Made by a program: the position numbers and the translations under genes. DNA of 64,000 bases from Nitrospira sp. GTDB taxonomy: Bacteria; Nitrospirota; Nitrospiria; Nitrospirales; Nitrospiraceae. The number at the start of each line of letters is the position of its first letter. Within the stretch, counting starts at the first letter, position 1. The stretch lies in contig JARFXO010000002.1 of the NCBI GenBank assembly GCA_029194665.1, positions 62,001-126,000 on the forward strand. Reading direction: 5' to 3'. A model generated the notes under the pieces. That model was given only the letters and a program-made list of their open reading frames with translations. It had not been told where the DNA came from and searched no databases. This document shows positions 1-64,000 of this stretch, piece by piece.

Positions 1-548
1 TCGGACGTTTGTCCGCCCATGATCGTGTTCCACACGCCGTTCGTGCTCATGCCAATCGAGGAGCCGAACACCACGCGAATGCCGTCTGCTCCATAGGTGT
101 CGATGTAGGGTCCCAAGTTCGACCCGGCGAAATAGATGAGCTTCTGCGCTCGTTGCTGGTTCATAAAATACCCCTGTTGCCAGCGGGTGTAGTATCGAAT
201 CCAGAATTCTGGTTGAGGAGTCGTGAAACAGAACTCCGCAGACCCTGAATTGTTGTTTTTTCCGCTTCCGATCCAGTGGCGTTGCCCGCTTCCTCCGCCT
301 CCTGCCGCCATGTTTGCTAATGGGGTGATTTGCTCAACCTGGCCTGTACTTGCCGTCCAATCCCCATATCTTGCCAACCCATCGCACGTCAACCAGGCGG
401 CGTCACGCTGTTTCTGCTCGGGACAATTGAACGTGGTAGACCAGAAGCCAGAAGATATGTCAATGGCAGCTTCACTGACTTGAGGTGAAGCAAGGGCAAT
501 GGCAAGAATGAGAATGACGTTTCGAACTGGCACTATTCGTATCATCAT
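1..548 (-). CDS. Secreted hypothetical protein, partial (C-terminus beyond window edge)
   Basis: An open frame enters from the left edge and reads leftward from an ATG-ATG pair at 548/545. A strong AGGAGG lies at 551-556; its spacing suits the second ATG (545) better. About 180 residues are visible. The N-terminus has a basic start, a hydrophobic stretch (VILILAIALA) and a likely signal-peptidase site near VSEAA. The mature part is rich in Gly, Ser, Asn and aromatic residues and has paired cysteines, as in jelly-roll carbohydrate-binding or lyase-like folds, but I do not recognise the family. Being at the end of a glycan cluster, it could be a surface or matrix protein. Whether it ends in a PEP-CTERM sorting tail cannot be seen because the C-terminus is missing. 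Confidence 0.7.
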   Translation of the reverse strand, partial: MMIRIVPVRNVILILAIALASPQVSEAAIDISSGFWSTTFNCPEQKQRDAAWLTCDGLARYGDWTASTGQVEQITPLANMAAGGGGSGQRHWIGSGKNNNSGSAEFCFTTPQPEFWIRYYTRWQQGYFMNQQRAQKLIYFAGSNLGPYIDTYGADGIRVVFGSSIGMSTNGVWNTIMGGQTS

Positions 549-1019
549 TTCCTCCTAGGATTTGCTGCAATGCACTCCAGTGATGGCTCATTAGAGCAAT
601 GCGGAACAATTATGTACACCCCGTCGCAGCAGCATCCGTGTTAGTTCTCGTTAATATTTAAAAATGCTCTTATTTGCCTCTGTCGATATGGGGCACTATA
701 ATGTGCCTAGCAAGATATGCGCCAATTCTCGACAGGTTGAAAGCCGATTCCTCACGCTAGATGTCATCTAATATCAGCATCTTAATGAAGCGTTCATCTG
801 TATCGCCATCTGACGTTTCTTGTCTTGCAGGAAAAACCCTCCACATCCGGCTCGGCTCAGAAAGATCTCAAGCTGATGTCCGGGGCAACACTTATCCTGA
901 ACATGCTTCCCTCGCTTTCCTCGACGAATCTGCATGTCGAGCTGCAATCAATCCAAACCGTACAAGCGACGGATATGCTTGCAATTCACAAGATGGTCGA
1001 GCTTGCTCTTCTCATAACG
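549..1019. other. Intergenic region without a convincing gene
   Basis: About 470 bases separate the SDR gene from the partial secreted protein. Short open frames on the plus strand overlap the SDR gene antisense, have low-complexity composition and match nothing I recognise, so I do not call them. The stretch near 640-720 is AT-rich and holds the only promoter-like pattern seen. Confidence 0.5.
674..702 (+). promoter_or_regulatory. Possible sigma-70-type promoter (rightward)
   Basis: TTGCCT at 674-679 and a perfect TATAAT at 697-702 are separated by 17 bases. The -10 box lies inside an inverted repeat (GGCAC / GTGCC). No credible rightward gene follows, so this could drive an antisense RNA against the SDR gene, or be chance. 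Confidence 0.3.
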
Positions 1020-2042
1020 CTACTGCTCGTTATCTGGAGCAGCTGGCCGTCCATACCCCAGCAGGAGTCGCTCCGCGCCTTGATTGAAGCTGATGCGAGA
1101 CTTCCACCCGATCACTTTATCGACCTTTTCTGGGCTATACCTGACGCATTTCTGCGATGACACTAGTCTGTACACGGAGAGGACAGGCTGTATTCCAACG
1201 AGCGTGAGCAGTTTTTCTTGCACCCATGTCACAATAAGCAGCCAGGACATCGGACAATAGAGCACAATCGCTTTCGGATTCAACGGCTTAACTACATGTT
1301 CCATGTACATCATCTTCGTGACCAGATCCTGATCCACCACGTTAAACACCTGATTGTCCGCCGCGCTATTGCGCATGCATTCCACGATTGAATCCACCGC
1401 ATTATCCACATGAAGAAGCGGTACCGCGCATTCCCCATCGCCGAATACAACGAAGATTCGTCGGGCAAATGAAGCGCCCATCATTCTCGTATATACGTCG
1501 CCTCCAGGCCCGTACAGCGTTCCTGGCCTGAGCACAACAATAGGATAGCCATCATGGTTCATGGCCTCAGTCACCAAGGCCTCGGCTCGAATTTTAGCGG
1601 CAGAATAATGTCCACGGCGAAGAGGAAATCGCTCGAGTTGTGCCTCTTCAGTCACAACCTGGTTCTCATTGTACCCAGCAACCTCGTAGACACTGCATGA
1701 GCTGATATAGACGAGCTTCTTGATACAACCCATCCTACAGGCATCGAGAATGTTTCGTGTGCCTTGAACGGTTGCAGTGTCAGAGTCCCTCGCAGTTCCG
1801 CTCGTTCCAGCTGCGGCATGCACTACAACGTCGACACCCTCGACGGCGGCCATGACCGATGATTCGTCAGCCAAATCGCCAATAGTGATCTCCACCCCCA
1901 ATTCCTTTAGAGAGCCTGCATTAGATTGTTTGCGCGCGAAAGCCCGCACCGGATACCCCTCGGTGACCAAACGCTTCGCAAGCCTTTGCCCTAGAAACCC
2001 CGTTGCACCGGTTACAAGGACGTTGGTCGGTTTCGTTATCAC
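1020..2042 (-). CDS. NAD(P)-dependent sugar epimerase/dehydratase (extended SDR)
   Basis: This 340-residue protein has the length and fold signature of extended short-chain dehydrogenases acting on nucleotide sugars. The N-terminal Rossmann motif TGATGFLG lies at about residues 11-18. An acidic loop (GDLADESS) and YSAAKIRAEA, the catalytic Tyr-x3-Lys, follow near residue 146. The VLRPGTLYGPGG segment is typical of the substrate-binding half. It probably converts a nucleotide-sugar precursor for the surrounding glycan cluster; the substrate cannot be read from sequence. The IS1634-type element begins about 90 bases upstream of its start, so the gene is now separated from the FemAB-like gene it probably once followed. 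Confidence 0.85.
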   Translation of the reverse strand: MITKPTNVLVTGATGFLGQRLAKRLVTEGYPVRAFARKQSNAGSLKELGVEITIGDLADESSVMAAVEGVDVVVHAAAGTSGTARDSDTATVQGTRNILDACRMGCIKKLVYISSCSVYEVAGYNENQVVTEEAQLERFPLRRGHYSAAKIRAEALVTEAMNHDGYPIVVLRPGTLYGPGGDVYTRMMGASFARRIFVVFGDGECAVPLLHVDNAVDSIVECMRNSAADNQVFNVVDQDLVTKMMYMEHVVKPLNPKAIVLYCPMSWLLIVTWVQEKLLTLVGIQPVLSVYRLVSSQKCVRYSPEKVDKVIGWKSRISFNQGAERLLLGYGRPAAPDNEQ

Positions 2043-2130
2043 GTGTGGAGCGTGTTCACGGAGAATCAGCGAAGGCTGGTCGTGAGACTACGCTGTGCCT
2101 CTTGAGTCATGTCCCGACGACCTCAACTTG

Positions 2131-2152
2131 CTAGCCCAACTTCCGCAGTTCG
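2131..2152 (+). repeat. Left terminal inverted repeat of the IS1634-type element
   Basis: Twenty-two bases that match the reverse complement of 4107-4128 without mismatch. Confidence 0.9.
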
Positions 2153-2278
2153 GTCACCTCGGAGTCTTTTTTCGCCCTCTGCGTTCGCGCAACCCCGCGA
2201 CAGACTTACGACCACCTACGTGAAACCACGATGTAGTGCCGACCAACCCCATTGACGTGAACGGGGCGCTCAGTCCAT

Positions 2279-4060
2279 ATGGAACGCAGGATGTATCTGC
2301 GCCATACGACACGCCGCAAGGATGGCAAGATTCATACGTATTGGCGGTTGGTCCGCTCGGTGCGGATGGGCCGCCGGGTCGTCCAGCAAACGGTGGCACA
2401 GTTGGGCGAATTGGATGCCCAAGGCTGTGCCCGTGCGAGAGCGCTGGCTCAGGTGCTCGTCGGAGGGGTCACACAACCGGATCTGTTCACACCGGAGACG
2501 GCGGAGGAAACGGTCGTTCCGGTCCGGCTGGATCCGGTGCGGCTGGAACGCAACCGCCGCTTCGGCGATGTGTGGCTGGGCTGGACGCTGTGGCGCGCCT
2601 TGCAGTTGGACACCGCGTTGGGGTCGCTGCTGCCGGCGGGCCGGGAAGCGGTGTCCTGGGCCACGATGGCGGCGGTCTTGGTCCTGGCCCGATTGTGTGA
2701 ACCGGCGAGTGAGTTGCACATTGCCGAGACCTGGTACCGGCAGACTGCGCTGGAGGACCTGCTCGGCGTGCCGGCTGACCTGGTCAATGAGGATCGCTTG
2801 TATCGGGCGCTGGATCGGCTGCTGCCCCACAAGCGGGCGCTGGAGTCCCACCTGGTGGCCCGACTCCGGGAGCTGTTCGCGTTGGACTATGATCTGCTGC
2901 TCGATGACGTGACGAGCACCTACTTCGAAGGGCCGGCGGCCGCGAATCCGTTAGCACACCGGGGCTACAGCCGGGATCATCGGCCCGACTGCAAGCAAGT
3001 CTGCATCGCCTTGGTGGTCACGCGGGAGGGGCTGCCCCTGGGCTATGAGGTCTTCGCCGGCAACCGCACCGACGTGACGACGGTCGAGGAGATCGTGGGG
3101 ACGATGGAAGCTCGCTATGGGCTCGCGCAGCGGATCTGGGTGATGGATCGGGGCATGACGAGCGAAGAGAATCTGGCCTGGCTGCGGGCCAGCGGGCGCC
3201 GGTATCTGCTCGGGACGCCCAAGAGTGAGTTGCGCAAGTGGGCCCGGGCGCTGACCGACGAGCGCGACTGGACGACGGTGCGGGAGGGCGTGGACGCGAA
3301 GACCTGCCTCGGGCCCGAGGGCGCCGAAACGTTCCTGCTGGTCCGATCCGTCGAGCGGCGCGAGAAGGAGCGGGCGATGCACACGCGCTTCGGGCAGCGC
3401 ATTGAGAGCGGGGTGGCCCGTTTGGCCCGACGACTCAGTCGGGCGCGCCGTCCCCTGGAGCGGGGCCCCATCGAGCGACAGATCGGCCGACTCCTCGCGC
3501 ACAATCCCCGTGCCGCCGGGCGGTACGTGATCGACGTGGTGGCAGACCCGACCACCGCGTCGGGTCTTCGGGTGACGTGGACCAGCCGGCCGGAATGGGA
3601 CGACTGGGCTCGCGTCAGCGACGGCTGCTATGTGCTCCGCACCAACATTCCGGACTGGAGTCCGGAGGACTTGTGGCGCACCTATGTCCAACTCGCCGAC
3701 GCCGAAGCCGCCTTCCGGATTCAGAAAAGCGACTTGGCCCTGCGTCCCATCTGGCATCAACGAGCGGATCGGGTCCAGGCTCACATTCTGGTGTGCTTCT
3801 TGGCCTATGTGCTGTGGAAGACCCTGGAACAGTGGCAACAGCGGGCTGGGCTGGGCCACAGTCCGCGCACGATCTTAGAAGAACTCCGGACCATTCAGAG
3901 CACCGATGTGGTGTTGCCGAGGACGGATGGCCGGGAGGTCCGGCTGCGCTGCGTGGTGCGGCCGGATCACGCCCAGGCCGCCTTGCTCGACCGGTTGGGC
4001 CTGGACTTGCCACACCGATTGCGGCTGACGCCGCCACTTGCGATGGCCACCCCGGTGTAG
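2279..4060 (+). CDS. IS1634-family DDE transposase
   Basis: This 593-residue protein starts [17 protein letters not shown], the usual N-terminus of IS1634 transposases. The frame contains the DDE catalytic region: a first acidic block ([13 protein letters not shown], about residue 207), a second ([16 protein letters not shown], about 288), and a C-terminal Y-R-E/K-like block ([19 protein letters not shown]). No stop or frameshift interrupts it, so the element may still be active. It is transcribed opposite to the glycan genes, so any effect on them would be through interruption of readthrough. Confidence 0.92.
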
Positions 4061-4106
4061 TGCCGACTTTTTGCACAACCCATTGAAATCCCTCACTCTG
4101 ACATCG

Positions 4107-4128
4107 CGAACTGCGGAAGTTGGGCTAG
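4107..4128 (-). repeat. Right terminal inverted repeat of the IS1634-type element
   Basis: Reverse complement of 2131-2152, perfect over 22 bases, lying about 50 bases before the stop codon of the FemAB-like gene. Confidence 0.9.
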
Positions 4129-4180
4129 TCCGCATTATTCATGAACGGTTCTGCTGAAGACCCACAGGAACTTCGCTGAC

Positions 4181-5203
4181 TCAATCTGAAATGCGACGCC
4201 GTAAGGATGGCCCGACCAAATTGGCTAGCGGCACGGGAATATGCTTCCAGATAGTGGCTGCCCATCGATACCGACTCATCTCATTCCTGGGCGCTCCGGA
4301 TTCCTCCCTGTTTGAACAAATATACAATTGGCGCGGCTCCGCCCCCCACTGACGCTTTGCCTCATACGTTCCAGATCCTTTGGTGGACCGACCAAAATCT
4401 AGATGGCTACATCCGCTTGAGATTGCAAAGCGCATAGCTTCCCAGTACAGGACTTGATTGGGGGATTTATTAAAGTGGGCTCTTAGGGAAGACACCCATG
4501 GGATAGACAATATCCCTCGAAACTGCAGCAATACAGCTCCAGCAATTGGCTCACCCTTGTCGTGCACGATAAGAATACGGGCCGCATCTCCTAACGTCTC
4601 CAACATAGAACGGAAGAACTCCCGAGAATGCGGGGGAGATCCCAGATCCCGCATATTGATCGACCACACACGATAGAACTCATCAACACCATCCACACCG
4701 TGGAGCGTTGAGGACAAGCCATGCCGTAACCCCTTCTTCAACCGATTCCGCCGATCAGATGGAAGCTGCCTGAGCATCGCCTCCTCGGTCTTAGCAAGGG
4801 GAAGCCACATTGTTACCTTGTGTAAGCTACAGAAGAGATCTCCCGCAGACCGGTCCAAGGATCGGATCAGAATTCGGCTCTTGTGCTGACGAGACAGCTG
4901 CATCGCTTCCTTAATTAAAGCTTCTGCTACACCTGGGGCACCGTCCGCACATGCTCCTCCATAATCAAGAAAGGGCATGGACACCAGCTGTGTCCCCACC
5001 ATGAATCCTCTGACAAACCCTATGGGCAGAATGCCCCTCATCCTTCCATTATCGACAACCGCAAGCATCCTGGCCTGGATCCCATAAGACTTCTCAATGA
5101 CTTCGCGCCAACCGAACAGGTGCCCTACAGTGCCGTCTTTGGCACGAAGTACAAACTCATCCCATGTCTTACGGTCTTTCCAATCTACTATTTGCAAAGC
5201 CAC
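4181..5203 (-). CDS. FemAB-like GNAT-fold acyltransferase, XrtA/PEP-CTERM-associated type
   Basis: The 340 residues form a tandem GNAT fold of the FemAB-like family that is repeatedly found in exosortase A loci. Typical blocks are GHLFGWREVIEKSYG near the N-terminus, FLDYGGACADG, the basic SDRRNRLKKG stretch, and the C-terminal CSHLDFGRSTKGSGTYEAKR. Family members are thought to transfer an aminoacyl or acyl group; the substrate is unknown. The start is GTG at 5203 or TTG at 5197; AGAGGG fits the second slightly better. It lies downstream of the GMC oxidoreductase, separated by 233 bases that show no gene. Confidence 0.85.
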   Translation of the reverse strand: MALQIVDWKDRKTWDEFVLRAKDGTVGHLFGWREVIEKSYGIQARMLAVVDNGRMRGILPIGFVRGFMVGTQLVSMPFLDYGGACADGAPGVAEALIKEAMQLSRQHKSRILIRSLDRSAGDLFCSLHKVTMWLPLAKTEEAMLRQLPSDRRNRLKKGLRHGLSSTLHGVDGVDEFYRVWSINMRDLGSPPHSREFFRSMLETLGDAARILIVHDKGEPIAGAVLLQFRGILSIPWVSSLRAHFNKSPNQVLYWEAMRFAISSGCSHLDFGRSTKGSGTYEAKRQWGAEPRQLYICSNREESGAPRNEMSRYRWAATIWKHIPVPLANLVGPSLRRRISD

Positions 5204-5436
5204 CCTCTTCTACCGACGAAAGGGATACCCATAAGGTCGATCTCACAATTGCGTGGACCTGATCGTCCTCAAGGCGAGGTGGCGTGGTCCACGGCCACGA
5301 GGAAAACGCGGTCAGGAGTCCGCTGACAGAAAGGAGGACACAGCAGAAAGATTCATGAACTTCATTCAGATGAAAACCTGTCCAAACAATAGGGGGAACC
5401 TCAAATTGAGTTTGGCCCCTAGTGTCGGACAGGCTC

Positions 5437-6900
5437 CTAGATACCGGACACCGCGTCACAGCACTTTAATGCAAGTGCCGCAATGGTTAGGCCAGTGTTC
5501 GCGTGGCCGGAATACGCCAGTACAGAACCGTCAGCCACAAATAGGTTATCGGTCCCAAACACTCGCAGATCTGCATCCACAACGCCCTCCGAGACATTCA
5601 TCGCCATCCGACACGCACCAGAGTGATGCCCTGCACTATCCAATCGGGAGCTTATGCGTGGGAATATAGTGAAAAACTCGAACAGCCTCGAGTAATTCTG
5701 GAAATACAGCGCGAGAAATTTTTTCAGTGATTGACAGTCTGTATCTGATATGCCCCATTTGATCCCGAACTTCCCGGTATCAAGTTGACGTATTTGGGCA
5801 TTGTCATCCGGGAATTGCTCGAAAAACACCAACCCCGATACGTAGCTTGTCGAGTACGATAATCCGTATTTAAAGTTGATCGCGTCGAATAACAGGTCCG
5901 CATGCCTGACAAGACGGACAATATCGAGTGGACTGATTGACTTCCCTTTATAGGTCACCAGTTTTCGCTTCAGAACGTCGTATGTGCCAGGGTCCTTCAT
6001 CGAGATGGCCGGGCGCAAATAGAGAATGTGATTACGGCCGTCCACATTGTTCAAACAGTCCGGGTTAAGGGCAAAACCATACCGAAGCTTATATCCCTTC
6101 CGAGCCAGGCCGAATAGTGGCCGCAGGGTCATGTGGTGCCGTAGTTTCGCTTTGAATACGAATCCGGTCGGATGATCTATGATGAATTTCCCGATTGGTA
6201 GCTTCCTCAGCGGAGGACATTCTCGAATGGAATTTAGAAGTATCTTTGGAGACCCTAACCCTCCTGCACTTAAGATAAAGATGTCGGCAGAGAATTTCCT
6301 CAAACTCCCACTTGTGAGATCAATTCCTTCTGCGTAGGTGATACGGCTGGAGCTGGAGTTCACCAGCCTCCTTATTTCGATATTGGGGGCTACCTGCAGC
6401 CCATGTAGCCCCTGCGCGCGCTGAATCAGCGAGCGGCTGGAAAATGGCTTGTCTGGATAGAGAAGCGCTTTTAATCTGAACGCACCCCCTGTTTTTCCGA
6501 AACCGCCTATAGGGACATCTAGTGGGGATTCGATGTCGTCCAGTGAATATGCCTTCTCACCGCGAACGAGAGCCACGGCTTGAGCATAGTAATTACGAAG
6601 CTGACTATACGTGAACGGAGCTCTGATACGCTTATCATGGTCAGATATCCCCTCCACGTCCGTTCTATCGAGAATAGTCAGCCCGCCATGCCAGAAGTTG
6701 GAAGTTCCACCAATACCACTCCCTCTGGTAAAAGGCATTTTCACTTCTGTCGGATCCCATAGTTCATTACTAGGAGACAACGGTGCAGGAGCATCTCCTA
6801 GTTCCACAAGACTTACGGAATGACCTCTTGCCGCCAGAGTTGAGGCAAGGATCCCTCCCGCCAAACCACCGCCTATCACACAAACTGTTTTTCGCATCAC
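5437..6900 (-). CDS. FAD-dependent GMC-type oxidoreductase
   Basis: The 487-residue protein begins with an FAD-binding Rossmann motif (VIGGGLAGGILAS, residues 8-20). It ends with the GMC C-terminal signature: SAGHHSGACRM, then FGTDNLFVADGSV and GHANTGLTIAALA. GMC enzymes oxidise alcohols or sugars; several homologues sit in polysaccharide loci and act on sugar hydroxyls. Here it could oxidise a glycan precursor, but nothing fixes the substrate. It follows the DUF218 gene by about 80 bases and probably shares its transcript. Confidence 0.85.
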   Translation of the reverse strand: MMRKTVCVIGGGLAGGILASTLAARGHSVSLVELGDAPAPLSPSNELWDPTEVKMPFTRGSGIGGTSNFWHGGLTILDRTDVEGISDHDKRIRAPFTYSQLRNYYAQAVALVRGEKAYSLDDIESPLDVPIGGFGKTGGAFRLKALLYPDKPFSSRSLIQRAQGLHGLQVAPNIEIRRLVNSSSSRITYAEGIDLTSGSLRKFSADIFILSAGGLGSPKILLNSIRECPPLRKLPIGKFIIDHPTGFVFKAKLRHHMTLRPLFGLARKGYKLRYGFALNPDCLNNVDGRNHILYLRPAISMKDPGTYDVLKRKLVTYKGKSISPLDIVRLVRHADLLFDAINFKYGLSYSTSYVSGLVFFEQFPDDNAQIRQLDTGKFGIKWGISDTDCQSLKKFLALYFQNYSRLFEFFTIFPRISSRLDSAGHHSGACRMAMNVSEGVVDADLRVFGTDNLFVADGSVLAYSGHANTGLTIAALALKCCDAVSGI

Positions 6901-6982
6901 GGTATAAGATGGGAAGAGGTGGTGGTTGTGCAGAAGACTCTTCGTTTACCCTTTCTACTTTTCAGGGGAGCTTGCGCGCTGA

Positions 6983-7621
6983 CTAAATTAGAAATATTTT
7001 GTAAACGCCAAGCTTTAAGCATTCCCAGATTAGTGCCGATGCTCCGACTTGGTCATTGGCTGCATAAATGTAAAGAGAAACATCCTGGCCTGCTGCCAGA
7101 GATGTGAACGTCTGCCAAACTCGTTGAGTGTGAGAAGAGGAAGTTACAAGGATGAGGGATTGGTAACCGCGAAGACGTGTTACTTCAATCACGGTTTCAG
7201 CTTCACCCAACGTACCAAAAATCCTGGGTGGAACAACAATGGGTTCAAGATCGCCAGAAGGAAGGCCAAGGTCTGCCAGATGACGCGCTGCCCACTCATC
7301 ATTAGTAAGATTGCGTCCGAGATCTTGGCTGTACCGAGTCTTGCCGGGACGGCTTAGAAAAAGAACTTTGGCAACCGTTCCCTCCCTGTATAACGCAGAG
7401 GCAAGAAGGAATCGTTTCTCAAGGCTTGCCTCAGTCCCCCCAAGAACATAGGCAACTGCTGGCGATCGTTCAGGGAGTGCATCTCTAGTCTTGGATGGAT
7501 GGATTGTATGCTCGACGGTCAGCCCTCTTTCAGTGCAGCAGGATGTGGCTGCAAAGCTCAAGAAAGTCGCAAAGACAAAAAAGACGAGCCCAGCGCTTCG
7601 AGCCGACCAAGGAATAGTCAA
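6983..7621 (-). CDS. DUF218 (ElyC/SanA/YdcF-like) membrane-anchored protein
   Basis: The protein has 212 residues. An N-terminal hydrophobic segment (AGLVFFVFATFLSFAA) is followed by a cysteine-containing stretch that could be a lipobox-like or plain signal-anchor end. The remainder carries DUF218 blocks: AYVLGGTEASLEKRFLLA, LSRPGKTRYSQDL and LILVTSSSHTQRVW. Family members affect envelope polysaccharide or lipid-carrier metabolism; their chemistry is unresolved. The only in-frame start is a TTG at 7621, four bases from the stop of the glycosyltransferase stub upstream, suggesting that this gene was translationally coupled to a now-deleted partner. Confidence 0.75.
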   Translation of the reverse strand: MTIPWSARSAGLVFFVFATFLSFAATSCCTERGLTVEHTIHPSKTRDALPERSPAVAYVLGGTEASLEKRFLLASALYREGTVAKVLFLSRPGKTRYSQDLGRNLTNDEWAARHLADLGLPSGDLEPIVVPPRIFGTLGEAETVIEVTRLRGYQSLILVTSSSHTQRVWQTFTSLAAGQDVSLYIYAANDQVGASALIWECLKLGVYKIFLI

Positions 7622-7624
7622 CTC

Positions 7625-7813
7625 TATACTTTCATAAGTGATCGAAAAAGGCTTGCATAAACCCGACCGCAGTCTTCTCGGCTATGACAGGAAGCCATAT
7701 GCCTAAACTTGGCCCCGAGTATTAAGCACAGCCTCTTGTTGTTAATCATGAGCATGAGAGCACTTGTGAGCTTCACCGCATCATCATTTGGAGCGAGAAT
7801 GCCGTTTTCTACT
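7625..7813 (-). pseudogene. 3-prime stub of a GT4-type glycosyltransferase, cut at the IS boundary
   Basis: The minus-strand frame immediately next to the IS5/IS427-type element reads VENGILAPNDDAVKLTSALM and continues to a TAG at 7625-7627. This is the C-terminal nucleotide-sugar binding and tail region of GT4 glycosyltransferases: compare DGHNGFLVPSGDAAAF and DENGVLVRPNDSEALS in intact relatives at 12.7 and 13.8 kb. About 60 codons remain. The rest of the gene is not on the far side of the element, where an unrelated GNAT gene ends, so more than a simple insertion has happened. Confidence 0.75.
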
Positions 7814-7814
7814 A

Positions 7815-8670
7815 GGGCGTGTCATCAATTAATTTTCTCGATTCACAGAGCCATCGTGTTGTGATTTACTCCGTCCCAGACCAAAGGAGGGGTCTGCGGA
7901 TGGTGAGACGGTATGGATTGCGTGATGACCAATGGGAGAAGATCGAGCATCTGCTGCCTGGTCGTGAAGAGACGGTGGGCGTGACGGCGAAGGACAACCG
8001 GCTGTTTGTGGAAGCGGTGTTGTACCGGTATCGCGCGGGGATCCCGTGGCGGGATCTGCCGGAGCGGTTCGGAGATTTCCGAGTGATCCACACACGCCAT
8101 ACGCGCTGGAGTCGACGCGGCGTCTGGAAGCGGGTGTTTGAACGTCTTGCTGACGATCCTGACAACGAATACGCGATGATCGATTCCACCATCGTTCGTG
8201 CCCACCAGCACAGCGCTGGTGCAAAAGGGGGCACCACGCGCAGGAAGCCATCGGACGCAGCAAGGGTGGCCTGACCACCAAAATCCACGCCACCTGTGAT
8301 GCGTTGGGTAACCCAACGGGGTTTCATCTCACCCCAGGGCAGGCGCATGACCTGGAGGGCGCCGATGTCTTGCTACCCGGCATTGACGCGGATACCATCA
8401 TTGCCGATAAGGCCTTTGATGCCGATGAACGGGTGATCCAGCCGCTGCAACGAGCGGGCAAGGTCGTGGTCATTCCCCCCAAAGCCAACAGAACCACCCC
8501 CCGCGAATACGATCAAGACCTCTACCGAGCCCGGCATCTGATTGAGAACTTCTTCGCCAGACTCAAGCAATTCCGCGCCATCGCCACCCGCTACGACAAA
8601 CGCGCCGCCAATTTCCTCGGTGCCATCTATCTCGCTGCTTCAATGACATGGCTTAATTGATGACACGCCC
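7815..8670 (+). mobile_element. IS5-family (IS427-like group) insertion sequence
   Basis: The ends are perfect inverted repeats beginning GGGCGTGTCATCAATTAA (7815-7832, and complement at 8653-8670), flanked by TA on both sides. The 856-base element holds a two-frame transposase. Length, ends and the two-frame arrangement fit the IS427 group of IS5. It lies between the glycosyltransferase stub and the GNAT gene, whose stop codon is only a few bases away. Confidence 0.9.
7900..8660 (+). CDS. IS5-family transposase in two overlapping frames (-1 shift)
   Basis: The first frame starts at ATG 7900 behind GGAGG and reads MVRRYGLRDDQWEKIEHLLPG, the N-terminal domain of IS427-type transposases, then YAMIDSTIVRAHQHSAGAKG with the first catalytic Asp. 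It then runs out at about 8274. The -1 frame carries QEAIGRSKGGLTTKIHA, ADKAFDADERV and ARHLIENFFARLKQFRAIAT, the rest of the catalytic core. The two frames overlap across an A4G5 run at about 8222-8230. Members of this group often use programmed -1 frameshifting, so this may be a working gene rather than a broken one. Confidence 0.85.
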
Positions 8671-8676
8671 TAGTCG

Positions 8677-9288
8677 CTACACAGGCACTTTCCGGTTGAA
8701 TGGACCAATGGTTCTGATCCGTTTCGTTTCCTTGAAGTCCAGTCGTTTTATATTCTTAATAAAAGCCACGTTATTTTCATGAACTACCACTGCAACCTTC
8801 TTGTAACCTAGCTTTTGAAGAGACTTGAACGCAAACTTCAAGATCATCATTGACAATTTTCTCCCTCTAAATCTCGGCAATGTTGCGACATGATTTATCT
8901 CACAAACATCTGGGTCGAGGATCACAAACCGGCTGTATTCGTCCTTTGAATAGACCCAGTGGACATATGCAATCTCTTCACCGCAGAAACCGATGCAACA
9001 TGTTTTGGCGTTGTGTATTTGGTCAGAGAAAAATTCTCGAGGTAAATTTTTATCTTTCCTAAGCCGGTCCAATTCTTCCAGAGATGGCGAGATGATCTTA
9101 ATTCCAGGATCGAGGTCAATCTCCGGAAACTCTCTTCTTAAATCCTTCTCAAATACCAAAAAGGTATTCACTCGGAAAAGACTATAATAAACAAATCGAA
9201 TAAGGCTAAATGGGCTCGGCCCATAGTGATGGTAAGCTATTTCCCTGAAATTCCTAATCGTAAAGACGATTTTCTTATGAATCTGCAC
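8677..9288 (-). CDS. GNAT-family N-acetyltransferase
   Basis: This 203-residue protein has an N-terminal region of about 95 residues followed by a GNAT core. The acetyl-CoA binding strand-loop INHVATLPRFRGRKLSMMIL (R-G-R-K in place of the usual R/Q-x-x-G-x-G/A) lies near residue 140, then a terminal VVHENNVAFIKNIKRLDFK segment typical of the family. It probably acylates an amino sugar or another cluster product. AT-rich codons (many AAA, ATA, TTT) stand out from neighbouring genes and suggest separate acquisition. The stop TAG at 8677-8679 lies just outside the IS end, so the present C-terminus could be original or slightly altered. Confidence 0.75.
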   Translation of the reverse strand: MQIHKKIVFTIRNFREIAYHHYGPSPFSLIRFVYYSLFRVNTFLVFEKDLRREFPEIDLDPGIKIISPSLEELDRLRKDKNLPREFFSDQIHNAKTCCIGFCGEEIAYVHWVYSKDEYSRFVILDPDVCEINHVATLPRFRGRKLSMMILKFAFKSLQKLGYKKVAVVVHENNVAFIKNIKRLDFKETKRIRTIGPFNRKVPV

Positions 9289-9634
9289 TGCAACCTACTC
9301 CCAAAATGGAATGCGACGAGCGACAAAAAATTGAAGCGTGACGGATCGATTATGACGAGCAACGGACGCCTGACCCTCTGGGGTGGATCTCAGGCCCCAA
9401 GAATTTGCTAAGCACGCGGCCTAACCTGGGCTGTCAGAAACACCGAACTCCCAGCTCTCAGCGGTCTGGTTTCTGAGACGGCTCAAAGACGCCCGCTGCT
9501 CGATCCTCTACATCAAGATGTGATGGAGGCCTCACCGAGGCCGTCGTGGAGTTAGTCACCCGGTATCGGTGCAAGGTAACTGCAGAGGATTCTCGCCCTC
9601 GCGGTAAAGCTATGAGAGCGACCACGTCCCGATT
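9289..9634. other. Intergenic region without a recognisable gene
   Basis: About 345 bases between the GNAT gene and the next glycosyltransferase. Frames are short and interrupted. A perfect GGCCTC-N3-GAGGCC hairpin sits near 9527-9541 but has no T-run, so it is not a convincing terminator. Confidence 0.4.
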
Positions 9635-10600
9635 TTACTGGTACTTCGCCACCGCTACCTGGTCAACGATGCGCTGGTACAAATCATCTTTTCCCCCAAG
9701 AGCCAACGCATAGGTCTGTCCCGCAGCCGCAGCGGCTGCCCGCACGTCTTGCTCCTCCCATGCTTTCCGGATGACTGCCGCGAGCGATATCGGATCCTCG
9801 GGAGGGACGGTTAAGACTGCCTTCCCGAAAACATCTCCCATCCCTGGTCCTTCTGTGCCAATCACGCACTTCCTCAACAGCATCGCGTTGAGCGCCGTAC
9901 TGATTCCGCTTGCCACGATGCTTGTGGACACGATCGGAAGAACAACGAGCCGCGCACCCTGTAGAATCCGGATCTGTGCTTGTTCCCCACCCTCATCCGG
10001 AAGCACCCTCACATTAGTCGGTAGTTGTTCGAGGCTTCGCGTAAAGCGAGCCCCGTGAGCCTTCAATTTTTCCCTGTCCGGATCTGAGATCGCCCCCGGA
10101 TACGGCAGGGTTTCCATCGCCTGGAAAAATGTGTCGAAGTCCCGACAGGACCTACCGAAACAGAGCACATACTCCCCTTCCACCACCGGGAACTGTTCCT
10201 GCCCATGCCGAAGATTCGGTTTGAAGGGAACGAACGAGCTGCGGGCCTCATCAATTCCGTATACCTCGGCGTACCCGCGAAGATCTCGGAAATAGTGAAC
10301 AAAATGGTCTACTTTCCTTAGGAGTAGGCGCTTGACCAGAACCGCCGGCCGGGAAACCAACCGGTTGGGGCGCCGTAAAACGATATCAATAACGACTAAC
10401 CGCTGTGTCTCGAAAATCCGACGCCACTTCCAAGCCGCCAACTGGAACGTCAGCCCCGGGTCACAATTAACAACCCAAACAGTGTCTTTTCCACTGGCTC
10501 TTATAAACTGGTCCGCTGTTTCCACGCGGATAGATTCTCCGGTTTTCCCGTTTGCAGCAGTCCAGCGTTTGGGTAAGGATATGTTGCTGACCAAAAGCAT
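9635..10600 (-). CDS. Probable GT-B-fold glycosyltransferase
   Basis: About 321 residues. The start is placed at ATG 10600 because AAGGGGG precedes it at ideal spacing; the longer frame from 10645 lacks this. An N-terminal domain (VWVVNCDPGLTFQLAAWKWRR) and a central YVLCFGRSCRDFDTFFQA, which opens the second domain of GT-B enzymes, are followed by ILQGARLVVLPI and ALNAMLLRKCVIGTEGPG in the place of the donor-binding loop. The usual Glu-x7-Glu pair is not obvious, so the assignment to a GT family is tentative. It follows asparagine-synthase gene 1 closely and probably acts on the same repeat unit. Confidence 0.65.
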   Translation of the reverse strand: MLLVSNISLPKRWTAANGKTGESIRVETADQFIRASGKDTVWVVNCDPGLTFQLAAWKWRRIFETQRLVVIDIVLRRPNRLVSRPAVLVKRLLLRKVDHFVHYFRDLRGYAEVYGIDEARSSFVPFKPNLRHGQEQFPVVEGEYVLCFGRSCRDFDTFFQAMETLPYPGAISDPDREKLKAHGARFTRSLEQLPTNVRVLPDEGGEQAQIRILQGARLVVLPIVSTSIVASGISTALNAMLLRKCVIGTEGPGMGDVFGKAVLTVPPEDPISLAAVIRKAWEEQDVRAAAAAAGQTYALALGGKDDLYQRIVDQVAVAKYQ

Positions 10601-10667
10601 GACGCCCCCTTTTCGACCTAAGAACTCTACTGCGGAACCAGCCAACCGCGCACGACGTACTGCCTAT

Positions 10668-12530
10668 TCAGATTGGTTTGCCATACTCGTCAAACCAGAG
10701 GCTGAGCATGAACAAATTCCAAATCCGTGTTTCATGATCACGCACACCTTCGAAATGCTCCTGCAATATTGCCCGAATAGATTGCTTCCGCAGCAACGGC
10801 ATGCTGGCCAGCTGACCGTCCATCAACCGATCATAAATAAAACTCCTGAGCTCACCCCTGAACCATTTTCCGATCGGAACCGAGAATCCCATCTTAGGCC
10901 GATCGAGAAATCCCTTCGGAAACCAGTCCGCCATAGCCTCCTTGAGTATCCGCTTAGACCGGCCGCCGCTGATCTTCCAATCAGGCGGCAGACTGCATGA
11001 AAACTCAACCAGCTCTTGATCCAAAAAGGGGGACCTGCACTCGAGTCCATGGGCCATCGAGGCACGATCAACCTTCACGAGAAGGTCTTCGGGAAGGTAC
11101 GAAAGGAAGTCGGCGCAAAATAACCGGTCATAGTCATGTTCGAGGGAGCCGTCATACAACCGGCAAAGATACTCCTCCGCCGCGATCTCAAGTTGCTGTC
11201 TGAAGTTTTCATGATAGAGATCTTCGCGATCGTGTGTGCCGATAAAACTCCGCAGCGCCTGAAATCGCTGTGGTGCTGGAAGGGCCAGCAATTCAAGGCC
11301 TCGCTGAATCCGGCGCGGAAGAAGTTGCCTTCCGAGATGCCGAAGAACGACGGACAGAGGACGACCGACTAGATTGGACGCACGATTCAAATGATGGATC
11401 ACACGATACCAAGCATAGCCGCCGAACAGCTCATCCCCCCCGTCACCGTTCAATGCCACAGTGACATGCCCCCGCGTGATACGCGAGAGATACCACGTTG
11501 GAATTGCGGAAGAATCTCCGTAAGGCTCTCCGTAATGGCGAACGATGTCTGGTAGAACCTCCAATCTATTCGGTTCAACCATGAATTCATGGTGATCCGT
11601 CTGATACAACCTGGCCACTTCCTTCGCATAGCTCAGTTCATTAAAATCTTTATCCGGAAATCCGATCGCAAAGGTCTTCACAGGACGATTGGACAGTCGG
11701 CTCATCAACGCGACAACCGTGCTGGAGTCAACCCCCCCGCTGAGAAACGCTCCTAACGGAACGTCGCTGAGAAGCCGCATTCGAACTGCCTCAGATAGAA
11801 TCCGGATTAATTCCCGTTTGGCCCCCTCGTAATCCAATGAGGTTTTTGGACGGTAGTCCGGAGCCCAGTATCGAACGATCTCCATGCCGTTCGCGTGGTA
11901 CACAAGCCGATGAGCTGGAGGAAGCTTTCTAATGGCCTTATAAATGGAATACGGACTCGGTATATAGCTATAGGTCAGATAGTGGTCGATCGCGCCGTAA
12001 TCAATCTCTTTAGGAATTTCCGGAATGTCGTATAGCGCCTGGATCTCTGACGCAAAATACAGCGTTTCATTCGCAATGGCATAATAGAGCGGTTTCTTCC
12101 CGACACGATCCCGAGCAAGATAGAGTTCGTCTTTGTGACCGTCCCAAATCGCGAATGCAAACATCCCTCTTAACCGGTGAACACAATCGTGCCCCATTTC
12201 TTCATAGAGGTGGACAATGACCTCAGTGTCCGATTGTGTGGAAAAGGTATGGCCCTTGTGTTCAAGTTCCTTCCTCAATTCGAGGTAGTTGTAAATCTCC
12301 CCATTGAAGACCACTGCAATTCTGCCATCCTCGTTGAAAATCGGTTGATGCCCGGATCCAAGGTCAATAATACTCAGTCTCGTATGCCCCAAGATTGCCT
12401 TCTCGCCTTGATCCCGAAAATATCCCTCATCATCGGGACCACGGTGCCGCAGTGCTCGGTTGATCTTCTCAGTCACGGATTCCGGAGCCCCTGCCTCTTT
12501 GAACGTGGCCACGCCACTAATTCCACACAT
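10668..12530 (-). CDS. Asparagine-synthase-type glutamine amidotransferase (paralogue 1)
   Basis: The 620-residue protein has the full two-domain layout. The N-terminal class II glutaminase begins at Cys2 (MCGISGVATF), with HRGPDDEG, RLSIIDL and FNGEIYNY. The C-terminal ATP-pyrophosphatase domain has the PP-loop SGGVDSS at residues 264-270 and GDGGDELFGGY. Paralogues in exopolysaccharide loci, including XrtA-associated ones, probably amidate sugar carboxylates or other cluster products rather than make free asparagine. The start overlaps the upstream glycosyltransferase gene by 14 bases, with AAGGAAG before it, which indicates coupling. Confidence 0.9.
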   Translation of the reverse strand: MCGISGVATFKEAGAPESVTEKINRALRHRGPDDEGYFRDQGEKAILGHTRLSIIDLGSGHQPIFNEDGRIAVVFNGEIYNYLELRKELEHKGHTFSTQSDTEVIVHLYEEMGHDCVHRLRGMFAFAIWDGHKDELYLARDRVGKKPLYYAIANETLYFASEIQALYDIPEIPKEIDYGAIDHYLTYSYIPSPYSIYKAIRKLPPAHRLVYHANGMEIVRYWAPDYRPKTSLDYEGAKRELIRILSEAVRMRLLSDVPLGAFLSGGVDSSTVVALMSRLSNRPVKTFAIGFPDKDFNELSYAKEVARLYQTDHHEFMVEPNRLEVLPDIVRHYGEPYGDSSAIPTWYLSRITRGHVTVALNGDGGDELFGGYAWYRVIHHLNRASNLVGRPLSVVLRHLGRQLLPRRIQRGLELLALPAPQRFQALRSFIGTHDREDLYHENFRQQLEIAAEEYLCRLYDGSLEHDYDRLFCADFLSYLPEDLLVKVDRASMAHGLECRSPFLDQELVEFSCSLPPDWKISGGRSKRILKEAMADWFPKGFLDRPKMGFSVPIGKWFRGELRSFIYDRLMDGQLASMPLLRKQSIRAILQEHFEGVRDHETRIWNLFMLSLWFDEYGKPI

Positions 12531-13647
12531 GCGGCTTCCTTATCGTGGACTGATAGAGGCCCTCGTACGCCCGAATCATCGTGGCCAGACTGAATGATGC
12601 CTCGACGGTTCGTCTCCCCGCTTCTCCCAAATGCTCTTGCAGTTCCGAGGACTTGAGCAATCGCCGCAAGCCCCTTCCAAATGCGGCTGCGTCTCCAGAC
12701 GGAACTAAGAATCCGTTATGGCCGTCTCGAACCAAGGCCCTAATGCTGCCAATGTCGGACGCGACCACCGGCCTTTTGGCCGCCATCGCCTCAATCAGTG
12801 CGATTGGAAGTCCTTCCCGAACAGAAGAGAGAACGAAGACATCCATCGCCGCGAGCAACTTCGGAATGTCTCGCCGTGTGCCCAAAAACAACGTTTGGGA
12901 AAATACTCCAATATGTTTCGCATAAGCTCGCAACTCATCGGCGAGGCGACCATCTCCCACAATCACCAGTCTGACGTTTGGGCATTCGCCTTTAACTTGC
13001 AGAACCGCATCGAGCAAAGTTCTCTGGTCTTTTTCCGGTTCTAGCCGCCCGACCGTTCCGATTACTGCCTCCTCCGGACTCAGGCCTAGCTCTTCTCGAA
13101 CCGCTTTCCGGTCACAGTCAAACTTCGTGGTGTCGACGCCATTCGGAACGATCACCACATTTCTTTCTGGTATCCCAAGCGTCCGGACAAAATAGTCCGC
13201 GACCTCTGGACCGACCACGGTTATTCGATCACACAGTCGTGAAAGGGGCAGAATCATGGTCCGACTCAACTTACTGCTCATATACGAAAAGAATTCGTGT
13301 TCCGTATGAATGATTCTAGCGCCGGCCAATCTGGCCGGAACCGCCGTGTAAAACAGTTGCGTAAAGTGATGGGTGTGAACCACGTCGACACGCCCTCGCT
13401 TGATTACTCGATACAGTTTCCGCAGAATGTTAAGTTCGACCCCCCTCCGGTGCAGAACATGATAATCAATGTTGTTCTTTTCCAAATCCTTGGCCAATTC
13501 GCCACCTAAATCCAGGGCACATACGCTTGGCTTGAACTGTTTGAGATCTAAATGTGATGAAATCTCAAGGGCGAGCTTCTCGGATCCACCCACTTGGAGT
13601 GAATAGATCACCTGCATGATGGACATTCTACGGGATGCATCAGCCAT
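12517..13647 (-). CDS. GT4 glycosyltransferase, PEP-CTERM/XrtA-associated type
   Basis: The start is placed at ATG 13647, which overlaps the upstream stop in an ATGGCTGA arrangement; the longer frame would overlap that gene by 150 bases. This gives about 376 residues. The N-terminal GT-B domain has IMQVIYSLQVGGSEK and VVHTHHFTQLF. The C-terminal domain has GTVGRLEPEKDQ and the donor-binding VREGLPIALIEAMA with the Glu-x7-Glu pair. The opening VGGSEKLALE is characteristic of the sugar transferase subfamily found in exosortase A loci. Cytoplasmic, adding one sugar to a lipid-linked repeat unit. Confidence 0.88.
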   Translation of the reverse strand: MADASRRMSIMQVIYSLQVGGSEKLALEISSHLDLKQFKPSVCALDLGGELAKDLEKNNIDYHVLHRRGVELNILRKLYRVIKRGRVDVVHTHHFTQLFYTAVPARLAGARIIHTEHEFFSYMSSKLSRTMILPLSRLCDRITVVGPEVADYFVRTLGIPERNVVIVPNGVDTTKFDCDRKAVREELGLSPEEAVIGTVGRLEPEKDQRTLLDAVLQVKGECPNVRLVIVGDGRLADELRAYAKHIGVFSQTLFLGTRRDIPKLLAAMDVFVLSSVREGLPIALIEAMAAKRPVVASDIGSIRALVRDGHNGFLVPSGDAAAFGRGLRRLLKSSELQEHLGEAGRRTVEASFSLATMIRAYEGLYQSTIRKPHVWN

Positions 13648-14791
13648 GAGCCCAAACCCTGGTTTCCCCCAATCGAGATGCGAGTAGATCATGATAAAGG
13701 CCGATGATTTGTTGCGCCCGATGCTCTGCCTCGAAACGGGGATGAAGGCTGCTTTTTCCTTTTGAACCGATATTGATCCTACGAGTGTCATCCTGAAACA
13801 GTTCGATCATAGCATCCGAGAGAGCCTCCGAATCATTGGGACGAACTAAGACACCGTTCTCATCCCCAATAACCTCTGGTATTCCTCCAACCGAAGTGGC
13901 CAGCACAGGAATTCCGAATGACATCGCCTCCAGCACCGTGTTCGGCAGGCCCTCGCTGAGTGACGGTACCACCAGCACATCGATGATTTGGTAGTAATCG
14001 TCGATATTTTCCTGATACCCGGAAAAGATCACATGTTCAGTTAGCCTGTTCTCCCTGCAATAGTCTTTTAACATCTCCTGATCCTGACCCTCCCCAATAA
14101 TCAGGGCGATCAGCTTCGGACAACCCCGTACTGCCTTCTTCATCGCCTTCAGGAAAACCAACTGCCCTTTTTCTGGGCCGAGTCGACCAACCACCCCGAC
14201 CACCCTCTGGTCTGCTGAGATACCATGTCGTTTCTTCACCTCAGTAGCTTCTGTTGTCGGCTTGACATCAGTTAGTTCTATCGCGTTGTAAATCACCCGA
14301 ATCTTGTCCTCTCGGATGCCGCTTCCGATCAGCGACAACCTCAAGGAATCGGATACAGTAACAATCTGATCTGCGCGCCTGAGCACAGCCCTGTCGATTC
14401 GATTGTATAGTCGGACTTTCCGGTTGTCGTCCGTGTAGCCGTGCGCAAAAGCGATCCAAGGCTGTCGGCACATCGATCGCAAGAAAAACCCCATTACGTT
14501 AGATTTGTACCCGTGCGTCTGGATTAGGTTGATGCCCTGCTCTAGGACGATGCGCCGAGCCTGCATAATCAGGCTCGGGTCAATCATGACCCGCTGGTTC
14601 AGCAACACCAGGTTCAGACCATTCCTGCGAGCTTCCTGGATAAACTGCCCTGTCGGCCTATTCATCAGTTTGAAGTTGCACAGGGTATAGTCGAAAACCT
14701 CGCGAGGGGCACATTTCAAGAACTGGAATAACCCCTTTCCTGGCCCACCTATGGGATCTGTTGCAATCGATATGAGCACCTTCGGCTTCAT
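13640..14791 (-). CDS. GT4 glycosyltransferase
   Basis: The start is set at ATG 14791, preceded by GGGGAG at good spacing; the longer frame to 14920 would overlap the upstream gene. About 383 residues. It begins KPKVLISIATDPIGGPGKGL, the Gly-rich acceptor-side loop of GT-B enzymes. INLIQTHGYKSNV and VSDSLRLSLIGSGI follow. The donor domain shows GVVGRLGPEKGQLVFLKA and SLSEGLPNTVLEAMSFG with the Glu-x7-Glu pair. It is one of three consecutive GT4 genes, so it probably adds one of successive sugars of the same oligosaccharide. Confidence 0.88.
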   Translation of the reverse strand: MKPKVLISIATDPIGGPGKGLFQFLKCAPREVFDYTLCNFKLMNRPTGQFIQEARRNGLNLVLLNQRVMIDPSLIMQARRIVLEQGINLIQTHGYKSNVMGFFLRSMCRQPWIAFAHGYTDDNRKVRLYNRIDRAVLRRADQIVTVSDSLRLSLIGSGIREDKIRVIYNAIELTDVKPTTEATEVKKRHGISADQRVVGVVGRLGPEKGQLVFLKAMKKAVRGCPKLIALIIGEGQDQEMLKDYCRENRLTEHVIFSGYQENIDDYYQIIDVLVVPSLSEGLPNTVLEAMSFGIPVLATSVGGIPEVIGDENGVLVRPNDSEALSDAMIELFQDDTRRINIGSKGKSSLHPRFEAEHRAQQIIGLYHDLLASRLGETRVWAHG

Positions 14792-14843
14792 TTGCACATC
14801 TCCCCTGCATTCAGACTGCATGGAATCCGATGGCGCGACCTTC

Positions 14844-16190
14844 CTAGTCCACATAATCGATTCGTTTCCCGGCAGTTTGATAGAGCCTACTCGTTGCTTC
14901 GCAGATCGACTCCCAATCATATTTCTCTACCGTCCGTCTTCTGGCGTTTGCACCGATATGCTCTCGAAGAAAAAGATCTCTCAATATGGATACCACCCTG
15001 TCTGCGAAGACGGCTGGACGATCCGCCACCATAAAATGCTCCTCATCGTTTCCCTCAATCCCTTCAACACCTATGGAGGTTGAAACGATAGCCTTCCCTA
15101 CCGCCATTGCTTCCAACACCTTGAGCTTTGTCCCTCCTCCGCTCAATATCGGCGCGACAAATACGGCCGCTCGCTGGATGTAAGGGAGCGGATCATCAAC
15201 ATACCCCGTCAGGATGATAGACGGATCACCCGTCGCATATCTTTTCAGCCAGTCCGGAACTCCGCCGCCAACGACATACAACCTGGCCTCGGCCCGTTCC
15301 CGTTTGATCGAGGGGTAAATATCCTCGAGAAAGAATTTAACCGCATCGCAATTTGGAGAATGATGAAACCCGCCCACCCAAGCCAGTGCATTCGGCTCGA
15401 CCCTGTCCGGATCTGGAACAAATGCTCGAACATCGACACCGTTCTCCACCACAGCGAAACGCCCTTTTGGACAAAGACGTTCTAAATGTTCCCGATCCAG
15501 TTCTGACACGACAATCCCCAATTCCAGCTTCGAGAAAATTCTGCTCTCCAATCGTTTGAGTTTCATTGCCTCAAGATAGAGAAACAATTTTAGGGCCGGA
15601 TTCCGCGTCTGAGCGGCAAGCCTCTTGGTCTTTAGGTAGCTCACGTCATGATCGGTAAGCGTTCGGAAAGCACCCTTGAGGTCCCTCACAGAGTACGTCA
15701 AGGGAAGGATGTCACAATGAACAACATCGAATGACATTGCACTGACCCATACCTGCACCTGCCTCGCGTATGCTCGGGAGTAATGCCTCCAAACAGTATA
15801 GGGATCCGAGGAGAACAGACTCCTCACTAAACGCGCGACCATCGCGAAGCTCAATGCCTTGGGAGGGGCGGGCAGCATTTCGACACGCTCGCAGAAGCCT
15901 TTCAGGTGCTCCACGCTCTCGAATCCGGCCTCGTCCGGCGACTCATAGAGCGACAGCAGATGCACCTCATGCCTCAGCGCAAGCCCTTTGAGAATGTTGT
16001 AGGTCCTTCGCGTCTGACCATCTTTGATCGGGTATGGACCGCGGTTGGTCAGAAAGAGGATTTTCAGCCGATTTGATAGGCCGGCATGCGAAGGCTCGTT
16101 AAGTCTCTTGTTGTTCTCGATCGGCATGAGTGGCACGGGCTGGTCGGTATTTACTTCTCGGACAGGAACAATAACCTGGTTCGGCCGCAT
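14844..16190 (-). CDS. GT4 glycosyltransferase, PEP-CTERM/XrtA-associated type
   Basis: About 448 residues. After a variable 40-residue N-terminus comes KILFLTNRGPYPIKDGQTRR, a hallmark of the second sugar-transferase subfamily of exosortase A loci. FDVVHCDILPL, RTLTDHDVSYLKTKRLA and a donor domain with LAWVGGFHHSPNCDAV and SGGGTKLKVLEAMAVGKAIV follow. The start is an ATG at 16190, next to a TTG, without a strong Shine-Dalgarno, so the N-terminal 20 residues are uncertain. It follows the polymerase gene by about 55 bases. Confidence 0.88.
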   Translation of the reverse strand: MRPNQVIVPVREVNTDQPVPLMPIENNKRLNEPSHAGLSNRLKILFLTNRGPYPIKDGQTRRTYNILKGLALRHEVHLLSLYESPDEAGFESVEHLKGFCERVEMLPAPPKALSFAMVARLVRSLFSSDPYTVWRHYSRAYARQVQVWVSAMSFDVVHCDILPLTYSVRDLKGAFRTLTDHDVSYLKTKRLAAQTRNPALKLFLYLEAMKLKRLESRIFSKLELGIVVSELDREHLERLCPKGRFAVVENGVDVRAFVPDPDRVEPNALAWVGGFHHSPNCDAVKFFLEDIYPSIKRERAEARLYVVGGGVPDWLKRYATGDPSIILTGYVDDPLPYIQRAAVFVAPILSGGGTKLKVLEAMAVGKAIVSTSIGVEGIEGNDEEHFMVADRPAVFADRVVSILRDLFLREHIGANARRRTVEKYDWESICEATSRLYQTAGKRIDYVD

Positions 16191-16245
16191 CAATTCGGAA
16201 AGAGCTTCATCATCTTCCAGGTCTACTGAGTTATCATCCTCGTGT

Positions 16246-17550
16246 TCAGGCCCTTGGGGCTTTCCCGAGGCAGGCCTGTCCGTATTCTGTTACGACATAA
16301 TTAGGTTTCAAGCCCGGATGAATTTGGGGGTCTTCAGCGTCAACCGGAGCGGCCGCTAGTCGTCTCAGGACGGCCGAGAGTGCAAAAAGCAATGTAAAAA
16401 ACAACGAATAACCCTGTGATAAAAAGAATGCCGTGACCAGATGACCTATGAACGACAACTGCACCACCCCTGCCAGAACCGCCAATTCGTCCCAATCGGT
16501 GCCTCTCGAGTCGACTGATTTGAGCCTCCGACATCGTGAAATATTGCGCGCACAAACGCCGATCAGCGATATAAAGACTATGAAGCCAATTAGGCCGGTT
16601 TCGACCGCTACTTGAAGAAAGGAATTATGCGCCGCTTGCCATTCCGGAATGACGTTGACGTCCGCCCGTAGGTAGCCGATAGCCATCGGAAAGCATTGGA
16701 CCCCCACACCAGTGAGTGGGTTGGCCAGGAGCAACTCAATCCCCTTCGCCCAAATCTGGAGCCGTCCCGTCTCCGATGTCAGGTTGTAGTCCTGCCCAAT
16801 CTCTGTCAATGTCAGATAACGGCCCACATTAATCTTGTCTAAATTGAGCGCGGCGATAGTCACAATCCCGGCCAGAAATGCAACCTTGTAGGGTGGCTTA
16901 ACTGATACGACCCGAGAAAACAACGCCAGAACGAACACCACACCTAAACCCAACAGTCCGCCTCGCGAGCCCGTCAGCAAAATCACGATAACCGCGGCGC
17001 CGATTCCCACTAAAGCCAGGACTTTCTTGAGTCTGCCTTCATGCCGGACAATAAAAAACAGGCTGAGAGGACCGAGCGTCACCAATAGATAGGCGGCATC
17101 GTTTGGATCAAACATCTCGCCATAGAGCGTGAACCGCCCCTGATAAAAACCGCCAGTGAGCAAACCACTCACGCCATAGAAGACTGTACAGAATGAGATG
17201 ACCGAGAGAATCCTCTTCAACTTCTCCAAACTGTCCACCAATGTAACAAAGGCCACAAAAAACATGACGTTCAGCAAATACACCGTGAAGATAATGCCGA
17301 ATGCCATCCCGCGGTGATACGCAAAGGGAATGCCAACGACCACAATGCCAAAAAAGATAAAATACCTCTTGGCCTCCGGCGTCCCGAGACCTGAATAGAC
17401 CAGGTTCTTCTGTGAAGATTGAAAAGCCACTGCCATAAAGGTCAAGGCAGCTAGGGTCAGCGCCGGCCGCAAGGCCGCCAGACCTGTAAACAAATCCTGG
17501 GGCCGACCGATGAGGAAGAATGTCCATAGGCTGAACAGTGCAAATGTCAT
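16246..17550 (-). CDS. O-antigen-ligase/Wzy-type membrane protein, XrtA-associated type
   Basis: The 434 residues form about ten to twelve hydrophobic segments, with the O-antigen polymerase/ligase core. SRGGLLGLGVVFVLALFSRV is the conserved Arg-Gly-Gly helix, and NPLTGVGVQCFPM with the periplasmic AAHNSFLQVAVETGLIG contains the catalytic-type His-Asn. The N-terminal FLIGRPQDLF block matches the family annotated as a probable O-glycosylation ligase of exosortase A systems. It may polymerise the repeat unit or transfer glycan to protein; the sequence does not decide. About 170 bases separate it from the upstream amidotransferase. Confidence 0.85.
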   Translation of the reverse strand: MTFALFSLWTFFLIGRPQDLFTGLAALRPALTLAALTFMAVAFQSSQKNLVYSGLGTPEAKRYFIFFGIVVVGIPFAYHRGMAFGIIFTVYLLNVMFFVAFVTLVDSLEKLKRILSVISFCTVFYGVSGLLTGGFYQGRFTLYGEMFDPNDAAYLLVTLGPLSLFFIVRHEGRLKKVLALVGIGAAVIVILLTGSRGGLLGLGVVFVLALFSRVVSVKPPYKVAFLAGIVTIAALNLDKINVGRYLTLTEIGQDYNLTSETGRLQIWAKGIELLLANPLTGVGVQCFPMAIGYLRADVNVIPEWQAAHNSFLQVAVETGLIGFIVFISLIGVCARNISRCRRLKSVDSRGTDWDELAVLAGVVQLSFIGHLVTAFFLSQGYSLFFTLLFALSAVLRRLAAAPVDAEDPQIHPGLKPNYVVTEYGQACLGKAPRA

Positions 17551-17637
17551 CGGGGGCCTTGTCCCTGATCGCCTGAGGATCGATTGATCCGATCGATGAA
17601 TCTCTCGAACTACAGCTCCACATTCTGAAAAGCCGAA

Positions 17638-17660
17638 ACTTCCCCGTCGAATTGGGAAGC
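17638..17660 (-). terminator. Weak candidate intrinsic terminator downstream of amidotransferase 2
   Basis: Reading leftward, CTTCCC and GGGAAG can pair across a 9-base loop (17639-17644 with 17654-17659) and are followed by TTTCGGCTTTT. The stem is short, so this is only a possible partial stop within the cluster. Confidence 0.25.
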
Positions 17661-17718
17661 TTTCTTCAAAATATTAAGCCTCTATATTCCCCCGCCAGAG
17701 GCTTTCCAGAAATTACAT

Positions 17719-19644
17719 CTAGGTTCTGTAAAGAGGCCGAACTTGATCGGTCCAGTTAGAGTCCTTGTCGATAAAGATCTTGAACCACAGGTGAACGTTC
17801 ACCATAGCCCACGTCCATCCATTCATTTTACTCCGGCTTGATTCAGTCAGCGTTTGACGGGTGAAAATTCCCCGCGAATAACTTTCCCGAGAAGTAAGCA
17901 ATGGATCGGTGATGGACTTAACTTCATCTGATGACCAGAATTTACCAGGAACAGGGAATGGAAATTTATCTTTTCTATTCCATATTTCAGCAGGGAGTAA
18001 GCTTGAGGCCGCCCTTCGCAGGAGATACTTTGGTTCAAGAGTTGGGATTTTTTGTTCAGGAGGGACCGTAGCTAGAAATTCAATAACTCTATGGTCGAGC
18101 AAAGGGACACGCGATTCAACGGATACTGCCATACTTACACGATCTTCCAAGTGGAGCAGACTGGGGAGGTAAATGCGAAGATCGTGATACAGGCACCTGT
18201 CGAAAGTTGGAATTTTCTCTGACTCACGGAATGGCTGAAGATACTCCTCCCTTGGACTGTAGCCATGGAGTTCAGAAATGAAGTTGCCATGAAACACTGC
18301 TTTGTTCGTGGGAAGCGGGCCGCAATGAAGGTTGATCCAAAGATCTTCCAGGGAGACCGGTCTTGGCATCATTCTCCCACCTAAACGGTCGACAAGTGCC
18401 CTCCAGCCGCCATGTCTGGCACGTGCCAGCACACGACTGAGGAATGAGGGTCTCGAAGCCATGTTGGGGTCTCTTTTAATCGTAAACATGTCCGTCCTGC
18501 CAAAGCTGGCCTGGAACTGGGGTGGATATCCGCCGAAGATCTCATCTCCTCCATGACCAGTGAGTGTGACTTTCACGTGCTCTTTGGCGAGGCGGGAGAC
18601 GCTAAAATACGAGAATCCATCAGCAACCATCGGAATGTCCATATGCCAAGCAAGTGATATGAGATGGCTGCTGAGGTCGAGAGCTGAAGGCCTACATTCA
18701 AAATACTGAGCCCCGACATGATCAGCAACCAGTTTCGCATAGCGTGTTTCATCAATGTAGGGATCATCTGAAAACTTGACAGAGAAAGCCCTTAGGTGTT
18801 CGTAATGTTTGGCTGCTAAGGCCGTCACCGTGCTAGAGTCGAGGCCTCCACTCAGGTGGCAACCGAGGGGGGCGTCACTGCGGCAATGTATCCCCACAGC
18901 CTGATCCAATAGTTGGTTGAGCGCTTCCTGAAGTTCTGAAGCACTCCGTCCATACTGATAGTGGAACGGAACATCCCAATATTTCTGGATCTTGATATGT
19001 CCTGTTTCTTGTTCGACAATCACCATGTGGCCTGGAGGAACCTCGCTAATGTTCCGGAACGTCGTCTTCCCGCCGAGCGGACGACCGGCATAGAGGTAAT
19101 CGGACAGGCCCTGATAATCCGGCGCTACGGTGATCTCATTACTTCTAAGTAGAGCCTTCACCTCTGAAGCAAACAGAACTTGTTTATGGTCGTTATAATA
19201 ATAGAGCGGCTTGATTCCCAATCGATCTCGGACTGCAACAAGGACTCTCCGTTTTCGGTCGAAGAGCACGAAGGAAAACATGCCGATGAACTTATGCACA
19301 CAGTCCGGGCCATCCTCTTCATATTGATGCACGATGACTTCGCTGTCCGAGGATGAAGCAAAGCGATGCCCATGTTCTTTCAATACGCGTCTGAGCTCAA
19401 CATAATTGTAGATTTCTCCGTTAAATACTAGGACAAGAGTGCCTTCTTCGTTCGTTAACGGTTGTTTGCCGTGCTCAGATAGATCAATAATCGAAAGTCT
19501 GCGATGGGCAAGCGCGACATCATGCCCCAAAAATATCCCTGCGTCGTCCGGCCCCCGATGCCGCATCGAGTCACGCATGCGTAAGACAGACTCAGCCTCC
19601 ACACGCCTACGATCAAATCGCATTATCGCCAGAATTGCACACAC
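17719..19644 (-). CDS. Asparagine-synthase-type glutamine amidotransferase (paralogue 2)
   Basis: The start is assigned to GTG 19644 because the next codon then encodes the obligatory N-terminal cysteine (MCAILAIMRF) and GGAG lies 8 bases upstream. Earlier methionines would bury this cysteine and overlap the flippase gene. About 641 residues. The glutaminase domain has HRGPDDAG, RLSIIDLSEHG and FNGEIYNY; the PP-loop SGGLDSS is at residues 265-271 and GHGGDEIFGGY follows. Position 3 is Ala where relatives have Gly, a mild deviation next to the nucleophile. The role is probably amide formation on a glycan carboxylate. Confidence 0.88.
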   Translation of the reverse strand: MCAILAIMRFDRRRVEAESVLRMRDSMRHRGPDDAGIFLGHDVALAHRRLSIIDLSEHGKQPLTNEEGTLVLVFNGEIYNYVELRRVLKEHGHRFASSSDSEVIVHQYEEDGPDCVHKFIGMFSFVLFDRKRRVLVAVRDRLGIKPLYYYNDHKQVLFASEVKALLRSNEITVAPDYQGLSDYLYAGRPLGGKTTFRNISEVPPGHMVIVEQETGHIKIQKYWDVPFHYQYGRSASELQEALNQLLDQAVGIHCRSDAPLGCHLSGGLDSSTVTALAAKHYEHLRAFSVKFSDDPYIDETRYAKLVADHVGAQYFECRPSALDLSSHLISLAWHMDIPMVADGFSYFSVSRLAKEHVKVTLTGHGGDEIFGGYPPQFQASFGRTDMFTIKRDPNMASRPSFLSRVLARARHGGWRALVDRLGGRMMPRPVSLEDLWINLHCGPLPTNKAVFHGNFISELHGYSPREEYLQPFRESEKIPTFDRCLYHDLRIYLPSLLHLEDRVSMAVSVESRVPLLDHRVIEFLATVPPEQKIPTLEPKYLLRRAASSLLPAEIWNRKDKFPFPVPGKFWSSDEVKSITDPLLTSRESYSRGIFTRQTLTESSRSKMNGWTWAMVNVHLWFKIFIDKDSNWTDQVRPLYRT

Positions 19645-19693
19645 GCCCCTTACTCCGATCACAAAAGTGTTTGCTCTGCTCGCTGCTAAGCCA

Positions 19694-21166
19694 TTATCTC
19701 GCCGGATATACTTGACGCAGTCTCCCGAATAGCCACCCAAACACCTCTGTCAACTCCGGCACCATATGTCTTCCCTGCCAATAGATCACCGCCGTATAAC
19801 TTAGACCGCCAAGGATCACGGACGACACAAGTCGGAGAAAGGCCTCTGTCGCGTCATTGGCTGAGACATAGTAGCGAAACAAGAGGACAGCAACGCTCAT
19901 CAGCAAGGTCGCTTTCACTATGGGTAACAGCTGTAACCCTAATGTTGACCATTGCAGATCCAGCTCCCTATTCACCTCACGAACTATTACGAGCGTAAGA
20001 AGCGGGTAAACCGTGATCCAGGCTAAGGTAAGACCCAATGTCCCCTGCCACACTGCACAGGCCCAGAACGCAAACGGCATTACAGCTAACAGCGAAGTAT
20101 TCCACCAAAAAATGACCCCGGTGCGAAACCTGGCAAAAAGGATAGGAGGCAGCAGGATGCTCAGGGATTGCCACGCTGCATACAAGCAAAGAACACGGAC
20201 CAACGGGACAGCCGGCAACCATTTTTCTGTGAGTGCGACAAGAATCACATCATCCGCCACTAGACCGAAGCCGATACAGAGAGGAGTCGTGAGACATCCA
20301 ACTAATCTCATTTGGCGGAGCAGTGCCCTTCTCATCTGCTCCTTGTCCTGCTGAAGCTCAGCCATGACAGGATGAGCAAGTTGATTGATGACAACGGCGA
20401 TTTTATGGACAGGCAAGAGGGCAAGTTGTTTTCCCACACTATAGACACCCAAGGCCGTGTCTCCAAACATCTTCCCCAATACGAACGAATCCGTCTGGTC
20501 AAAAAGCCCCCAGCTCAGCCTACCGCCAAGTGTTGAAAGACTGTAGCTTAGTATCTCTTTGAGGCGAGGGCTACTTAAGCGAAACCCAGGCCACCACCCG
20601 GCAAGGTAGAATGTCGCGGATGTTTGGACCAGCTGAAGCGTGAGCATCCCCGCAACAAGTGCCCAGACACCAGCTCCCATCCAAGCCAGTATAATCTGCA
20701 AGGGAATGGTCGTCAGAATAGCGGCGATTTCCGTCTGAGCCACTTTGTCAAAGCAGAGCTGCTTCCTAAGCAAGCTTTCGGAGACCACGCGCAGCCCCAC
20801 GAGGACAAGTGTGATACTCATATACCGCAGGACTTCCGTCAGCTTCGGGGAAGCGAACCAGATGGCAACCCAAGGAGCCAGAGAATAGATGACCAGATAT
20901 CCGGTGACGGTGGTTCCTACAGTCAGCCAAAAGCAGTAGTTGAGTTCTTGATTGTCGATGTCGCGAAACTGGATGACGGCATTTCCGAGTCCTAGCTCGG
21001 CAAAGAGAATCAGGCCAGATACCCAAATTCCGCTCAGCGCCGCAAGTCCATAGTCACTAGGCTCTAACAATCGTGCAACCACCAGCGTGGCAAAGAATGA
21101 GATCGTCTGTAAAACGCCCTTTGACCATCCAATCCAGAACACCGATGCTGCGATACGCTCTTTCAC
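19694..21166 (-). CDS. Lipid-linked oligosaccharide flippase (MOP superfamily, Wzx-like)
   Basis: The 490 residues carry about 12-14 hydrophobic helices. The N-terminus (ASVFWIGWSKGVLQTISFFA) and the next loop (ARLLEPSDYGLAALSGIW) are the standard opening of the polysaccharide-export branch of the MOP superfamily, followed by FAELGLGNAVIQFRD. A second such block, GGRLSWGLFDQTDSFVLGKM, starts the second half. It would flip the undecaprenyl-linked repeat unit to the periplasm for the polymerase at 16.2-17.5 kb. Confidence 0.88.
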   Translation of the reverse strand: MKERIAASVFWIGWSKGVLQTISFFATLVVARLLEPSDYGLAALSGIWVSGLILFAELGLGNAVIQFRDIDNQELNYCFWLTVGTTVTGYLVIYSLAPWVAIWFASPKLTEVLRYMSITLVLVGLRVVSESLLRKQLCFDKVAQTEIAAILTTIPLQIILAWMGAGVWALVAGMLTLQLVQTSATFYLAGWWPGFRLSSPRLKEILSYSLSTLGGRLSWGLFDQTDSFVLGKMFGDTALGVYSVGKQLALLPVHKIAVVINQLAHPVMAELQQDKEQMRRALLRQMRLVGCLTTPLCIGFGLVADDVILVALTEKWLPAVPLVRVLCLYAAWQSLSILLPPILFARFRTGVIFWWNTSLLAVMPFAFWACAVWQGTLGLTLAWITVYPLLTLVIVREVNRELDLQWSTLGLQLLPIVKATLLMSVAVLLFRYYVSANDATEAFLRLVSSVILGGLSYTAVIYWQGRHMVPELTEVFGWLFGRLRQVYPAR

Positions 21167-21354
21167 TGCCTACTTCTCCACCGAGGAATCCCAAAGAAAT
21201 GAAGACTTCTGCTCTGGGTATTGTAACTCGTAAACACCCGCGTGATATCCAACCTCGTCGAGGCCTGTTTGAAGGTGCGAACCGTGGGCTGATGCCGGTG
21301 ATTACTCATGAGGTGGAATTCTAGTCGAGGCCACCAGTGGGAACTGTCTAAAAG

Positions 21355-22542
21355 CTACTTTCGCACGGGAGCCCAAGTCACGAATGTTTCTCCGCGCAGA
21401 TACTGAATCCACCCATAGGCAATCGCGGCATTGACGATCACAAACGTATTGGCGACCAACAACGCTTTTGTGATGCCTCCTCCAGTAGGATGAAGTAAAG
21501 TGCTCAGCGTCATTCCATACACACCAAATTGCAAGACGAGAGTGAGCCCGTAAAACCAGTGCTCGAAGACCAGAGGTATGTTGGCGACAAATAATACCGC
21601 CATCGCAAAAGGACAGACAATTCTGAGTACTTTATTCGAGACCAGCTTGAACGCAGTCAGACCAAATCGAAATGGATTCATGAGCTCCAGATGGCCGAGA
21701 AGCGCTCTAATCGATCGAGCGGAGATGCGGACCTGCCTGCGGAACTGTGACTGCGGTGTCCCAAATGCGTACTCTGTACAAACGGCGTCGGTCGCCAGCT
21801 TTCCTTCAGCTCCTCGCAACAGAATTCTTAACGGCAGCACAAGATCATTGATATCGTGTAATCCAAGCGGCTCAAAGTGTGCTTTGCGGATGGCAAACAT
21901 TGCGCCGTCTGCACCGACACAGGCCCCTACTTGGCTTTCAAGCAGTTTGATCTTAAATTGTATTCTGGCATAGAGTGACATCGACTCAGCAGCTGACTCA
22001 CCGCTTTGCTCATCCGCTCGCATGTAGCTGGTATGTCCGGTCACGTAGCCGACCCTTGGTGTTTCGAATGGACGAACCAGTTCCTCTATTGCATTCGGCC
22101 GGTACAGTGCATTGGCATCCGAAAAAACGACGATCTCTCCTTCCACATGTGGAATGGTAAGGTTGAGACAGGCGGTTTTCCCGATTCTCCCCTCATAGTG
22201 GTGGAGCTGCACGCCTTGATCAGAGAACCGGGAGACGATTTCGACCGTGCGATCGGTCGAACCGTCTGAAACAACGATGATTTCCAACAGTTCTTTCGGA
22301 TAATCCAACATCAATGAGTTATGAATCTTATTTTCTATAGAGGCTTCCTCATTATAGGCGGAGATAATCAGAGTTACTTTGGGAGACCTTAGACTTCTCT
22401 CAGGGATCTGATGGTCGCGCGACACCAGTGTCAGAGCTTTCAGGATCACCAGGTATACAACATATGGGTAAGCGATGAGGAAAGTCGCCGCCCAGAAAGT
22501 AATCTCTATGGCCGAAAGAGATGTGATCATCGGTTTATTCAC
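21355..22542 (-). CDS. Membrane-bound GT2-family glycosyltransferase
   Basis: About 395 residues with an N-terminal transmembrane helix and two to three C-terminal ones. The soluble GT-A core has KVTLIISAYNEEASIENK, VVSDGSTDRTVEI, FSDANALY (Asp-x-Asp equivalent), GADGAMFAIRK (acceptor site) and RRQVRISARS in the place of the QxxRW motif. This is the layout of processive or undecaprenyl-dependent inner-membrane glycosyltransferases. It could extend the chain or add a side branch. Confidence 0.87.
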   Translation of the reverse strand: MNKPMITSLSAIEITFWAATFLIAYPYVVYLVILKALTLVSRDHQIPERSLRSPKVTLIISAYNEEASIENKIHNSLMLDYPKELLEIIVVSDGSTDRTVEIVSRFSDQGVQLHHYEGRIGKTACLNLTIPHVEGEIVVFSDANALYRPNAIEELVRPFETPRVGYVTGHTSYMRADEQSGESAAESMSLYARIQFKIKLLESQVGACVGADGAMFAIRKAHFEPLGLHDINDLVLPLRILLRGAEGKLATDAVCTEYAFGTPQSQFRRQVRISARSIRALLGHLELMNPFRFGLTAFKLVSNKVLRIVCPFAMAVLFVANIPLVFEHWFYGLTLVLQFGVYGMTLSTLLHPTGGGITKALLVANTFVIVNAAIAYGWIQYLRGETFVTWAPVRK

Positions 22543-22564
22543 TCAGAAACTGGCAGTCAACGGA

Positions 22565-24463
22565 TCAGCTCATAAATCGCTCAAACCACGATTGAAAAAT
22601 CAGGAGGGACCAGATAAGCACATCGTTATTTTCCCTGCCGCTGTAGTGATGGTCGAGAATGGCCGTGATCGTTTGGTGATCGAAGAGGCCATGTGTGGAA
22701 AGTTGTTTTTCGGATAGCTTTTCCAAAGTGAAGTCTCGTAGTTCCCCTTTCAGCCATTGCTCAGTCGGTCCCACGAAACCTTGTTTTCGATGGCTGATGA
22801 TTTGACGTGGAAGAAGCTCGCCGACGGCCTTTTTTAGAAGATACTTGCCCCGAAACGGTCTCAGTTTCGTTTCTGGAGGAATCGTCGCTGAGTATTCAAT
22901 CAAGTTATGGTCAAGAAAGGGAACACGGACTTCGAGCGAGTGATGCATGCTCAAGCGATCGGTACACGTCAGGATATCGTCCGGAAGATAGGTTTTCATG
23001 TCGCAGTAGAACACGCGGTTCAGAGGCTCGTCGGCCTGTGAAGAATTAAAGTGTTTCAAGAACTCCTCCTTGGCAGCCTCAACTGCGTCGGTATAGCAAC
23101 CTCGCGAGGTAGAGAAGAAGGTGTTCTGGTATCGGTCTGGTAACTTGGTGACAAACCCCAGGTATCGTCTATCATCAGGGAGAGCGGCGGAACGGACAAA
23201 CCGTTTCACATGGCTACTCTTGAAGCCCCCCCATATCCCATCCGATAAGGTTCCCGAGATACGATTTCCGATTGCGCTTCTCAGCCAACCGGGAAATCCG
23301 CTGTACAAGTGACTGAGTTGATACCCGACGTATCGAGAATACCCTGCAAAGGCTTCATCTCCCCCGAGCCCTGATAGAGCCACCGTGACGCGTTTACGCG
23401 CCAGCTGGTAGACGAAATATGATGGGACGGTAGAATCATCAGCGAAGGGTTCATCAAATGCCTCCACAATCGTGGCCAGCAGACCATCGGCATGAGGGGC
23501 AACGACGTGTTCTCTGTGATCAGTGTGGTAGCGCTTTGCAAGTAACGTGGCGTACTGGCGCTCATCTTCATAGGTTTCATCGGCACAGGAAAAGCCAATT
23601 GTGAATGTTTTTACAGGATCAGCGCTTAATCCGCTCATGATGGCAACTACGGTGCTGGAATCGATTCCTCCGCTGAGAAACGCTCCAAGTGGAACCTCGC
23701 CGACCAATTGTCCACGAATGGAGTTCGTCAGAAGGTCAAGAAACTCTTCAATGCATCTCTTTTCTTTCCGTGCTCGGTTTGGGGCAAATTCAACATCCCA
23801 ATATTGATGGATGGATAGATGTCCATTCTTAACAAGCGCATAATGTCCGGGCGGCAGCTTATGGATAGACTGGTAAATAGTCCGTGGAGCCGGAATATAG
23901 GAAAACATGAAGTAGGCTGCCAAAGCCTGCTGATCAATCGTCCGAAGGATGGATGGTAGAGACAGAAGGGCCTTAATTTCTGACGCAAATGAAAATAGCC
24001 GCCCATGCTGTGCGTAATAGAGCGGCTTCTCACCTAGGCGATCTCTTGCTAAAAATAGGGTTTCGGTGCTCCGGTCCCAGATACAAAACGCAAACATGCC
24101 GGTTAAACGTTGCAGACACCCTATGCCCCATTCTTCGTACGCATGTAATATCGTTTCTGTATCGCTATTCGTCGCAAAAAGATATCCTCGTGCTTGGAGT
24201 TCCGCTTTAATCTTTTGATAGTTATAGATCTCTCCGTTGAAGACGATGCACTTATCCCCTTTTTGATTGACCATGGGTTGGTGTCCGGCATGGATGTCGA
24301 TGATACTGAGGCGCCTGTGGCCAAGAGCCACTGAACGATCGACATAGAACCCACAATCATCTGGCCCCCGATGGTTCAGACGCTGAGTCATCTTCTCAAT
24401 GAGCGCCGCGAGCTGTCCTTCGGCAGCCGCGGAACCGTTATAAATTCCTGCTATTCCGCACAT
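22565..24463 (-). CDS. Asparagine-synthase-type glutamine amidotransferase (paralogue 3)
   Basis: A 632-residue, intact two-domain enzyme. The nucleophile is Cys2 in MCGIAGIYNG, then NHRGPDDCG, RLSIIDIHAGHQP and FNGEIYNY. The PP-loop SGGIDSS is near residue 263, followed by GLGGDEAFAGYSRYV. It is the paralogue closest to the XrtA-associated amidotransferase type. It starts 11 bases after the deacetylase-like gene and ends 22 bases before the GT2 gene, so the three are almost certainly co-transcribed. Confidence 0.9.
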   Translation of the reverse strand: MCGIAGIYNGSAAAEGQLAALIEKMTQRLNHRGPDDCGFYVDRSVALGHRRLSIIDIHAGHQPMVNQKGDKCIVFNGEIYNYQKIKAELQARGYLFATNSDTETILHAYEEWGIGCLQRLTGMFAFCIWDRSTETLFLARDRLGEKPLYYAQHGRLFSFASEIKALLSLPSILRTIDQQALAAYFMFSYIPAPRTIYQSIHKLPPGHYALVKNGHLSIHQYWDVEFAPNRARKEKRCIEEFLDLLTNSIRGQLVGEVPLGAFLSGGIDSSTVVAIMSGLSADPVKTFTIGFSCADETYEDERQYATLLAKRYHTDHREHVVAPHADGLLATIVEAFDEPFADDSTVPSYFVYQLARKRVTVALSGLGGDEAFAGYSRYVGYQLSHLYSGFPGWLRSAIGNRISGTLSDGIWGGFKSSHVKRFVRSAALPDDRRYLGFVTKLPDRYQNTFFSTSRGCYTDAVEAAKEEFLKHFNSSQADEPLNRVFYCDMKTYLPDDILTCTDRLSMHHSLEVRVPFLDHNLIEYSATIPPETKLRPFRGKYLLKKAVGELLPRQIISHRKQGFVGPTEQWLKGELRDFTLEKLSEKQLSTHGLFDHQTITAILDHHYSGRENNDVLIWSLLIFQSWFERFMS

Positions 24464-24474
24464 TGAATATGACC

Positions 24475-25461
24475 TTACTCGAACGCCAGGTCATTGGCTG
24501 GGAATGTCAACGCATCAGCAGCCGTGCTTAACGTGTGAAACTCACAACCCGAATCTTTCGCGTATCGAAGAAAGTCTTTGATTCCCGTTAAGAATTTCCT
24601 TTCATCAGCGGATGTGGAGACAAACGGGGTCAATCCTGCTACGAGCGTAGTCGAATGAAAGGACAGATTCATAATAGGGAGACCGCGCCTCATCATGACC
24701 TCTGCCAACCGGATCATACTGACACTGTTACAGAGTTCGGGTGTGAGCCAAATCTTGTTGACAAGGCCCAGCTTGGCCAATATGCCTGGGAGCCTAAGGA
24801 ACTCGGGGAATGGGCGCTTGGCAAAGTCATATATTTTATGAGATAGATTTGCGTTAGCTTGCAGGTAGCCGATAGATGCAGGAATTTCAATCACATTTAC
24901 AGGGAAGTCCTCTCCAATGCGATTCCTAACACCGAGCTGAAACGGCAATGGCGAGTATTGTGTGAAGTTTGGACCATGATCTCTTGTCCAATCGAGATAT
25001 GGCGTGATCGATGTGTCCACCTTATATCCCAGTGCAGCAAGATGCTCCCCCACTGTTACACTGAATCCCCAACGTCCCGCCCTGAACGAATATGGCCGAA
25101 CCCCAAAAGTCTCCGCAATCATCTTCGTTAGAGCTCGAACTTTATTCAACTGAAGAACGCTTGGAAGATTACACAACCAGCTATTCTTTACGGAGCATAT
25201 TTCAGTGAACGGAGGCGTATTCCACGGGTGGCAATGCGCCCCAATTTCGCATCGTCCCTTGCGGCGGATATCGTTCAAGATGGATTGCGCTTTTGGATCC
25301 GTAGCCACAGGGTAAGTGATGAGATACGTAGGGATTGCTCCGAATTCATCAAAAAGCGCCTGAAGCTCAGGTATTCGTTCGATGTTCTTAAGTGTCGCTC
25401 CAAATTGACTGTAGATCCCCCAGTTGTCCTCTTCGGTATCAATCGTAATCACAAGTTTCAT
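24475..25461 (-). CDS. Polysaccharide-deacetylase-like (NodB fold) protein
   Basis: About 328 residues if started at ATG 25461 (MKLVITIDTEEDN); an upstream start at 25476 is also open. The first metal motif of NodB enzymes appears as TIDTEEDN, the His-x-x-x-His equivalent as IGAHCHPWNTPPF, and the Arg motif as SFRAGRWGFS. The C-terminal NLSFHSTTL supplies a late His. It lacks a signal peptide, so it may act in the cytoplasm on a precursor. The deacetylase type is reasonably clear; the substrate is not. Confidence 0.78.
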   Translation of the reverse strand: MKLVITIDTEEDNWGIYSQFGATLKNIERIPELQALFDEFGAIPTYLITYPVATDPKAQSILNDIRRKGRCEIGAHCHPWNTPPFTEICSVKNSWLCNLPSVLQLNKVRALTKMIAETFGVRPYSFRAGRWGFSVTVGEHLAALGYKVDTSITPYLDWTRDHGPNFTQYSPLPFQLGVRNRIGEDFPVNVIEIPASIGYLQANANLSHKIYDFAKRPFPEFLRLPGILAKLGLVNKIWLTPELCNSVSMIRLAEVMMRRGLPIMNLSFHSTTLVAGLTPFVSTSADERKFLTGIKDFLRYAKDSGCEFHTLSTAADALTFPANDLAFE

Positions 25462-25696
25462 AGTCTGGAACACCACAGAGGGGACGGACTCACAGAGGTC
25501 GCACCCACTCGCCCTGGAAGCGCTAGTACTTAGGGAGTGATAATATGTTTAACCTGATACCGCTCATCATTAAGCTAAGAGATTCGGGTATTACCCTTAA
25601 GGTGGCAGTTTGCAGCGTACTACTTGCCGTGCTGTCGGAATGTCAGGGAGGAACCCTTTCCGGTTCGTCCCGCTTTGCATGCCCTAGGACTTTCTG

Positions 25697-26650
25697 CTAC
25701 TTCTGATCACCCACACCATTGCGGTGGTTATCCAGCTCATACCTATCAATGATCTCTCCCTGACGATTGACGAAGCGAAAAATGATCCGCGCATCGCTGG
25801 CATCCACTACCATCACGCCAAAATCATCCCTGTAACGAAACTGGCTGTGGCTATCGATCTCGCCGAAGTCTGACACCCACAAACCGCCCGCGCCGTTGAC
25901 GAAGTACGGCAAACCATCCACAAATAGACGCTCATAGACATGAAAGAATCCAGAGAGTACAGCATCTACTCCCCAGGCTTTAAACGGCCAACGCATATAT
26001 TTGACATCCTCTACTCTATGAGAGGTATAGGGCGCATGATGGGCCAGAACGAGGTTCCATGGCTGTCGTGATTCCTGAAGTTGTTGCTCAAGCCATCGAC
26101 CCTGAATCGAGTCAGGACTTACACCATCCGGCTCACGTTCATCTGTATCAAGCATGAAAAGATGGACCGGCCCACGGATAAGATCGTAATACCGCTCATT
26201 ACCAGGAAGAGCAAAATACTCGATGTACGGCCGCAGAGAATCGCCGTCCCAGTCTCGATGCCCAGGGATCGGGAAAAAGCGATTAGTCGATGCTCCTCTG
26301 CCGAAGTTCCCCTCGTATGGGGAAATATACTCGTGAAAGAATTGCCCGATGTTTTGGTCGATAGTGTCGGCAGATCCGTCAGGGTAGTTATTGTCTCCTA
26401 AGGTGACAATGAAGTCCGGCTTCCAACTGTCGACCACCAATGCCACATCTCGTTCATGGTGGCTACCCGACCCATAATCTCCAATTGCTGCAAAGCGTAT
26501 GGTTCCAGTATCGGGTGGCTGAGCTTGTGGAAGCGCAACCCACCGGACTACCCCTGCAATCGCGTATCGGAAATGCCAACCTCCAAGACAAATTATGAGT
26601 CCGCAAATCAATAGGCTAATCCAGACCTTCAGACGAATGGTTTTTAGCAT
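25697..26650 (-). CDS. Membrane-anchored metallophosphoesterase (purple-acid-phosphatase-like), divergent
   Basis: The 317-residue protein has an N-terminal anchor (ISLLICGLIICLGGWHF) and a calcineurin-like domain facing the periplasm. IGDYGSG, TLGDNNYPDG and AHHAPYTSH match the metal-binding blocks. Two blocks deviate: the usual GNHD is GHRDWD, and the usual GHxHxYER is SGFFHVYER, so one or more metal ligands are substituted. It could remove phosphate from an exported glycan or lipid carrier, or have lost activity. A GAAGGAAA lies before the ATG at 26650. Confidence 0.8.
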   Translation of the reverse strand: MLKTIRLKVWISLLICGLIICLGGWHFRYAIAGVVRWVALPQAQPPDTGTIRFAAIGDYGSGSHHERDVALVVDSWKPDFIVTLGDNNYPDGSADTIDQNIGQFFHEYISPYEGNFGRGASTNRFFPIPGHRDWDGDSLRPYIEYFALPGNERYYDLIRGPVHLFMLDTDEREPDGVSPDSIQGRWLEQQLQESRQPWNLVLAHHAPYTSHRVEDVKYMRWPFKAWGVDAVLSGFFHVYERLFVDGLPYFVNGAGGLWVSDFGEIDSHSQFRYRDDFGVMVVDASDARIIFRFVNRQGEIIDRYELDNHRNGVGDQK

Positions 26651-26836
26651 GCAACGTTTCCTTCTAAGGAGGCAGCTTCCCTATAGAGTTTGTCATTCAC
26701 AGACAGGATACAGGCAATGAGCCAGTCCAGAGGAAACAGAAACGCAAAGTGTCCGCTATTCCTGCATGAGATGGATCGTGGGCAAGTAATCTAACGTAGA
26801 TAGCACGTTCCGGTATATGCAGAACCTTCACAGCCA

Positions 26837-27898
26837 TCAGTTGTGAACTCGCATAGATGACTCAAATGGGACAGCTTGCGGCTTATCACAAATTGTCGTT
26901 GCAAGGCGGTTTGCTAACTCCCTGCCGTAAACGGCGTTACCTAAAGGATTCCAATGCCATCCGTCCACAGACACAACTTTACCAAGTTGGCTTTCACTTA
27001 GAACCGCATCTGAAGGAGCAGAAATTGGTATGAAGCCCGCCTCCTTACCTAGTTCAACCCAGAGTTTATTCGGTCCTTCGGTTGTCGAATTACAGTTAGT
27101 GATGAAAGACGGTATGCCGACAAAGACCTTACGAATCAGAGAGAGTAACTCCTTTGTAATTTCAATGGATTCTTGTTCGTAAAGCGCGAGAACCTTCGTT
27201 GGCAGCGAGGCTCCGTATCCTTCATAAATCTTATACTCGATTCCCTGAATTGCCGTGTCAAGTCGACCCAAGACTCGAGAATACCCAAAGATCGACGATC
27301 TATAAAACCAAGCGAATGGGTGCGGATTGAATTTAGGAACCGAAGACCCCTTGATGTAATAGGGACGCCGCATATATTGGTTCCGAACTATTCCCGACGA
27401 TTCCCATTCCATGTGATTATTGACAAAATCATTACTGCAAAACTGAAGTATGAAGATATCCGGTCTAATCAAGTGTGAAACTTCATCTGCCAAAATAAGT
27501 TGCTGAAAAGTACCATACCCGCTACCGCCGGTAGCCGCTACGAAGACCTCTTTCTTCAGTTGCCGAGAAAGCTCTGTAGCCATGACCGCGTACCACATTT
27601 CAGAGTCCCCTGCGAATGGGTCGGTGGTAAATGAATCTCCAATGACGAGTATATTGGTGGCTTCCTTGGACTTCTCTCCAAAGGTTCGAAAGCCGTCCGA
27701 GTCTGTTCCAAACTTTGCCGTGTATGAACCTCCGGATGTATCTTGGTGAGTATAGGTATGGTGAATATTTTTCTTCAATCGCCAACCAAGCTGATTGTCA
27801 AGCGCATAGGGCGAAGGATTGGCGAATAACTGCCCATAGAGCTCGGCACACAATAGTACTAGGCCGCAGACAACGATGGTCCACAAGAAGACTCTCAT
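26837..27898 (-). CDS. SGNH/GDSL-type hydrolase with N-terminal anchor
   Basis: The start is placed at ATG 27898, where the signal-anchor MRVFLWTIVVCGLVLLC begins; the frame is open to 27949. The Ser block is LVIGDSFTTDPF, the Gly block VAATGGSGYGT, the Asn block LQFCSNDFVNNH, and the C-terminal Asp-x-x-His is DGWHWNPLGN. All four catalytic positions of the SGNH superfamily are present. Such anchored proteins in polysaccharide loci remove or add O-acetyl groups in the periplasm. A decayed IS1380-type transposase lies directly upstream. Confidence 0.82.
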   Translation of the reverse strand: MRVFLWTIVVCGLVLLCAELYGQLFANPSPYALDNQLGWRLKKNIHHTYTHQDTSGGSYTAKFGTDSDGFRTFGEKSKEATNILVIGDSFTTDPFAGDSEMWYAVMATELSRQLKKEVFVAATGGSGYGTFQQLILADEVSHLIRPDIFILQFCSNDFVNNHMEWESSGIVRNQYMRRPYYIKGSSVPKFNPHPFAWFYRSSIFGYSRVLGRLDTAIQGIEYKIYEGYGASLPTKVLALYEQESIEITKELLSLIRKVFVGIPSFITNCNSTTEGPNKLWVELGKEAGFIPISAPSDAVLSESQLGKVVSVDGWHWNPLGNAVYGRELANRLATTICDKPQAVPFESSMRVHN

Positions 27899-27949
27899 TG
27901 ACCCTGAATCCTGCATGAGCAAAGTGATGGAACGTTGTTGTTCGGCCAA

Positions 27950-28480
27950 TTGGAGGCCTGCTCTAGGGAGCGTGGCCTCTTGCAGTCGAAGCTATCGTAT
28001 CGGTCGTCTTGGCTGCGATGTCTCGCGGACATCGAAAGCTGGCAATCACGTTTGGCGCCGAGCCCCCCCACTGGAGTATCGGCAAGATGGTGCTGGCGCA
28101 GCTGTACCCAATGATTCTCGGACTTGAGCGAATCGAGACCATCCGCCTGTTCCGACAGAACGAGGGGTTTCAGTCCACCATCGCCTGCCCAGCTACCCCG
28201 ATTCCACCACCCTTCGCCGGTTTTTGGTCCGTTCAACCTCTGGCGTTTGTACGACGACCGGACGGGTATGGAACTGCTGATCAAGCAGCTCATCGGGGAC
28301 TCCGCCCTGAGCGACCTCCCCACCCCTCACCGCTTCGCCAACGAAACCTACTTCAATCTGCTCCTGCTGACGCACAATCTCGTGAATTGTTCCAAGCGAT
28401 TCTGTTTGCCTCCAGACTTACAAGACGTCACGCGGCAAACCCTCCGTCACAAAATCTTGTCATGCCTGCGCAGTGGCCGC
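27950..28480 (+). pseudogene. Relic of an IS1380-family transposase, frameshifted and internally deleted
   Basis: Three frames give consecutive pieces of one transposase. HWSIGKMVLAQLYPMILGLE and RIETIRLFRQNEGFQ occur at about 28068-28170. LPSYPDSTTLRRFLVR follows in another frame at about 28188-28235, completing the N-terminal third. Then RLYDDRTGMELLIKQLIGD and NETYFNLLLLTHNLV, the C-terminal part, occur at about 28250-28380. The catalytic middle is missing. No terminal repeats are evident. Confidence 0.75.
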
Positions 28481-28686
28481 ACGCCGACAATCGCCCCAGC
28501 TTGGCCTTGTCTGCAAGGGGTCCCCGAGAAGCGGTGTGGCGATAAGCCGCGCAGCAGATTGAGAGACTGACACCATGACACCATCTTTTTTCACGCCGGA
28601 TTCAGGTCGAAATGCCAAAATGCAATATCAACGATCCTACCCCTTCAATCATAAGGTGTGGTTTTTAGAAAAAGATCCGGTGGAGA

Positions 28687-29886
28687 TCATGCAACGTTTT
28701 CTGCAAGTGATTGTTCGAGCATCTGAGCATCTACGAAGAATTTGACCGCCCAGTTTAAGAGTTCGTATTGACCGTACCGGCCATAAATAGGCTCTGCTCC
28801 ACTGATCCCACCATAAATTCCCGGGTGTTCCGTACGCAAGAACTGAACTCTTCTAAGCGCGGAGGTAGTTGTTGTCAGTCCTTCATAGTATTCATACTTC
28901 CCAGTAAGTTGGTACAAGCGCCCCCAAATCCCAGCCATCTGTGCTTCTCCGGTTAGACACCGCCACGTCACCGTAGGCTCCCACCGCTCATTGAAGCGAC
29001 CAGCAAGGCTCCCGTCCGGCCGTCTTCTAATCAGGAGTGCATCGGCAACCTTCCGGGCCCGGGCGATATAATGGTCGTTCTGCAGATGGGCACCGATTTC
29101 AAGGATGCCTCTCACGCAATAGGCGATAGTATGGACAAGGGGCTGCGAGGGATCGTGCAAGCAGTTCGATCGAAACCAACCATTCTCATTTTGTTGTCCA
29201 AGGGCAAACTCGACATTGCGGACTGCGGAGCTCTTGAATTCCTCAATGCCTGCTTCTTTATATAGCTCCAGCAATGCCCAAGCCGTCCGTGTGTTATAGG
29301 TATAGAAGTCCATTTTGGAACTGGCATAGGTGGAGAGCGATTTTCTCCATGAACCATCCTCTTCCTGTTGCGCAACTAAGAACCTCGCAGCCTTGATCGC
29401 GCAATCCAAGTAGCGCTGGCTCGCTGTTTCTTGGAATGCCCGAATCCATCCAAATATCACTTGACCGGTATTAAATATTGCAGGTGTGGGGGGCTGATCG
29501 ATGGTCCCCCCCTGAACGGCTCCATTTTCCATTTGAACACGACATTCCCACTCCGCCATGCGGACAGCCCTCTCGGCGATTTCATCCCGCCCTGCCCGAT
29601 GCGCATAGTCAAACATGGTCGGAATGATATAACCGGTCGTTTCAGGGTAGGAAGGAATCCATCCGTGCCTCTTGAAATAGGGGTTATGAATCATCGAATA
29701 ACTGCGGGCAACCCCACCATCCCCAAATGCATCTTGGGCATTACAGATCCATTTGATCGCACCTTGAATGTGCTCATCAATGGTGCTGTCCTTCCCACTG
29801 CGGTCGCACAGGAATAGTTTTGCAAGGTCATAACTCAAAAATGAGCCATAATACTTTGTAAGCGCGCTGACGGCCTCAATGTTCAC
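28687..29886 (-). CDS. Predicted alpha/alpha-toroid (six-hairpin-like) protein, function unknown
   Basis: The 399-residue protein starts at GTG 29886 behind GAGGAG at 5 bases. It consists of repeated helical hairpins, each with an aromatic-rich turn (GWIRAFQETASQRYLDCA, QQEEDGSW, GQQNENGWF, RRRPDGSLAG). This is the pattern of terpenoid-cyclase-like or glycoside-hydrolase-like toroids. No signal peptide is seen. Proteins of this type are common in polysaccharide loci as possible glycan hydrolases, lyases or epimerases; no catalytic residue can be assigned from sequence alone. Confidence 0.7.
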   Translation of the reverse strand: MNIEAVSALTKYYGSFLSYDLAKLFLCDRSGKDSTIDEHIQGAIKWICNAQDAFGDGGVARSYSMIHNPYFKRHGWIPSYPETTGYIIPTMFDYAHRAGRDEIAERAVRMAEWECRVQMENGAVQGGTIDQPPTPAIFNTGQVIFGWIRAFQETASQRYLDCAIKAARFLVAQQEEDGSWRKSLSTYASSKMDFYTYNTRTAWALLELYKEAGIEEFKSSAVRNVEFALGQQNENGWFRSNCLHDPSQPLVHTIAYCVRGILEIGAHLQNDHYIARARKVADALLIRRRPDGSLAGRFNERWEPTVTWRCLTGEAQMAGIWGRLYQLTGKYEYYEGLTTTTSALRRVQFLRTEHPGIYGGISGAEPIYGRYGQYELLNWAVKFFVDAQMLEQSLAENVA

Positions 29887-29990
29887 GACGTCTCCTCACA
29901 AGAAAAGAATGCCGATTTTAATTTTTGGACAGGTTCAAGCCCGAATGTCCTTAATCCATTTTAAGGGCCAACGTTATCCGCAATCGACTG

Positions 29991-31553
29991 TCACCTCACT
30001 TCATAGAGCACAGCATTTCCATTCTCAAACAGCTTTTTCCACAACAGCGGTGGATGTTCATAAAACTCGTGATTCTTGTATCCGGAGCTCTTGCTGAGCC
30101 ACATCCCTTTGTTGATGTCCAGCCATCGAAGATATCTTGAGTTCACCATGACCAAACTCCCTGGCTGTATTTCTTCGATTGAATCTATCTCTTCAAAATC
30201 CACCCAAGCTGTGTGCGGCGGGTAACCACCGAAGAATTCAAGTCCTCTTAACGTAAGGAGGTCGGAGTACAAATGGCTGGATGGCTTAATCATGCCGCTT
30301 ATAGCTCGAATTTCAGACGTCCATTTCAACGGTACCCGCTCTTGCCAATATAGGCTTGCTCCTCCCACGACAAGAACAAATGAAATTAATACCCCCCCCC
30401 AAAACCTTCGCTCTCTGTCTATCCCCTGCCCACTGCCATCTGGAAAGATCAGTTTCCCCAAGAACCCGGAGACGAGCAGTACGGACGGAAATATAACAGG
30501 ATAAAAATATCGTTCAAAAAGTGGTACCGGAGAATAGGCAGCGCGGGAACTGGACGCAAAATTGAACATCAGCAGCAGCGTGATCAGCCACAGGGACGGA
30601 ATAAGAAAAGCTCGATCTTTCCAATAGAACGCATGAAAACACGCGATGATTCCCAACAGAGGCAAGAAGAGAAATGCGCTGTTTAACAGTAAGAACTCCG
30701 GCCCTTTCATGAACAGTCGTTTCATCAGAGCGACTGTTCGACTACCGCCTTTCGGCCAACCAAAACTGCTCCCTTCCGTAAAAAAGCCATTTTGCCACTG
30801 GCCGTAATTCCTTTCGATCTCATCGAATCGGTATAACCAATTTCCCGTCAGATGATGATAAGCGACCATCTCTCCCACGAGAACGAGTATGGAGCCCAAT
30901 GCTACTCCCATCCATAGAACCACAGCGGAATGCCAAGATCGTTTTAGACTCATTACCATGAAGACAGCACAGGTAAGAACGAAATACGATACCGTTTCTT
31001 TGCAAAGCCAGGATATCCCAAACGCCAATCCAGCAAAAAGACCCCCTGCGAGAAGAACTGACTTGTTTTCGATGAAATAGCGCGTAAGGGCAATGACAGC
31101 AATAACTCCGAGCGATGCAAAAACAGCCGCGGGAAGATCAGGATACAAAACTGTCGCATTACTTATGTCAAGTGGAACAATCGCATGGACAGCGGCAGCG
31201 ATGAGACCAACTCGATGGTTGAACAACATACTCGCACAGAGATAGGAGAGCAGTATGCCCACGATAGAAAGCAACAGGGGATAAACTGCAATACTCCACT
31301 CACCGAAACCCCATAATCGAATTGCCCATGAAACAGGAGCAATGACTCCGATTCTTAAAGGAAACACCGCCGGCCCACTGTACGTACCGATGGCAAGCCG
31401 GTCTCCAGCCAATTCATAGGCAAACCTTGAATACTCGCCGTCGTCTAGTCCGACATAGCCCGCAAAGAAATAGACACGAAGACAAATTGCGGCAACGAAT
31501 ATCCCGAATAGAACCAGCGCATCTGTTCGAAGATCTCGGACAATTGAGTGCAT
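29991..31553 (-). CDS. GT39/PMT-like polyprenyl-phosphate-sugar glycosyltransferase (GT-C)
   Basis: About 520 residues from ATG 31553 (the frame is open from 31565). The first helix is followed by the periplasmic GLDDGEYSRFAYELAGD, the Asp-Asp (Asp-Glu) catalytic loop of GT-C enzymes of the GT39 family. Roughly ten more hydrophobic segments and a periplasmic C-terminal domain follow. These enzymes use polyprenyl-phosphate-linked sugars as donors on the outer face of the membrane. Its neighbours, a UbiA-type transferase and a phosphatase, could supply such a donor. Confidence 0.82.
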   Translation of the reverse strand: MHSIVRDLRTDALVLFGIFVAAICLRVYFFAGYVGLDDGEYSRFAYELAGDRLAIGTYSGPAVFPLRIGVIAPVSWAIRLWGFGEWSIAVYPLLLSIVGILLSYLCASMLFNHRVGLIAAAVHAIVPLDISNATVLYPDLPAAVFASLGVIAVIALTRYFIENKSVLLAGGLFAGLAFGISWLCKETVSYFVLTCAVFMVMSLKRSWHSAVVLWMGVALGSILVLVGEMVAYHHLTGNWLYRFDEIERNYGQWQNGFFTEGSSFGWPKGGSRTVALMKRLFMKGPEFLLLNSAFLFLPLLGIIACFHAFYWKDRAFLIPSLWLITLLLMFNFASSSRAAYSPVPLFERYFYPVIFPSVLLVSGFLGKLIFPDGSGQGIDRERRFWGGVLISFVLVVGGASLYWQERVPLKWTSEIRAISGMIKPSSHLYSDLLTLRGLEFFGGYPPHTAWVDFEEIDSIEEIQPGSLVMVNSRYLRWLDINKGMWLSKSSGYKNHEFYEHPPLLWKKLFENGNAVLYEVR

Positions 31554-31633
31554 CGCAACCACCACGCAACGTCACCGAGACGGTCACGGACAGGACTTTT
31601 TGCATTGAAGCGGCCCGGAGCCAAATCGACTCT

Positions 31634-32275
31634 CTAGCCTATAGAATGAAACCCATGATTCCTTAATATGAACCGCGTTCGCAAACTCGGCCTCACAAGA
31701 ATGCCTTGCTTCACTCTTTGCAACAAAGGCAGATCAGAATGGTGGTCTGTGTAACAAACCGACGATTCAAACTCAGAGGAAGTTAAGATCTTTTCAAGCC
31801 GTTTGACTTTCTCAACTCCATGGCAGTTCTTGCCTAGAAGTCGTCCTGTTATACACCCTTCCTTGAGCTCCACCGAGGTGCAGATTACCTCCGGAATCCC
31901 TAGCCTTTCCGCAATCTCTCGAACATAAATGTCAAGACTTGCAGTCGCTAGAAGGACACGAGCCCCGTGGTACTGATGGGTCCTAAGCGCTTGCACCAAT
32001 TCTTTATTGGCATGTTTCTCCACAAAATATTCCGCAAACTGCTTGGCCACTCCTTGAACATCCTTTACCGTTCGCCCTTCAAGCGCCCCCCTTAGAAACG
32101 CTTCTTTTAATGCCGTGTTGCTGACAACCCCGGCCAGATACAGAGCGGTATAACACAGGATCTTCCACACCGACCCCGCGGCGACGCCGAATTGCCGCGC
32201 ACAACGAAATAAAAAGGGGAGATAACTATCCCCATATATCAATGTGCCATCAAGATCGAAAATGACGACATGCAT
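31634..32275 (-). CDS. HAD-superfamily IB phosphatase
   Basis: This 213-residue protein has the HAD motifs in order. FDLDGTL at residues 5-11 supplies the nucleophile Asp and the general acid Asp. LLATASLDIYV is motif II. A lysine near LGKNCHGVEKVKRL and CYTDHHSDLPLL form motifs III and IV. The cap is helical, as in subclass IB. In the pathway inferred here it would dephosphorylate a polyprenyl-phosphoryl-pentose 5-phosphate made by the UbiA-family enzyme at 33.2-34.2 kb; the two activities occur together, or fused, in other bacteria. Confidence 0.83.
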   Translation of the reverse strand: MHVVIFDLDGTLIYGDSYLPFLFRCARQFGVAAGSVWKILCYTALYLAGVVSNTALKEAFLRGALEGRTVKDVQGVAKQFAEYFVEKHANKELVQALRTHQYHGARVLLATASLDIYVREIAERLGIPEVICTSVELKEGCITGRLLGKNCHGVEKVKRLEKILTSSEFESSVCYTDHHSDLPLLQRVKQGILVRPSLRTRFILRNHGFHSIG

Positions 32276-32487
32276 GCGACCACCGAAAACCTACCGTGGA
32301 ACCGCTGTTAGTCGAGAGCCCACTCATAGAATCACCGCCAATTCTTCTTGACGCATGGGCCCACCAGAGGTTTGGCAAGTGCGCGCGCCCTTGAAAGGCT
32401 CTCGCAGCATCCAGACGCGATTACCCGGCGTCCGTCCGTCAAAAACCGGACCTGTGCAGGTGGACTGCAGACACCTCGCGCCTCGTA

Positions 32488-33204
32488 TCAGGCCTTACGA
32501 ATGACGATGATGTAATGAGCGGCGAGTTTTCTAAAGGCGCTTCGCTCCAGAGCTTTCTCCACTCGGCCGGCGAGAGGCAATATCGCGCTCGGCAGAAAGT
32601 TTGGAATGAACGTAAAGAAAATAGTATCCTGAACCGCAAGCCCGAATTCCTCCTGTAATCGCTTCGCGGGAATCCAGTGCTCTCCTCCAAACCGATCGAT
32701 CTTGGCGGTGAGCGGAAAGATGTAGTTCCAGAATATCCGAAACAGGGGGTTGATGAGATTGCTTTCACGAATGATGACGACTCCGTCGCGATTGACCACC
32801 CTGAGCGCTTCCCTCACGGCGTTCATCTGTTCAGCTCTTGAATAAATGTGATGCAAGACACCCGTCATCATCGCGACATCAAAGGCATGATCCGGAAACT
32901 CCACATTGAGCGCACTCCCTTCAAATATGGAGCCTTCCAATTCAGGATAACGTTCTTTCCCACGGCGAACCATGTTCGCGGAGAGCTCAATCCCGACCGG
33001 CGAAATCCCCATTCCCTTCAGAAACATCATGTTCGTTCCGTCGCCACAGCCGATATCGATGACGCACGGCCGACCATGAAAATACCGCTCAACCACCCCC
33101 CACCATTTCTGCACCAGATACTCGCGGATGTGATCGGGTATTTCCTCTTTATACGTCTCAGCAATCGCGTCAAAGTGCTGTTTGGCGGTCTCGCCCTGAC
33201 TCAT
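32488..33204 (-). CDS. Class I SAM-dependent methyltransferase
   Basis: The protein has 238 residues. Motif I is VIDIGCGDGTN at about residues 48-58, the acidic end of strand 2 is GIELS, motif post-I GSALNVEFPDHAFDVAMM, and the family block GVLHHIYSRAEQ follows. The fold suits O-methylation of a small molecule or lipid-linked sugar. It sits between the UbiA-family gene (30 bases away) and the HAD gene (about 210 bases away), so it may methylate the product of that pathway. Confidence 0.83.
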   Translation of the reverse strand: MSQGETAKQHFDAIAETYKEEIPDHIREYLVQKWWGVVERYFHGRPCVIDIGCGDGTNMMFLKGMGISPVGIELSANMVRRGKERYPELEGSIFEGSALNVEFPDHAFDVAMMTGVLHHIYSRAEQMNAVREALRVVNRDGVVIIRESNLINPLFRIFWNYIFPLTAKIDRFGGEHWIPAKRLQEEFGLAVQDTIFFTFIPNFLPSAILPLAGRVEKALERSAFRKLAAHYIIVIRKA

Positions 33205-33234
33205 AACCAGGTACCTTTTTGTCCCCGTGTAGAC

Positions 33235-34152
33235 TCAGTGGGTCAAATACAGCATGGCCGCCAGCCACATAAGGCCAGCCAGCACAAATCCTCGATCGTG
33301 AAAAATCACTTCCACCGGCTCCCCACGGTGTTGCTCCTGCACCTTCAGCATAAAACGGTAGATGCAGTACACCACCAGCGGCACGGTGAAGATGATCTTG
33401 TCGGTTCCGTGAAGCGCCTTCGTTTCGGGAGAGACGGAATAGAGCATGTATGCCAAGATGGTGATGCTCGCAGAACTGCCTACAAGCATATTGAGCTTCT
33501 GCACCGAATACGAGTGATTGACCGCTCTCGTGAGCGCTGCCGACGCTCCCAAATCCTCCAATTCCGACCGCCGTTTCCCGAAGCCGATCATCAAAGAAAG
33601 CGCAAACACGCAGACCACGAGCCAATTCGTCACCTCAACGTCGATCAGGAATCCGCCTGCATAGATCCGCATCACAAAGCCAATGGCGATCGACATCACA
33701 TCGATGACAGTCTTCTCCTTTAAGAGAAACGAGTACAGCAGATTGTTCACGACGTATAAGCACAAGACCGCAAAGAAACGCAGATCCAGAAACGCACCGC
33801 CCACAAGCGTGACACAAGCCATGACGGACGCCACCACCCCCGCCAACACCGGCGAGATGTTTCCCGCCGCAATCGGCCGATGGCGTTTCACCGGATGCTG
33901 GCGATCTGCTCGGACATCAACAAGATCATTCAACAGGTAGACGGCACTGGACATCAGGCAAAACAACAGCGCGCCCAGGATCGATTTCGCCAGGTATTCG
34001 TTCTCGCCGAACTGCGGCCCCATCAAGAACGGCGCGAGCACGAAAAAGTTCTTGACCCATTGCTTGACCCGAAGGGCTTTCAGCCAACATCGAAGATACT
34101 CGGTGGCGCTGGAGACACTCACGGCTATGATCGACTGCGCATATGGGTTCAT
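33235..34152 (-). CDS. UbiA-family prenyltransferase, polyprenyl-phosphate phosphoribosyltransferase-like
   Basis: The 305 residues hold eight to nine membrane helices. The first Asp-rich motif is LLNDLVDVRADRQHPVKRHR, which with the following RPIAAG is characteristic of the decaprenyl-phosphate phosphoribosyltransferase branch rather than the quinone branch. The N-terminal LRVKQWVKNFFVLAP block supports this. The family transfers ribose 5-phosphate from PRPP to polyprenyl phosphate. Together with the HAD phosphatase and GT39-like enzyme it suggests a lipid-linked pentofuranose donor. No DprE1-like oxidase is visible in the window. Confidence 0.82.
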   Translation of the reverse strand: MNPYAQSIIAVSVSSATEYLRCWLKALRVKQWVKNFFVLAPFLMGPQFGENEYLAKSILGALLFCLMSSAVYLLNDLVDVRADRQHPVKRHRPIAAGNISPVLAGVVASVMACVTLVGGAFLDLRFFAVLCLYVVNNLLYSFLLKEKTVIDVMSIAIGFVMRIYAGGFLIDVEVTNWLVVCVFALSLMIGFGKRRSELEDLGASAALTRAVNHSYSVQKLNMLVGSSASITILAYMLYSVSPETKALHGTDKIIFTVPLVVYCIYRFMLKVQEQHRGEPVEVIFHDRGFVLAGLMWLAAMLYLTH

Positions 34153-34202
34153 CGGCTCTTATGGCGGATCAGGACAACCTTTGTCTCATCCCAGACCGAC
34201 TC

Positions 34203-36035
34203 CTACTCGCTGCGGACAAGATTTGCACGAATGCCATCGGCCTGCACTTTGATATAGGGCGGCGTTTCAAAACTGACTTTTCGAAGATCGGCCTGAAACA
34301 ACGTGTCGGTCATCCGCTCGAACCGCAACTTGTCATACATGTCGGCCGCCGGCTTATTCTTCGCTGTCGGAAGGTACTCTCCTCTGAGCACAGTTGCTCC
34401 ACGAGTCTTCGCGCACTCCGCAACGAACGACATCACCGCGGCCTCGATATTCTTCCCGATTACACGGCAACTCAGAAGAAACGTATCGATCATGCATTGC
34501 TCCAACTCGAATCGCAGAATGCACACACCGATGATCCCATAATCTCCAAATTTGTCTTTCGACGACACTCCGAACACACAGGCCTGTGCATCCCCGACAA
34601 TTCCGGCTATATCTGCCTCGGTATATCGCCGAGTCGTGAGATTCATTTGATTCGTCTTCTGCGTCAATTGGGCGATGCGCGGGATGGAAAAAAGGTCGGC
34701 TGGACCAATGGAGACCTCAATGCCGAGGCTACTCAAAAACTCATCCAGGTTGTCGTAGGCATTCTCGTGCAGCTTGCGCGCCATCTGAGCTTGATACATC
34801 TGGCCTTTCCGCTTATCCTCCTCGGTCACCCGGACATGATCGACGCCCGGCAGACGATCAACCAGGGAGGGAATGAGATACGGTTGCTCCGGCAGACAGA
34901 CCACTTCACACTCAGGAAGTTCCTGGCGTACGCGCTCACATTCGATCGGATTGTCATCAATGAGGATCATGCTGTCGATCCCGATGTTGAGTTCCTCCGC
35001 CAGGGCCTTCATATTCCCTGCCTTATCGTCCCAATTTATCTTGGCCGCGGCAAAATGTTGACGGCGCAGAATCATGTCTGGGTGCTTTTCGATCGCTTCC
35101 CATGCGTCTGCCTCGTTGTTCTTGCTGTTAATGGCAAGAATGATTCCACGATGGTGCAGCTTAAGCAATTCCCGTTGAAACATCCGAAAGCAATTCCCGG
35201 GGTAGGTATGCCCCAATCGGATACCCTGCATGCCGTCCTCACCGATCACACCTCCCCATAACGTATTGTCGAGATCGAGCACGAGGCACTTTTTGGATTT
35301 GCCAAGACAGCTCAGCACATACTTGAGTAAGTCATCCACCAATAAGGGATAGGAGGAATGCTTATATGGACTTTTTGACACCGCCCATTGCTTGGCGTCG
35401 AACAGCTGCTCGTAGCCCTTCCGCTGGACAAATCGGTGGAAATCCCAAATAAACGTCCCGGACAACGTGCGGCAGGTGGCAGCCAAGGCACGGTTGAACT
35501 GATCCACTAAATACGGCTGTCCCTCAGGGTGCTGCGTGTCATAAATCCCCCAATACACATCCATCGGCAGACAAGCATTCTGTACGATCACGGGCGATGA
35601 CAACTTCGCCTCAATTGTCCTTGCCAGCTCTCGAAGGTCCTGCGCCTTCGCCTGTAGAAGGACCTCCCACTCCGAGAATGAAGACTGGTTGAACTCTTCG
35701 ACGAACGTTGGAAGCAGTTCTTCGAGCCTGACCAGCAGCAAGACGATATCCGGGCGAAAAGAATAGAGCGGGCCGGCGGCATCGAGCACCTCCTGCACAT
35801 ATTGGTTATAGCCGCCCCAATAGAACTCAGGCTTCAATCCCTCCAGACAGAGTCTCACACGAAGGACCGGCTCCATACCCTCCACGGTATAGCTTCGCAG
35901 CACGGCGATCCGAAGCGGTCTTGCATCTCTGCACGCTTCTTCCACGGCACCCATCTGCCGCAGATAATCGTTGTACCGATAGTTATGGACGTCCGCCTTT
36001 AGCTGCCTGATGTTGCTCATTTTGTCGACCCACAC
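34203..36035 (-). CDS. FkbH-like HAD-IIIC phosphatase / glyceryl-ACP synthase
   Basis: The protein has 610 residues starting at GTG 36035 (an ATG at 36020 is the alternative). After an N-terminal SGNH-like domain of about 240 residues comes the HAD domain with LVLDLDNTLWGGVIGEDG (Asp254, Asp256), then NSKNNEADAW and LIDDNPIECERV. A GNAT-like C-terminal domain starts near residue 450. FkbH-type enzymes take 1,3-bisphosphoglycerate, dephosphorylate it and load a glyceryl unit onto an acyl carrier protein. Two carrier proteins lie in the same cluster. It follows the malonyltransferase by 7 bases. Confidence 0.88.
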   Translation of the reverse strand: MWVDKMSNIRQLKADVHNYRYNDYLRQMGAVEEACRDARPLRIAVLRSYTVEGMEPVLRVRLCLEGLKPEFYWGGYNQYVQEVLDAAGPLYSFRPDIVLLLVRLEELLPTFVEEFNQSSFSEWEVLLQAKAQDLRELARTIEAKLSSPVIVQNACLPMDVYWGIYDTQHPEGQPYLVDQFNRALAATCRTLSGTFIWDFHRFVQRKGYEQLFDAKQWAVSKSPYKHSSYPLLVDDLLKYVLSCLGKSKKCLVLDLDNTLWGGVIGEDGMQGIRLGHTYPGNCFRMFQRELLKLHHRGIILAINSKNNEADAWEAIEKHPDMILRRQHFAAAKINWDDKAGNMKALAEELNIGIDSMILIDDNPIECERVRQELPECEVVCLPEQPYLIPSLVDRLPGVDHVRVTEEDKRKGQMYQAQMARKLHENAYDNLDEFLSSLGIEVSIGPADLFSIPRIAQLTQKTNQMNLTTRRYTEADIAGIVGDAQACVFGVSSKDKFGDYGIIGVCILRFELEQCMIDTFLLSCRVIGKNIEAAVMSFVAECAKTRGATVLRGEYLPTAKNKPAADMYDKLRFERMTDTLFQADLRKVSFETPPYIKVQADGIRANLVRSE

Positions 36036-36042
36036 CCTTTGT

Positions 36043-36972
36043 CTACCCTGCGACCGCCTTTATTTTCCGCAGATCATCGAGCTTCTCGACGTTCATGACC
36101 GTGGCATCCTTGCTGATATCCCGGATGAGGCCGCTCAATACCCGTCCGGGCCCCACTTCGACAAACATTCTATGCCCTTCTTGAATGAGCCGCTCGATTG
36201 ATACGACCCATTGCACCGGAACGGTCATCTGTCGGACTAAACAGGTCAGGATCTGATCAGCAGTTTCGTAGAAAGTCCCCGTGACATTCGACACGACAGG
36301 AATCCGCGGAGTTTTTGGAGGACACGCCGTCAACGCGTCTTTCATTTCCTCACCGGCATGCTGCATAAAACGACTATGCCACGGGCCGCTCACTTTAAGC
36401 GGAACGACCAGTTTTGCCCCCGCTTTTTTGGCATAGTCCGACACCACCCTCAGCGCTTCCTTCTCGCCTGACAGAATCACCTGCCGTGGAGAGTTATGAT
36501 TCGCCACTTCGACTGAACCCACCGCGCATGCCTGCTCGCACAACTCTTGGCACCGGGTGATATCGAGTCCCATGACCGCGACCATCCCTCCCGGATACAA
36601 ACTCGCAGCCTGCTGCATCAATTGGCCTCTGCGGCGCACGAGACGCAGCGTATCCTCGAAGGAAAAGGCCCCGGCACAGAACAGAGCCGCATACTCTCCC
36701 AAACTATGCCCTGCGACGGCGACCGGCACTAGTCCCGATTCTCCGGCCGCCAGAAGACAGGCAAGATTGACGACTGTAATCGCCGGTTGGACGAATTCAG
36801 TCTGTCCAAGAATCCGATCAGGATCCTCGAAGCAGAGCCGGCACAGGTCCATGTCAAGAATGGAGGAGGCTTCCTCGAACAGTTGCCGCACGCCGGAGGC
36901 ATGGTGATAGAATTCGTGTCCCATCCCCACATATTGGGATCCCTGCCCTGGGAACACACACACTGCATTCAT
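36043..36972 (-). CDS. fabD: ACP S-malonyltransferase
   Basis: This 309-residue FabD-type protein starts VCVFPGQGSQYVGMG, with the oxyanion glutamine. The nucleophile is Ser90 in AGHSLGEYAALFCAG and the catalytic His199 is in SGPWHSRFM. The second Arg block (LRLVRRRGQLMQ) that holds the malonyl carboxylate is intact, so malonyl is the likely extender. A stand-alone copy here, next to private carrier proteins and a ketosynthase, indicates a dedicated acyl-building pathway separate from the housekeeping fatty-acid genes. Confidence 0.9.
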   Translation of the reverse strand: MNAVCVFPGQGSQYVGMGHEFYHHASGVRQLFEEASSILDMDLCRLCFEDPDRILGQTEFVQPAITVVNLACLLAAGESGLVPVAVAGHSLGEYAALFCAGAFSFEDTLRLVRRRGQLMQQAASLYPGGMVAVMGLDITRCQELCEQACAVGSVEVANHNSPRQVILSGEKEALRVVSDYAKKAGAKLVVPLKVSGPWHSRFMQHAGEEMKDALTACPPKTPRIPVVSNVTGTFYETADQILTCLVRQMTVPVQWVVSIERLIQEGHRMFVEVGPGRVLSGLIRDISKDATVMNVEKLDDLRKIKAVAG

Positions 36973-37006
36973 GCGCCGTCATCCCTACTCAGTGCCCTCG
37001 GAGTCC

Positions 37007-38080
37007 TCAGGCACATTCGACAATAGCCGGAGTGAAAATATCTTCCAATACAACATCGACCACGCCCCATGACAATCCCACTCCAAACCCGCACAACAAA
37101 GCCCGGTGACGCCTCGACATTTTCCATCCGGAGAAATAATGCGCCATCGTCAACGGGATGGAGGCTGATCCGGTATTTCCATATGTTCCGATGCTGTACG
37201 GAACCTTTTCCTTGGCGAATTTCAGTTTACCGGCAATCTTGTCGTTCATGAATTTATTCGCTTGATGAAGGAACAAATAGCTGATGTGATCGGGCGAAAG
37301 GCCTCCCGCTTCCATGAAGGAGGCAAGGCTCTTGACGACATCCGTCGATGAAAATTTAAAGATCTCCATTCCATTCATATAAAGATGGTCATCCGAACGA
37401 ACACCGCCATCCGGGCGCTCGCGCACCTGGCGGCTGTTTTCATCCGATGGATTCCGAAAGCCGCCGGACGGAACATACAGATTCTGAAACCGGCCGCCAT
37501 CCGTCTTGAGTTCAATTGTAATCGGCTCGGCGTTGGCATTTGCCTCGAGAAGAGTCGCCGTGCCCCCGTCCCCTAAAATAAAGACGACATTTTTGTCCCC
37601 CGTATGACACAGTTTCGTTTGGGTGTCCCCGGCGAGAAGAAGCACGCGCTTCAATCCGCCGCCTTGTATCACGGCGCAGGCGTTATACAGCCCGACGACA
37701 TAACCCGAACACCCCATATTGATATCGTACGCCGCGACCTCGGTCGAACACTTCAGCCGCTCTTGAAGCACGCAGGCTGTGGAAGGCACCCGATAGTCAG
37801 GCGTCATGGTGCTGAAGATGATGCCGTCAATCGACTTGGGATCGACCTGCAATCCGAACAGAAGACGTTGCGCAGCCGTCACGCACAGATCCGACGAACA
37901 CAGGTGGGCCGGAGCCTTCCGATATCCCAATACTCCGGTGAGATCGACGATCTTTTTACGATCCGCTTCGGAACAAAACACATGGTCGGTCAAATTATTC
38001 ACGCTCGCTCGAGGCACCGCGCCGGCGATCCCCCTGATTTGCACCCCTCTAAACACAGATCGCGCCATGATGAATTCCAC
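37007..38080 (-). CDS. 3-ketoacyl-ACP synthase III-like enzyme
   Basis: The 357-residue thiolase-fold protein carries the complete KAS III triad: Cys124 in DINMGCSGYVVGL, His272 in FLHQAN and Asn302 in GTYGNTGSAS. The N-terminal RGIAGAVPRASVNN is typical of FabH relatives. The start is GTG 38080 or ATG 38068. KAS III enzymes condense a CoA- or ACP-bound starter with malonyl-ACP; FabH-like partners of FkbH proteins in tetronate pathways join a glyceryl unit to an acyl chain. Which reaction occurs here is open. Confidence 0.88.
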   Translation of the reverse strand: MEFIMARSVFRGVQIRGIAGAVPRASVNNLTDHVFCSEADRKKIVDLTGVLGYRKAPAHLCSSDLCVTAAQRLLFGLQVDPKSIDGIIFSTMTPDYRVPSTACVLQERLKCSTEVAAYDINMGCSGYVVGLYNACAVIQGGGLKRVLLLAGDTQTKLCHTGDKNVVFILGDGGTATLLEANANAEPITIELKTDGGRFQNLYVPSGGFRNPSDENSRQVRERPDGGVRSDDHLYMNGMEIFKFSSTDVVKSLASFMEAGGLSPDHISYLFLHQANKFMNDKIAGKLKFAKEKVPYSIGTYGNTGSASIPLTMAHYFSGWKMSRRHRALLCGFGVGLSWGVVDVVLEDIFTPAIVECA

Positions 38081-38096
38081 AGACCTTTCTGAGGCG

Positions 38097-38345
38097 TCAC
38101 TCGACTCCGTTCGTCTCTTTGATTTTGCTCAGGATGAGGCGTTTAAACGTTCCAAAATCTTTGTACATCTCCACCGCCTGATCGGGGTCAATGTCCAAAT
38201 TGAATTCTTCCTCGAAGCTCGACACGAGTATGAGGTGCTGCAACGAATCCCACCGTTTGAGATCAGTCGGCCTTGCCTCATCAGTAATCTCATGGGCCGG
38301 CACCTTGAGCACCACTCCGAACAGTTCTCTGATCTTGTCTTCCAA
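38097..38345 (-). CDS. Acyl carrier protein 1
   Basis: The 82 residues form an acidic four-helix carrier protein. The phosphopantetheine serine is Ser34 in RWDSLQHLIL. It lies directly before the ketosynthase gene (16 bases) and 41 bases after the second carrier. The Arg-Trp-Asp-Ser-Leu form is common in stand-alone carriers of secondary pathways. It probably carries the glyceryl or malonyl unit. Confidence 0.9.
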   Translation of the reverse strand: MEDKIRELFGVVLKVPAHEITDEARPTDLKRWDSLQHLILVSSFEEEFNLDIDPDQAVEMYKDFGTFKRLILSKIKETNGVE

Positions 38346-38386
38346 AAGAGCCTTCCTTTCACTTCACAACTGACAGTTCCGTCGTC

Positions 38387-38659
38387 TTAATTCCCCTTTT
38401 CATTCTGGCACTCTACCAGGTTGCGAATGGTGTCGACATCCTTGAAGTTTTCAAGCTTTACCTGATCGGACGACAAGTCTATCCCGAAGGATTCGTCCAA
38501 GAATCCCATAATCTTCAGAATCCCCAAGGAATTAACAATACCGGACTCTATCAACGGCTCGTTGTCTTCTAGGCGCTCAAGATTTAGCTCAGCCGCAACC
38601 TCTGTGAGAATAAACCGCTTTATTTCCGCCCCTACATCGCGCATAGGCTTTCCGTTCAC
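38387..38659 (-). CDS. Acyl carrier protein 2
   Basis: A 90-residue carrier protein with the modified serine predicted at Ser44 in SGIVNSLGILKIM; the usual Asp before the serine is Asn. Helices II and III (DESFGIDLSSDQ, VDTIRNLVE) are clear. Its start overlaps the stop of the acyltransferase gene by 4 bases (ATGA), so the two are translationally coupled and are probably partners. Two carriers in one cassette would allow separate starter and extender pools. Confidence 0.87.
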   Translation of the reverse strand: MNGKPMRDVGAEIKRFILTEVAAELNLERLEDNEPLIESGIVNSLGILKIMGFLDESFGIDLSSDQVKLENFKDVDTIRNLVECQNEKGN

Positions 38660-39546
38660 TTACATGTGCCATGTGGCTCTACCCGCCGATATGGCACCCA
38701 TCCCTTCCCAACCATATCAGCCATAATTGAAACGACATCCTCAACTGTCACCAGCAGTAACCGAGAATGTCCCACCCTCCCGACAATTAACTTGCCTTGC
38801 CGTATCAATTCCCGCTCAAGCGTGACGGTGTCCCTGACAACTCCCTTTGTAAAGGCATAGGTTTGCATCTCATGCCGAACATCATCGGTACCAACCACAC
38901 CGGCCGAAAAGATCCGATCTTCGTACACAGGTAGCGCAAGCTTGTCCTTCAAAAGATCTTCAACATAGTGGAAAAATGTAATCGCCCCGAATCCCACATC
39001 AAAAAAAAGGATTCTTCCTTTCAGCTTCCGAAGCTTCTCAAACGGTGTACCTGGCCCACAGGGAAATGCGCAGGAATCATGACCGACTGTGATCCAAGCA
39101 CTGTCTTTCCCAAATGCGGCAACAGGATGCGTAGGATGAAGACTCCTCACTGTCCCGTTTCGGCGCCTGAATATCTCGGTCACCAGACCCATCATGCTCA
39201 TCGTCTTCTTCACATGAAACGTTTTACCCTGTGCCAGATAATCATAGGCGGAGCCTCGGAAAGGGATCGTCACCATCATCACATTGCCCTTCTCACCAAG
39301 GAGGCCAACAAACACTTCAACAAGATCCGACGGCGTCCCCTGAAATCCACTATCGCACTCAAAATTGGCATGCACCAATACCGTATCTGTCTCCACAATC
39401 CCCATTTGTCGTAAGACGAGCCGTAACTGTTCTGCATCATATCGAAACAATATATTGAAAAAGCGGGTCCTCCAACCATTGATTGCGGCTTGAAGGGCGC
39501 GCTTTCCTCGTTGCCCAACGAGTGATTCGATGGCACTTCGCAGCAT
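38656..39546 (-). CDS. AAC(3)-family acyltransferase
   Basis: The 296-residue protein matches the AAC(3) fold used by aminoglycoside 3-N-acetyltransferases and by biosynthetic relatives. Blocks are DTVLVHANFECDSGF, VTIPFRGSAYDYL, RSLHPTHPVAAFGKD (conserved His) and GPGTPFEKLRKLKGRILFFD. It is coupled to acyl carrier protein 2, so it more likely transfers the carrier-bound acyl group to an amine or hydroxyl of a glycan precursor than inactivates a drug. Nothing in the context supports a resistance role. Confidence 0.83.
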   Translation of the reverse strand: MLRSAIESLVGQRGKRALQAAINGWRTRFFNILFRYDAEQLRLVLRQMGIVETDTVLVHANFECDSGFQGTPSDLVEVFVGLLGEKGNVMMVTIPFRGSAYDYLAQGKTFHVKKTMSMMGLVTEIFRRRNGTVRSLHPTHPVAAFGKDSAWITVGHDSCAFPCGPGTPFEKLRKLKGRILFFDVGFGAITFFHYVEDLLKDKLALPVYEDRIFSAGVVGTDDVRHEMQTYAFTKGVVRDTVTLERELIRQGKLIVGRVGHSRLLLVTVEDVVSIMADMVGKGWVPYRRVEPHGTCK

Positions 39547-39557
39547 GCGACAAACCT

Positions 39558-41255
39558 TCAGAGGAACGGCGGCCGTCCCCCCGTTAACATAATTTTCTGT
39601 CCGGTCGTATAGGATGCGAACTTCGATGCTAGGAACAGCACGGCCTGTGCCACTTCAACCGGAGAGGCATGCCTCTGCATCGGCGTTTCTTGTGCGATTT
39701 TCTTTCGAAAGCCATCCTGAATGTGTGCCACTAGATCAGTTTCTACAAAGCTTGGCGCCACGGTGTTGACTTGGATATTCTTGGATGCCAACTCGATAGC
39801 GAGGCTGCGCGTGAACCCCTGTAGAGCCGACTTCGCTACCACATACTTCAACTGATTGGGGGGAGGATCATCCACGGCCACCGTCGAGATATTAATAATT
39901 TTTCCACCGCCTTGAGCCAACATGCCGGGAATGACCGCCTTGCAGCAATGAAACGCGCCTTTGACGATAATGTCCAAGTCTCTTTGAATATCTTCCCATG
40001 TCAAATCGGTGAAGGAGGCGGGTCTAAAGTCACGGACAGCATTGTTTACCAGGATGTGAATTGTGCCATACTGTGCTCTGGCCTCACTGACCATGCGCTC
40101 AACCTCCTCGGGCACGGTCACATCGGCCCCAATGGCAATGGCATTCCCTCCCTCTCGAACAATTTCCCGCACCACTCGTTCAGCGTCGTCCTTCCCTCGA
40201 TAGAAATTCACGATAACCTTTGAACCCAAGAGGGCGAAAAGCTTGACCACTGTCTCACCAATGCCTCTACTAGCGCCGGTGACGAGGACGACCTTATCCG
40301 TCAACCCCCAATCCACCGAGGACCTGTTCATCTCCGCAGCCGTCGGCATGCTCCGGGAAGGCTTGTTCACCAGGGCGCTGGCACGGCCGAGCATTGCAGC
40401 CCTGTCTTCACCCTTTCCAGTAATTGAGAGCGCTGTCTTAACGATACGTGTTGCCCTCGAGACATGCGTCACCTTCCCTTCTAATCGATACCGGTGTCCG
40501 CATTGGATTTGTTGCGTCCATTGTGCCGACAGACTGAGAAACGTGGCTGACTTTCCCGGAACTCGCATTCCGACAAACGTTGAGGACAACAATGTTGCCA
40601 AGAGATTGGGGGCAAATGACCTGATAAAGCTGGAGGATGGCCAGGCATCCCGATGGCACAGCCCCTTGGCCAGAATCCCGAGAAACGCATGCAGCGCCTC
40701 GCTTTGAATGACAAAGTCCATCCCATCACATACACCGACCGACAAATCCTCCAACTGCCAGTTATTGGCCAAACAAGGAGCGACCAGCGCGCACGGGACT
40801 TCCCTAGCGGACGCGGCGCTCACCTGAGCCTCGTCAGGCTCCTGCTCGTAAGACACCCTAAACGAACCAGACGTCACAATTGGCTCTGCACCCGTCTTCT
40901 GGATACGAAACTCAAACGCGGATTCGGTTTCCGCTTCGTGAGTCGAAGCAGGTTCGACCGACAACTCCAGCCTGTCATCAAAATAAACCGGAGTGGCGAA
41001 CTGCATCTCTATCCTGGTCAGTCTACAGGGCTTGCCGACAATATCTAATTCTTCTACCAGCGCAAGAAAGGCAGCAGGTAACATCCCATGCACAACAGGA
41101 CTTCTGTAGGCGGTCCTCCGCGCAAACTCTTCGCTGACATGAAGAGCGCTTTGGTCACCAGTCAGTGCCGAAAACGCCTGCACCATGTCTTGAGAAATGA
41201 AAAAGCTGAGCGCGGACAGCTTACTCACGCGTATCCCTCTCGGAAGGCTGACCAC
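39558..41255 (-). CDS. Hotdog-hotdog-SDR fusion: MaoC-like hydratase with 3-oxoacyl-ACP reductase
   Basis: A 565-residue fusion. Residues 15-135 form a MaoC-type hotdog domain with the (R)-hydratase motif TGDQSALH (Asp34, His39). Residues about 165-300 look like a second, degenerate hotdog domain. Residues 315-565 are a classical SDR reductase: TGASRGIG at 326-333, NNA at 404-406, Ser457, Tyr471 and Lys475. One polypeptide could thus reduce a 3-oxoacyl-ACP and dehydrate the product. No enoyl reductase is near, so the chain may stay unsaturated or hydroxylated. It lies 11 bases upstream of the acyltransferase gene. Confidence 0.85.
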   Translation of the reverse strand: MVSLPRGIRVSKLSALSFFISQDMVQAFSALTGDQSALHVSEEFARRTAYRSPVVHGMLPAAFLALVEELDIVGKPCRLTRIEMQFATPVYFDDRLELSVEPASTHEAETESAFEFRIQKTGAEPIVTSGSFRVSYEQEPDEAQVSAASAREVPCALVAPCLANNWQLEDLSVGVCDGMDFVIQSEALHAFLGILAKGLCHRDAWPSSSFIRSFAPNLLATLLSSTFVGMRVPGKSATFLSLSAQWTQQIQCGHRYRLEGKVTHVSRATRIVKTALSITGKGEDRAAMLGRASALVNKPSRSMPTAAEMNRSSVDWGLTDKVVLVTGASRGIGETVVKLFALLGSKVIVNFYRGKDDAERVVREIVREGGNAIAIGADVTVPEEVERMVSEARAQYGTIHILVNNAVRDFRPASFTDLTWEDIQRDLDIIVKGAFHCCKAVIPGMLAQGGGKIINISTVAVDDPPPNQLKYVVAKSALQGFTRSLAIELASKNIQVNTVAPSFVETDLVAHIQDGFRKKIAQETPMQRHASPVEVAQAVLFLASKFASYTTGQKIMLTGGRPPFL

Positions 41256-41279
41256 AATGCGGCTCCCTCGTTCCGACCA

Positions 41280-42143
41280 CTAATGTGCCTTCCGGGCTTT
41301 TACAATGATGTTCCAACCTATCCGGTTGAATGGAAACAGGCGTCCTAACACCAAGTCGACATACTGCAACTGTGGCAACTCGATTTGTCTCTTCAACAGG
41401 ACACACCAAGACAGGATGTTGTAGGGAACAATAAAAACACTGGCCCATGCTTCAGGCTGATAGCCCGCAACAAGAAGCTTGTTCCTCAATGATCGGGGCG
41501 TATAAAACCTCAAATGCGTTTGGTCCCATCCGCACCAACATGAATTGCTGCGCCATACTCTCTCGTACAAACCCTCCACCAGGTAATTGATCGAGAAGCT
41601 ATTTTGCGTGCTTACCAGTAAGGCGCCCCCCGGTTTCTGCGCTTGAGACAAGCTTTTGAGAAACGCTACGTCATCCTCAATATGCTCAATGACATCCTTG
41701 GCAACAATAATATCGAATTCCTTAGTGAGCAACTCTTGAGGCATGCCCTCAGAACAAATCATCAACAGATTGTCCCTGATGCCTTCCTTCGCCGCATAGA
41801 GTTTCGCGGTTCGCAATGCATTTTCCTCTGCATCGACGAGACTAACCATGGCTCCATTCTTGGCGAGCGGGATGCTCATGATCCCTGCCCCTCCGCCATA
41901 ATCCAAAATGGTTCTACCAGCTACCGTTCCCAATAACCTATCCATCAGCCGTGCTTTCACACGATTAAAAGGCAAGCTGGCAAGATGAAGATATTGATTG
42001 AGAGCCTTTTCTTCATCTCCTTCTCGGGACCAATGAGTTTCTTCGTACCTCAACCTATCCACAAACCCCTCTCGATACGTTCTATCATCGTTTCGCGGCG
42101 AACAAGAAATAGATCGATTGTCCATCCACAAGTCGGTCGCCAT
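41280..42143 (-). CDS. Class I SAM-dependent methyltransferase
   Basis: The protein has up to 287 residues. Motif I is TILDYGGGAGIMSIPLA near residue 79, followed by SLVDAEENAL, and DIIVAKDVIEHIEDDVAFL is the UbiG/UbiE-like block. The frame overlaps the upstream methyltransferase by about 59 bases; a second ATG at 42125 would shorten this to 41. Substrate unknown; position suggests methylation of a sugar or of the acyl-linked product. Confidence 0.8.
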   Translation of the reverse strand: MATDLWMDNRSISCSPRNDDRTYREGFVDRLRYEETHWSREGDEEKALNQYLHLASLPFNRVKARLMDRLLGTVAGRTILDYGGGAGIMSIPLAKNGAMVSLVDAEENALRTAKLYAAKEGIRDNLLMICSEGMPQELLTKEFDIIVAKDVIEHIEDDVAFLKSLSQAQKPGGALLVSTQNSFSINYLVEGLYERVWRSNSCWCGWDQTHLRFYTPRSLRNKLLVAGYQPEAWASVFIVPYNILSWCVLLKRQIELPQLQYVDLVLGRLFPFNRIGWNIIVKARKAH

Positions 42144-42912
42144 CCCACCGCCGGCTCAAGATCACACCCCCTGACTCCTCGATCATATGATCAATATTAT
42201 GAATAAACGTCCGGTCCCTACTTCGTACGGCCGAACCCTTCATGAAGCGGTTGTCCATGGACGGATGAGCCAGACCGGCAATTCCCACCAACCAGCGGCT
42301 GTGTACCAGCATCGACCGAACTATCAAGGCCGCATCAGATTCTTTGAGGTACATCAGCACGCCACAACAGAGAATGATGTCATAGGCTTTGTCGCCAAGG
42401 CTCGCCTCTAAGTGCTGCATGTCTCCGTGTGCCAGCTCTACCTTGGATCCCACAGACTGCAGATATTCCTGGCCCGAGCAGATCGCATGTTTATCAATAT
42501 CTATTCCATGTAAGTGTGAAAGACACGGGAACAATTCCGTTTCCATATACCGAAGCTGATATCCCAGAGAACATCCGACTTCATACACGGAACGCACTTG
42601 TTCGGGGCCAACCCCATCATGCGCCAACTGTTCCATCAAATGCGTAAAGAACAGCTTGCGGGAAGGCCTGACGTTATCGACCCCAAACCGAGTTTCCACT
42701 TCATAGGGCGCTGCATACGAGAGGTGGTGTCTCCATAAGAACTTATGATACGCATTAATGTCCTTGTCGCCATAATCCTGTATGAGTTCCACGGATAACC
42801 AGGCTCGACGCGCAGGACTGATCCATTGTTGTCGATCAATCCACAACGCCAAGGATTTTCTGATTTCAAGCGGGAGCAACGCTCGGATCACGCGCTTTGC
42901 AATGGCTTTCAT
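42085..42912 (-). CDS. Class I SAM-dependent methyltransferase
   Basis: The 275 residues contain VYEVGCSLGYQLRYME as motif I (about residue 113), GIDIDKHAICSGQEYLQ, and DIILCCGVLMYLKESDAA as the post-I block. The N-terminal helical region of about 95 residues has no obvious function. It is followed by the overlapping second methyltransferase, so the two are probably co-translated and may act in sequence. Confidence 0.8.
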   Translation of the reverse strand: MKAIAKRVIRALLPLEIRKSLALWIDRQQWISPARRAWLSVELIQDYGDKDINAYHKFLWRHHLSYAAPYEVETRFGVDNVRPSRKLFFTHLMEQLAHDGVGPEQVRSVYEVGCSLGYQLRYMETELFPCLSHLHGIDIDKHAICSGQEYLQSVGSKVELAHGDMQHLEASLGDKAYDIILCCGVLMYLKESDAALIVRSMLVHSRWLVGIAGLAHPSMDNRFMKGSAVRSRDRTFIHNIDHMIEESGGVILSRRWDGDRLVDGQSIYFLFAAKR

Positions 42913-42929
42913 TACAGTCCACCCAGAGC

Positions 42930-44327
42930 TTAGCTAGCGGCTCCGCCTGTATGATCGCCTACAACCAAATGGTTACAGGAAGAAGTGGCGCAGATTCGAT
43001 CGAGATGTTCCGCCAACGCCCGCGTAATCCGATTCGACTCGAACGATTCTACTTCTCCGGCAAAGGGAACATCACCTTGCCCGACAAAGGCGCCATACGA
43101 TTTCATGATGAAATCCCTCACCCCTGCAACATCCGAAGGACGAAAGACCCATCCTACTCGGGTACGTTCCATCAGATCCTGTGTCGCGCCGGCCTCGGCG
43201 ATCGCCAAGACCACCGTTTGCATTCCCATATACTCATATAATTTCGCCGGGATCTGAAAGGGTTGATTCGGTGCCAATAGCAGAGCTATATGGCTTTGCT
43301 TAATCAATCTCAGCGCATCGAGCTGGGAAACAGGGCCACGTACTTCGAGAATCTCCCGTAACCCATACCGATCTGCCACCTTTTCCGTCGGCACCCCATC
43401 GATTATTCCGCAGTGCCCGACCAGCTTGATCCGAATAGAGTGGCGCGGTATAGAGCCACCACTGACGAGGTCTTGCACGGCCTGGAATATGGGTTCGGGC
43501 GTCCGCCCAAAATATAGACTGCCCGCATACGTCATCGTAAAGAACGATGCTTTCACATGATCCTTGAAACAAGCGGCAACCTCTCCATCGTATCCATTGG
43601 TAATGGTCACTGCTTTGCTCAGCCCTGCCTCTCCGTAGGTTGCCATGAAATAACTCGTGAGCTTGCCGGTGCTCGACACCACAAGGTCCGCGCTCTGAAA
43701 AACCTTCCTCTCCAACCACCTCTCGATGGCCACTGAGGCTGCACAAGTGTGATATAAAGATTTTGCAGGAGTGGCCATCCATGGATCTCGAAAGTCAGCT
43801 ACCCACTGAACATTTGTGAGCCATTTCACAACTAAGCCGACAAGGTGCGCTGAATAGGGCGGGCAGGAGGTCAGAATGACGTCAATGCGGTTTCTTTTGA
43901 TGATTGAGACCGCCCTCAAAACTGCCGGCCACACCCAGCTCCGCTGTGAGTCGGGAAGGCTCAAGAACGACAATGCGTAACGGCGTAGCCTTGCCCCCAT
44001 GCTCTCGCCGAAACTCTCCTTCTGATTGGCACGTGCCGACGGTGCCCATCCCTGGATAGCCGACCTGCCCAATGCGGGACGGACAACCCTCTTGAGCCAC
44101 AAATATCCGTCAGACAAAGTTGGAAGACGGCCGACCTTGTCGATTTCGATCTCTCCCAAATGCTTCAGTCGCTCGTGATCGATCTGAGCCACATACCTAT
44201 CCTTGACCGTAAGCACCCGCACACTCCATCCCAACCGCGGGAGCTGGGCGGCAAAATTTGCAAGGCGCACCCCTCCGACCTCTGTGCTCGGAGGGAAATG
44301 ATAGGCGATCAAGAGTATCTTCTTCAT
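42930..44327 (-). CDS. GT4-like glycosyltransferase
   Basis: The 465-residue GT-B enzyme opens with KKILLIAYHFPPSTEVGGVR, the acceptor-side loop of GT4 enzymes with a longer N-terminal domain. VDVILTSCPPYSAHLVGL and WVADFRDPW follow. The donor domain has MTYAGSLYFGRTPEP and NQPFQIPAKLYEYMGM, in which the first Glu of the usual Glu-x7-Glu pair is missing and the second is retained. It stands between the methyltransferases and the sulfolactate cassette, so it might attach either product to the glycan. Confidence 0.85.
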   Translation of the reverse strand: MKKILLIAYHFPPSTEVGGVRLANFAAQLPRLGWSVRVLTVKDRYVAQIDHERLKHLGEIEIDKVGRLPTLSDGYLWLKRVVRPALGRSAIQGWAPSARANQKESFGESMGARLRRYALSFLSLPDSQRSWVWPAVLRAVSIIKRNRIDVILTSCPPYSAHLVGLVVKWLTNVQWVADFRDPWMATPAKSLYHTCAASVAIERWLERKVFQSADLVVSSTGKLTSYFMATYGEAGLSKAVTITNGYDGEVAACFKDHVKASFFTMTYAGSLYFGRTPEPIFQAVQDLVSGGSIPRHSIRIKLVGHCGIIDGVPTEKVADRYGLREILEVRGPVSQLDALRLIKQSHIALLLAPNQPFQIPAKLYEYMGMQTVVLAIAEAGATQDLMERTRVGWVFRPSDVAGVRDFIMKSYGAFVGQGDVPFAGEVESFESNRITRALAEHLDRICATSSCNHLVVGDHTGGAAS

Positions 44328-44345
44328 TGGAACCGATTTACTTCC

Positions 44346-45185
44346 TCACCGGGATTTCAAGAATATCGTCGCATACCGCCGCCGCCAATCCCGGCGCTCT
44401 GTTGAGAACGGTTCAAGTCCCCAATAATGTTGCGGCCAGCCGACCGCTCTCGCCCATCTCGCTTCACTGTGGATTTCGTCAATCTTATAGTCCAAGGGCA
44501 CGAGATGATGACGACGCGTGAGGTTTTGACGAAGGGGAAGATCCATCCCGTCAATAAAGAAAACAGATTTTTTATGGGCCAAATGGCAAATATTCTCGAA
44601 AGCTTTCGCTGCGTCACCCGGCTTCAAATGAAAAAGGAAATTCTGTGCATAGATAATATCGGCGGGTCCCATCCTCGCTACCATGGCTTCATCCAGGACG
44701 TCGTCTACAGAAAATATGACTCGCCCTCTTATATCAGCCTTGACACAATAGTGCTCGCCCTCAACCTCAAATGTGTTGCTGACAAAGTCGTCGGCCATGT
44801 GACGGTTATTGAAGATTTCTTTTTCCGGCGAATACGCTCCAGTTTCGGCTTTACGGATGATCTGGGGATCGATATCACACGCCCGAACGATAAAGTCCAG
44901 TTTTGGATGCCGATGCCTGAGCACGGACGCGACGGAATAGGCTTCAGCTCCGTTCGAGCATCCTAAGACTGCTACCTTCAATGGTCTTGCCGGACCGCCA
45001 TTTAGAACGTTATCCAATACTGGCCCTGCCAATGCATCGAACTGAGTGGGCAATCTCTGGAATCCAGTAAAGTTGGAATTCTCACGACGTTCACTATTGA
45101 GCGCAATGCGATGCCTGAAAGAACACCAGGCATTCGTTTCGAGAAACACATTTATTCCAGGCACATATTTCAAAATGGATCCCAT
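44346..45185 (-). CDS. CheR-like SAM-dependent methyltransferase
   Basis: The start is set at ATG 45185, preceded by GGAGAG; the frame is open to 45218. About 279 residues. VAVLGCSNGAEAYSVASVL, ACDIDPQIIRKAETGAYS and DIIYAQNFLFHLKPGDAAKA are the SAM-binding blocks of CheR-type enzymes, which methylate carboxylates. No chemotaxis genes are nearby and the N-terminal CheR receptor-binding domain is absent. A role in methyl-ester formation on the product of the adjacent ATP-grasp ligases is plausible but unproven. Confidence 0.78.
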   Translation of the reverse strand: MGSILKYVPGINVFLETNAWCSFRHRIALNSERRENSNFTGFQRLPTQFDALAGPVLDNVLNGGPARPLKVAVLGCSNGAEAYSVASVLRHRHPKLDFIVRACDIDPQIIRKAETGAYSPEKEIFNNRHMADDFVSNTFEVEGEHYCVKADIRGRVIFSVDDVLDEAMVARMGPADIIYAQNFLFHLKPGDAAKAFENICHLAHKKSVFFIDGMDLPLRQNLTRRHHLVPLDYKIDEIHSEARWARAVGWPQHYWGLEPFSTERRDWRRRYATIFLKSR

Positions 45186-45322
45186 TGTTCTCGCTCTCCG
45201 ACAGATCAACAGAATCACTACGGACTACCCTTCACAGAGCACATCCCCGTTGTGACTTCACATACCTCTTAGAATGAAAGACTTTTGAGATTTGAACCCG
45301 CTGGGATTAACTCGCTCAACAA

Positions 45323-46438
45323 TTATTTCGAGAGCAGATATGTAAGAACTTCAACGGCAGCTTGTGGGTATCGTTCGCTCCTCGATTCGACATTATAGTG
45401 GTGGTGCAACCCAGGGGTTGTATTTACCTCGCTGATCACCCCTCCACTCTTTTCTAAGGGAACAGCCGGATCCGTTGTTATGACATCAACACCGACAAAT
45501 TCAGACCCCAAGATCCTGGCGGCAGATTCGACATCATCAATCACGGACCTGCTTATAAGGTCCGTCACCACTGCGTTATAAACCGTGCGGACCTCAGCTC
45601 TTTTTCCAATCGGATCATTAATACTTTTGACAACAACCTCTCGATTCGCTTCTAGGACAGACTCTAGGGTCAGATTTTGATGTCCCAATGTAAATAGACA
45701 ATCGCGGTCTATTTCTAGGATCATTTCGCCGCTGAATTTCCTGCGACGATTGTCGACTCTGATTAATTCAGATACCGTTGATGAACCATCTCCCCGCAGC
45801 CTTGGGCCACAACGACAAACCGCGTGTATCATTTTTCCACTGAGAACCAACATGCGATAAGACTCCCCCGGGATAAGGGGTTCAATAATAAGCTCTTGAC
45901 AGTATAGAGAAGCCAAAACCGCAGCCCGACGGAGCTCTTTCGATGTCAGAACATGCGTAGTCACCCCTTGCCCTGACGACGTACCCTGTGCAGGTTTCAC
46001 GACACAACCCTTAGGATGATCATCGAGGAATATCCGAGCCGCATCCAACTCTTCGAGAGTGAATACGAGATGTTCGGGTGAACACAACCCATTCTGCTCC
46101 AGCAAACGATACATGAGCGGTTTCATGCCTGCTATTTCAAGCATCACCGGGTTATCCAATTCCAACTTATAATTTAGAATACGGGTTTTCTTCTCGCCAA
46201 GTTCTACTTCCCAGAGATCATCCGTTACCAACGTAAATTTGGCTCCAATTGCTTCGGAAACGGCACGCCACATCTCACGATATTCAGGGACTCTCTGTTG
46301 AACATAGATCTGCCTCGAAAGATTGAGTTTGTCCTTACATATTTTAAGGAGACGGGCAAACAGCCTTTCGATTTTCAGCAGAGAACGGCCCATTCGGGTC
46401 ATATTTGCAACTTGCTTAACCCGATCTAACAAGACCAA
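45323..46438 (-). CDS. ATP-grasp ligase A (cyanophycin-synthetase/glutathione-synthetase-like)
   Basis: The protein has 371 residues from a TTG at 46438 (ATGs at 46402 and 46393 are alternatives). GCVVKPAQGTSSGQGV is the nucleotide-binding loop. ELIIEPLIPGESYRMLVLSG and GSEFVGVDVITTDP with EVNTTPGLHHHY carry the metal and ATP ligands. This is the pattern of ligases that join a carboxylate to an amino acid amine through an acyl phosphate. Together with ComA/ComB products next door, sulfolactate or an amino acid could be a substrate. The frame overlaps ligase B by 23 bases. Confidence 0.83.
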   Translation of the reverse strand: MVLLDRVKQVANMTRMGRSLLKIERLFARLLKICKDKLNLSRQIYVQQRVPEYREMWRAVSEAIGAKFTLVTDDLWEVELGEKKTRILNYKLELDNPVMLEIAGMKPLMYRLLEQNGLCSPEHLVFTLEELDAARIFLDDHPKGCVVKPAQGTSSGQGVTTHVLTSKELRRAAVLASLYCQELIIEPLIPGESYRMLVLSGKMIHAVCRCGPRLRGDGSSTVSELIRVDNRRRKFSGEMILEIDRDCLFTLGHQNLTLESVLEANREVVVKSINDPIGKRAEVRTVYNAVVTDLISRSVIDDVESAARILGSEFVGVDVITTDPAVPLEKSGGVISEVNTTPGLHHHYNVESRSERYPQAAVEVLTYLLSK

Positions 46439-47642
46439 TTCCCTTTATCAGCCACTTCGCTGCTCTTTTCAGAAGCTCCCGGAACATCTTCGAGAACGGC
46501 AGAAGGTCTTTCCAATCGAACCAAGCCGCTTCCTCAACCCCCCTAAAGGAACGAATCCAATCGCCCAAGCGTAGGGATCCCTCCTGATAATAATGAAGTG
46601 AGGAGATCAGGTCGTAATCTTCGATCAACCACCGACGTCCATCCCTCGGAATGATCAGTGGTGGCTTCTGGCCTGTGAGATCAAGATATAGTGACTTGAC
46701 GACATCCATGTCGTTTTCATCGGTAAAGAGCCTGAATGCCTGGCCGATTCGAGGATTGATATCCAGCACCTTATACTGGCCGTCACGCGGATCGAATCGG
46801 TATCCGATATCAAGGATACCCCGATATCCGATCGACTTCATGAATTGCACCGTCAGCTTAGCCACGGTCTCATTCCAACGGCACTCGCCAAGCGAAGCAC
46901 AACCGACGTGGATCGGGAACTGACGAATCTTAAACCCAGTTAAGCCGATCAGGCAGTCTGAAGTGTCATTAAAGTACCCGTTGAAAATGAAAATCTGATC
47001 ATCTCCTCCCGGGATATACTCCTGAAGCATCAGATTAGGAAATCCCGGTTCTTCCATATTCTTGTATTGTTCGATCAACTCGCTCTGAGAATGAACGATC
47101 ACCATCTTCTTTTTATTTCGAGCCTCGAGGCGATGGCCGTACACGCCTTTTAGCATCAAAGGGAACTTGACCCTGGGCAACGATCCTTCCACCTCATCTA
47201 ACGACTCAGGGAAAAGAGTAAATGGTGTCGACACTCCATATTGAGAAACGAGTTCGTACATCCCCTTCTTACTAATTAATTTTCGCATCAGGGTTGGAGA
47301 ATTGTGCGGAAAGATGAACCATCGCCTGAGCGTACTGGCATTCTCCGTGACATACACGGCAGTCTCATCTGACGTTGGGATGAGAATGGAGGTTCGCCCG
47401 ATTTCTTTCCCTACGTTCAGAAGATCCTCCAGAAACCGCTCTGGATTCTTCTCGTCGTATCCACTTAAGAAACCGCGTTTACAGTACCGAGAGAGCATAC
47501 TAGGGGCTTGGGAGTCCGGATCAACACCGTAAAGGGTCACACCTTGCGTCCCCAAGCTGCGCATGATGGCCAGCCCCCCCAACTTACAGTTCACAATCAC
47601 CACCGGTGTCGCAGTATCCTTAATCCGCATTGGTGCTCTCAT
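46416..47642 (-). CDS. ATP-grasp ligase B (CarB-like/D-aspartate-ligase-like)
   Basis: About 408 residues if started at ATG 47642; a TTG at 47669 would overlap the comB stop by 4 bases. The pre-ATP-grasp domain has TPVVIVNCKLGGLAIMRSLG. The ATP-grasp core shows PLMLKGVYGHRLEARNKKK, NLMLQEYIPGGDDQIFIFNG and the metal-binding YKVLDINPRIGQAF. It would form an amide or peptide bond. Two different ATP-grasp enzymes in tandem suggest stepwise assembly of a short conjugate. Confidence 0.82.
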   Translation of the reverse strand: MRAPMRIKDTATPVVIVNCKLGGLAIMRSLGTQGVTLYGVDPDSQAPSMLSRYCKRGFLSGYDEKNPERFLEDLLNVGKEIGRTSILIPTSDETAVYVTENASTLRRWFIFPHNSPTLMRKLISKKGMYELVSQYGVSTPFTLFPESLDEVEGSLPRVKFPLMLKGVYGHRLEARNKKKMVIVHSQSELIEQYKNMEEPGFPNLMLQEYIPGGDDQIFIFNGYFNDTSDCLIGLTGFKIRQFPIHVGCASLGECRWNETVAKLTVQFMKSIGYRGILDIGYRFDPRDGQYKVLDINPRIGQAFRLFTDENDMDVVKSLYLDLTGQKPPLIIPRDGRRWLIEDYDLISSLHYYQEGSLRLGDWIRSFRGVEEAAWFDWKDLLPFSKMFRELLKRAAKWLIKGIGLVRSG

Positions 47643-47665
47643 TCCCGAGATAGAATTTGATCGTA

Positions 47666-48403
47666 TCAAACCGACTGATACATCGTTTCCTTGCGCCCCG
47701 ATATATGAATTAATTCGCCGTTGACTAGAGACGGAACGACCTCAACATCGTCGATATGGCTAAGGACAAACTCTAAATCCTCTTTCTGACCAGACCTCCT
47801 CAGATACGTCGCGCTCCTACCTGCTCGGACCTCTTCAGGACTCTTTCCACTCCATCGAGAAATATACCGACTGGTTTTCTCTGTCTCGGGGAAATAGCCG
47901 CATGCGATCAACTTTTCAGCGACCCATGCACAACCCATCTGATCCTCTCTGCGGAATTCGTTCCTCGTCCCTGCCCCCAACACTGCGATCCGCGGATGTC
48001 GACCATCCAAATAACGAGCAACCGCTGAGAAATTCCTAAAGCACGCGATATAGATAGCTTCAGCCCCTACCGCATTCATTAGCAGCTGCGTGCCGGAGGA
48101 TGAAACCAACACCATCGGACGATGGAGATCATTCCGCCCAATGATATGAGCCGGGCTGTTCGTCAGATCAAACCCGTAGGGCATGTTGCCACCAAGCTCC
48201 CCAACCATGAGCGGGGCATTCAGTGTTGAGGCAATACGGAACGCTTCATCAGTCGTCCGTGCGGGAAAGACTCGCCGCCCCAGACTAATCGCCGTAGTAG
48301 CAGTCGTGGTCGCTCGTATCACATCAATTACAACGATGGCATATTGATCACGATACCATTCTGCACTTTCAGGAAACGAATCAATGGTCACCGTTCCTTT
48401 CAT
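47666..48403 (-). CDS. comB: 2-phosphosulfolactate phosphatase
   Basis: This 245-residue protein has all the ComB blocks: VVIDVIRATTTATTAISLG near the start, VGELGGNMPYGFDLTNSP, VSSSGTQLLMNA and VLGAGTRNEFRREDQMGCAW. ComB hydrolyses (R)-2-phospho-3-sulfolactate to (R)-sulfolactate, the second step of the classical coenzyme M route. No later coenzyme M enzyme is in the window. An IS5-type element starts about 30 bases upstream of its start, separating it from comA. Confidence 0.87.
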   Translation of the reverse strand: MKGTVTIDSFPESAEWYRDQYAIVVIDVIRATTTATTAISLGRRVFPARTTDEAFRIASTLNAPLMVGELGGNMPYGFDLTNSPAHIIGRNDLHRPMVLVSSSGTQLLMNAVGAEAIYIACFRNFSAVARYLDGRHPRIAVLGAGTRNEFRREDQMGCAWVAEKLIACGYFPETEKTSRYISRWSGKSPEEVRAGRSATYLRRSGQKEDLEFVLSHIDDVEVVPSLVNGELIHISGRKETMYQSV

Positions 48404-48433
48404 TTCGCTCCCTCCGTGTCTATAAAGAAACTA

Positions 48434-49610
48434 GGAAAGGTCTGATTTATTCTTTTCGCAGGATGTGCTAAAGGAAGCGCAGTCCTGATGAGGAGGCGCC
48501 CCCATGCAGCAAGCGACGTTTGTAGAGGTCACGTTTGAGCAATATCCCAAATCCACCCGTCGCGAGCGGTTCCTCGATGAGATGAATCGCGTGGTGCCGT
48601 GGGCGGAATTCGTGGCGGTGATCGAGCCGGTCTCCCCCAAGGCCGACGGTCCGGGGCGTCCACCGGTCGGAATTGACCGCATGCTGCGGCTGCATTGTCT
48701 CCAACAGTGGTTCAACCTGTCGGATCCGGCGGTCGAGGAAGCGCTGTATGACTCCCGCGCCATGCGACAATTTGTGGGGATTGATTTGGGCCGCGAACCC
48801 GTGCCCGATGAGACGACGATCTGCAAGGTTCGGCATCGGCTGGAGGCTCACGAGTTGGGGAAACAGCTCTTTGTCCGGATTGGGGAGTATCTGGCCACGC
48901 ACGGTCTGCAGGTGAACCGGGGGACGATCGTGGATGCCACCATCATCAGTGCCCCCAGTTCGACGAAGAATCGCACGAAGGCGCGGGATCTGGAGATGCA
49001 TCAGACCAAGAAGGGTAACCAGTGGTATTTCGGCATGAAGGCGCATATCGGCGTGGACAGCCAGACGAAACTGATTCATTCGGTGACGGCCACGGCGGCG
49101 AATGTGCATGACCGCCAGGTATTACCGGAGTTGCGGCATGGCCAGGAGATGCGGGTATGGGGGCGACTCGGCGCACAGTGGACAGCGAGACGTCATCCGG
49201 CACCATGCGCCACGGGCCCAGAGCTTCATCCAGGCGAAAGCCCATCGCCATCGGCCACTGAGTGAGGCGGAGTGGGCCAGGAACCGCACGAAATCGAAAG
49301 TCCGAGCAAAGATCGAACATGCGTTCTTGGCGATCAAACGGATGTTCGAGTGGGCCAAAGTCCGGTACCGAGGGCTGGTGAAGAACACCCATTGGCTCCA
49401 GATCAGTTGTGGCTTGGCGAATCTGTACGTGGCACGGCGGCTGTTGGCGGGGGTGGAGAGAACGTGTGCCTGAGGGCTGGCAACGGGCCATCGGATGGTG
49501 GATGCCCTCCACGAAAAGGCGCACAGACCAGCGGATGCCAGCCGAATCCGCCCGGGTGACCGACCCAGGAACAGCGTTCCGAGTGAAAACGTGAATTAAT
49601 CAGACCTTCC
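48434..49610 (+). mobile_element. IS5-family (IS5 group) insertion sequence between comA and comB
   Basis: Imperfect terminal repeats (left GGAAAGGTCTGATTTATTC, right complement GGAAGGTCTGATTAATTC) flank the element and the flanks carry a CTA duplication (48431-48433 and 49611-49613), as for the YTAR targets of the IS5 group. The element is inverted relative to the host genes. The right-hand CTA supplies the TAG stop of comA on the minus strand. Confidence 0.85.
48504..49473 (+). pseudogene. IS5-family transposase with a +1 frameshift
   Basis: GGAGG precedes ATG 48504. The first frame reads RRERFLDEMNRVVPW, GRPPVGIDRMLRLHCLQQW, DATIISAPSSTKN and KKGNQWYFGMKAHIGVDS, the first half of the catalytic core. 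In a G5 run at 49159-49163 the frame is lost. The continuation DSAHSGQRDVIRHHAP to AKIEHAFLAIKRMFEWAKVR (with the catalytic Glu) lies in the next frame until 49473. Removing one G restores a full-length enzyme. It could be an inactivated copy, a sequencing error or a homopolymer-slippage site. Confidence 0.82.
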
Positions 49611-50444
49611 CTAATCGACATCGCCGTTTGAAGGCCCCTTTGGTCTCAGAATTGCCTGCTGAAATGCGTCCGAGTGCAATCCTCTTCGATAAATCTCCAC
49701 CCGAAGCAACTCCTCTAAACGAACGTTGCTCAGCTGTACCCTTGGCCCGAAATGGTTCAGCAAGGCGAACTGACTGGGCTTGTTTGGCGCCTCGAAAATC
49801 GTCCTTTCTATGCCGTAGGCTTGAACGAACCGTTCCGCAAATCCAGCGTTAAGCTTTCCTTTTCCATCAAACAAACCGACGTTTTGTGCGCTTTCTCTTC
49901 CCTCAACAACAATCTTTTCAGCTCCAGCATCCAACCATCTCATGCCTTGATCGATCAACTCTTTCACGATGTCTTCAGTAAAGCTTCCACCATGCTTCTC
50001 CCCGATCTCAAACTGGACAGTGAGTCCTCGATCGGTGGCCATTTTCACTATCTCCTTTTGGTTCAATGCATTGTCGATGAATCCCATCCCGGCTTCGATC
50101 CCGGAAACACCAATTTCGGCGCACAAATCAAGATACTCAGGGAGCTTCTTGAAATACACGGCGATTTCAAATGGCCCTCCACCCGTACAGACCGGCACAT
50201 TCAATCTCCTCGCCGCATCAACCTTTTTTCGTGTCGCAATTTCATTAGCAACCTGCCAACAAGCCATTGAGATCTTCAATGATGAAATTAGATGCCAGCT
50301 CTGCTCCAGATGACTTTCGAGCGTCACTGGATCATAGCCCGGGTCGAACGGACTTGTTAGCGGAGGAAGCTGAGTGACACCGATCTCGCGCATATAGTCT
50401 TGGGTATGTCGAATCGTTGCTTTATTCTGATTGACCGCATTCAT
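49611..50444 (-). CDS. comA: Phosphosulfolactate synthase
   Basis: The 277 residues form the ComA TIM-barrel. SPFDPGYDPVTLESHLEQSW replaces the usual N-terminal strand, NVPVCTGGGPFEIAVYFKKL and GVSGIEAGMGFIDNALNQKE follow, and GAEKIVVEGRESAQNVGLFD carries the catalytic basic and acidic residues. The enzyme adds sulfite to phosphoenolpyruvate, giving (R)-2-phospho-3-sulfolactate. AAGGAG lies 7 bases before the ATG. The stop codon is part of the target duplication of the IS5-type element, so the native C-terminus may have been a few residues different. Confidence 0.87.
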   Translation of the reverse strand: MNAVNQNKATIRHTQDYMREIGVTQLPPLTSPFDPGYDPVTLESHLEQSWHLISSLKISMACWQVANEIATRKKVDAARRLNVPVCTGGGPFEIAVYFKKLPEYLDLCAEIGVSGIEAGMGFIDNALNQKEIVKMATDRGLTVQFEIGEKHGGSFTEDIVKELIDQGMRWLDAGAEKIVVEGRESAQNVGLFDGKGKLNAGFAERFVQAYGIERTIFEAPNKPSQFALLNHFGPRVQLSNVRLEELLRVEIYRRGLHSDAFQQAILRPKGPSNGDVD

Positions 50445-50482
50445 AACGGTTCTCCTTGTTCAACGGGATGCTAGAACCTAGC

Positions 50483-50627
50483 TCAAAATAGCTTGAGGAG
50501 CGTGGTGATGCAGGCGGACTGGATAAAGCCGAAGAAATTGTTGCGAAGTACTTGTACGAAGAAACGTCGCTTCTACCAGAACCAGGCAAAGAACCGCTCA
50601 ATCAGCCAGCGGCGCTGATAGTGACGC
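50483..50627 (-). pseudogene. C-terminal relic of an IS5-family transposase
   Basis: The minus strand reads RHYQRRWLIERFFAWFW, an in-frame TAG, then KRRFFVQVLRNNFFGFIQSA and ITTLLKLF before a TGA at 50483-50485. This is the C-terminal Glu-containing block of IS5-family transposases, with a stop inside and no repeats left. It occupies most of the gap between comA and the deacetylase gene. Confidence 0.75.
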
Positions 50628-50665
50628 TAAGGTCGACCGTCCTGGCTCTTGAGTTGGAGGGTCGA

Positions 50666-51691
50666 TCAATGTGGGGCGATGAGATTCAGGCCGTTCTGCT
50701 CAATGTCCTCATCAACGAAACCTTCACACTGATCGATCGGCGGAACATCACGCAGTGTTTTGGCCGGCTGGATGAGGCGCACCGCATTCTTCACCACGCC
50801 GACCGGATTGTCTTTCATGGCACAAACCGCCCTGATTTCTTCCACAGCTTGTTGTATTGGGACAAACTTGAAGTCGGTGACCAATCGACGCAAGCGGGCT
50901 TCAGTCTTATGTAAATTGACGTAATGACGAAATCGTGAAACAACAGACCCTACCATCCGTGGCTGCTCAGGATCGAGTTCCCAAGGGTGCAGATACATGA
51001 TGAGCGGATGGCCTTGACTTGCAACGCGACACAAGAGGCGGCGCAAAAGCCTGTATGGGTATAATCGAAAATACCCTCCCCCGGCAACCGGAACCCGAAG
51101 CGGTCCAACCTTCAGAGTGGACGGTGGCACCTCCCATAAATCGCCAGCCTCGGTTTTCCGAATGTGACACCATGGATTAGCGTCTGGCATGCCATAGCGA
51201 TCATGCCGGACGGGGAAAATACTCGAATCGTACAAATACCCTTCCTCGACCAAGATCGGCAGTGCCCACTGAGTTCTAGCCGTAATCGAAAAAGACGGCG
51301 CCCGATAGCCGAACACCATCTCTCCCGTCAAACCTTCTAAAATACGCTTTGACCGCCTGACGTCGTCCCGAAACTCGCTGTCCGTCTGATTAGTGACCAA
51401 CTCATGTCCGTAACCGTGCGAGGCAATTTCATGCCCCTGCTTCGCTAACGCTTTGACCAACCCCGGATGTCGTTCCGCCACCCATCCCAGAACAAAAAAT
51501 GTGGCCTTTGTCTGAGCCTGCGCCAGAAGCTCCGCGAGCCGGAGCGTATTCTGCTCCACGCGACTTTCTAATCGATCCCATTGTCTCCTTCTGGCGTCGG
51601 ACCAAAAGGCCGACACTTGAAAATGCTCTTCCACGTCAAACGAGAGAACATGTCGTACGCTCGCCTCTTGATTTTGCCGGCTGGAAGGCAT
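50666..51691 (-). CDS. Polysaccharide deacetylase, XrtA/PEP-CTERM locus type (with DUF3473)
   Basis: The start is placed at ATG 51691, overlapping the upstream TAA in a TAATG. About 341 residues. The NodB motifs are LSFDVEEHF, EIASHGYGHELV and FGYRAPSFSITA. The C-terminal DUF3473 region includes PWELDPEQPRMVG and RHYVNLHKTEARLRRL. This arrangement marks the subfamily that accompanies exosortase A. It probably removes N-acetyl groups from a sugar of the polymer. The coupling to the initiating transferase supports a core role. Confidence 0.9.
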   Translation of the reverse strand: MPSSRQNQEASVRHVLSFDVEEHFQVSAFWSDARRRQWDRLESRVEQNTLRLAELLAQAQTKATFFVLGWVAERHPGLVKALAKQGHEIASHGYGHELVTNQTDSEFRDDVRRSKRILEGLTGEMVFGYRAPSFSITARTQWALPILVEEGYLYDSSIFPVRHDRYGMPDANPWCHIRKTEAGDLWEVPPSTLKVGPLRVPVAGGGYFRLYPYRLLRRLLCRVASQGHPLIMYLHPWELDPEQPRMVGSVVSRFRHYVNLHKTEARLRRLVTDFKFVPIQQAVEEIRAVCAMKDNPVGVVKNAVRLIQPAKTLRDVPPIDQCEGFVDEDIEQNGLNLIAPH

Positions 51692-52803
51692 TACAGCGCC
51701 CCTTCCCCGACCAACACCACTCGCACCGTCTGGGCTAGAATTTTCATATCGAGCCCCAACGATAACCACTTGACGTAGTAGAGATCATATTGCAACTTCA
51801 TATGGGCATCTTCCGTAGAAGCGCCATAGCGAAATTTAACCTGCGCCCACCCGGTAATACCGGGTCGGACCGTGTGCCTCAAATCATAGTAGGGAATGAT
51901 TTTTCGCAAGTCCTGCACGAACATCGGTCGCTCCGGGCGCGGCCCGACAAGACTCATGTCCCCTTTTAACACATTGATCAGCTGTGGCAACTCATCGAAG
52001 CGAGTTTTTCGAAGCCACTTCCCGACGCGGGAGATCCGATGATCGTCCGTTTGAGCCCATTGAGGCCCCAACTCTTCTGCGTCTTGCCGCATGGATCGAA
52101 ACTTGAAGATCTGAAAGCGTCGGCCGAGCAACCCGACACGGATCTGACGATAAATGACCGGTCCGGGCGAATCGACTTTAATCAGAAACGCAACGAGCAA
52201 AAATAGCGGGAATAGCGCCAGCAACCCGGCGGTTGAAATCAGTATGTCAATAAGTCGCTTCGTCACGCGGGAAGTCACGCTCAGCTTAAAGCCAGTCGAA
52301 AAGATCAAGGCGCTCGGGCGAAGCGAATCGACCGAGAGGCGGCCCGAAACTTCTTCGAACAATTGATGCCCGTCAAGAACTTCTATCCCCATCGCCTTCA
52401 AATTGAGGAGCTGTCCAACTGGCAGTACGGAGCGGCGATCTTCAACACAGACAACGATGGTATTCACTCTCTGTTCTTCTACCACCTGTGCTAACTGTTC
52501 ATGGGTGCCGAATAGGCCGGGTATGGCCGGATTTCCTTGAACCCGCTCACTTTCCCCTACAAAAGCCCCAACAATCTCCATCAGGCCAAGGTGCTCCGAA
52601 AGTATGACTCGATAGAGTTCCCTGGCGAGCTTCCCTTCCCCCAAGATAAGCATCCGCCTCCTCTGACCGAATCCGTTCGTCGTCGGATACACGTCCTCCG
52701 TAAAACGGCACAGCTGTAGCCCCTGCTCCACGGCAGCCTCGTTATTTATCGCTTCAACTGTTCTTAGTGGCATAGTACTTTTCATGCATGAGATAGGGCG
52801 CAA
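51691..52803 (-). CDS. Initiating sugar-phosphate transferase (PEP-CTERM/XrtA type), without N-terminal membrane block
   Basis: Up to 370 residues. The C-terminal half is the polyprenyl-phosphate sugar phosphotransferase domain: TKRLIDILISTAGLLALFPL (membrane helix), DSPGPVIYRQIRVG, FKFRSMRQDAEELG, RKTRFDELPQLINVLKGDMS, LVGPRPERP and RPGITGWAQV. The first half has a CoA-binding-like Rossmann domain. Relatives usually begin with four or five membrane helices, which are missing here. The start is one of several Met codons (52803, 52785, 52773) overlapping the upstream kinase gene. It would begin each repeat unit on undecaprenyl phosphate. Confidence 0.88.
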   Translation of the reverse strand: MRPISCMKSTMPLRTVEAINNEAAVEQGLQLCRFTEDVYPTTNGFGQRRRMLILGEGKLARELYRVILSEHLGLMEIVGAFVGESERVQGNPAIPGLFGTHEQLAQVVEEQRVNTIVVCVEDRRSVLPVGQLLNLKAMGIEVLDGHQLFEEVSGRLSVDSLRPSALIFSTGFKLSVTSRVTKRLIDILISTAGLLALFPLFLLVAFLIKVDSPGPVIYRQIRVGLLGRRFQIFKFRSMRQDAEELGPQWAQTDDHRISRVGKWLRKTRFDELPQLINVLKGDMSLVGPRPERPMFVQDLRKIIPYYDLRHTVRPGITGWAQVKFRYGASTEDAHMKLQYDLYYVKWLSLGLDMKILAQTVRVVLVGEGAL

Positions 52804-55063
52804 ACTCCACTTCCACCTGTGTCAAGACCACACCGATGACGTCGCGATCGACGCTGAGCTGCCTCACCGCCGTGCGTACCATTTCCGGACTCGTCAAGCC
52901 GGCTCGTATCACGAAGATCACCTGATCCGCCACGCTGCTGAGAATATTGATGTCCGCAAGAGTCAACACAGGCGGTCCATCCAAAATCACATGGTCGTAC
53001 CGAGTCCTTAGCTCCCGCAAGACCTGTTTCACATACTGAATCCCCGAAATACTGGTAGGCCTAACTCTCGGATCGCCACATGGCAGAATTGAGAGGGGGA
53101 TGCCTGGGGAGTGATGAATACAATTCTCAAGAATGTCTCCCCCTTGAATAGCCTCACTGAGACCGGGCTCGACTAGAATGTCCATATATTCATGCACCAT
53201 CGGGCGTTTGAAATCACAATCGATGAGGAGAGTAGATTTCTTAAGGTCATGGGCTAGAACATAGGCAAGATTGACTGCCGTGGTAGTTTTGCCCTCTCCC
53301 ATAATGCTGCTGGCCACAAGGGTGACCACACTCTTCTTTTCTGCAGTCTTCAACAGCAGGCGTGTCGCGGCCACTCGATATTGCTCAGCAATGATGGAAT
53401 GCGGCTCCCATTTTGCTATTAGATGAAAGTGTTGGGACAGATGCGTGGGCGCCACACTTCTCTTGCCGGAGTCGGCCCCCCTCCACTTCTTTCCGTGCTC
53501 ATAATATGCTGGCGCACGTTCAGGAACCCGGACCGCGCTTCTTGGTCCGGTGAGTAACGCGCGTGACGGTGTCGAACCCATTTGGGTCATCCCTGTCTTG
53601 AAAGGAGGGATCGATGCGAGAACGAGAAGGCCAAGATAGCTTTCGACTTCCTCCGGACGTCGGAACCCGGGTTTCAAAAGCTCCACCCCAATGGCGCCGC
53701 CCAAACCAATGGCACAGCCCAGCACAAGTCCTCCCAGCAGAAAATGGACGAGCGTCGGTGGTTCTTCGCCATAGGGTAAATTTGCCGGCTCGATGATTCG
53801 ATACCGTTCGCCGAATTGGCGACTCTCATAATTCTCAACAATTCTGGCATTTGTCCGCTTATCAAGAAGAGATTGATACCCTTTTTGGAGGTTTTCATAG
53901 TCACGGACTAGGATCGCGAGACGCTGTTCTGTCGCGGGAATCCGTTGGACATGCGCTTCGAGCTCCTTGATCTGCCGAACTATGTTGGCCTGCTTGGCCT
54001 TGCTGAAGTCGATCTCGCCCTTTACTTCATTGCGCTCCTTCATCAGCTCTCTCAGGAAGGGATCAACCCTCTTGCGGGCAGCCCTTCCACCGTTCTCAAC
54101 CCGTCCGTCTGCCGTCTCATTCACACTCGATTGATCGCCATCAACCAATTCTGGTGATCCTGACTCCACCCGGCGAATTTCTTCTCGGAGGTGCATCACG
54201 TCCGGATAGTTCTCCTTGTATATTCCCAAGAGTTCATTCAGCTTTTGCTTCAATTCCTCTAATCGGGCAGCCCGAGGGTCGCGAGGCCGCCCGTTCCTCT
54301 CAACCACGTCGGTTAACCCGAGATCAGAAAACTCTCCAATCGCTTTCTCCAAGGCTGTAAGCCGTTCACCCGCCTTATTTAGGGATTCACTGGAAGTCGT
54401 AAAATCGCCATGCAGTCGATCGAGCGTGCGGAGGTTAGCCTCCATCTGATCCGGCAATTCCCCGATATGCGCCTTCTTGAAATCCGAAATCGCCTGTTCC
54501 TTGGTCTCAAGTTCCCCCTTGATCCGATTCAGCTCAGCAGACAAAAACTCGGTGGTGGTCTCTATCAGTCCTTCTCGACGCTTCGCGTTGTCCTCCTGCA
54601 GCTTGACGACGAGGAAGGCTACGACTGCTTGGGCCATATCGGGGTCTGAGTGCCGATAAGAAATCCCAATGCCGATGCCGTCTCTTGGCCTGGCAACGGT
54701 AATGCCCCTGCGAAGGAGCTTCATCAAGGACTCCGCTGTTTCATGTTCGCTGTCCGGATACGGCTTTATATTTTCGATGATGGGCATCAACACGGATTGA
54801 TTCGTAAGGCTGAGCAGCATCTGTTGTATGGCCACGGCCTCCGGATCTTCGAACCCTCTTCCCTCCGACCCACCCAGACCTTTCACGTAATCCTTTGCTA
54901 CTTTCGGACTATCGATCGTCACGATGGCAGTGGATTTATATGTTTTAGGAAAGATCATCCAAGCTCCGTAGGACAGAAGCACGGACACGACGACACTGAC
55001 AAAGATCCACCACTTTCTCTTCAGCAAGATCCCAATCAGCTCTTCTTGAGTAAGCGATTGCAT
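52754..55063 (-). CDS. Fused chain-length regulator and bacterial tyrosine autokinase (Wzz-Wzc type)
   Basis: The 769 residues start with a Wzz domain (EELIGILLKRKWWIFVSVVV, helix 1), then a long coiled-coil periplasmic part to the second helix near residue 440 (LVHFLLGGLVLGCAIGLGGA). The cytoplasmic BY-kinase domain has Walker A SSIMGEGKTTTAVNLA near residue 590, Walker A' LLIDCDFKRP and Walker B HVILDGPPVLT. The C-terminus (YLMHEKYYATKNS) has only three tyrosines. It controls polymer length and export. In many XrtA loci chain-length and kinase proteins are separate; here they are one protein. Confidence 0.9.
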   Translation of the reverse strand: MQSLTQEELIGILLKRKWWIFVSVVVSVLLSYGAWMIFPKTYKSTAIVTIDSPKVAKDYVKGLGGSEGRGFEDPEAVAIQQMLLSLTNQSVLMPIIENIKPYPDSEHETAESLMKLLRRGITVARPRDGIGIGISYRHSDPDMAQAVVAFLVVKLQEDNAKRREGLIETTTEFLSAELNRIKGELETKEQAISDFKKAHIGELPDQMEANLRTLDRLHGDFTTSSESLNKAGERLTALEKAIGEFSDLGLTDVVERNGRPRDPRAARLEELKQKLNELLGIYKENYPDVMHLREEIRRVESGSPELVDGDQSSVNETADGRVENGGRAARKRVDPFLRELMKERNEVKGEIDFSKAKQANIVRQIKELEAHVQRIPATEQRLAILVRDYENLQKGYQSLLDKRTNARIVENYESRQFGERYRIIEPANLPYGEEPPTLVHFLLGGLVLGCAIGLGGAIGVELLKPGFRRPEEVESYLGLLVLASIPPFKTGMTQMGSTPSRALLTGPRSAVRVPERAPAYYEHGKKWRGADSGKRSVAPTHLSQHFHLIAKWEPHSIIAEQYRVAATRLLLKTAEKKSVVTLVASSIMGEGKTTTAVNLAYVLAHDLKKSTLLIDCDFKRPMVHEYMDILVEPGLSEAIQGGDILENCIHHSPGIPLSILPCGDPRVRPTSISGIQYVKQVLRELRTRYDHVILDGPPVLTLADINILSSVADQVIFVIRAGLTSPEMVRTAVRQLSVDRDVIGVVLTQVEVEFAPYLMHEKYYATKNS

Positions 55064-55083
55064 GCGGGCGGCCTTACCGTTCT

Positions 55084-56448
55084 TCAGTAGAAAGCCTGAG
55101 TCAGACTCAGCTGGACCACGTTTCTATCGAAGGCAAAATGCGTTCCCGCGAACACGTTATCAACGTTTTGGTAGTCATACGTCAGCGTGAGAAAGGTCTT
55201 CTGAGTGGCTCGATAGAGCAAACCCGCCGATCCCCCCACGGTGGTCCAGGAGAGGCCACCTCCTGAATTCGACCCGTACTCATTGGCGATGCTATAGTTC
55301 GCTCTAAGTAGAGCCGCCAAGTCACGGATTGGGGTATTCTGAGTCATGTTGAACGCCACCGTGTGATTGAGCATAGCCGCCCCTTCGAACTGAAACGACG
55401 GAGTAATACCGCTATGGTATGCAAGAGCAATCGACGTTGCAGGATTATTCCAGAAGACGGCAAGACTGCCAAATGGTGCAATCTTTGAGGACAAGGGCAC
55501 CCCATTCAATTGTCCTGATAACAACTGTGCGCCACCAACAACGTTGATGCTGATCGCAGGCGAAAACCTGTGAGTCCAGCCAAGGGTAGGGCCCATGGTG
55601 GTAAATGCCCCCAATTCGCCCTGGTCATATTCGTTACCAATGAAGTCTGCTCTCATGGAGTCATAAAGAGAGACCTGCGTTACGAGACCAGCGGTATAGC
55701 TCTGAGTCTGTTGGCTAATCAATGCAGGGGCCTGCGGGACGTCCGATGCCCCGTAGTGGATAAAACTGTTCCTATAGCTCCCGCTCAAATTGAGAGTCCT
55801 GTTGAGCGGAAGCTCAAATACTGTATTGACGCTATTGGAGGTTGTATTGGTACGATATGCTTGGAACCCTGCCACCAACGGATTTGCCTGTTGCCCTGAT
55901 TGGCCTCCTGCAAGAAACGCGGGGGGTTGAGGACTGTAAAAAAACGTATCGGACACCGTCCACCTCGCACCCGGCCTCCATTGGCTCAACAGATCGCTCA
56001 TGTCCAGAACTACACCGGCATTCGCGCCTACATAACTGAGTGCGGTATTGTTCGCGTAATAACTGCCGACTGCTCCCACTGCCGCATTCACCTTCACCAG
56101 GTTCTTGTGATCGGTATACAACCCTCTGACTTGTGGCATGACTGTCGTGACAAAATCTTCTGGGGTTAATCCCTGTAGCAGGCTCTTTGGAGCAAAATAC
56201 ACATTGCTATCATACCGCTCGGAAACTCCGACCGATGGAATAACGTGAAACCCCTCTACTACCCGAATCGAACTGGGGTCGGTCGCCCCACCAAATTCTG
56301 TTCCTGGAATAGTCGGCATTCCTCCGCCCACCCCACCACCCATTCCTCCGCCCACTCCACCCATCTGCGCGTGGCTTAGCGAATACAACCCCAAACCCAT
56401 CCCAAGAACGATGCTTGCCATCTGAGCAAGCAACCATCTCCGACTCAA
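55084..56448 (-). CDS. Outer-membrane beta-barrel protein of the XrtA/PEP-CTERM locus type
   Basis: The 454-residue protein has a signal peptide (LLAQMASIVLGMGLGLYSLSHA), a Gly-rich linker of GGxGGGM repeats and then many amphipathic strands with Asn/Tyr-rich turns. It ends in the aromatic LSLTQAFY expected of barrel proteins. SERYDSNVYF and VTTVMPQVRGLY near the N-terminus are typical of the PEP-CTERM-associated outer-membrane family. It probably helps the polymer cross the outer membrane, next to the Wza-like lipoprotein whose gene precedes it by one base. Confidence 0.85.
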   Translation of the reverse strand: MSRRWLLAQMASIVLGMGLGLYSLSHAQMGGVGGGMGGGVGGGMPTIPGTEFGGATDPSSIRVVEGFHVIPSVGVSERYDSNVYFAPKSLLQGLTPEDFVTTVMPQVRGLYTDHKNLVKVNAAVGAVGSYYANNTALSYVGANAGVVLDMSDLLSQWRPGARWTVSDTFFYSPQPPAFLAGGQSGQQANPLVAGFQAYRTNTTSNSVNTVFELPLNRTLNLSGSYRNSFIHYGASDVPQAPALISQQTQSYTAGLVTQVSLYDSMRADFIGNEYDQGELGAFTTMGPTLGWTHRFSPAISINVVGGAQLLSGQLNGVPLSSKIAPFGSLAVFWNNPATSIALAYHSGITPSFQFEGAAMLNHTVAFNMTQNTPIRDLAALLRANYSIANEYGSNSGGGLSWTTVGGSAGLLYRATQKTFLTLTYDYQNVDNVFAGTHFAFDRNVVQLSLTQAFY

Positions 56449-57057
56449 CTACGGCACCACGATGACATCGCCGCTCAGTAGAACAAAATTTCCCGGCACG
56501 GCGGTGCCCTTTAGAACATCATCATAGCGCACCGGAATTTCGATCTGGCGTCTCTCTTCATGGCCTTCGGAACCAGTACTCACGTTGCGCAACACCTTGA
56601 TCTTGTTCTTGCTCGCAAAAGGTGCGAAGCCGCCAGCCAGTGCAATGCCCTGCATCACGTTGGCATAGGACTTGAGCGGATACTTCCCAGGCTTTACGAC
56701 TTCCCCCAACACGTAGATGAAATAGCTGTTGACCTCCTTTACTTGAACCGTAACGATTGGCGACGATACGTATTCCGTAAGCCGCTCCCCGATGCGCTTC
56801 GCCAACACATTGGCAGTAAGACCAGCTGCCGGCACATCCCCGATAAGCGGCATGGTGATCGTGCCGTCCGGACGAATCGTCACCTCACCCGATAGGTCTG
56901 GGCTCTTCCACACCGTCACTTTCAGCACATCCTCCGGCCCGAGGAAAAACTCTGACGGCTCCGGCAAATGGACTTTGTAATCCACCCTCTTTTCGGTGCA
57001 TCCCACCACTCCACATACTGCGGTGGCGACGAGAATCCAGTTGAATAAAGTGCGCAC
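56449..57057 (-). CDS. Polysaccharide export lipoprotein (Wza-like, XrtA type)
   Basis: This 202-residue protein starts with a lipoprotein signal ending at VVGC, with the lipidated Cys near residue 20. The poly-export domain (FFLGPEDVLKVTVWKSPDLS, VTIRPDGTITMPLIGDVPAAG) and a beta-grasp SLBB domain (YFIYVLGEVVKPGKYPLKS) follow. It is shorter than Wza of Escherichia coli, which has several SLBB domains, and matches the compact export protein of exosortase A loci. It forms the periplasmic and outer-membrane exit path with the barrel protein and the kinase. Confidence 0.9.
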   Translation of the reverse strand: MRTLFNWILVATAVCGVVGCTEKRVDYKVHLPEPSEFFLGPEDVLKVTVWKSPDLSGEVTIRPDGTITMPLIGDVPAAGLTANVLAKRIGERLTEYVSSPIVTVQVKEVNSYFIYVLGEVVKPGKYPLKSYANVMQGIALAGGFAPFASKNKIKVLRNVSTGSEGHEERRQIEIPVRYDDVLKGTAVPGNFVLLSGDVIVVP

Positions 57058-57096
57058 CCTATAGCTACTCCAGATGACAGCCGTCGTCGATTCTCT

Positions 57097-57378
57097 CTAA
57101 CAGTCTCCCCTCACATCCCTGATCAAAGCTGCCCGGAGCGTCGCGTAGTCAAGTGTGAGCTCGGCAAATTGTCTTTTCAGCCGTCGATGTTCATCTTGTA
57201 GGGAACGTAGCCGATCCTTATCGTCCGGTTGCTGTTCGTGCCCAAACTTCGCACGCCACCGGTAGAGGGTGCTTCTAGAAATCCCATACCGCCGTGAGAC
57301 CTCTCCCACCCCCTGGCCGGCATCCAGTTCCGACATCATGCGTTGTATTTGATCGTCTGTAAAGCGGAGTTTGGACAT
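57097..57378 (-). CDS. Orphan IS3-type OrfA helix-turn-helix protein
   Basis: About 93 residues. SKLRFTDDQIQRMMSELDAG, RRYGISRSTLYRWRAKFG (helix-turn-helix) and a C-terminal leucine-rich coiled coil (LRSLQDEHRRLKRQFAEL) are those of IS3-family OrfA proteins. No OrfB and no terminal repeats are present. It lies between the NusG-like and export genes in the same direction, so it is transcribed with the cluster. It may be a relic or a retained DNA-binding protein. The start may also be upstream, at 57402. Confidence 0.7.
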   Translation of the reverse strand: MSKLRFTDDQIQRMMSELDAGQGVGEVSRRYGISRSTLYRWRAKFGHEQQPDDKDRLRSLQDEHRRLKRQFAELTLDYATLRAALIRDVRGDC

Positions 57379-57441
57379 GACTGCCATTTCCCCTGTCGCC
57401 ATCCCAGATCTGTGGAATGGGTGAAGGGGAAGAGGGGAGGT

Positions 57442-58017
57442 TCACTGCAGAGGCACAATCTCGTCGGTTCCTATGTGGATGAGCGCAGCTCGCTGCAGGA
57501 GGGAGGCGCGGATCACCAATCCATGGTGACTGGCTCGTCGTACGAGTTGGCCACGGAGACCGACAAGAGGACCTCGTATCACTTCTACCCATGTACCTTC
57601 GATCAGGTAATCGCAGGGTTCCATCATACGGTTGATCGACGACACTTGCTGCAGAACGGCGATTTCTTCCGCTGAAATGGGTTCGGGTTTCAAGGCTCCG
57701 ACAATGCGAACGACACCCGGTGTCTGGAGAACGGCAAGACTAGTGGTTAACGCAAAGTTGGCAAAGCAATATCCGCTGAATAGCGGAAGCGTCGTCCACA
57801 CTTTGCGATCGGACCATTGACGGTATTCCTTGCCCAATGGAAGCAAGGGTTCGATGCCCACCGCCAACAGCCGGTCCCGCACCTGTTTCTCGTGGCGAGA
57901 ATAGGTCTGAACGGCATACCATTGGCGATCGGTCTTCGATGCTATTACTTGTTCTACCTCCGGTATCCTTACCTGTGTGTACCGTGCAGCGTACTCTTCT
58001 TCACAAACTGTAGTCAT
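57442..58017 (-). CDS. NusG/UpxY-type specialised transcription elongation factor
   Basis: The start is placed at ATG 58017, with a GGGG-type ribosome site; the longer frame to 58188 would include the terminator-like hairpin. About 191 residues. The NGN domain runs from RQWYAVQTYSRHEKQVRDRL to the aromatic LFSGYCFANFAL, and the KOW domain is EGTWVEVIRGPLVGLRGQL. Operon-specific NusG paralogues of capsule loci reduce pausing or termination over very long operons. As the first gene of a 58-kb one-way cluster it is well placed to do this. Confidence 0.87.
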   Translation of the reverse strand: MTTVCEEEYAARYTQVRIPEVEQVIASKTDRQWYAVQTYSRHEKQVRDRLLAVGIEPLLPLGKEYRQWSDRKVWTTLPLFSGYCFANFALTTSLAVLQTPGVVRIVGALKPEPISAEEIAVLQQVSSINRMMEPCDYLIEGTWVEVIRGPLVGLRGQLVRRASHHGLVIRASLLQRAALIHIGTDEIVPLQ

Positions 58018-58551
58018 AGCTTCGCCCCGTGAGCCCCAGTCTCTTTTCATAAAAATGCGGCTGTTCAGCCGCGAGGAGCAGGAACAATTGGCTCTACTAG
58101 TACCAGAGAACATCGGCCTTAGACCATAAGATAAATGTCGAGTTTTCGTGTAGTCGTCACCAGCACTTTTGTCTGAACGATTGACCATCCCGTGTGGTAA
58201 CTGCAGCAGGTGTTACTTTGTGTTGCTGTAATCGCACCTATTAATAAGCCTTCCTTACAGATGCATCACGTGAGAGTCGTACAAGCGGCAAGAAAATCAG
58301 AATAAGATAATCTTTTCAATAAATTAGAAACAAGAGATGAGTTCCAGTTCGCACCCCCTACTAATAGGGGGTTTCATCCTGACCAGTCAATACGCGAGAT
58401 ATCCTTCTGTTCGCGAGCCAGGTGCGAAGGGGGATTATCGAAAAGCGGGCAGTCTAGAACTCGGAATCCTTCCACATGGCCACGAACAACCACACCTCTA
58501 TACGGGACAATTTCAATAGCATCCATCTTCTATCTTGAACCAGGAGCCAGC
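58018..58551. other. Divergent regulatory region between the glycan cluster and the LuxR-type regulator
   Basis: About 530 bases without a gene. It holds the terminator-like hairpin of the leftward leader, AT-rich stretches at about 58298-58340 with an AAGAT-A-ATCTT inverted repeat, and a CCTACTAATAGGGGG stretch near 58359. No clear -35/-10 pair or RfaH-type ops element was found. Confidence 0.5.
58051..58072 (-). terminator. Intrinsic-terminator-like hairpin in the leader of the glycan cluster (possible attenuator)
   Basis: Reading leftward, GCGGCTG-AA-CAGCCGC (stem 58057-58063 with 58066-58072) is followed by ATTTTT. The GC-rich 6-7 base-pair stem plus U-run is a good intrinsic terminator, placed about 34 bases before the start of the NusG-like gene. 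Confidence 0.7.
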
Positions 58552-59229
58552 ATGTCCGACACCGATACGCCCACGCTCACAATCGCAATTCTTAGTAGTC
58601 AGTGCCTCGTGTGGTTGGGCTTACAGAAAATTCTCGAAAGCAGCGCCACTATCCCGATGACTGTGCACCCACACCAGAAACTTGATCAGTTCCACACCGA
58701 GAACAGACCAGACGTGTTCATCCTGGACCTGGAGACCGAGCGCAACGTCCTCGACATCATCAACCGGATACGGGAGTCCACCCCGACCAGCAAGATCGTG
58801 TTGTTGTGCGGCATGGAGGACCAAGAACGCACGCGGGCAGCGTTTGCTTCCGGCGTCGATGGCATTATCCTCAAGGTTCAACCACCTGGAGTCGTGCTCG
58901 CTGTGATTGAAGCGCTGTATGCCACCACGAAGCCTCAGCCATCCGTGGAACGGAAGGGCACGATGAAAATGGGTCTCAGGCTCTCCTTCACAAAGCATGT
59001 GGAATCCGTCCCACCGCCATCTGCCTGGCCCGAGGTCTTGACCGAGCGAGAACGCGAGATTATCCGATTGGTGGGGCAGGGACTCTCGAACAAAGACATC
59101 GCCTACAATTTATCGATTAGTGACAGTACGGTCCGGCACCACATGACCAGCATTTTTGACAAGGTCGGCGTGCCCAATCGACAGAAGCTCCTGATCCACG
59201 CGCATCATTGCCAATCCACTCCGGTCTAA
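58552..59229 (+). CDS. NarL/LuxR-family response regulator with an atypical receiver
   Basis: The 225-residue protein starts at ATG 58552 behind AGGAG. The receiver domain has a candidate phosphorylation site Asp59 in VFILDLET and the late Lys in GIILKVQPP. However, the acidic pair expected after strand 1 is replaced by Ser-Ser (IAILSSQCLVWLG) and the switch Thr/Ser block reads VLLCGMED. The C-terminal domain has LTEREREIIRLVGQGLSNKD and the DNA-reading ISDSTVRHHMTSIFDKVG. It diverges from the glycan cluster and may control it, possibly without phosphorylation. Confidence 0.85.
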   Translation: MSDTDTPTLTIAILSSQCLVWLGLQKILESSATIPMTVHPHQKLDQFHTENRPDVFILDLETERNVLDIINRIRESTPTSKIVLLCGMEDQERTRAAFASGVDGIILKVQPPGVVLAVIEALYATTKPQPSVERKGTMKMGLRLSFTKHVESVPPPSAWPEVLTEREREIIRLVGQGLSNKDIAYNLSISDSTVRHHMTSIFDKVGVPNRQKLLIHAHHCQSTPV

Positions 59230-59419
59230 CCGCCTTTGGGTCTCATCGTCCTGTTTGCCAAACCTGACGGAAGCTCATACCAAGTTGTCCACCCAGAAGA
59301 AACTCGTGTGCGCGCAAAAGATGTGGAAGTCGGATGTGCGACCTTGGTAAAATGCGCGGACCTTGACTGATCCCACGAGTATCGGAACAATCCGACGCCG
59401 AAAGGTCAATCTCTTCCGT

Positions 59420-59495
59420 GCCGAGGTAGCTCAGTTGGCAGAGCACAGCCCTGAAAAGGCTGGTGTCGACAGTTCGATTCTGTCCCTCGGCACCA
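59420..59495 (+). tRNA. tRNA-Phe (anticodon GAA)
   Basis: All arms fold: acceptor GCCGAGG with CCTCGGC, D-arm GCTC/GAGC, anticodon stem CAGCC/GGCTG with loop CTGAAAA (anticodon GAA), T-arm GACAG/CTGTC with loop TTCGATT, discriminator A and an encoded CCA at 59493-59495. It is 76 bases long. The integrase gene lies directly beyond its 3-prime end, so it is the likely integration site of the element to the right. Confidence 0.95.
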
Positions 59496-60663
59496 CATTT
59501 CGCATAGTTAGAGGATTCACGTTTTGAACAACTGGCACCCAAGTGGCAGTAACTGGCACCTGAACGTCATTTTCCCCATTTAGAACCGCCTTCGTAAACG
59601 TTTCCAGCCTGGTCACGGCATCCCGCAATCGCGCATTCCAATTGTGAATGTAGTACTTCGCCGAACCAGGGAGCGGCTCACCTTTTAACGTCTGGATCAC
59701 AGCGTAATCCACGCCACATTGTGTGAGCCAGGTTGTGAAGGTATGACGAAGATCGTGGAAGTGCAGGTCGTGCACCCCTGCCCGCTCGCAGGTTCGCATC
59801 CAGGTATGCTTGAAAGAATTCCCGTCTTTCCAGTGATGGAAGAAGCGTCCACCGATTCGTGGAGTCTTTCCGAACAACGCCTCGTACGCCAGACCATTCA
59901 GGGGAACCATTTTGGGCACCCCTTTGATTTTCGTCTGGCCGGGGGAGGGAACCACCCACCAGCCGTCTCCCCGCTGCATCAGCCACTCTTCATGGATCTC
60001 AATCAACTTGTTCTCCCGAAGACCGATCTGCAGCGCGGCCATCGCCAGCCGCCAGACGTTCGGTGAGGCGGCCTCACGGATTTTGAGCAGCTCCCAGCCT
60101 TCGACGATCCGCTCGCGCTTCACATACTCAGGCACCGGCAACCGTTTGAGCCGATTCTTATCCAGATGGTCCATATCAACGGCTAAATTCAGCACGGCCA
60201 TCAGGGCCGCGCACTCTCGCTCAATCGTCCCTGGAGCCACATGTCGTTTCTTATCCTCTGGACCAATCAAGACAGAGCGACGCTTATCCAGATACGCCAA
60301 TCCATCTTCAAGGCGGATATCTGAGAGCTTCTTGTCGCCAAAATGCGGAATGAGATGGTGCGTGAGAACGGTGTGATTCCGCCCATCGTTCTTCGGCCGC
60401 TTGGCTTTGAGATATTGCAGGTAGAGGGGGACAAACTCGGCAAACGTCATCGTTGCAGGCTGCCCAGCAAGAGGGATTGGCGCTTTCTTTGTTTCCGGCT
60501 CCAATGAATTCGCATGAATCGCAGTCATGATTTCGAGCGCAGTCTCTCGTTCACGATCGAGCGTCAGGTTATACCCAAGGACCGGTCGATACCGTTTTCC
60601 ACGATACCAATAGGTCAGAATCGATCGTGTTCCCTTGGGAGTATTGATGCGCTGAATATTCAT
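59431..60663 (-). CDS. Tyrosine-type site-specific integrase
   Basis: A 410-residue frame. The core-binding domain (TFAEFVPLYLQYLKAKRPKN) is followed by the catalytic domain. Arg I is in LQIGLRENKLIEIHE, the His-x-x-Arg block is LHFHDLRHTF, and the nucleophile Tyr is in SAKYYIHNWNARL. The last 21 or so codons lie antisense inside the tRNA-Phe gene, so the C-terminal tail depends on the integration site. The start overlaps the excisionase stop by 4 bases. It would integrate the element at the 3-prime end of the tRNA. Confidence 0.9.
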   Translation of the reverse strand: MNIQRINTPKGTRSILTYWYRGKRYRPVLGYNLTLDRERETALEIMTAIHANSLEPETKKAPIPLAGQPATMTFAEFVPLYLQYLKAKRPKNDGRNHTVLTHHLIPHFGDKKLSDIRLEDGLAYLDKRRSVLIGPEDKKRHVAPGTIERECAALMAVLNLAVDMDHLDKNRLKRLPVPEYVKRERIVEGWELLKIREAASPNVWRLAMAALQIGLRENKLIEIHEEWLMQRGDGWWVVPSPGQTKIKGVPKMVPLNGLAYEALFGKTPRIGGRFFHHWKDGNSFKHTWMRTCERAGVHDLHFHDLRHTFTTWLTQCGVDYAVIQTLKGEPLPGSAKYYIHNWNARLRDAVTRLETFTKAVLNGENDVQVPVTATWVPVVQNVNPLTMRNVVPRDRIELSTPAFSGLCSAN

Positions 60664-60935
60664 CGCAGACCTTTATGACGAGGTAACACAAACAAAGGGT
60701 TTCGATGGTAGACCTTGCCAGGTCTGCCGTCAACGGGCTTCGGCAGTACTCCTTGCTCATCAAGGTCTTTCACCGCACCGCCCTCACATAAGCTTCTGAC
60801 CCAACTTTCAAGATCCTCTTTGACAAACATGACACGATGCCCATAGCGAACCCGAGGGATATCGACACGCTGATAGAGGGTCCGTTTTGTAAGCCTCAAA
60901 AACTTCGCTGCCTCAAAAATTGTTAAGAGTGTCAT
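60660..60935 (-). CDS. AlpA/excisionase-like helix-turn-helix protein
   Basis: This 91-residue protein has a winged-helix MerR/AlpA-type DNA-binding domain in TIFEAAKFLRLTKRTLYQRV, then the wing YGHRVMFVKEDLESWV. The C-terminal 40 residues are rich in Gly and Pro and unrecognised. Coupled by a 4-base overlap to the integrase, it is probably the recombination directionality factor. Confidence 0.8.
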   Translation of the reverse strand: MTLLTIFEAAKFLRLTKRTLYQRVDIPRVRYGHRVMFVKEDLESWVRSLCEGGAVKDLDEQGVLPKPVDGRPGKVYHRNPLFVLPRHKGLR

Positions 60936-61085
60936 GGGTTCTCCTGCTTAGATCTCGTCCATTCAACAGACGTGCTTCTCAATCCCACTATTCTTGGAGT
61001 ACTCTTGGGACACCACCTCTCGCGAGTGGCACTTATGCGAGGGTTCAGAATTTATGACCATACCGAAAAAGTAGGGGGAAGCCAG

Positions 61086-61114
61086 TTGACAGCGCTCCAT
61101 AAGCCATGTAACAT
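61086..61114 (+). promoter_or_regulatory. Strong sigma-70-type promoter of the S24 repressor operon
   Basis: TTGACA at 61086-61091, a 17-base spacer and TAACAT at 61109-61114. The start of transcription is expected at about 61121-61123, on or beside the ATG at 61123, so the mRNA would be leaderless; no Shine-Dalgarno is present. Confidence 0.7.
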
Positions 61115-61125
61115 TTTGTTACATG
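61105..61125 (+). promoter_or_regulatory. Palindromic operator overlapping the -10 box and start codon
   Basis: CATGTAACA-TTT-TGTTACATG is a perfect inverted repeat of 9-base arms. The left arm contains most of the -10 hexamer and the right arm ends in the ATG start codon. It is well placed for autorepression by the helix-turn-helix repressor it precedes. Confidence 0.7.
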
Positions 61126-61665
61126 CAGCCTCATGAACTCAAACAGGTGCGGACCTCCCTCGGGTTGACCCAAGACACCCTTGCGCAAACCCTCAAAGTG
61201 ACGCGGCAGACTATCAATCGGTACGAGCAGAAGATCGTGCCGATCCCCACCACCGTGGAATTGGCTCTGATGCAACTCAGCTCCTCCCAGATTCCGCTGG
61301 CTGGGGTTGTCGCGGCAGGGGCGCCCATTGAACCGATTCCTCAGATGGAACGCGTCGAGGTGCCGAAAAGTATGGTCGGTCGTGGAGAGACCTTCGCCCT
61401 TCGGGTCAAAGGCACGTCCATGCAGAATGAAGGCATCTTCCCGGGTGACATTGTCGTGGTGCAGAAACAAGCCACTGCCCGCAATGGGCAGACCGTGATC
61501 GCCTTGGTGAATGGCGAGGCGACAATCAAGACGTATTACCGCAAGGCCGGTATGGTGGAACTACATCCCGCCAATGACGCCATGCAGCCGATCATCATCA
61601 AGCCATCGGACAGCTTCCAGATCGAAGGGATTGCTGTCGGCGTCATCCGTCATCTCCGAAAGTGA
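61123..61665 (+). CDS. LexA-like repressor (XRE helix-turn-helix with S24 peptidase)
   Basis: The 180-residue protein begins with a helix-turn-helix of the XRE type (LTQDTLAQTLKVTRQTINRY). A self-cleavage Ala-Gly in VVAAGAPIEP lies near residue 65. The S24 domain has the nucleophile Ser in VKGTSMQNEGIFPGD and the Lys in NGEATIKTYYRK. RecA-stimulated cleavage is the expected inactivation route. It precedes imuB by 19 bases and should link the mutasome genes to DNA damage. A helix-turn-helix of XRE rather than LexA winged-helix type separates it from the host LexA. Confidence 0.88.
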   Translation: MQPHELKQVRTSLGLTQDTLAQTLKVTRQTINRYEQKIVPIPTTVELALMQLSSSQIPLAGVVAAGAPIEPIPQMERVEVPKSMVGRGETFALRVKGTSMQNEGIFPGDIVVVQKQATARNGQTVIALVNGEATIKTYYRKAGMVELHPANDAMQPIIIKPSDSFQIEGIAVGVIRHLRK

Positions 61666-61684
61666 TGCCTCGGCTGCTGGCACC

Positions 61685-62869
61685 ATGGAGCGCCAGATTG
61701 TCTGCTTTGGGATTCCTGCCTTCGAAGTCGCCCTCGCGCGGCTGCATGATCGCAGTCTCTCGACGCGACCACTCGCGATCGCTCCATTAAATACCTCGCG
61801 TGCGCTTCTGCGTGAAGTCTCATCCGAAGCTGAACAAGCAGGCCTTACAATCGGCATGTCCGTCGAGCAAGCCCGACGGGTTTGCCCATCCCTGCATGTT
61901 CTCGCTCCGAATCCCTCTCGCGTTCGCACCACGGAGGCGTCGTTGCTTCACATCGTGAGCCGCTATGCTCCGGTCTGGGAAACGGTTCAGGCTGGATCCT
62001 TCGTGATGGATCTGACCGGGACCGGACGCCTCTTCGGACCTACCTATGACATTGCAGCGAAGGTCCAGCATGAAGTCCTCGCCCAATATCGACTTGATGG
62101 GGTCGCCGGTGTGGGGAGCAACAAGCTGGTGGCTCAGACTGCGGCGACGTTGATTCAGCCTTCAGAACTGTATGATGTCCGACCTGGCTCTGAGCCGGTA
62201 TTCATGGCGCCGCTCTTTGTACGCACCCTGCCAGGCATGCAGCGGCCATGCATGAGACAGGTCCTGACGCGGCTCGATGATCTGAACCTCGACCGGCTCG
62301 GGGACGTGGCGGAGAGTCCCGTTGACGCGTTGGAAGTGGCGTTGGGGGATTATGCCAGGCAACTCTCCCGCTGGGCGCAGGGAATCGATTTCGTACCGGT
62401 ATTGCCACAGGCGAGTCAGCCCCAGCTCGAAGAGACGGTCCTCCTCGATCCAGATGAAATCGATGATCCGGTGCTGACCGGTCGGTCGCTGGATGCCCTG
62501 CAAAGGCTCTGCCGGACGCTGCGGAGTCAGCGTCGTGTCTGTGGCCGTCTATCCCTCACCATCCGCTATAGCGATGACCTCGAAGTAACCAAACACGAGC
62601 GCGTCACGCCTGAGACCTGCTGGGAATGTGATCTGTCTCACGTGGTGCGATCACTCTTTCAGAAGTGTATGCGTCGGCGAATTCGACTTCGCGCGATGAC
62701 GCTCAGTATGGCTGGCTTGACCGGCTTTGCCGAGCAAGGCCTGCTGTTCGATGCTCGGCCTGTTGAGGAACAGCGTCTGCAAGAACGGGCCAAGAAGCTC
62801 GCCGTCGCGCTCGATCAGCTCCATGCCCGATTCGGTGAGCAGGTCATTTGGTATGGCAGGAGTAGTTGA
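61685..62869 (+). CDS. imuB: ImuB-like Y-family polymerase paralogue
   Basis: The start is taken as ATG 61685, where the Y-family domain begins (MERQIVCFGIPAFEVALARL); the frame itself is open from 61511. About 394 residues. VSSEAEQAGLTIGMSVEQAR and PVWETVQAGSFVMDLTGTGR, with GVGSNKLVAQTAA, follow the DinB order. The metal-binding Asp of the first motif and the Asp-Glu pair of the second are missing, as in ImuB proteins, which serve as an adaptor rather than a polymerase. The stop is directly followed by the GTG of dnaE2. Confidence 0.87.
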   Translation: MERQIVCFGIPAFEVALARLHDRSLSTRPLAIAPLNTSRALLREVSSEAEQAGLTIGMSVEQARRVCPSLHVLAPNPSRVRTTEASLLHIVSRYAPVWETVQAGSFVMDLTGTGRLFGPTYDIAAKVQHEVLAQYRLDGVAGVGSNKLVAQTAATLIQPSELYDVRPGSEPVFMAPLFVRTLPGMQRPCMRQVLTRLDDLNLDRLGDVAESPVDALEVALGDYARQLSRWAQGIDFVPVLPQASQPQLEETVLLDPDEIDDPVLTGRSLDALQRLCRTLRSQRRVCGRLSLTIRYSDDLEVTKHERVTPETCWECDLSHVVRSLFQKCMRRRIRLRAMTLSMAGLTGFAEQGLLFDARPVEEQRLQERAKKLAVALDQLHARFGEQVIWYGRSS

Positions 62870-64000
62870 GTGGCCTTTGTCCACCTGCATACGCATTCAT
62901 GTTATTCGCCGATGTGGGGTATACCGACAGTGGAGGCCCTCTGTCAGGCCGCTCAATCACAGGGACAGGACTATCTCGCGCTCACTGATACCAATGGACT
63001 CTATGGAGCAATTCGCTTTCTAGAGGTCGCACGTGAGCATGGACTGAAGCCGATCTTGGGAGCCGAGCTGGTTTGCGGTCGGCACCGGGCCGTGCTGCTT
63101 GCGAAGACCTCCAATGGGTACGCCAATCTCTGCCGAATTCTGTCCGCCCGCCACTGTGATGCGTCCTTTGATTTCATCGAAACCGTAGCGCAGCATCGAG
63201 CGGGACTAATGATCCTGTCTGATGATCCAATTGCCCTGCCGGTGTGGCAGGCGGAGTCGGAAGAGGATCTCTACGTCGAGCTTACGCCTGGTCCAGCCTT
63301 ATCAGACTCGGTCGCATTGAGCCATCGGCTCAGACTCCCGCCGGTGGCCACAACCCGCGCCGCGTTCCTGCATCCCACGGACTATCAGGCCCATCGGCTG
63401 CTACGCGCGATCGCCGAGAACACCACCCTCTCGCGACTCAAGGCCAATCACTGTGCACTCCCCTCTCACTGGCTCATGCCGGAACCGGTGCTCGCGCGCC
63501 ATCTGCCTCATATTCCAGAGGCCATCACCAACCAGCGGCAGATTGCCGAATCGTGCTACACGGAGTGGGACTTCAAACAAACCATCTTTCCCTCTTTCCG
63601 TCAGCTCTCCTCAGACGCCGCCTTTGAAACCCTGCACCACAAAGCCTACGAAGGCGCCATCTGGCGCTATGGTGCCTTGTCTCCCGTGGTCCGCCAACGG
63701 ATCGAAAAGGAACTCGCGGTGATCCGGGAGAAGGGCTATGCCGATTACTTTCTCGTGGTGGATGAGATCGTGCGGCAAGCGCCACGGACCTGTGGTCGAG
63801 GGTCAGCCGCGGCGTCAATCGTCTCCTACTGTCTCGGCATCACCCATGTGGATCCGATCAAGCACCATCTCTTCTTTGAACGGTTTCTCAATCCCGGTCG
63901 CCACGATCCGCCGGACATCGACATTGATTTCCCGTGGGATGAGCGACCGAAGATTCTCGACTGGGTGTTCACGCACTATGGACACCAACACACAGCCATG
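62870..64000 (+). CDS. dnaE2: Error-prone DNA polymerase III alpha-type (DnaE2-like), partial
   Basis: The GTG start at 62870 directly follows the imuB stop. About 377 residues are visible. The PHP domain opens with FVHLHTHSCYSPM and has LALTDTNGLYGAIRF. The polymerase domain begins with RTCGRGSAAASIVSYCLG and includes the catalytic PPDIDIDFPWDER with its Asp pair. The gene continues past the window. With the ImuB-like protein it forms a lesion-bypass complex; imuA is absent here. Confidence 0.87.
   Translation, partial: MAFVHLHTHSCYSPMWGIPTVEALCQAAQSQGQDYLALTDTNGLYGAIRFLEVAREHGLKPILGAELVCGRHRAVLLAKTSNGYANLCRILSARHCDASFDFIETVAQHRAGLMILSDDPIALPVWQAESEEDLYVELTPGPALSDSVALSHRLRLPPVATTRAAFLHPTDYQAHRLLRAIAENTTLSRLKANHCALPSHWLMPEPVLARHLPHIPEAITNQRQIAESCYTEWDFKQTIFPSFRQLSSDAAFETLHHKAYEGAIWRYGALSPVVRQRIEKELAVIREKGYADYFLVVDEIVRQAPRTCGRGSAAASIVSYCLGITHVDPIKHHLFFERFLNPGRHDPPDIDIDFPWDERPKILDWVFTHYGHQHTAM

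Follow-up and report, generated by a model that had tools for sequence, protein, structure and literature searches.

A likely ops-type loading element at the start codon of a specialised nusG gene in Nitrospira, downstream of a terminator-like leader hairpin

Introduction

How does a specialised NusG-type factor find the operon that encodes it, and what is the role of a terminator-like hairpin placed just in front of its gene? Both questions are raised by a Nitrospira locus in which a NusG/UpxY-type gene heads a polysaccharide cluster and is preceded by a GC-rich hairpin with a U-run, which an earlier note on this DNA had read as an attenuator that the factor could override, giving positive feedback on its own operon. 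Target finding by operon-encoded NusG paralogues was called unknown in an evolutionary survey published in 2020 (PMC7593976). The worked-out cases in the literature that we searched are those of RfaH and ops, LoaP, and UpxY. The ops element of Escherichia coli is the 12-nt sequence GGCGGTAGCGTG. It is a consensus pause; the non-template strand there folds into a C3:G8 hairpin, and RfaH reads its loop (PMC5995543). Recruitment is possible solely at the pause site (PMC7819879), and UpxY is reported to contact the upstream duplex DNA in a passage of PMC12691694 that cites Saba 2024. Here, we analysed the hairpin, the leader around it and the related loci of other genomes, starting from a 64-kb stretch of DNA that is called the window throughout.

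Results

The source genome (4.8 Mb; closest named relatives, Nitrospira MAGs) carries three NusG-family genes, namely a housekeeping nusG (C5), the gene of the window, which belongs to a group of orthologues designated clade A, and a clade-B paralogue (C7). The clade-A gene (57442-58017, minus strand) encodes 191 amino acids counted from an ATG that lies inside the 24-nt element described below, with an NGN domain at about residues 33-120 followed by a KOW domain according to Pfam, NCBIfam and AlphaFold2. Its assignment to the NusG/UpxY type was upheld, since it scores 68 bits against Pfam NusG and its best NCBIfam match is UpxY (NF033644) at 91 bits, which falls below the curated cut-off of 100. 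With the same model, two clade-A orthologues reach 99.9-100.1 bits, one reaches 104.9 bits and the clade-B paralogue of the same genome 121.6 bits. The RfaH family (TIGR01955) gives 33 bits in NCBIfam against a cut-off of 144.5, outside the range of that family. The AlphaFold2 model, which we set against the fold-switching alpha-helical KOW domain of RfaH and which is of moderate confidence (mean pLDDT 71.5; input alignment rich in NusG sequences), combines an NGN domain with a beta-barrel KOW domain, and its structural matches in the PDB are NusG and RfaH.

Read from its 5' end on the minus strand, the cluster consists of the nusG-type gene, a gene for an IS3 OrfA-like HTH protein (57097-57402), wza-, porin- and wzc-like genes, and then glycosyltransferase, flippase and other polysaccharide genes. 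The nusG-type gene does head the cluster, as had been stated, and the cluster is one of polysaccharide genes, but it is not strictly a 58-kb one-way unit, because it is broken at 2279-4060 (+) and 48504-49265 (+) by transposase genes of opposite orientation. The OrfA-like protein, recognized by Pfam and NCBIfam between nusG and the export gene and similar to a reading frame at locus L060, is apparently a domesticated part of a transposase; it occupies the second slot of the operon, where no upxZ is found. Upstream and divergent from the cluster lies a gene for a NarL/LuxR-type response regulator (58552-59229, plus strand; Pfam, NCBIfam). Farther out, a tRNA-Phe gene (59420-59495, +) is overlapped by a phage-type integrase ORF (60663-59431, -), and an integrated element probably stretches from here to the side opposite the polysaccharide cluster.

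The minus strand reads GCGGCTGAACAGCCGC at 58072-58057, which corresponds to an RNA hairpin (GCGGCUGAACAGCCGC) with a stem of 6 bp, 5 of them G-C, and a GAAC loop. With ATTTTTATG directly after the stem, the whole structure (GCGGCU-GAAC-AGCCGC + AUUUUUA) spans 58072-58051, its U-run lying at 58051-58055. On its own, the RNA hairpin folds with -9.3 kcal/mol, a value equalled by none of 200 shuffles; the folding of the whole 100-nt leader was no better than that of shuffled sequences (z 0.15). It is the only site of its kind on both strands of the window when a stem of at least 6 bp with at least 5 GC pairs and no GU pair, followed by at least 5 T in 6 positions, is demanded, these thresholds having been chosen after the site was seen. 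Under the same post hoc thresholds, dinucleotide shuffling of the 534-nt intergenic region produced an equally good site in 0.025% of cases, and shuffling of its last 120 nt did so in 0.075%. The hairpin therefore has, as the earlier note had recognized, the makeup of an intrinsic terminator, a GC-rich stem with an immediate U-run, and it does so beyond chance expectation; its distance of about 34 bases from the gene is correct for the ATG at 58017, with the frame also open upstream as far as 58188 in the source genome. The possibility that the hairpin is a coding part of a longer nusG was rejected because the frame closes soon upstream in several orthologues (ORFs of 199 and 210 aa). Besides, Rfam at gathering thresholds returned no known RNA family in the leader, the sole match being a tRNA.

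Comparison of nine close leaders established the hairpin as a real structure in this lineage, because 87% of the cells keep its pairing and three of its pairs have changed in both partners, and its stem covariation score of 0.381 exceeds that of shuffled alignments (0.287; 4 of 500 as high) and falls to 0.23 or less when the stem is slid along the alignment. Among the 25 distinct orthologous clade-A leaders, the hairpin with its U-run is present in about 7-8. The U-run is weakened or absent in L008, L012, L014, L015 and others, some of which keep the hairpin (L014, L015), a different structure takes its place in L010, L013 and L018, and some leaders have none. The loop, where present, is GAAC or AAGU, neither of them of the UNCG type. 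All 25 leaders, in turn, carry the 24-nt element.

This element, TGGGGCTCACGGGGCGAAGCTATG (58015-58038, minus strand), lies 20-40 nt downstream of the hairpin, terminates on the predicted start codon, and consists of a 12-nt paralogue-specific flank (58038-58027) and the 12-nt core GGCGAAGCTATG (58026-58015). It occurs once in the window, with 0 copies expected. The aligned orthologous upstream regions yield the consensus TGGGACTYACGGGGCGAAGCTATG, which likewise ends at the predicted start codon, and across 20 aligned leaders 15 of its 24 positions vary little or not at all, among them GGCGAA, C, T and T of the core. The sequence preceding the element is variable, unlike the element itself, and the residues encoded right behind it also vary among orthologues, in a protein N-terminus that is predicted to be disordered, which indicates that selection acts on the nucleic acid at this position. 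Across 98 genomes, the element (at most 3 mismatches) was found in 19/19 genomes with a clade-A protein and in 0/79 others, and a reversed control pattern gave 1 match; clade membership and some of these counts were obtained by comparing tables by hand.

The core has the length of ops and the layout of the pause consensus, with GG at -11/-10, a pyrimidine at -1 (T58016) and G at +1 (58015); both G residues and T-1 are invariant and G+1 is kept in 17 of 20 copies. It includes GCGAAGC (58019-58025), the sequence of an ultra-stable GNA-loop DNA mini-hairpin, both closing G-C pairs of which are present in 19 of the 20 clade-A copies, the exception being L017 with GCGAAAC. Loops of the GNA or GNNA kind, when closed by two or more G-C pairs, make DNA hairpins extraordinarily stable, with a Tm of 78 C for GCGAAGC as an isolated fragment (PMC4686876), and the definition of this class, taken by sequence, would also cover the GCGGTAGC of ops. 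A generic DNA folding model gave 0 kcal/mol for the core and did not reproduce a stable hairpin, so that the DNA hairpin proposed here rests on the published measurements of the isolated heptamer.

The second paralogue, with about 48% protein identity to clade A, has an element of its own upstream (CTGTAAGTGAGAGGGCGAAGCTGTG), in which the flank is different and the core is the same. In the form CTGTAAGYGAGAGGGCGAAGCTGTG, this clade-B element was found in 55/55 genomes with the protein, as judged by comparing the list of proteins with the list of element matches, and in 2 others (57/98 in total), with 0 control matches. Several copies end in TGTA, TGTC or TATA, and the element is in places up to 560 nt from its nusG, so that co-location is not always tight. 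Clade C (30-38% identity) carries a near-exact ops, GGCGGTAGCCTG, one base from that of E. coli, behind yet another flank, as ATCCGGTNNATACCGGGANGGCGGTAGCCTGTT about 60 nt before the gene; the pattern matched 7 of 8 clade-C loci. A related TGTAACTGAGAGGGCGGAGCAGTG precedes UpxY-type genes in other families of the phylum (L161, L173). The self-complementary GC-loop-GC layout recurs as GCGAAGC in clade A, GCGRAGC in clade B and GCGGTAGC in clade C. Moreover, of 29 UpxY-type genes in 25 Nitrospiraceae genomes, 20 have the exact core GGCGRAGCTRTG in the 100 nt on their 5' side, where 0.008 would be expected. Genome-wide, the bare core is no commoner than a reversed control, hence the specificity must include the flank. 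The bare 12-nt core was accordingly discarded as a genome-wide regulon signal, an extra copy in the source genome lying inside a TraC-like ORF. GCG(N)AGC was absent before distant NusG-like genes of other phyla, most of which look like ordinary NusG. By comparison of their sequences, the three paralogue clades have a core idea in common and differ in their 5' flanks.

Several further observations were made at these loci. In clade B, a small gene for a four-helix protein resembling those of 23S rRNA intervening sequences lies between the element and nusG in several genomes, among them the source genome (L150 1154-1531, G000 contig C7). Most of the clade-B loci L101-L130 and L150 have 4-6 consecutive T some 20-25 nt ahead of the core, usually without a strong hairpin; these Ts are reminiscent of the T-rich motifs read by some NusG proteins. 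At L114 (G020 contig C6), a clade-B-type element without nusG precedes what is left of a Gfo/Idh/MocA-like gene, with transposase genes around it, possibly as a trans target or a relic. In clade C, an inverted repeat CCGGT..ACCGG precedes GGCGGTAGCCTG at L139, L140, L141, L142, L144, L145, L146 and L148. At L151 (G033 contig C23), tandem ops-like elements about 240 nt apart stand before one nusG paralogue.

The position of the clade-A element on a start codon means that the conserved sequence might act at the level of RNA instead. An element of translation initiation, joining ribosome site and start codon, or a protein-bound RNA motif would explain why most copies end exactly on ATG or GTG, and the sequence is present as RNA in the transcript. 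The element is nevertheless kept where the start codon has been lost (L016, L019, L022), intact before frameshifted or stop-ridden nusG remnants (L060 and L153; G033 contig C39, G004 contig C117), and across an intervening gene, which argues that it is more than start-codon context; its layout also matches a transcription pause combined with a DNA-specific stable hairpin, and in clade C the near-exact ops stands well before the gene. We consider an RNA or translational role improbable on these grounds. Another DNA-binding protein could also be the reader, for instance the OrfA-like HTH product, whose gene adjoins nusG. An operator of this kind appears very improbable, given that the core is common to three nusG clades in different operons, of which nusG is the common partner, and that the element is not palindromic. 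The element looks like the loading site of the NusG-type factor.

Upstream of the hairpin, alignments revealed a conserved block (GACAAAAGTGCTGG ... CTCGACATTTATCTTATGGT; 58122-58173, minus strand) with a palindrome-like GACANNTGTC and a TATRGY-like motif, in which no canonical sigma-70 match was found. It is probably a promoter or activator region, and the transcription start that we infer from it would make the hairpin part of the leader RNA. The block was rejected as a motif of promoters across the genome, close copies being found almost solely at this locus. Close to where the leader presumably begins, a small hairpin of weak energy (CTCT-GGTACTAGT-AGAG; 58092-58108, minus strand) shows an exchange of CTCT/AGAG for CCCT/AGGG between relatives. 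Between the NarL-type regulator gene and the operon lies a perfect-looking palindrome, ACCCCCTATTAGTAGGGGGT (58353-58372, minus strand), unique in the window and conserved in several relatives, which is likely a regulator site and possibly that of the divergent NarL-type regulator.

With a probable loading site located, the role of the leader hairpin can be weighed. An attenuator overridden by the factor, through antitermination of the LoaP or UpxY kind, would be in keeping with a hairpin and U-run that are real rather than chance, with base pairs that covary in close relatives, and with reports that UpxY and LoaP prevent premature termination in leaders. However, a polymerase terminating at about 58050 would not have reached the element, so that the factor would not yet be loaded there, and a factor loaded at the element cannot suppress the hairpin on the same transcript because the hairpin precedes it. 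Most of the orthologous leaders are without the hairpin and U-run or have another structure in its place, instead of carrying a terminator that follows the loading site and is conserved along with the factor, and the loop is not of the UNCG type read by LoaP in leader RNA. We therefore found no support for the attenuator proposed earlier, and judge it unlikely, as we do an RNA-recruited, LoaP-like mechanism at the hairpin. A classical hairpin-stabilised pause was also rejected, since about 41 nt separate the 3' edge of the hairpin from the RNA 3' end predicted at the pause, which is too far and puts the hairpin outside the polymerase. Much better placed, if still somewhat short of an even chance, is the reading that the hairpin is a plain basal terminator or an insulator and dampens read-through arriving from upstream, with regulation residing in a NarL-type promoter and the ops-like site. 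The good stem with its U-run, the restriction to one lineage, and the divergent regulator and conserved palindrome upstream all agree with it; yet the hairpin lies inside the presumed leader, where it would damp the operon's own transcription unless termination were weak.

Discussion

Taken together, these results make it quite likely that the elements belong to one family of ops-type sites for pausing and recruitment in Nitrospirota, with a shared DNA mini-hairpin core, paralogue-specific flanks and positive feedback in cis. RNA polymerase coming from the upstream promoter would pause at T58016, and the exposed non-template strand would present GCGAAGC, which could fold into a DNA mini-hairpin to be read by the N-terminal domain of the paralogue on the paused enzyme. 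The clade-specific 12 bp TGGGRCTYACGG would lie partly at the upstream edge of the bubble and partly in duplex DNA, and would separate the factor's own site from that of its sister paralogue. The loaded factor would then ride with the polymerase over the ~58-kb polysaccharide operon that starts with its own gene. Of the feedback loop suggested before, action in cis is very probable and the feedback itself likely, but a terminator-like hairpin as the target of the factor did not stand. The lineage-specific hairpin at 58072-58057, ahead of the loading site, may act as a basal terminator of modest strength or as a block to read-through, or else may, as a nascent structure, prevent backtracking of the paused polymerase. 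Nascent hairpins are also said to aid the loading of UpxY.

We found no published description of these elements in Nitrospira in the open-access literature that we searched. One genus holds three paralogue clades, each accompanied by a conserved element of its own type, and the element of one clade is almost that of E. coli ops. The rules of recognition, loop versus flank, thereby become testable by swapping short pieces of DNA. The flank would be a natural determinant of specificity, lying where UpxY reportedly contacts the duplex. In addition, the core suggests that nitrifiers employ at a natural pause site an ultra-stable DNA mini-hairpin familiar from the chemistry of oligonucleotides; the polysaccharide of their biofilms is probably the product of these operons. 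More broadly, and with the balance about even, Nitrospirota may possess orthogonal DNA loading codes, in which paralogues of one cell read a common GN(N)A mini-hairpin and are kept apart by the upstream duplex, ops (GNNA) and GCGAAGC (GNA, fused to the start codon as a self-priming operon switch) being two members.

Among known systems, LoaP of the Bacillus dfn operon resembles the present case in joining a NusG paralogue to a leader with hairpin and terminator, but its target is a UNCG RNA hairpin located upstream of the terminator, whereas the Nitrospira hairpin is not of that type and is unconserved, the conserved element coming after it. In Bacteroides, UpxY is likewise a NusG paralogue encoded first in a capsule or EPS operon; it is the best NCBIfam match of the clade-A protein, and its reported contact with upstream duplex DNA is, in our reading, a further likeness. 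The two differ in phylum, in the score short of the family cut-off (91 vs 100) and in the second gene, which is not UpxZ here.

The RfaH/ops system of E. coli is alike in its 12-nt element with pause layout, its GC-loop-GC non-template sequence, its place early in a long polysaccharide operon and its cognate specialised NusG. Unlike it, Nitrospira has a GAA triloop in place of the GGTA loop, a long paralogue-specific upstream flank, an element at the factor's own start codon, and, very probably, action in cis. A counterpoint to our reading is that nothing in the GAA loop corresponds to T6 of ops, which is flipped into a pocket of RfaH (H20, R23, Q24, R73); in an alignment judged by eye, the pocket residues H20, R23 and Q24 are not kept in the paralogue, and the protein falls far below the NCBIfam RfaH cut-off (33 vs 144.5). 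Because its loop is without the T read by RfaH, the element would be a variant of ops rather than a copy. Finally, the d(GCGAAGC) mini-hairpin of Hirao and co-workers is known from oligonucleotides and aptamers, and its natural use at a pause site is our proposal; it shares with the core the identical heptamer, the GNA loop and the two G-C pairs, and the GC-GGTA-GC of ops fits the GNNA class beside it.
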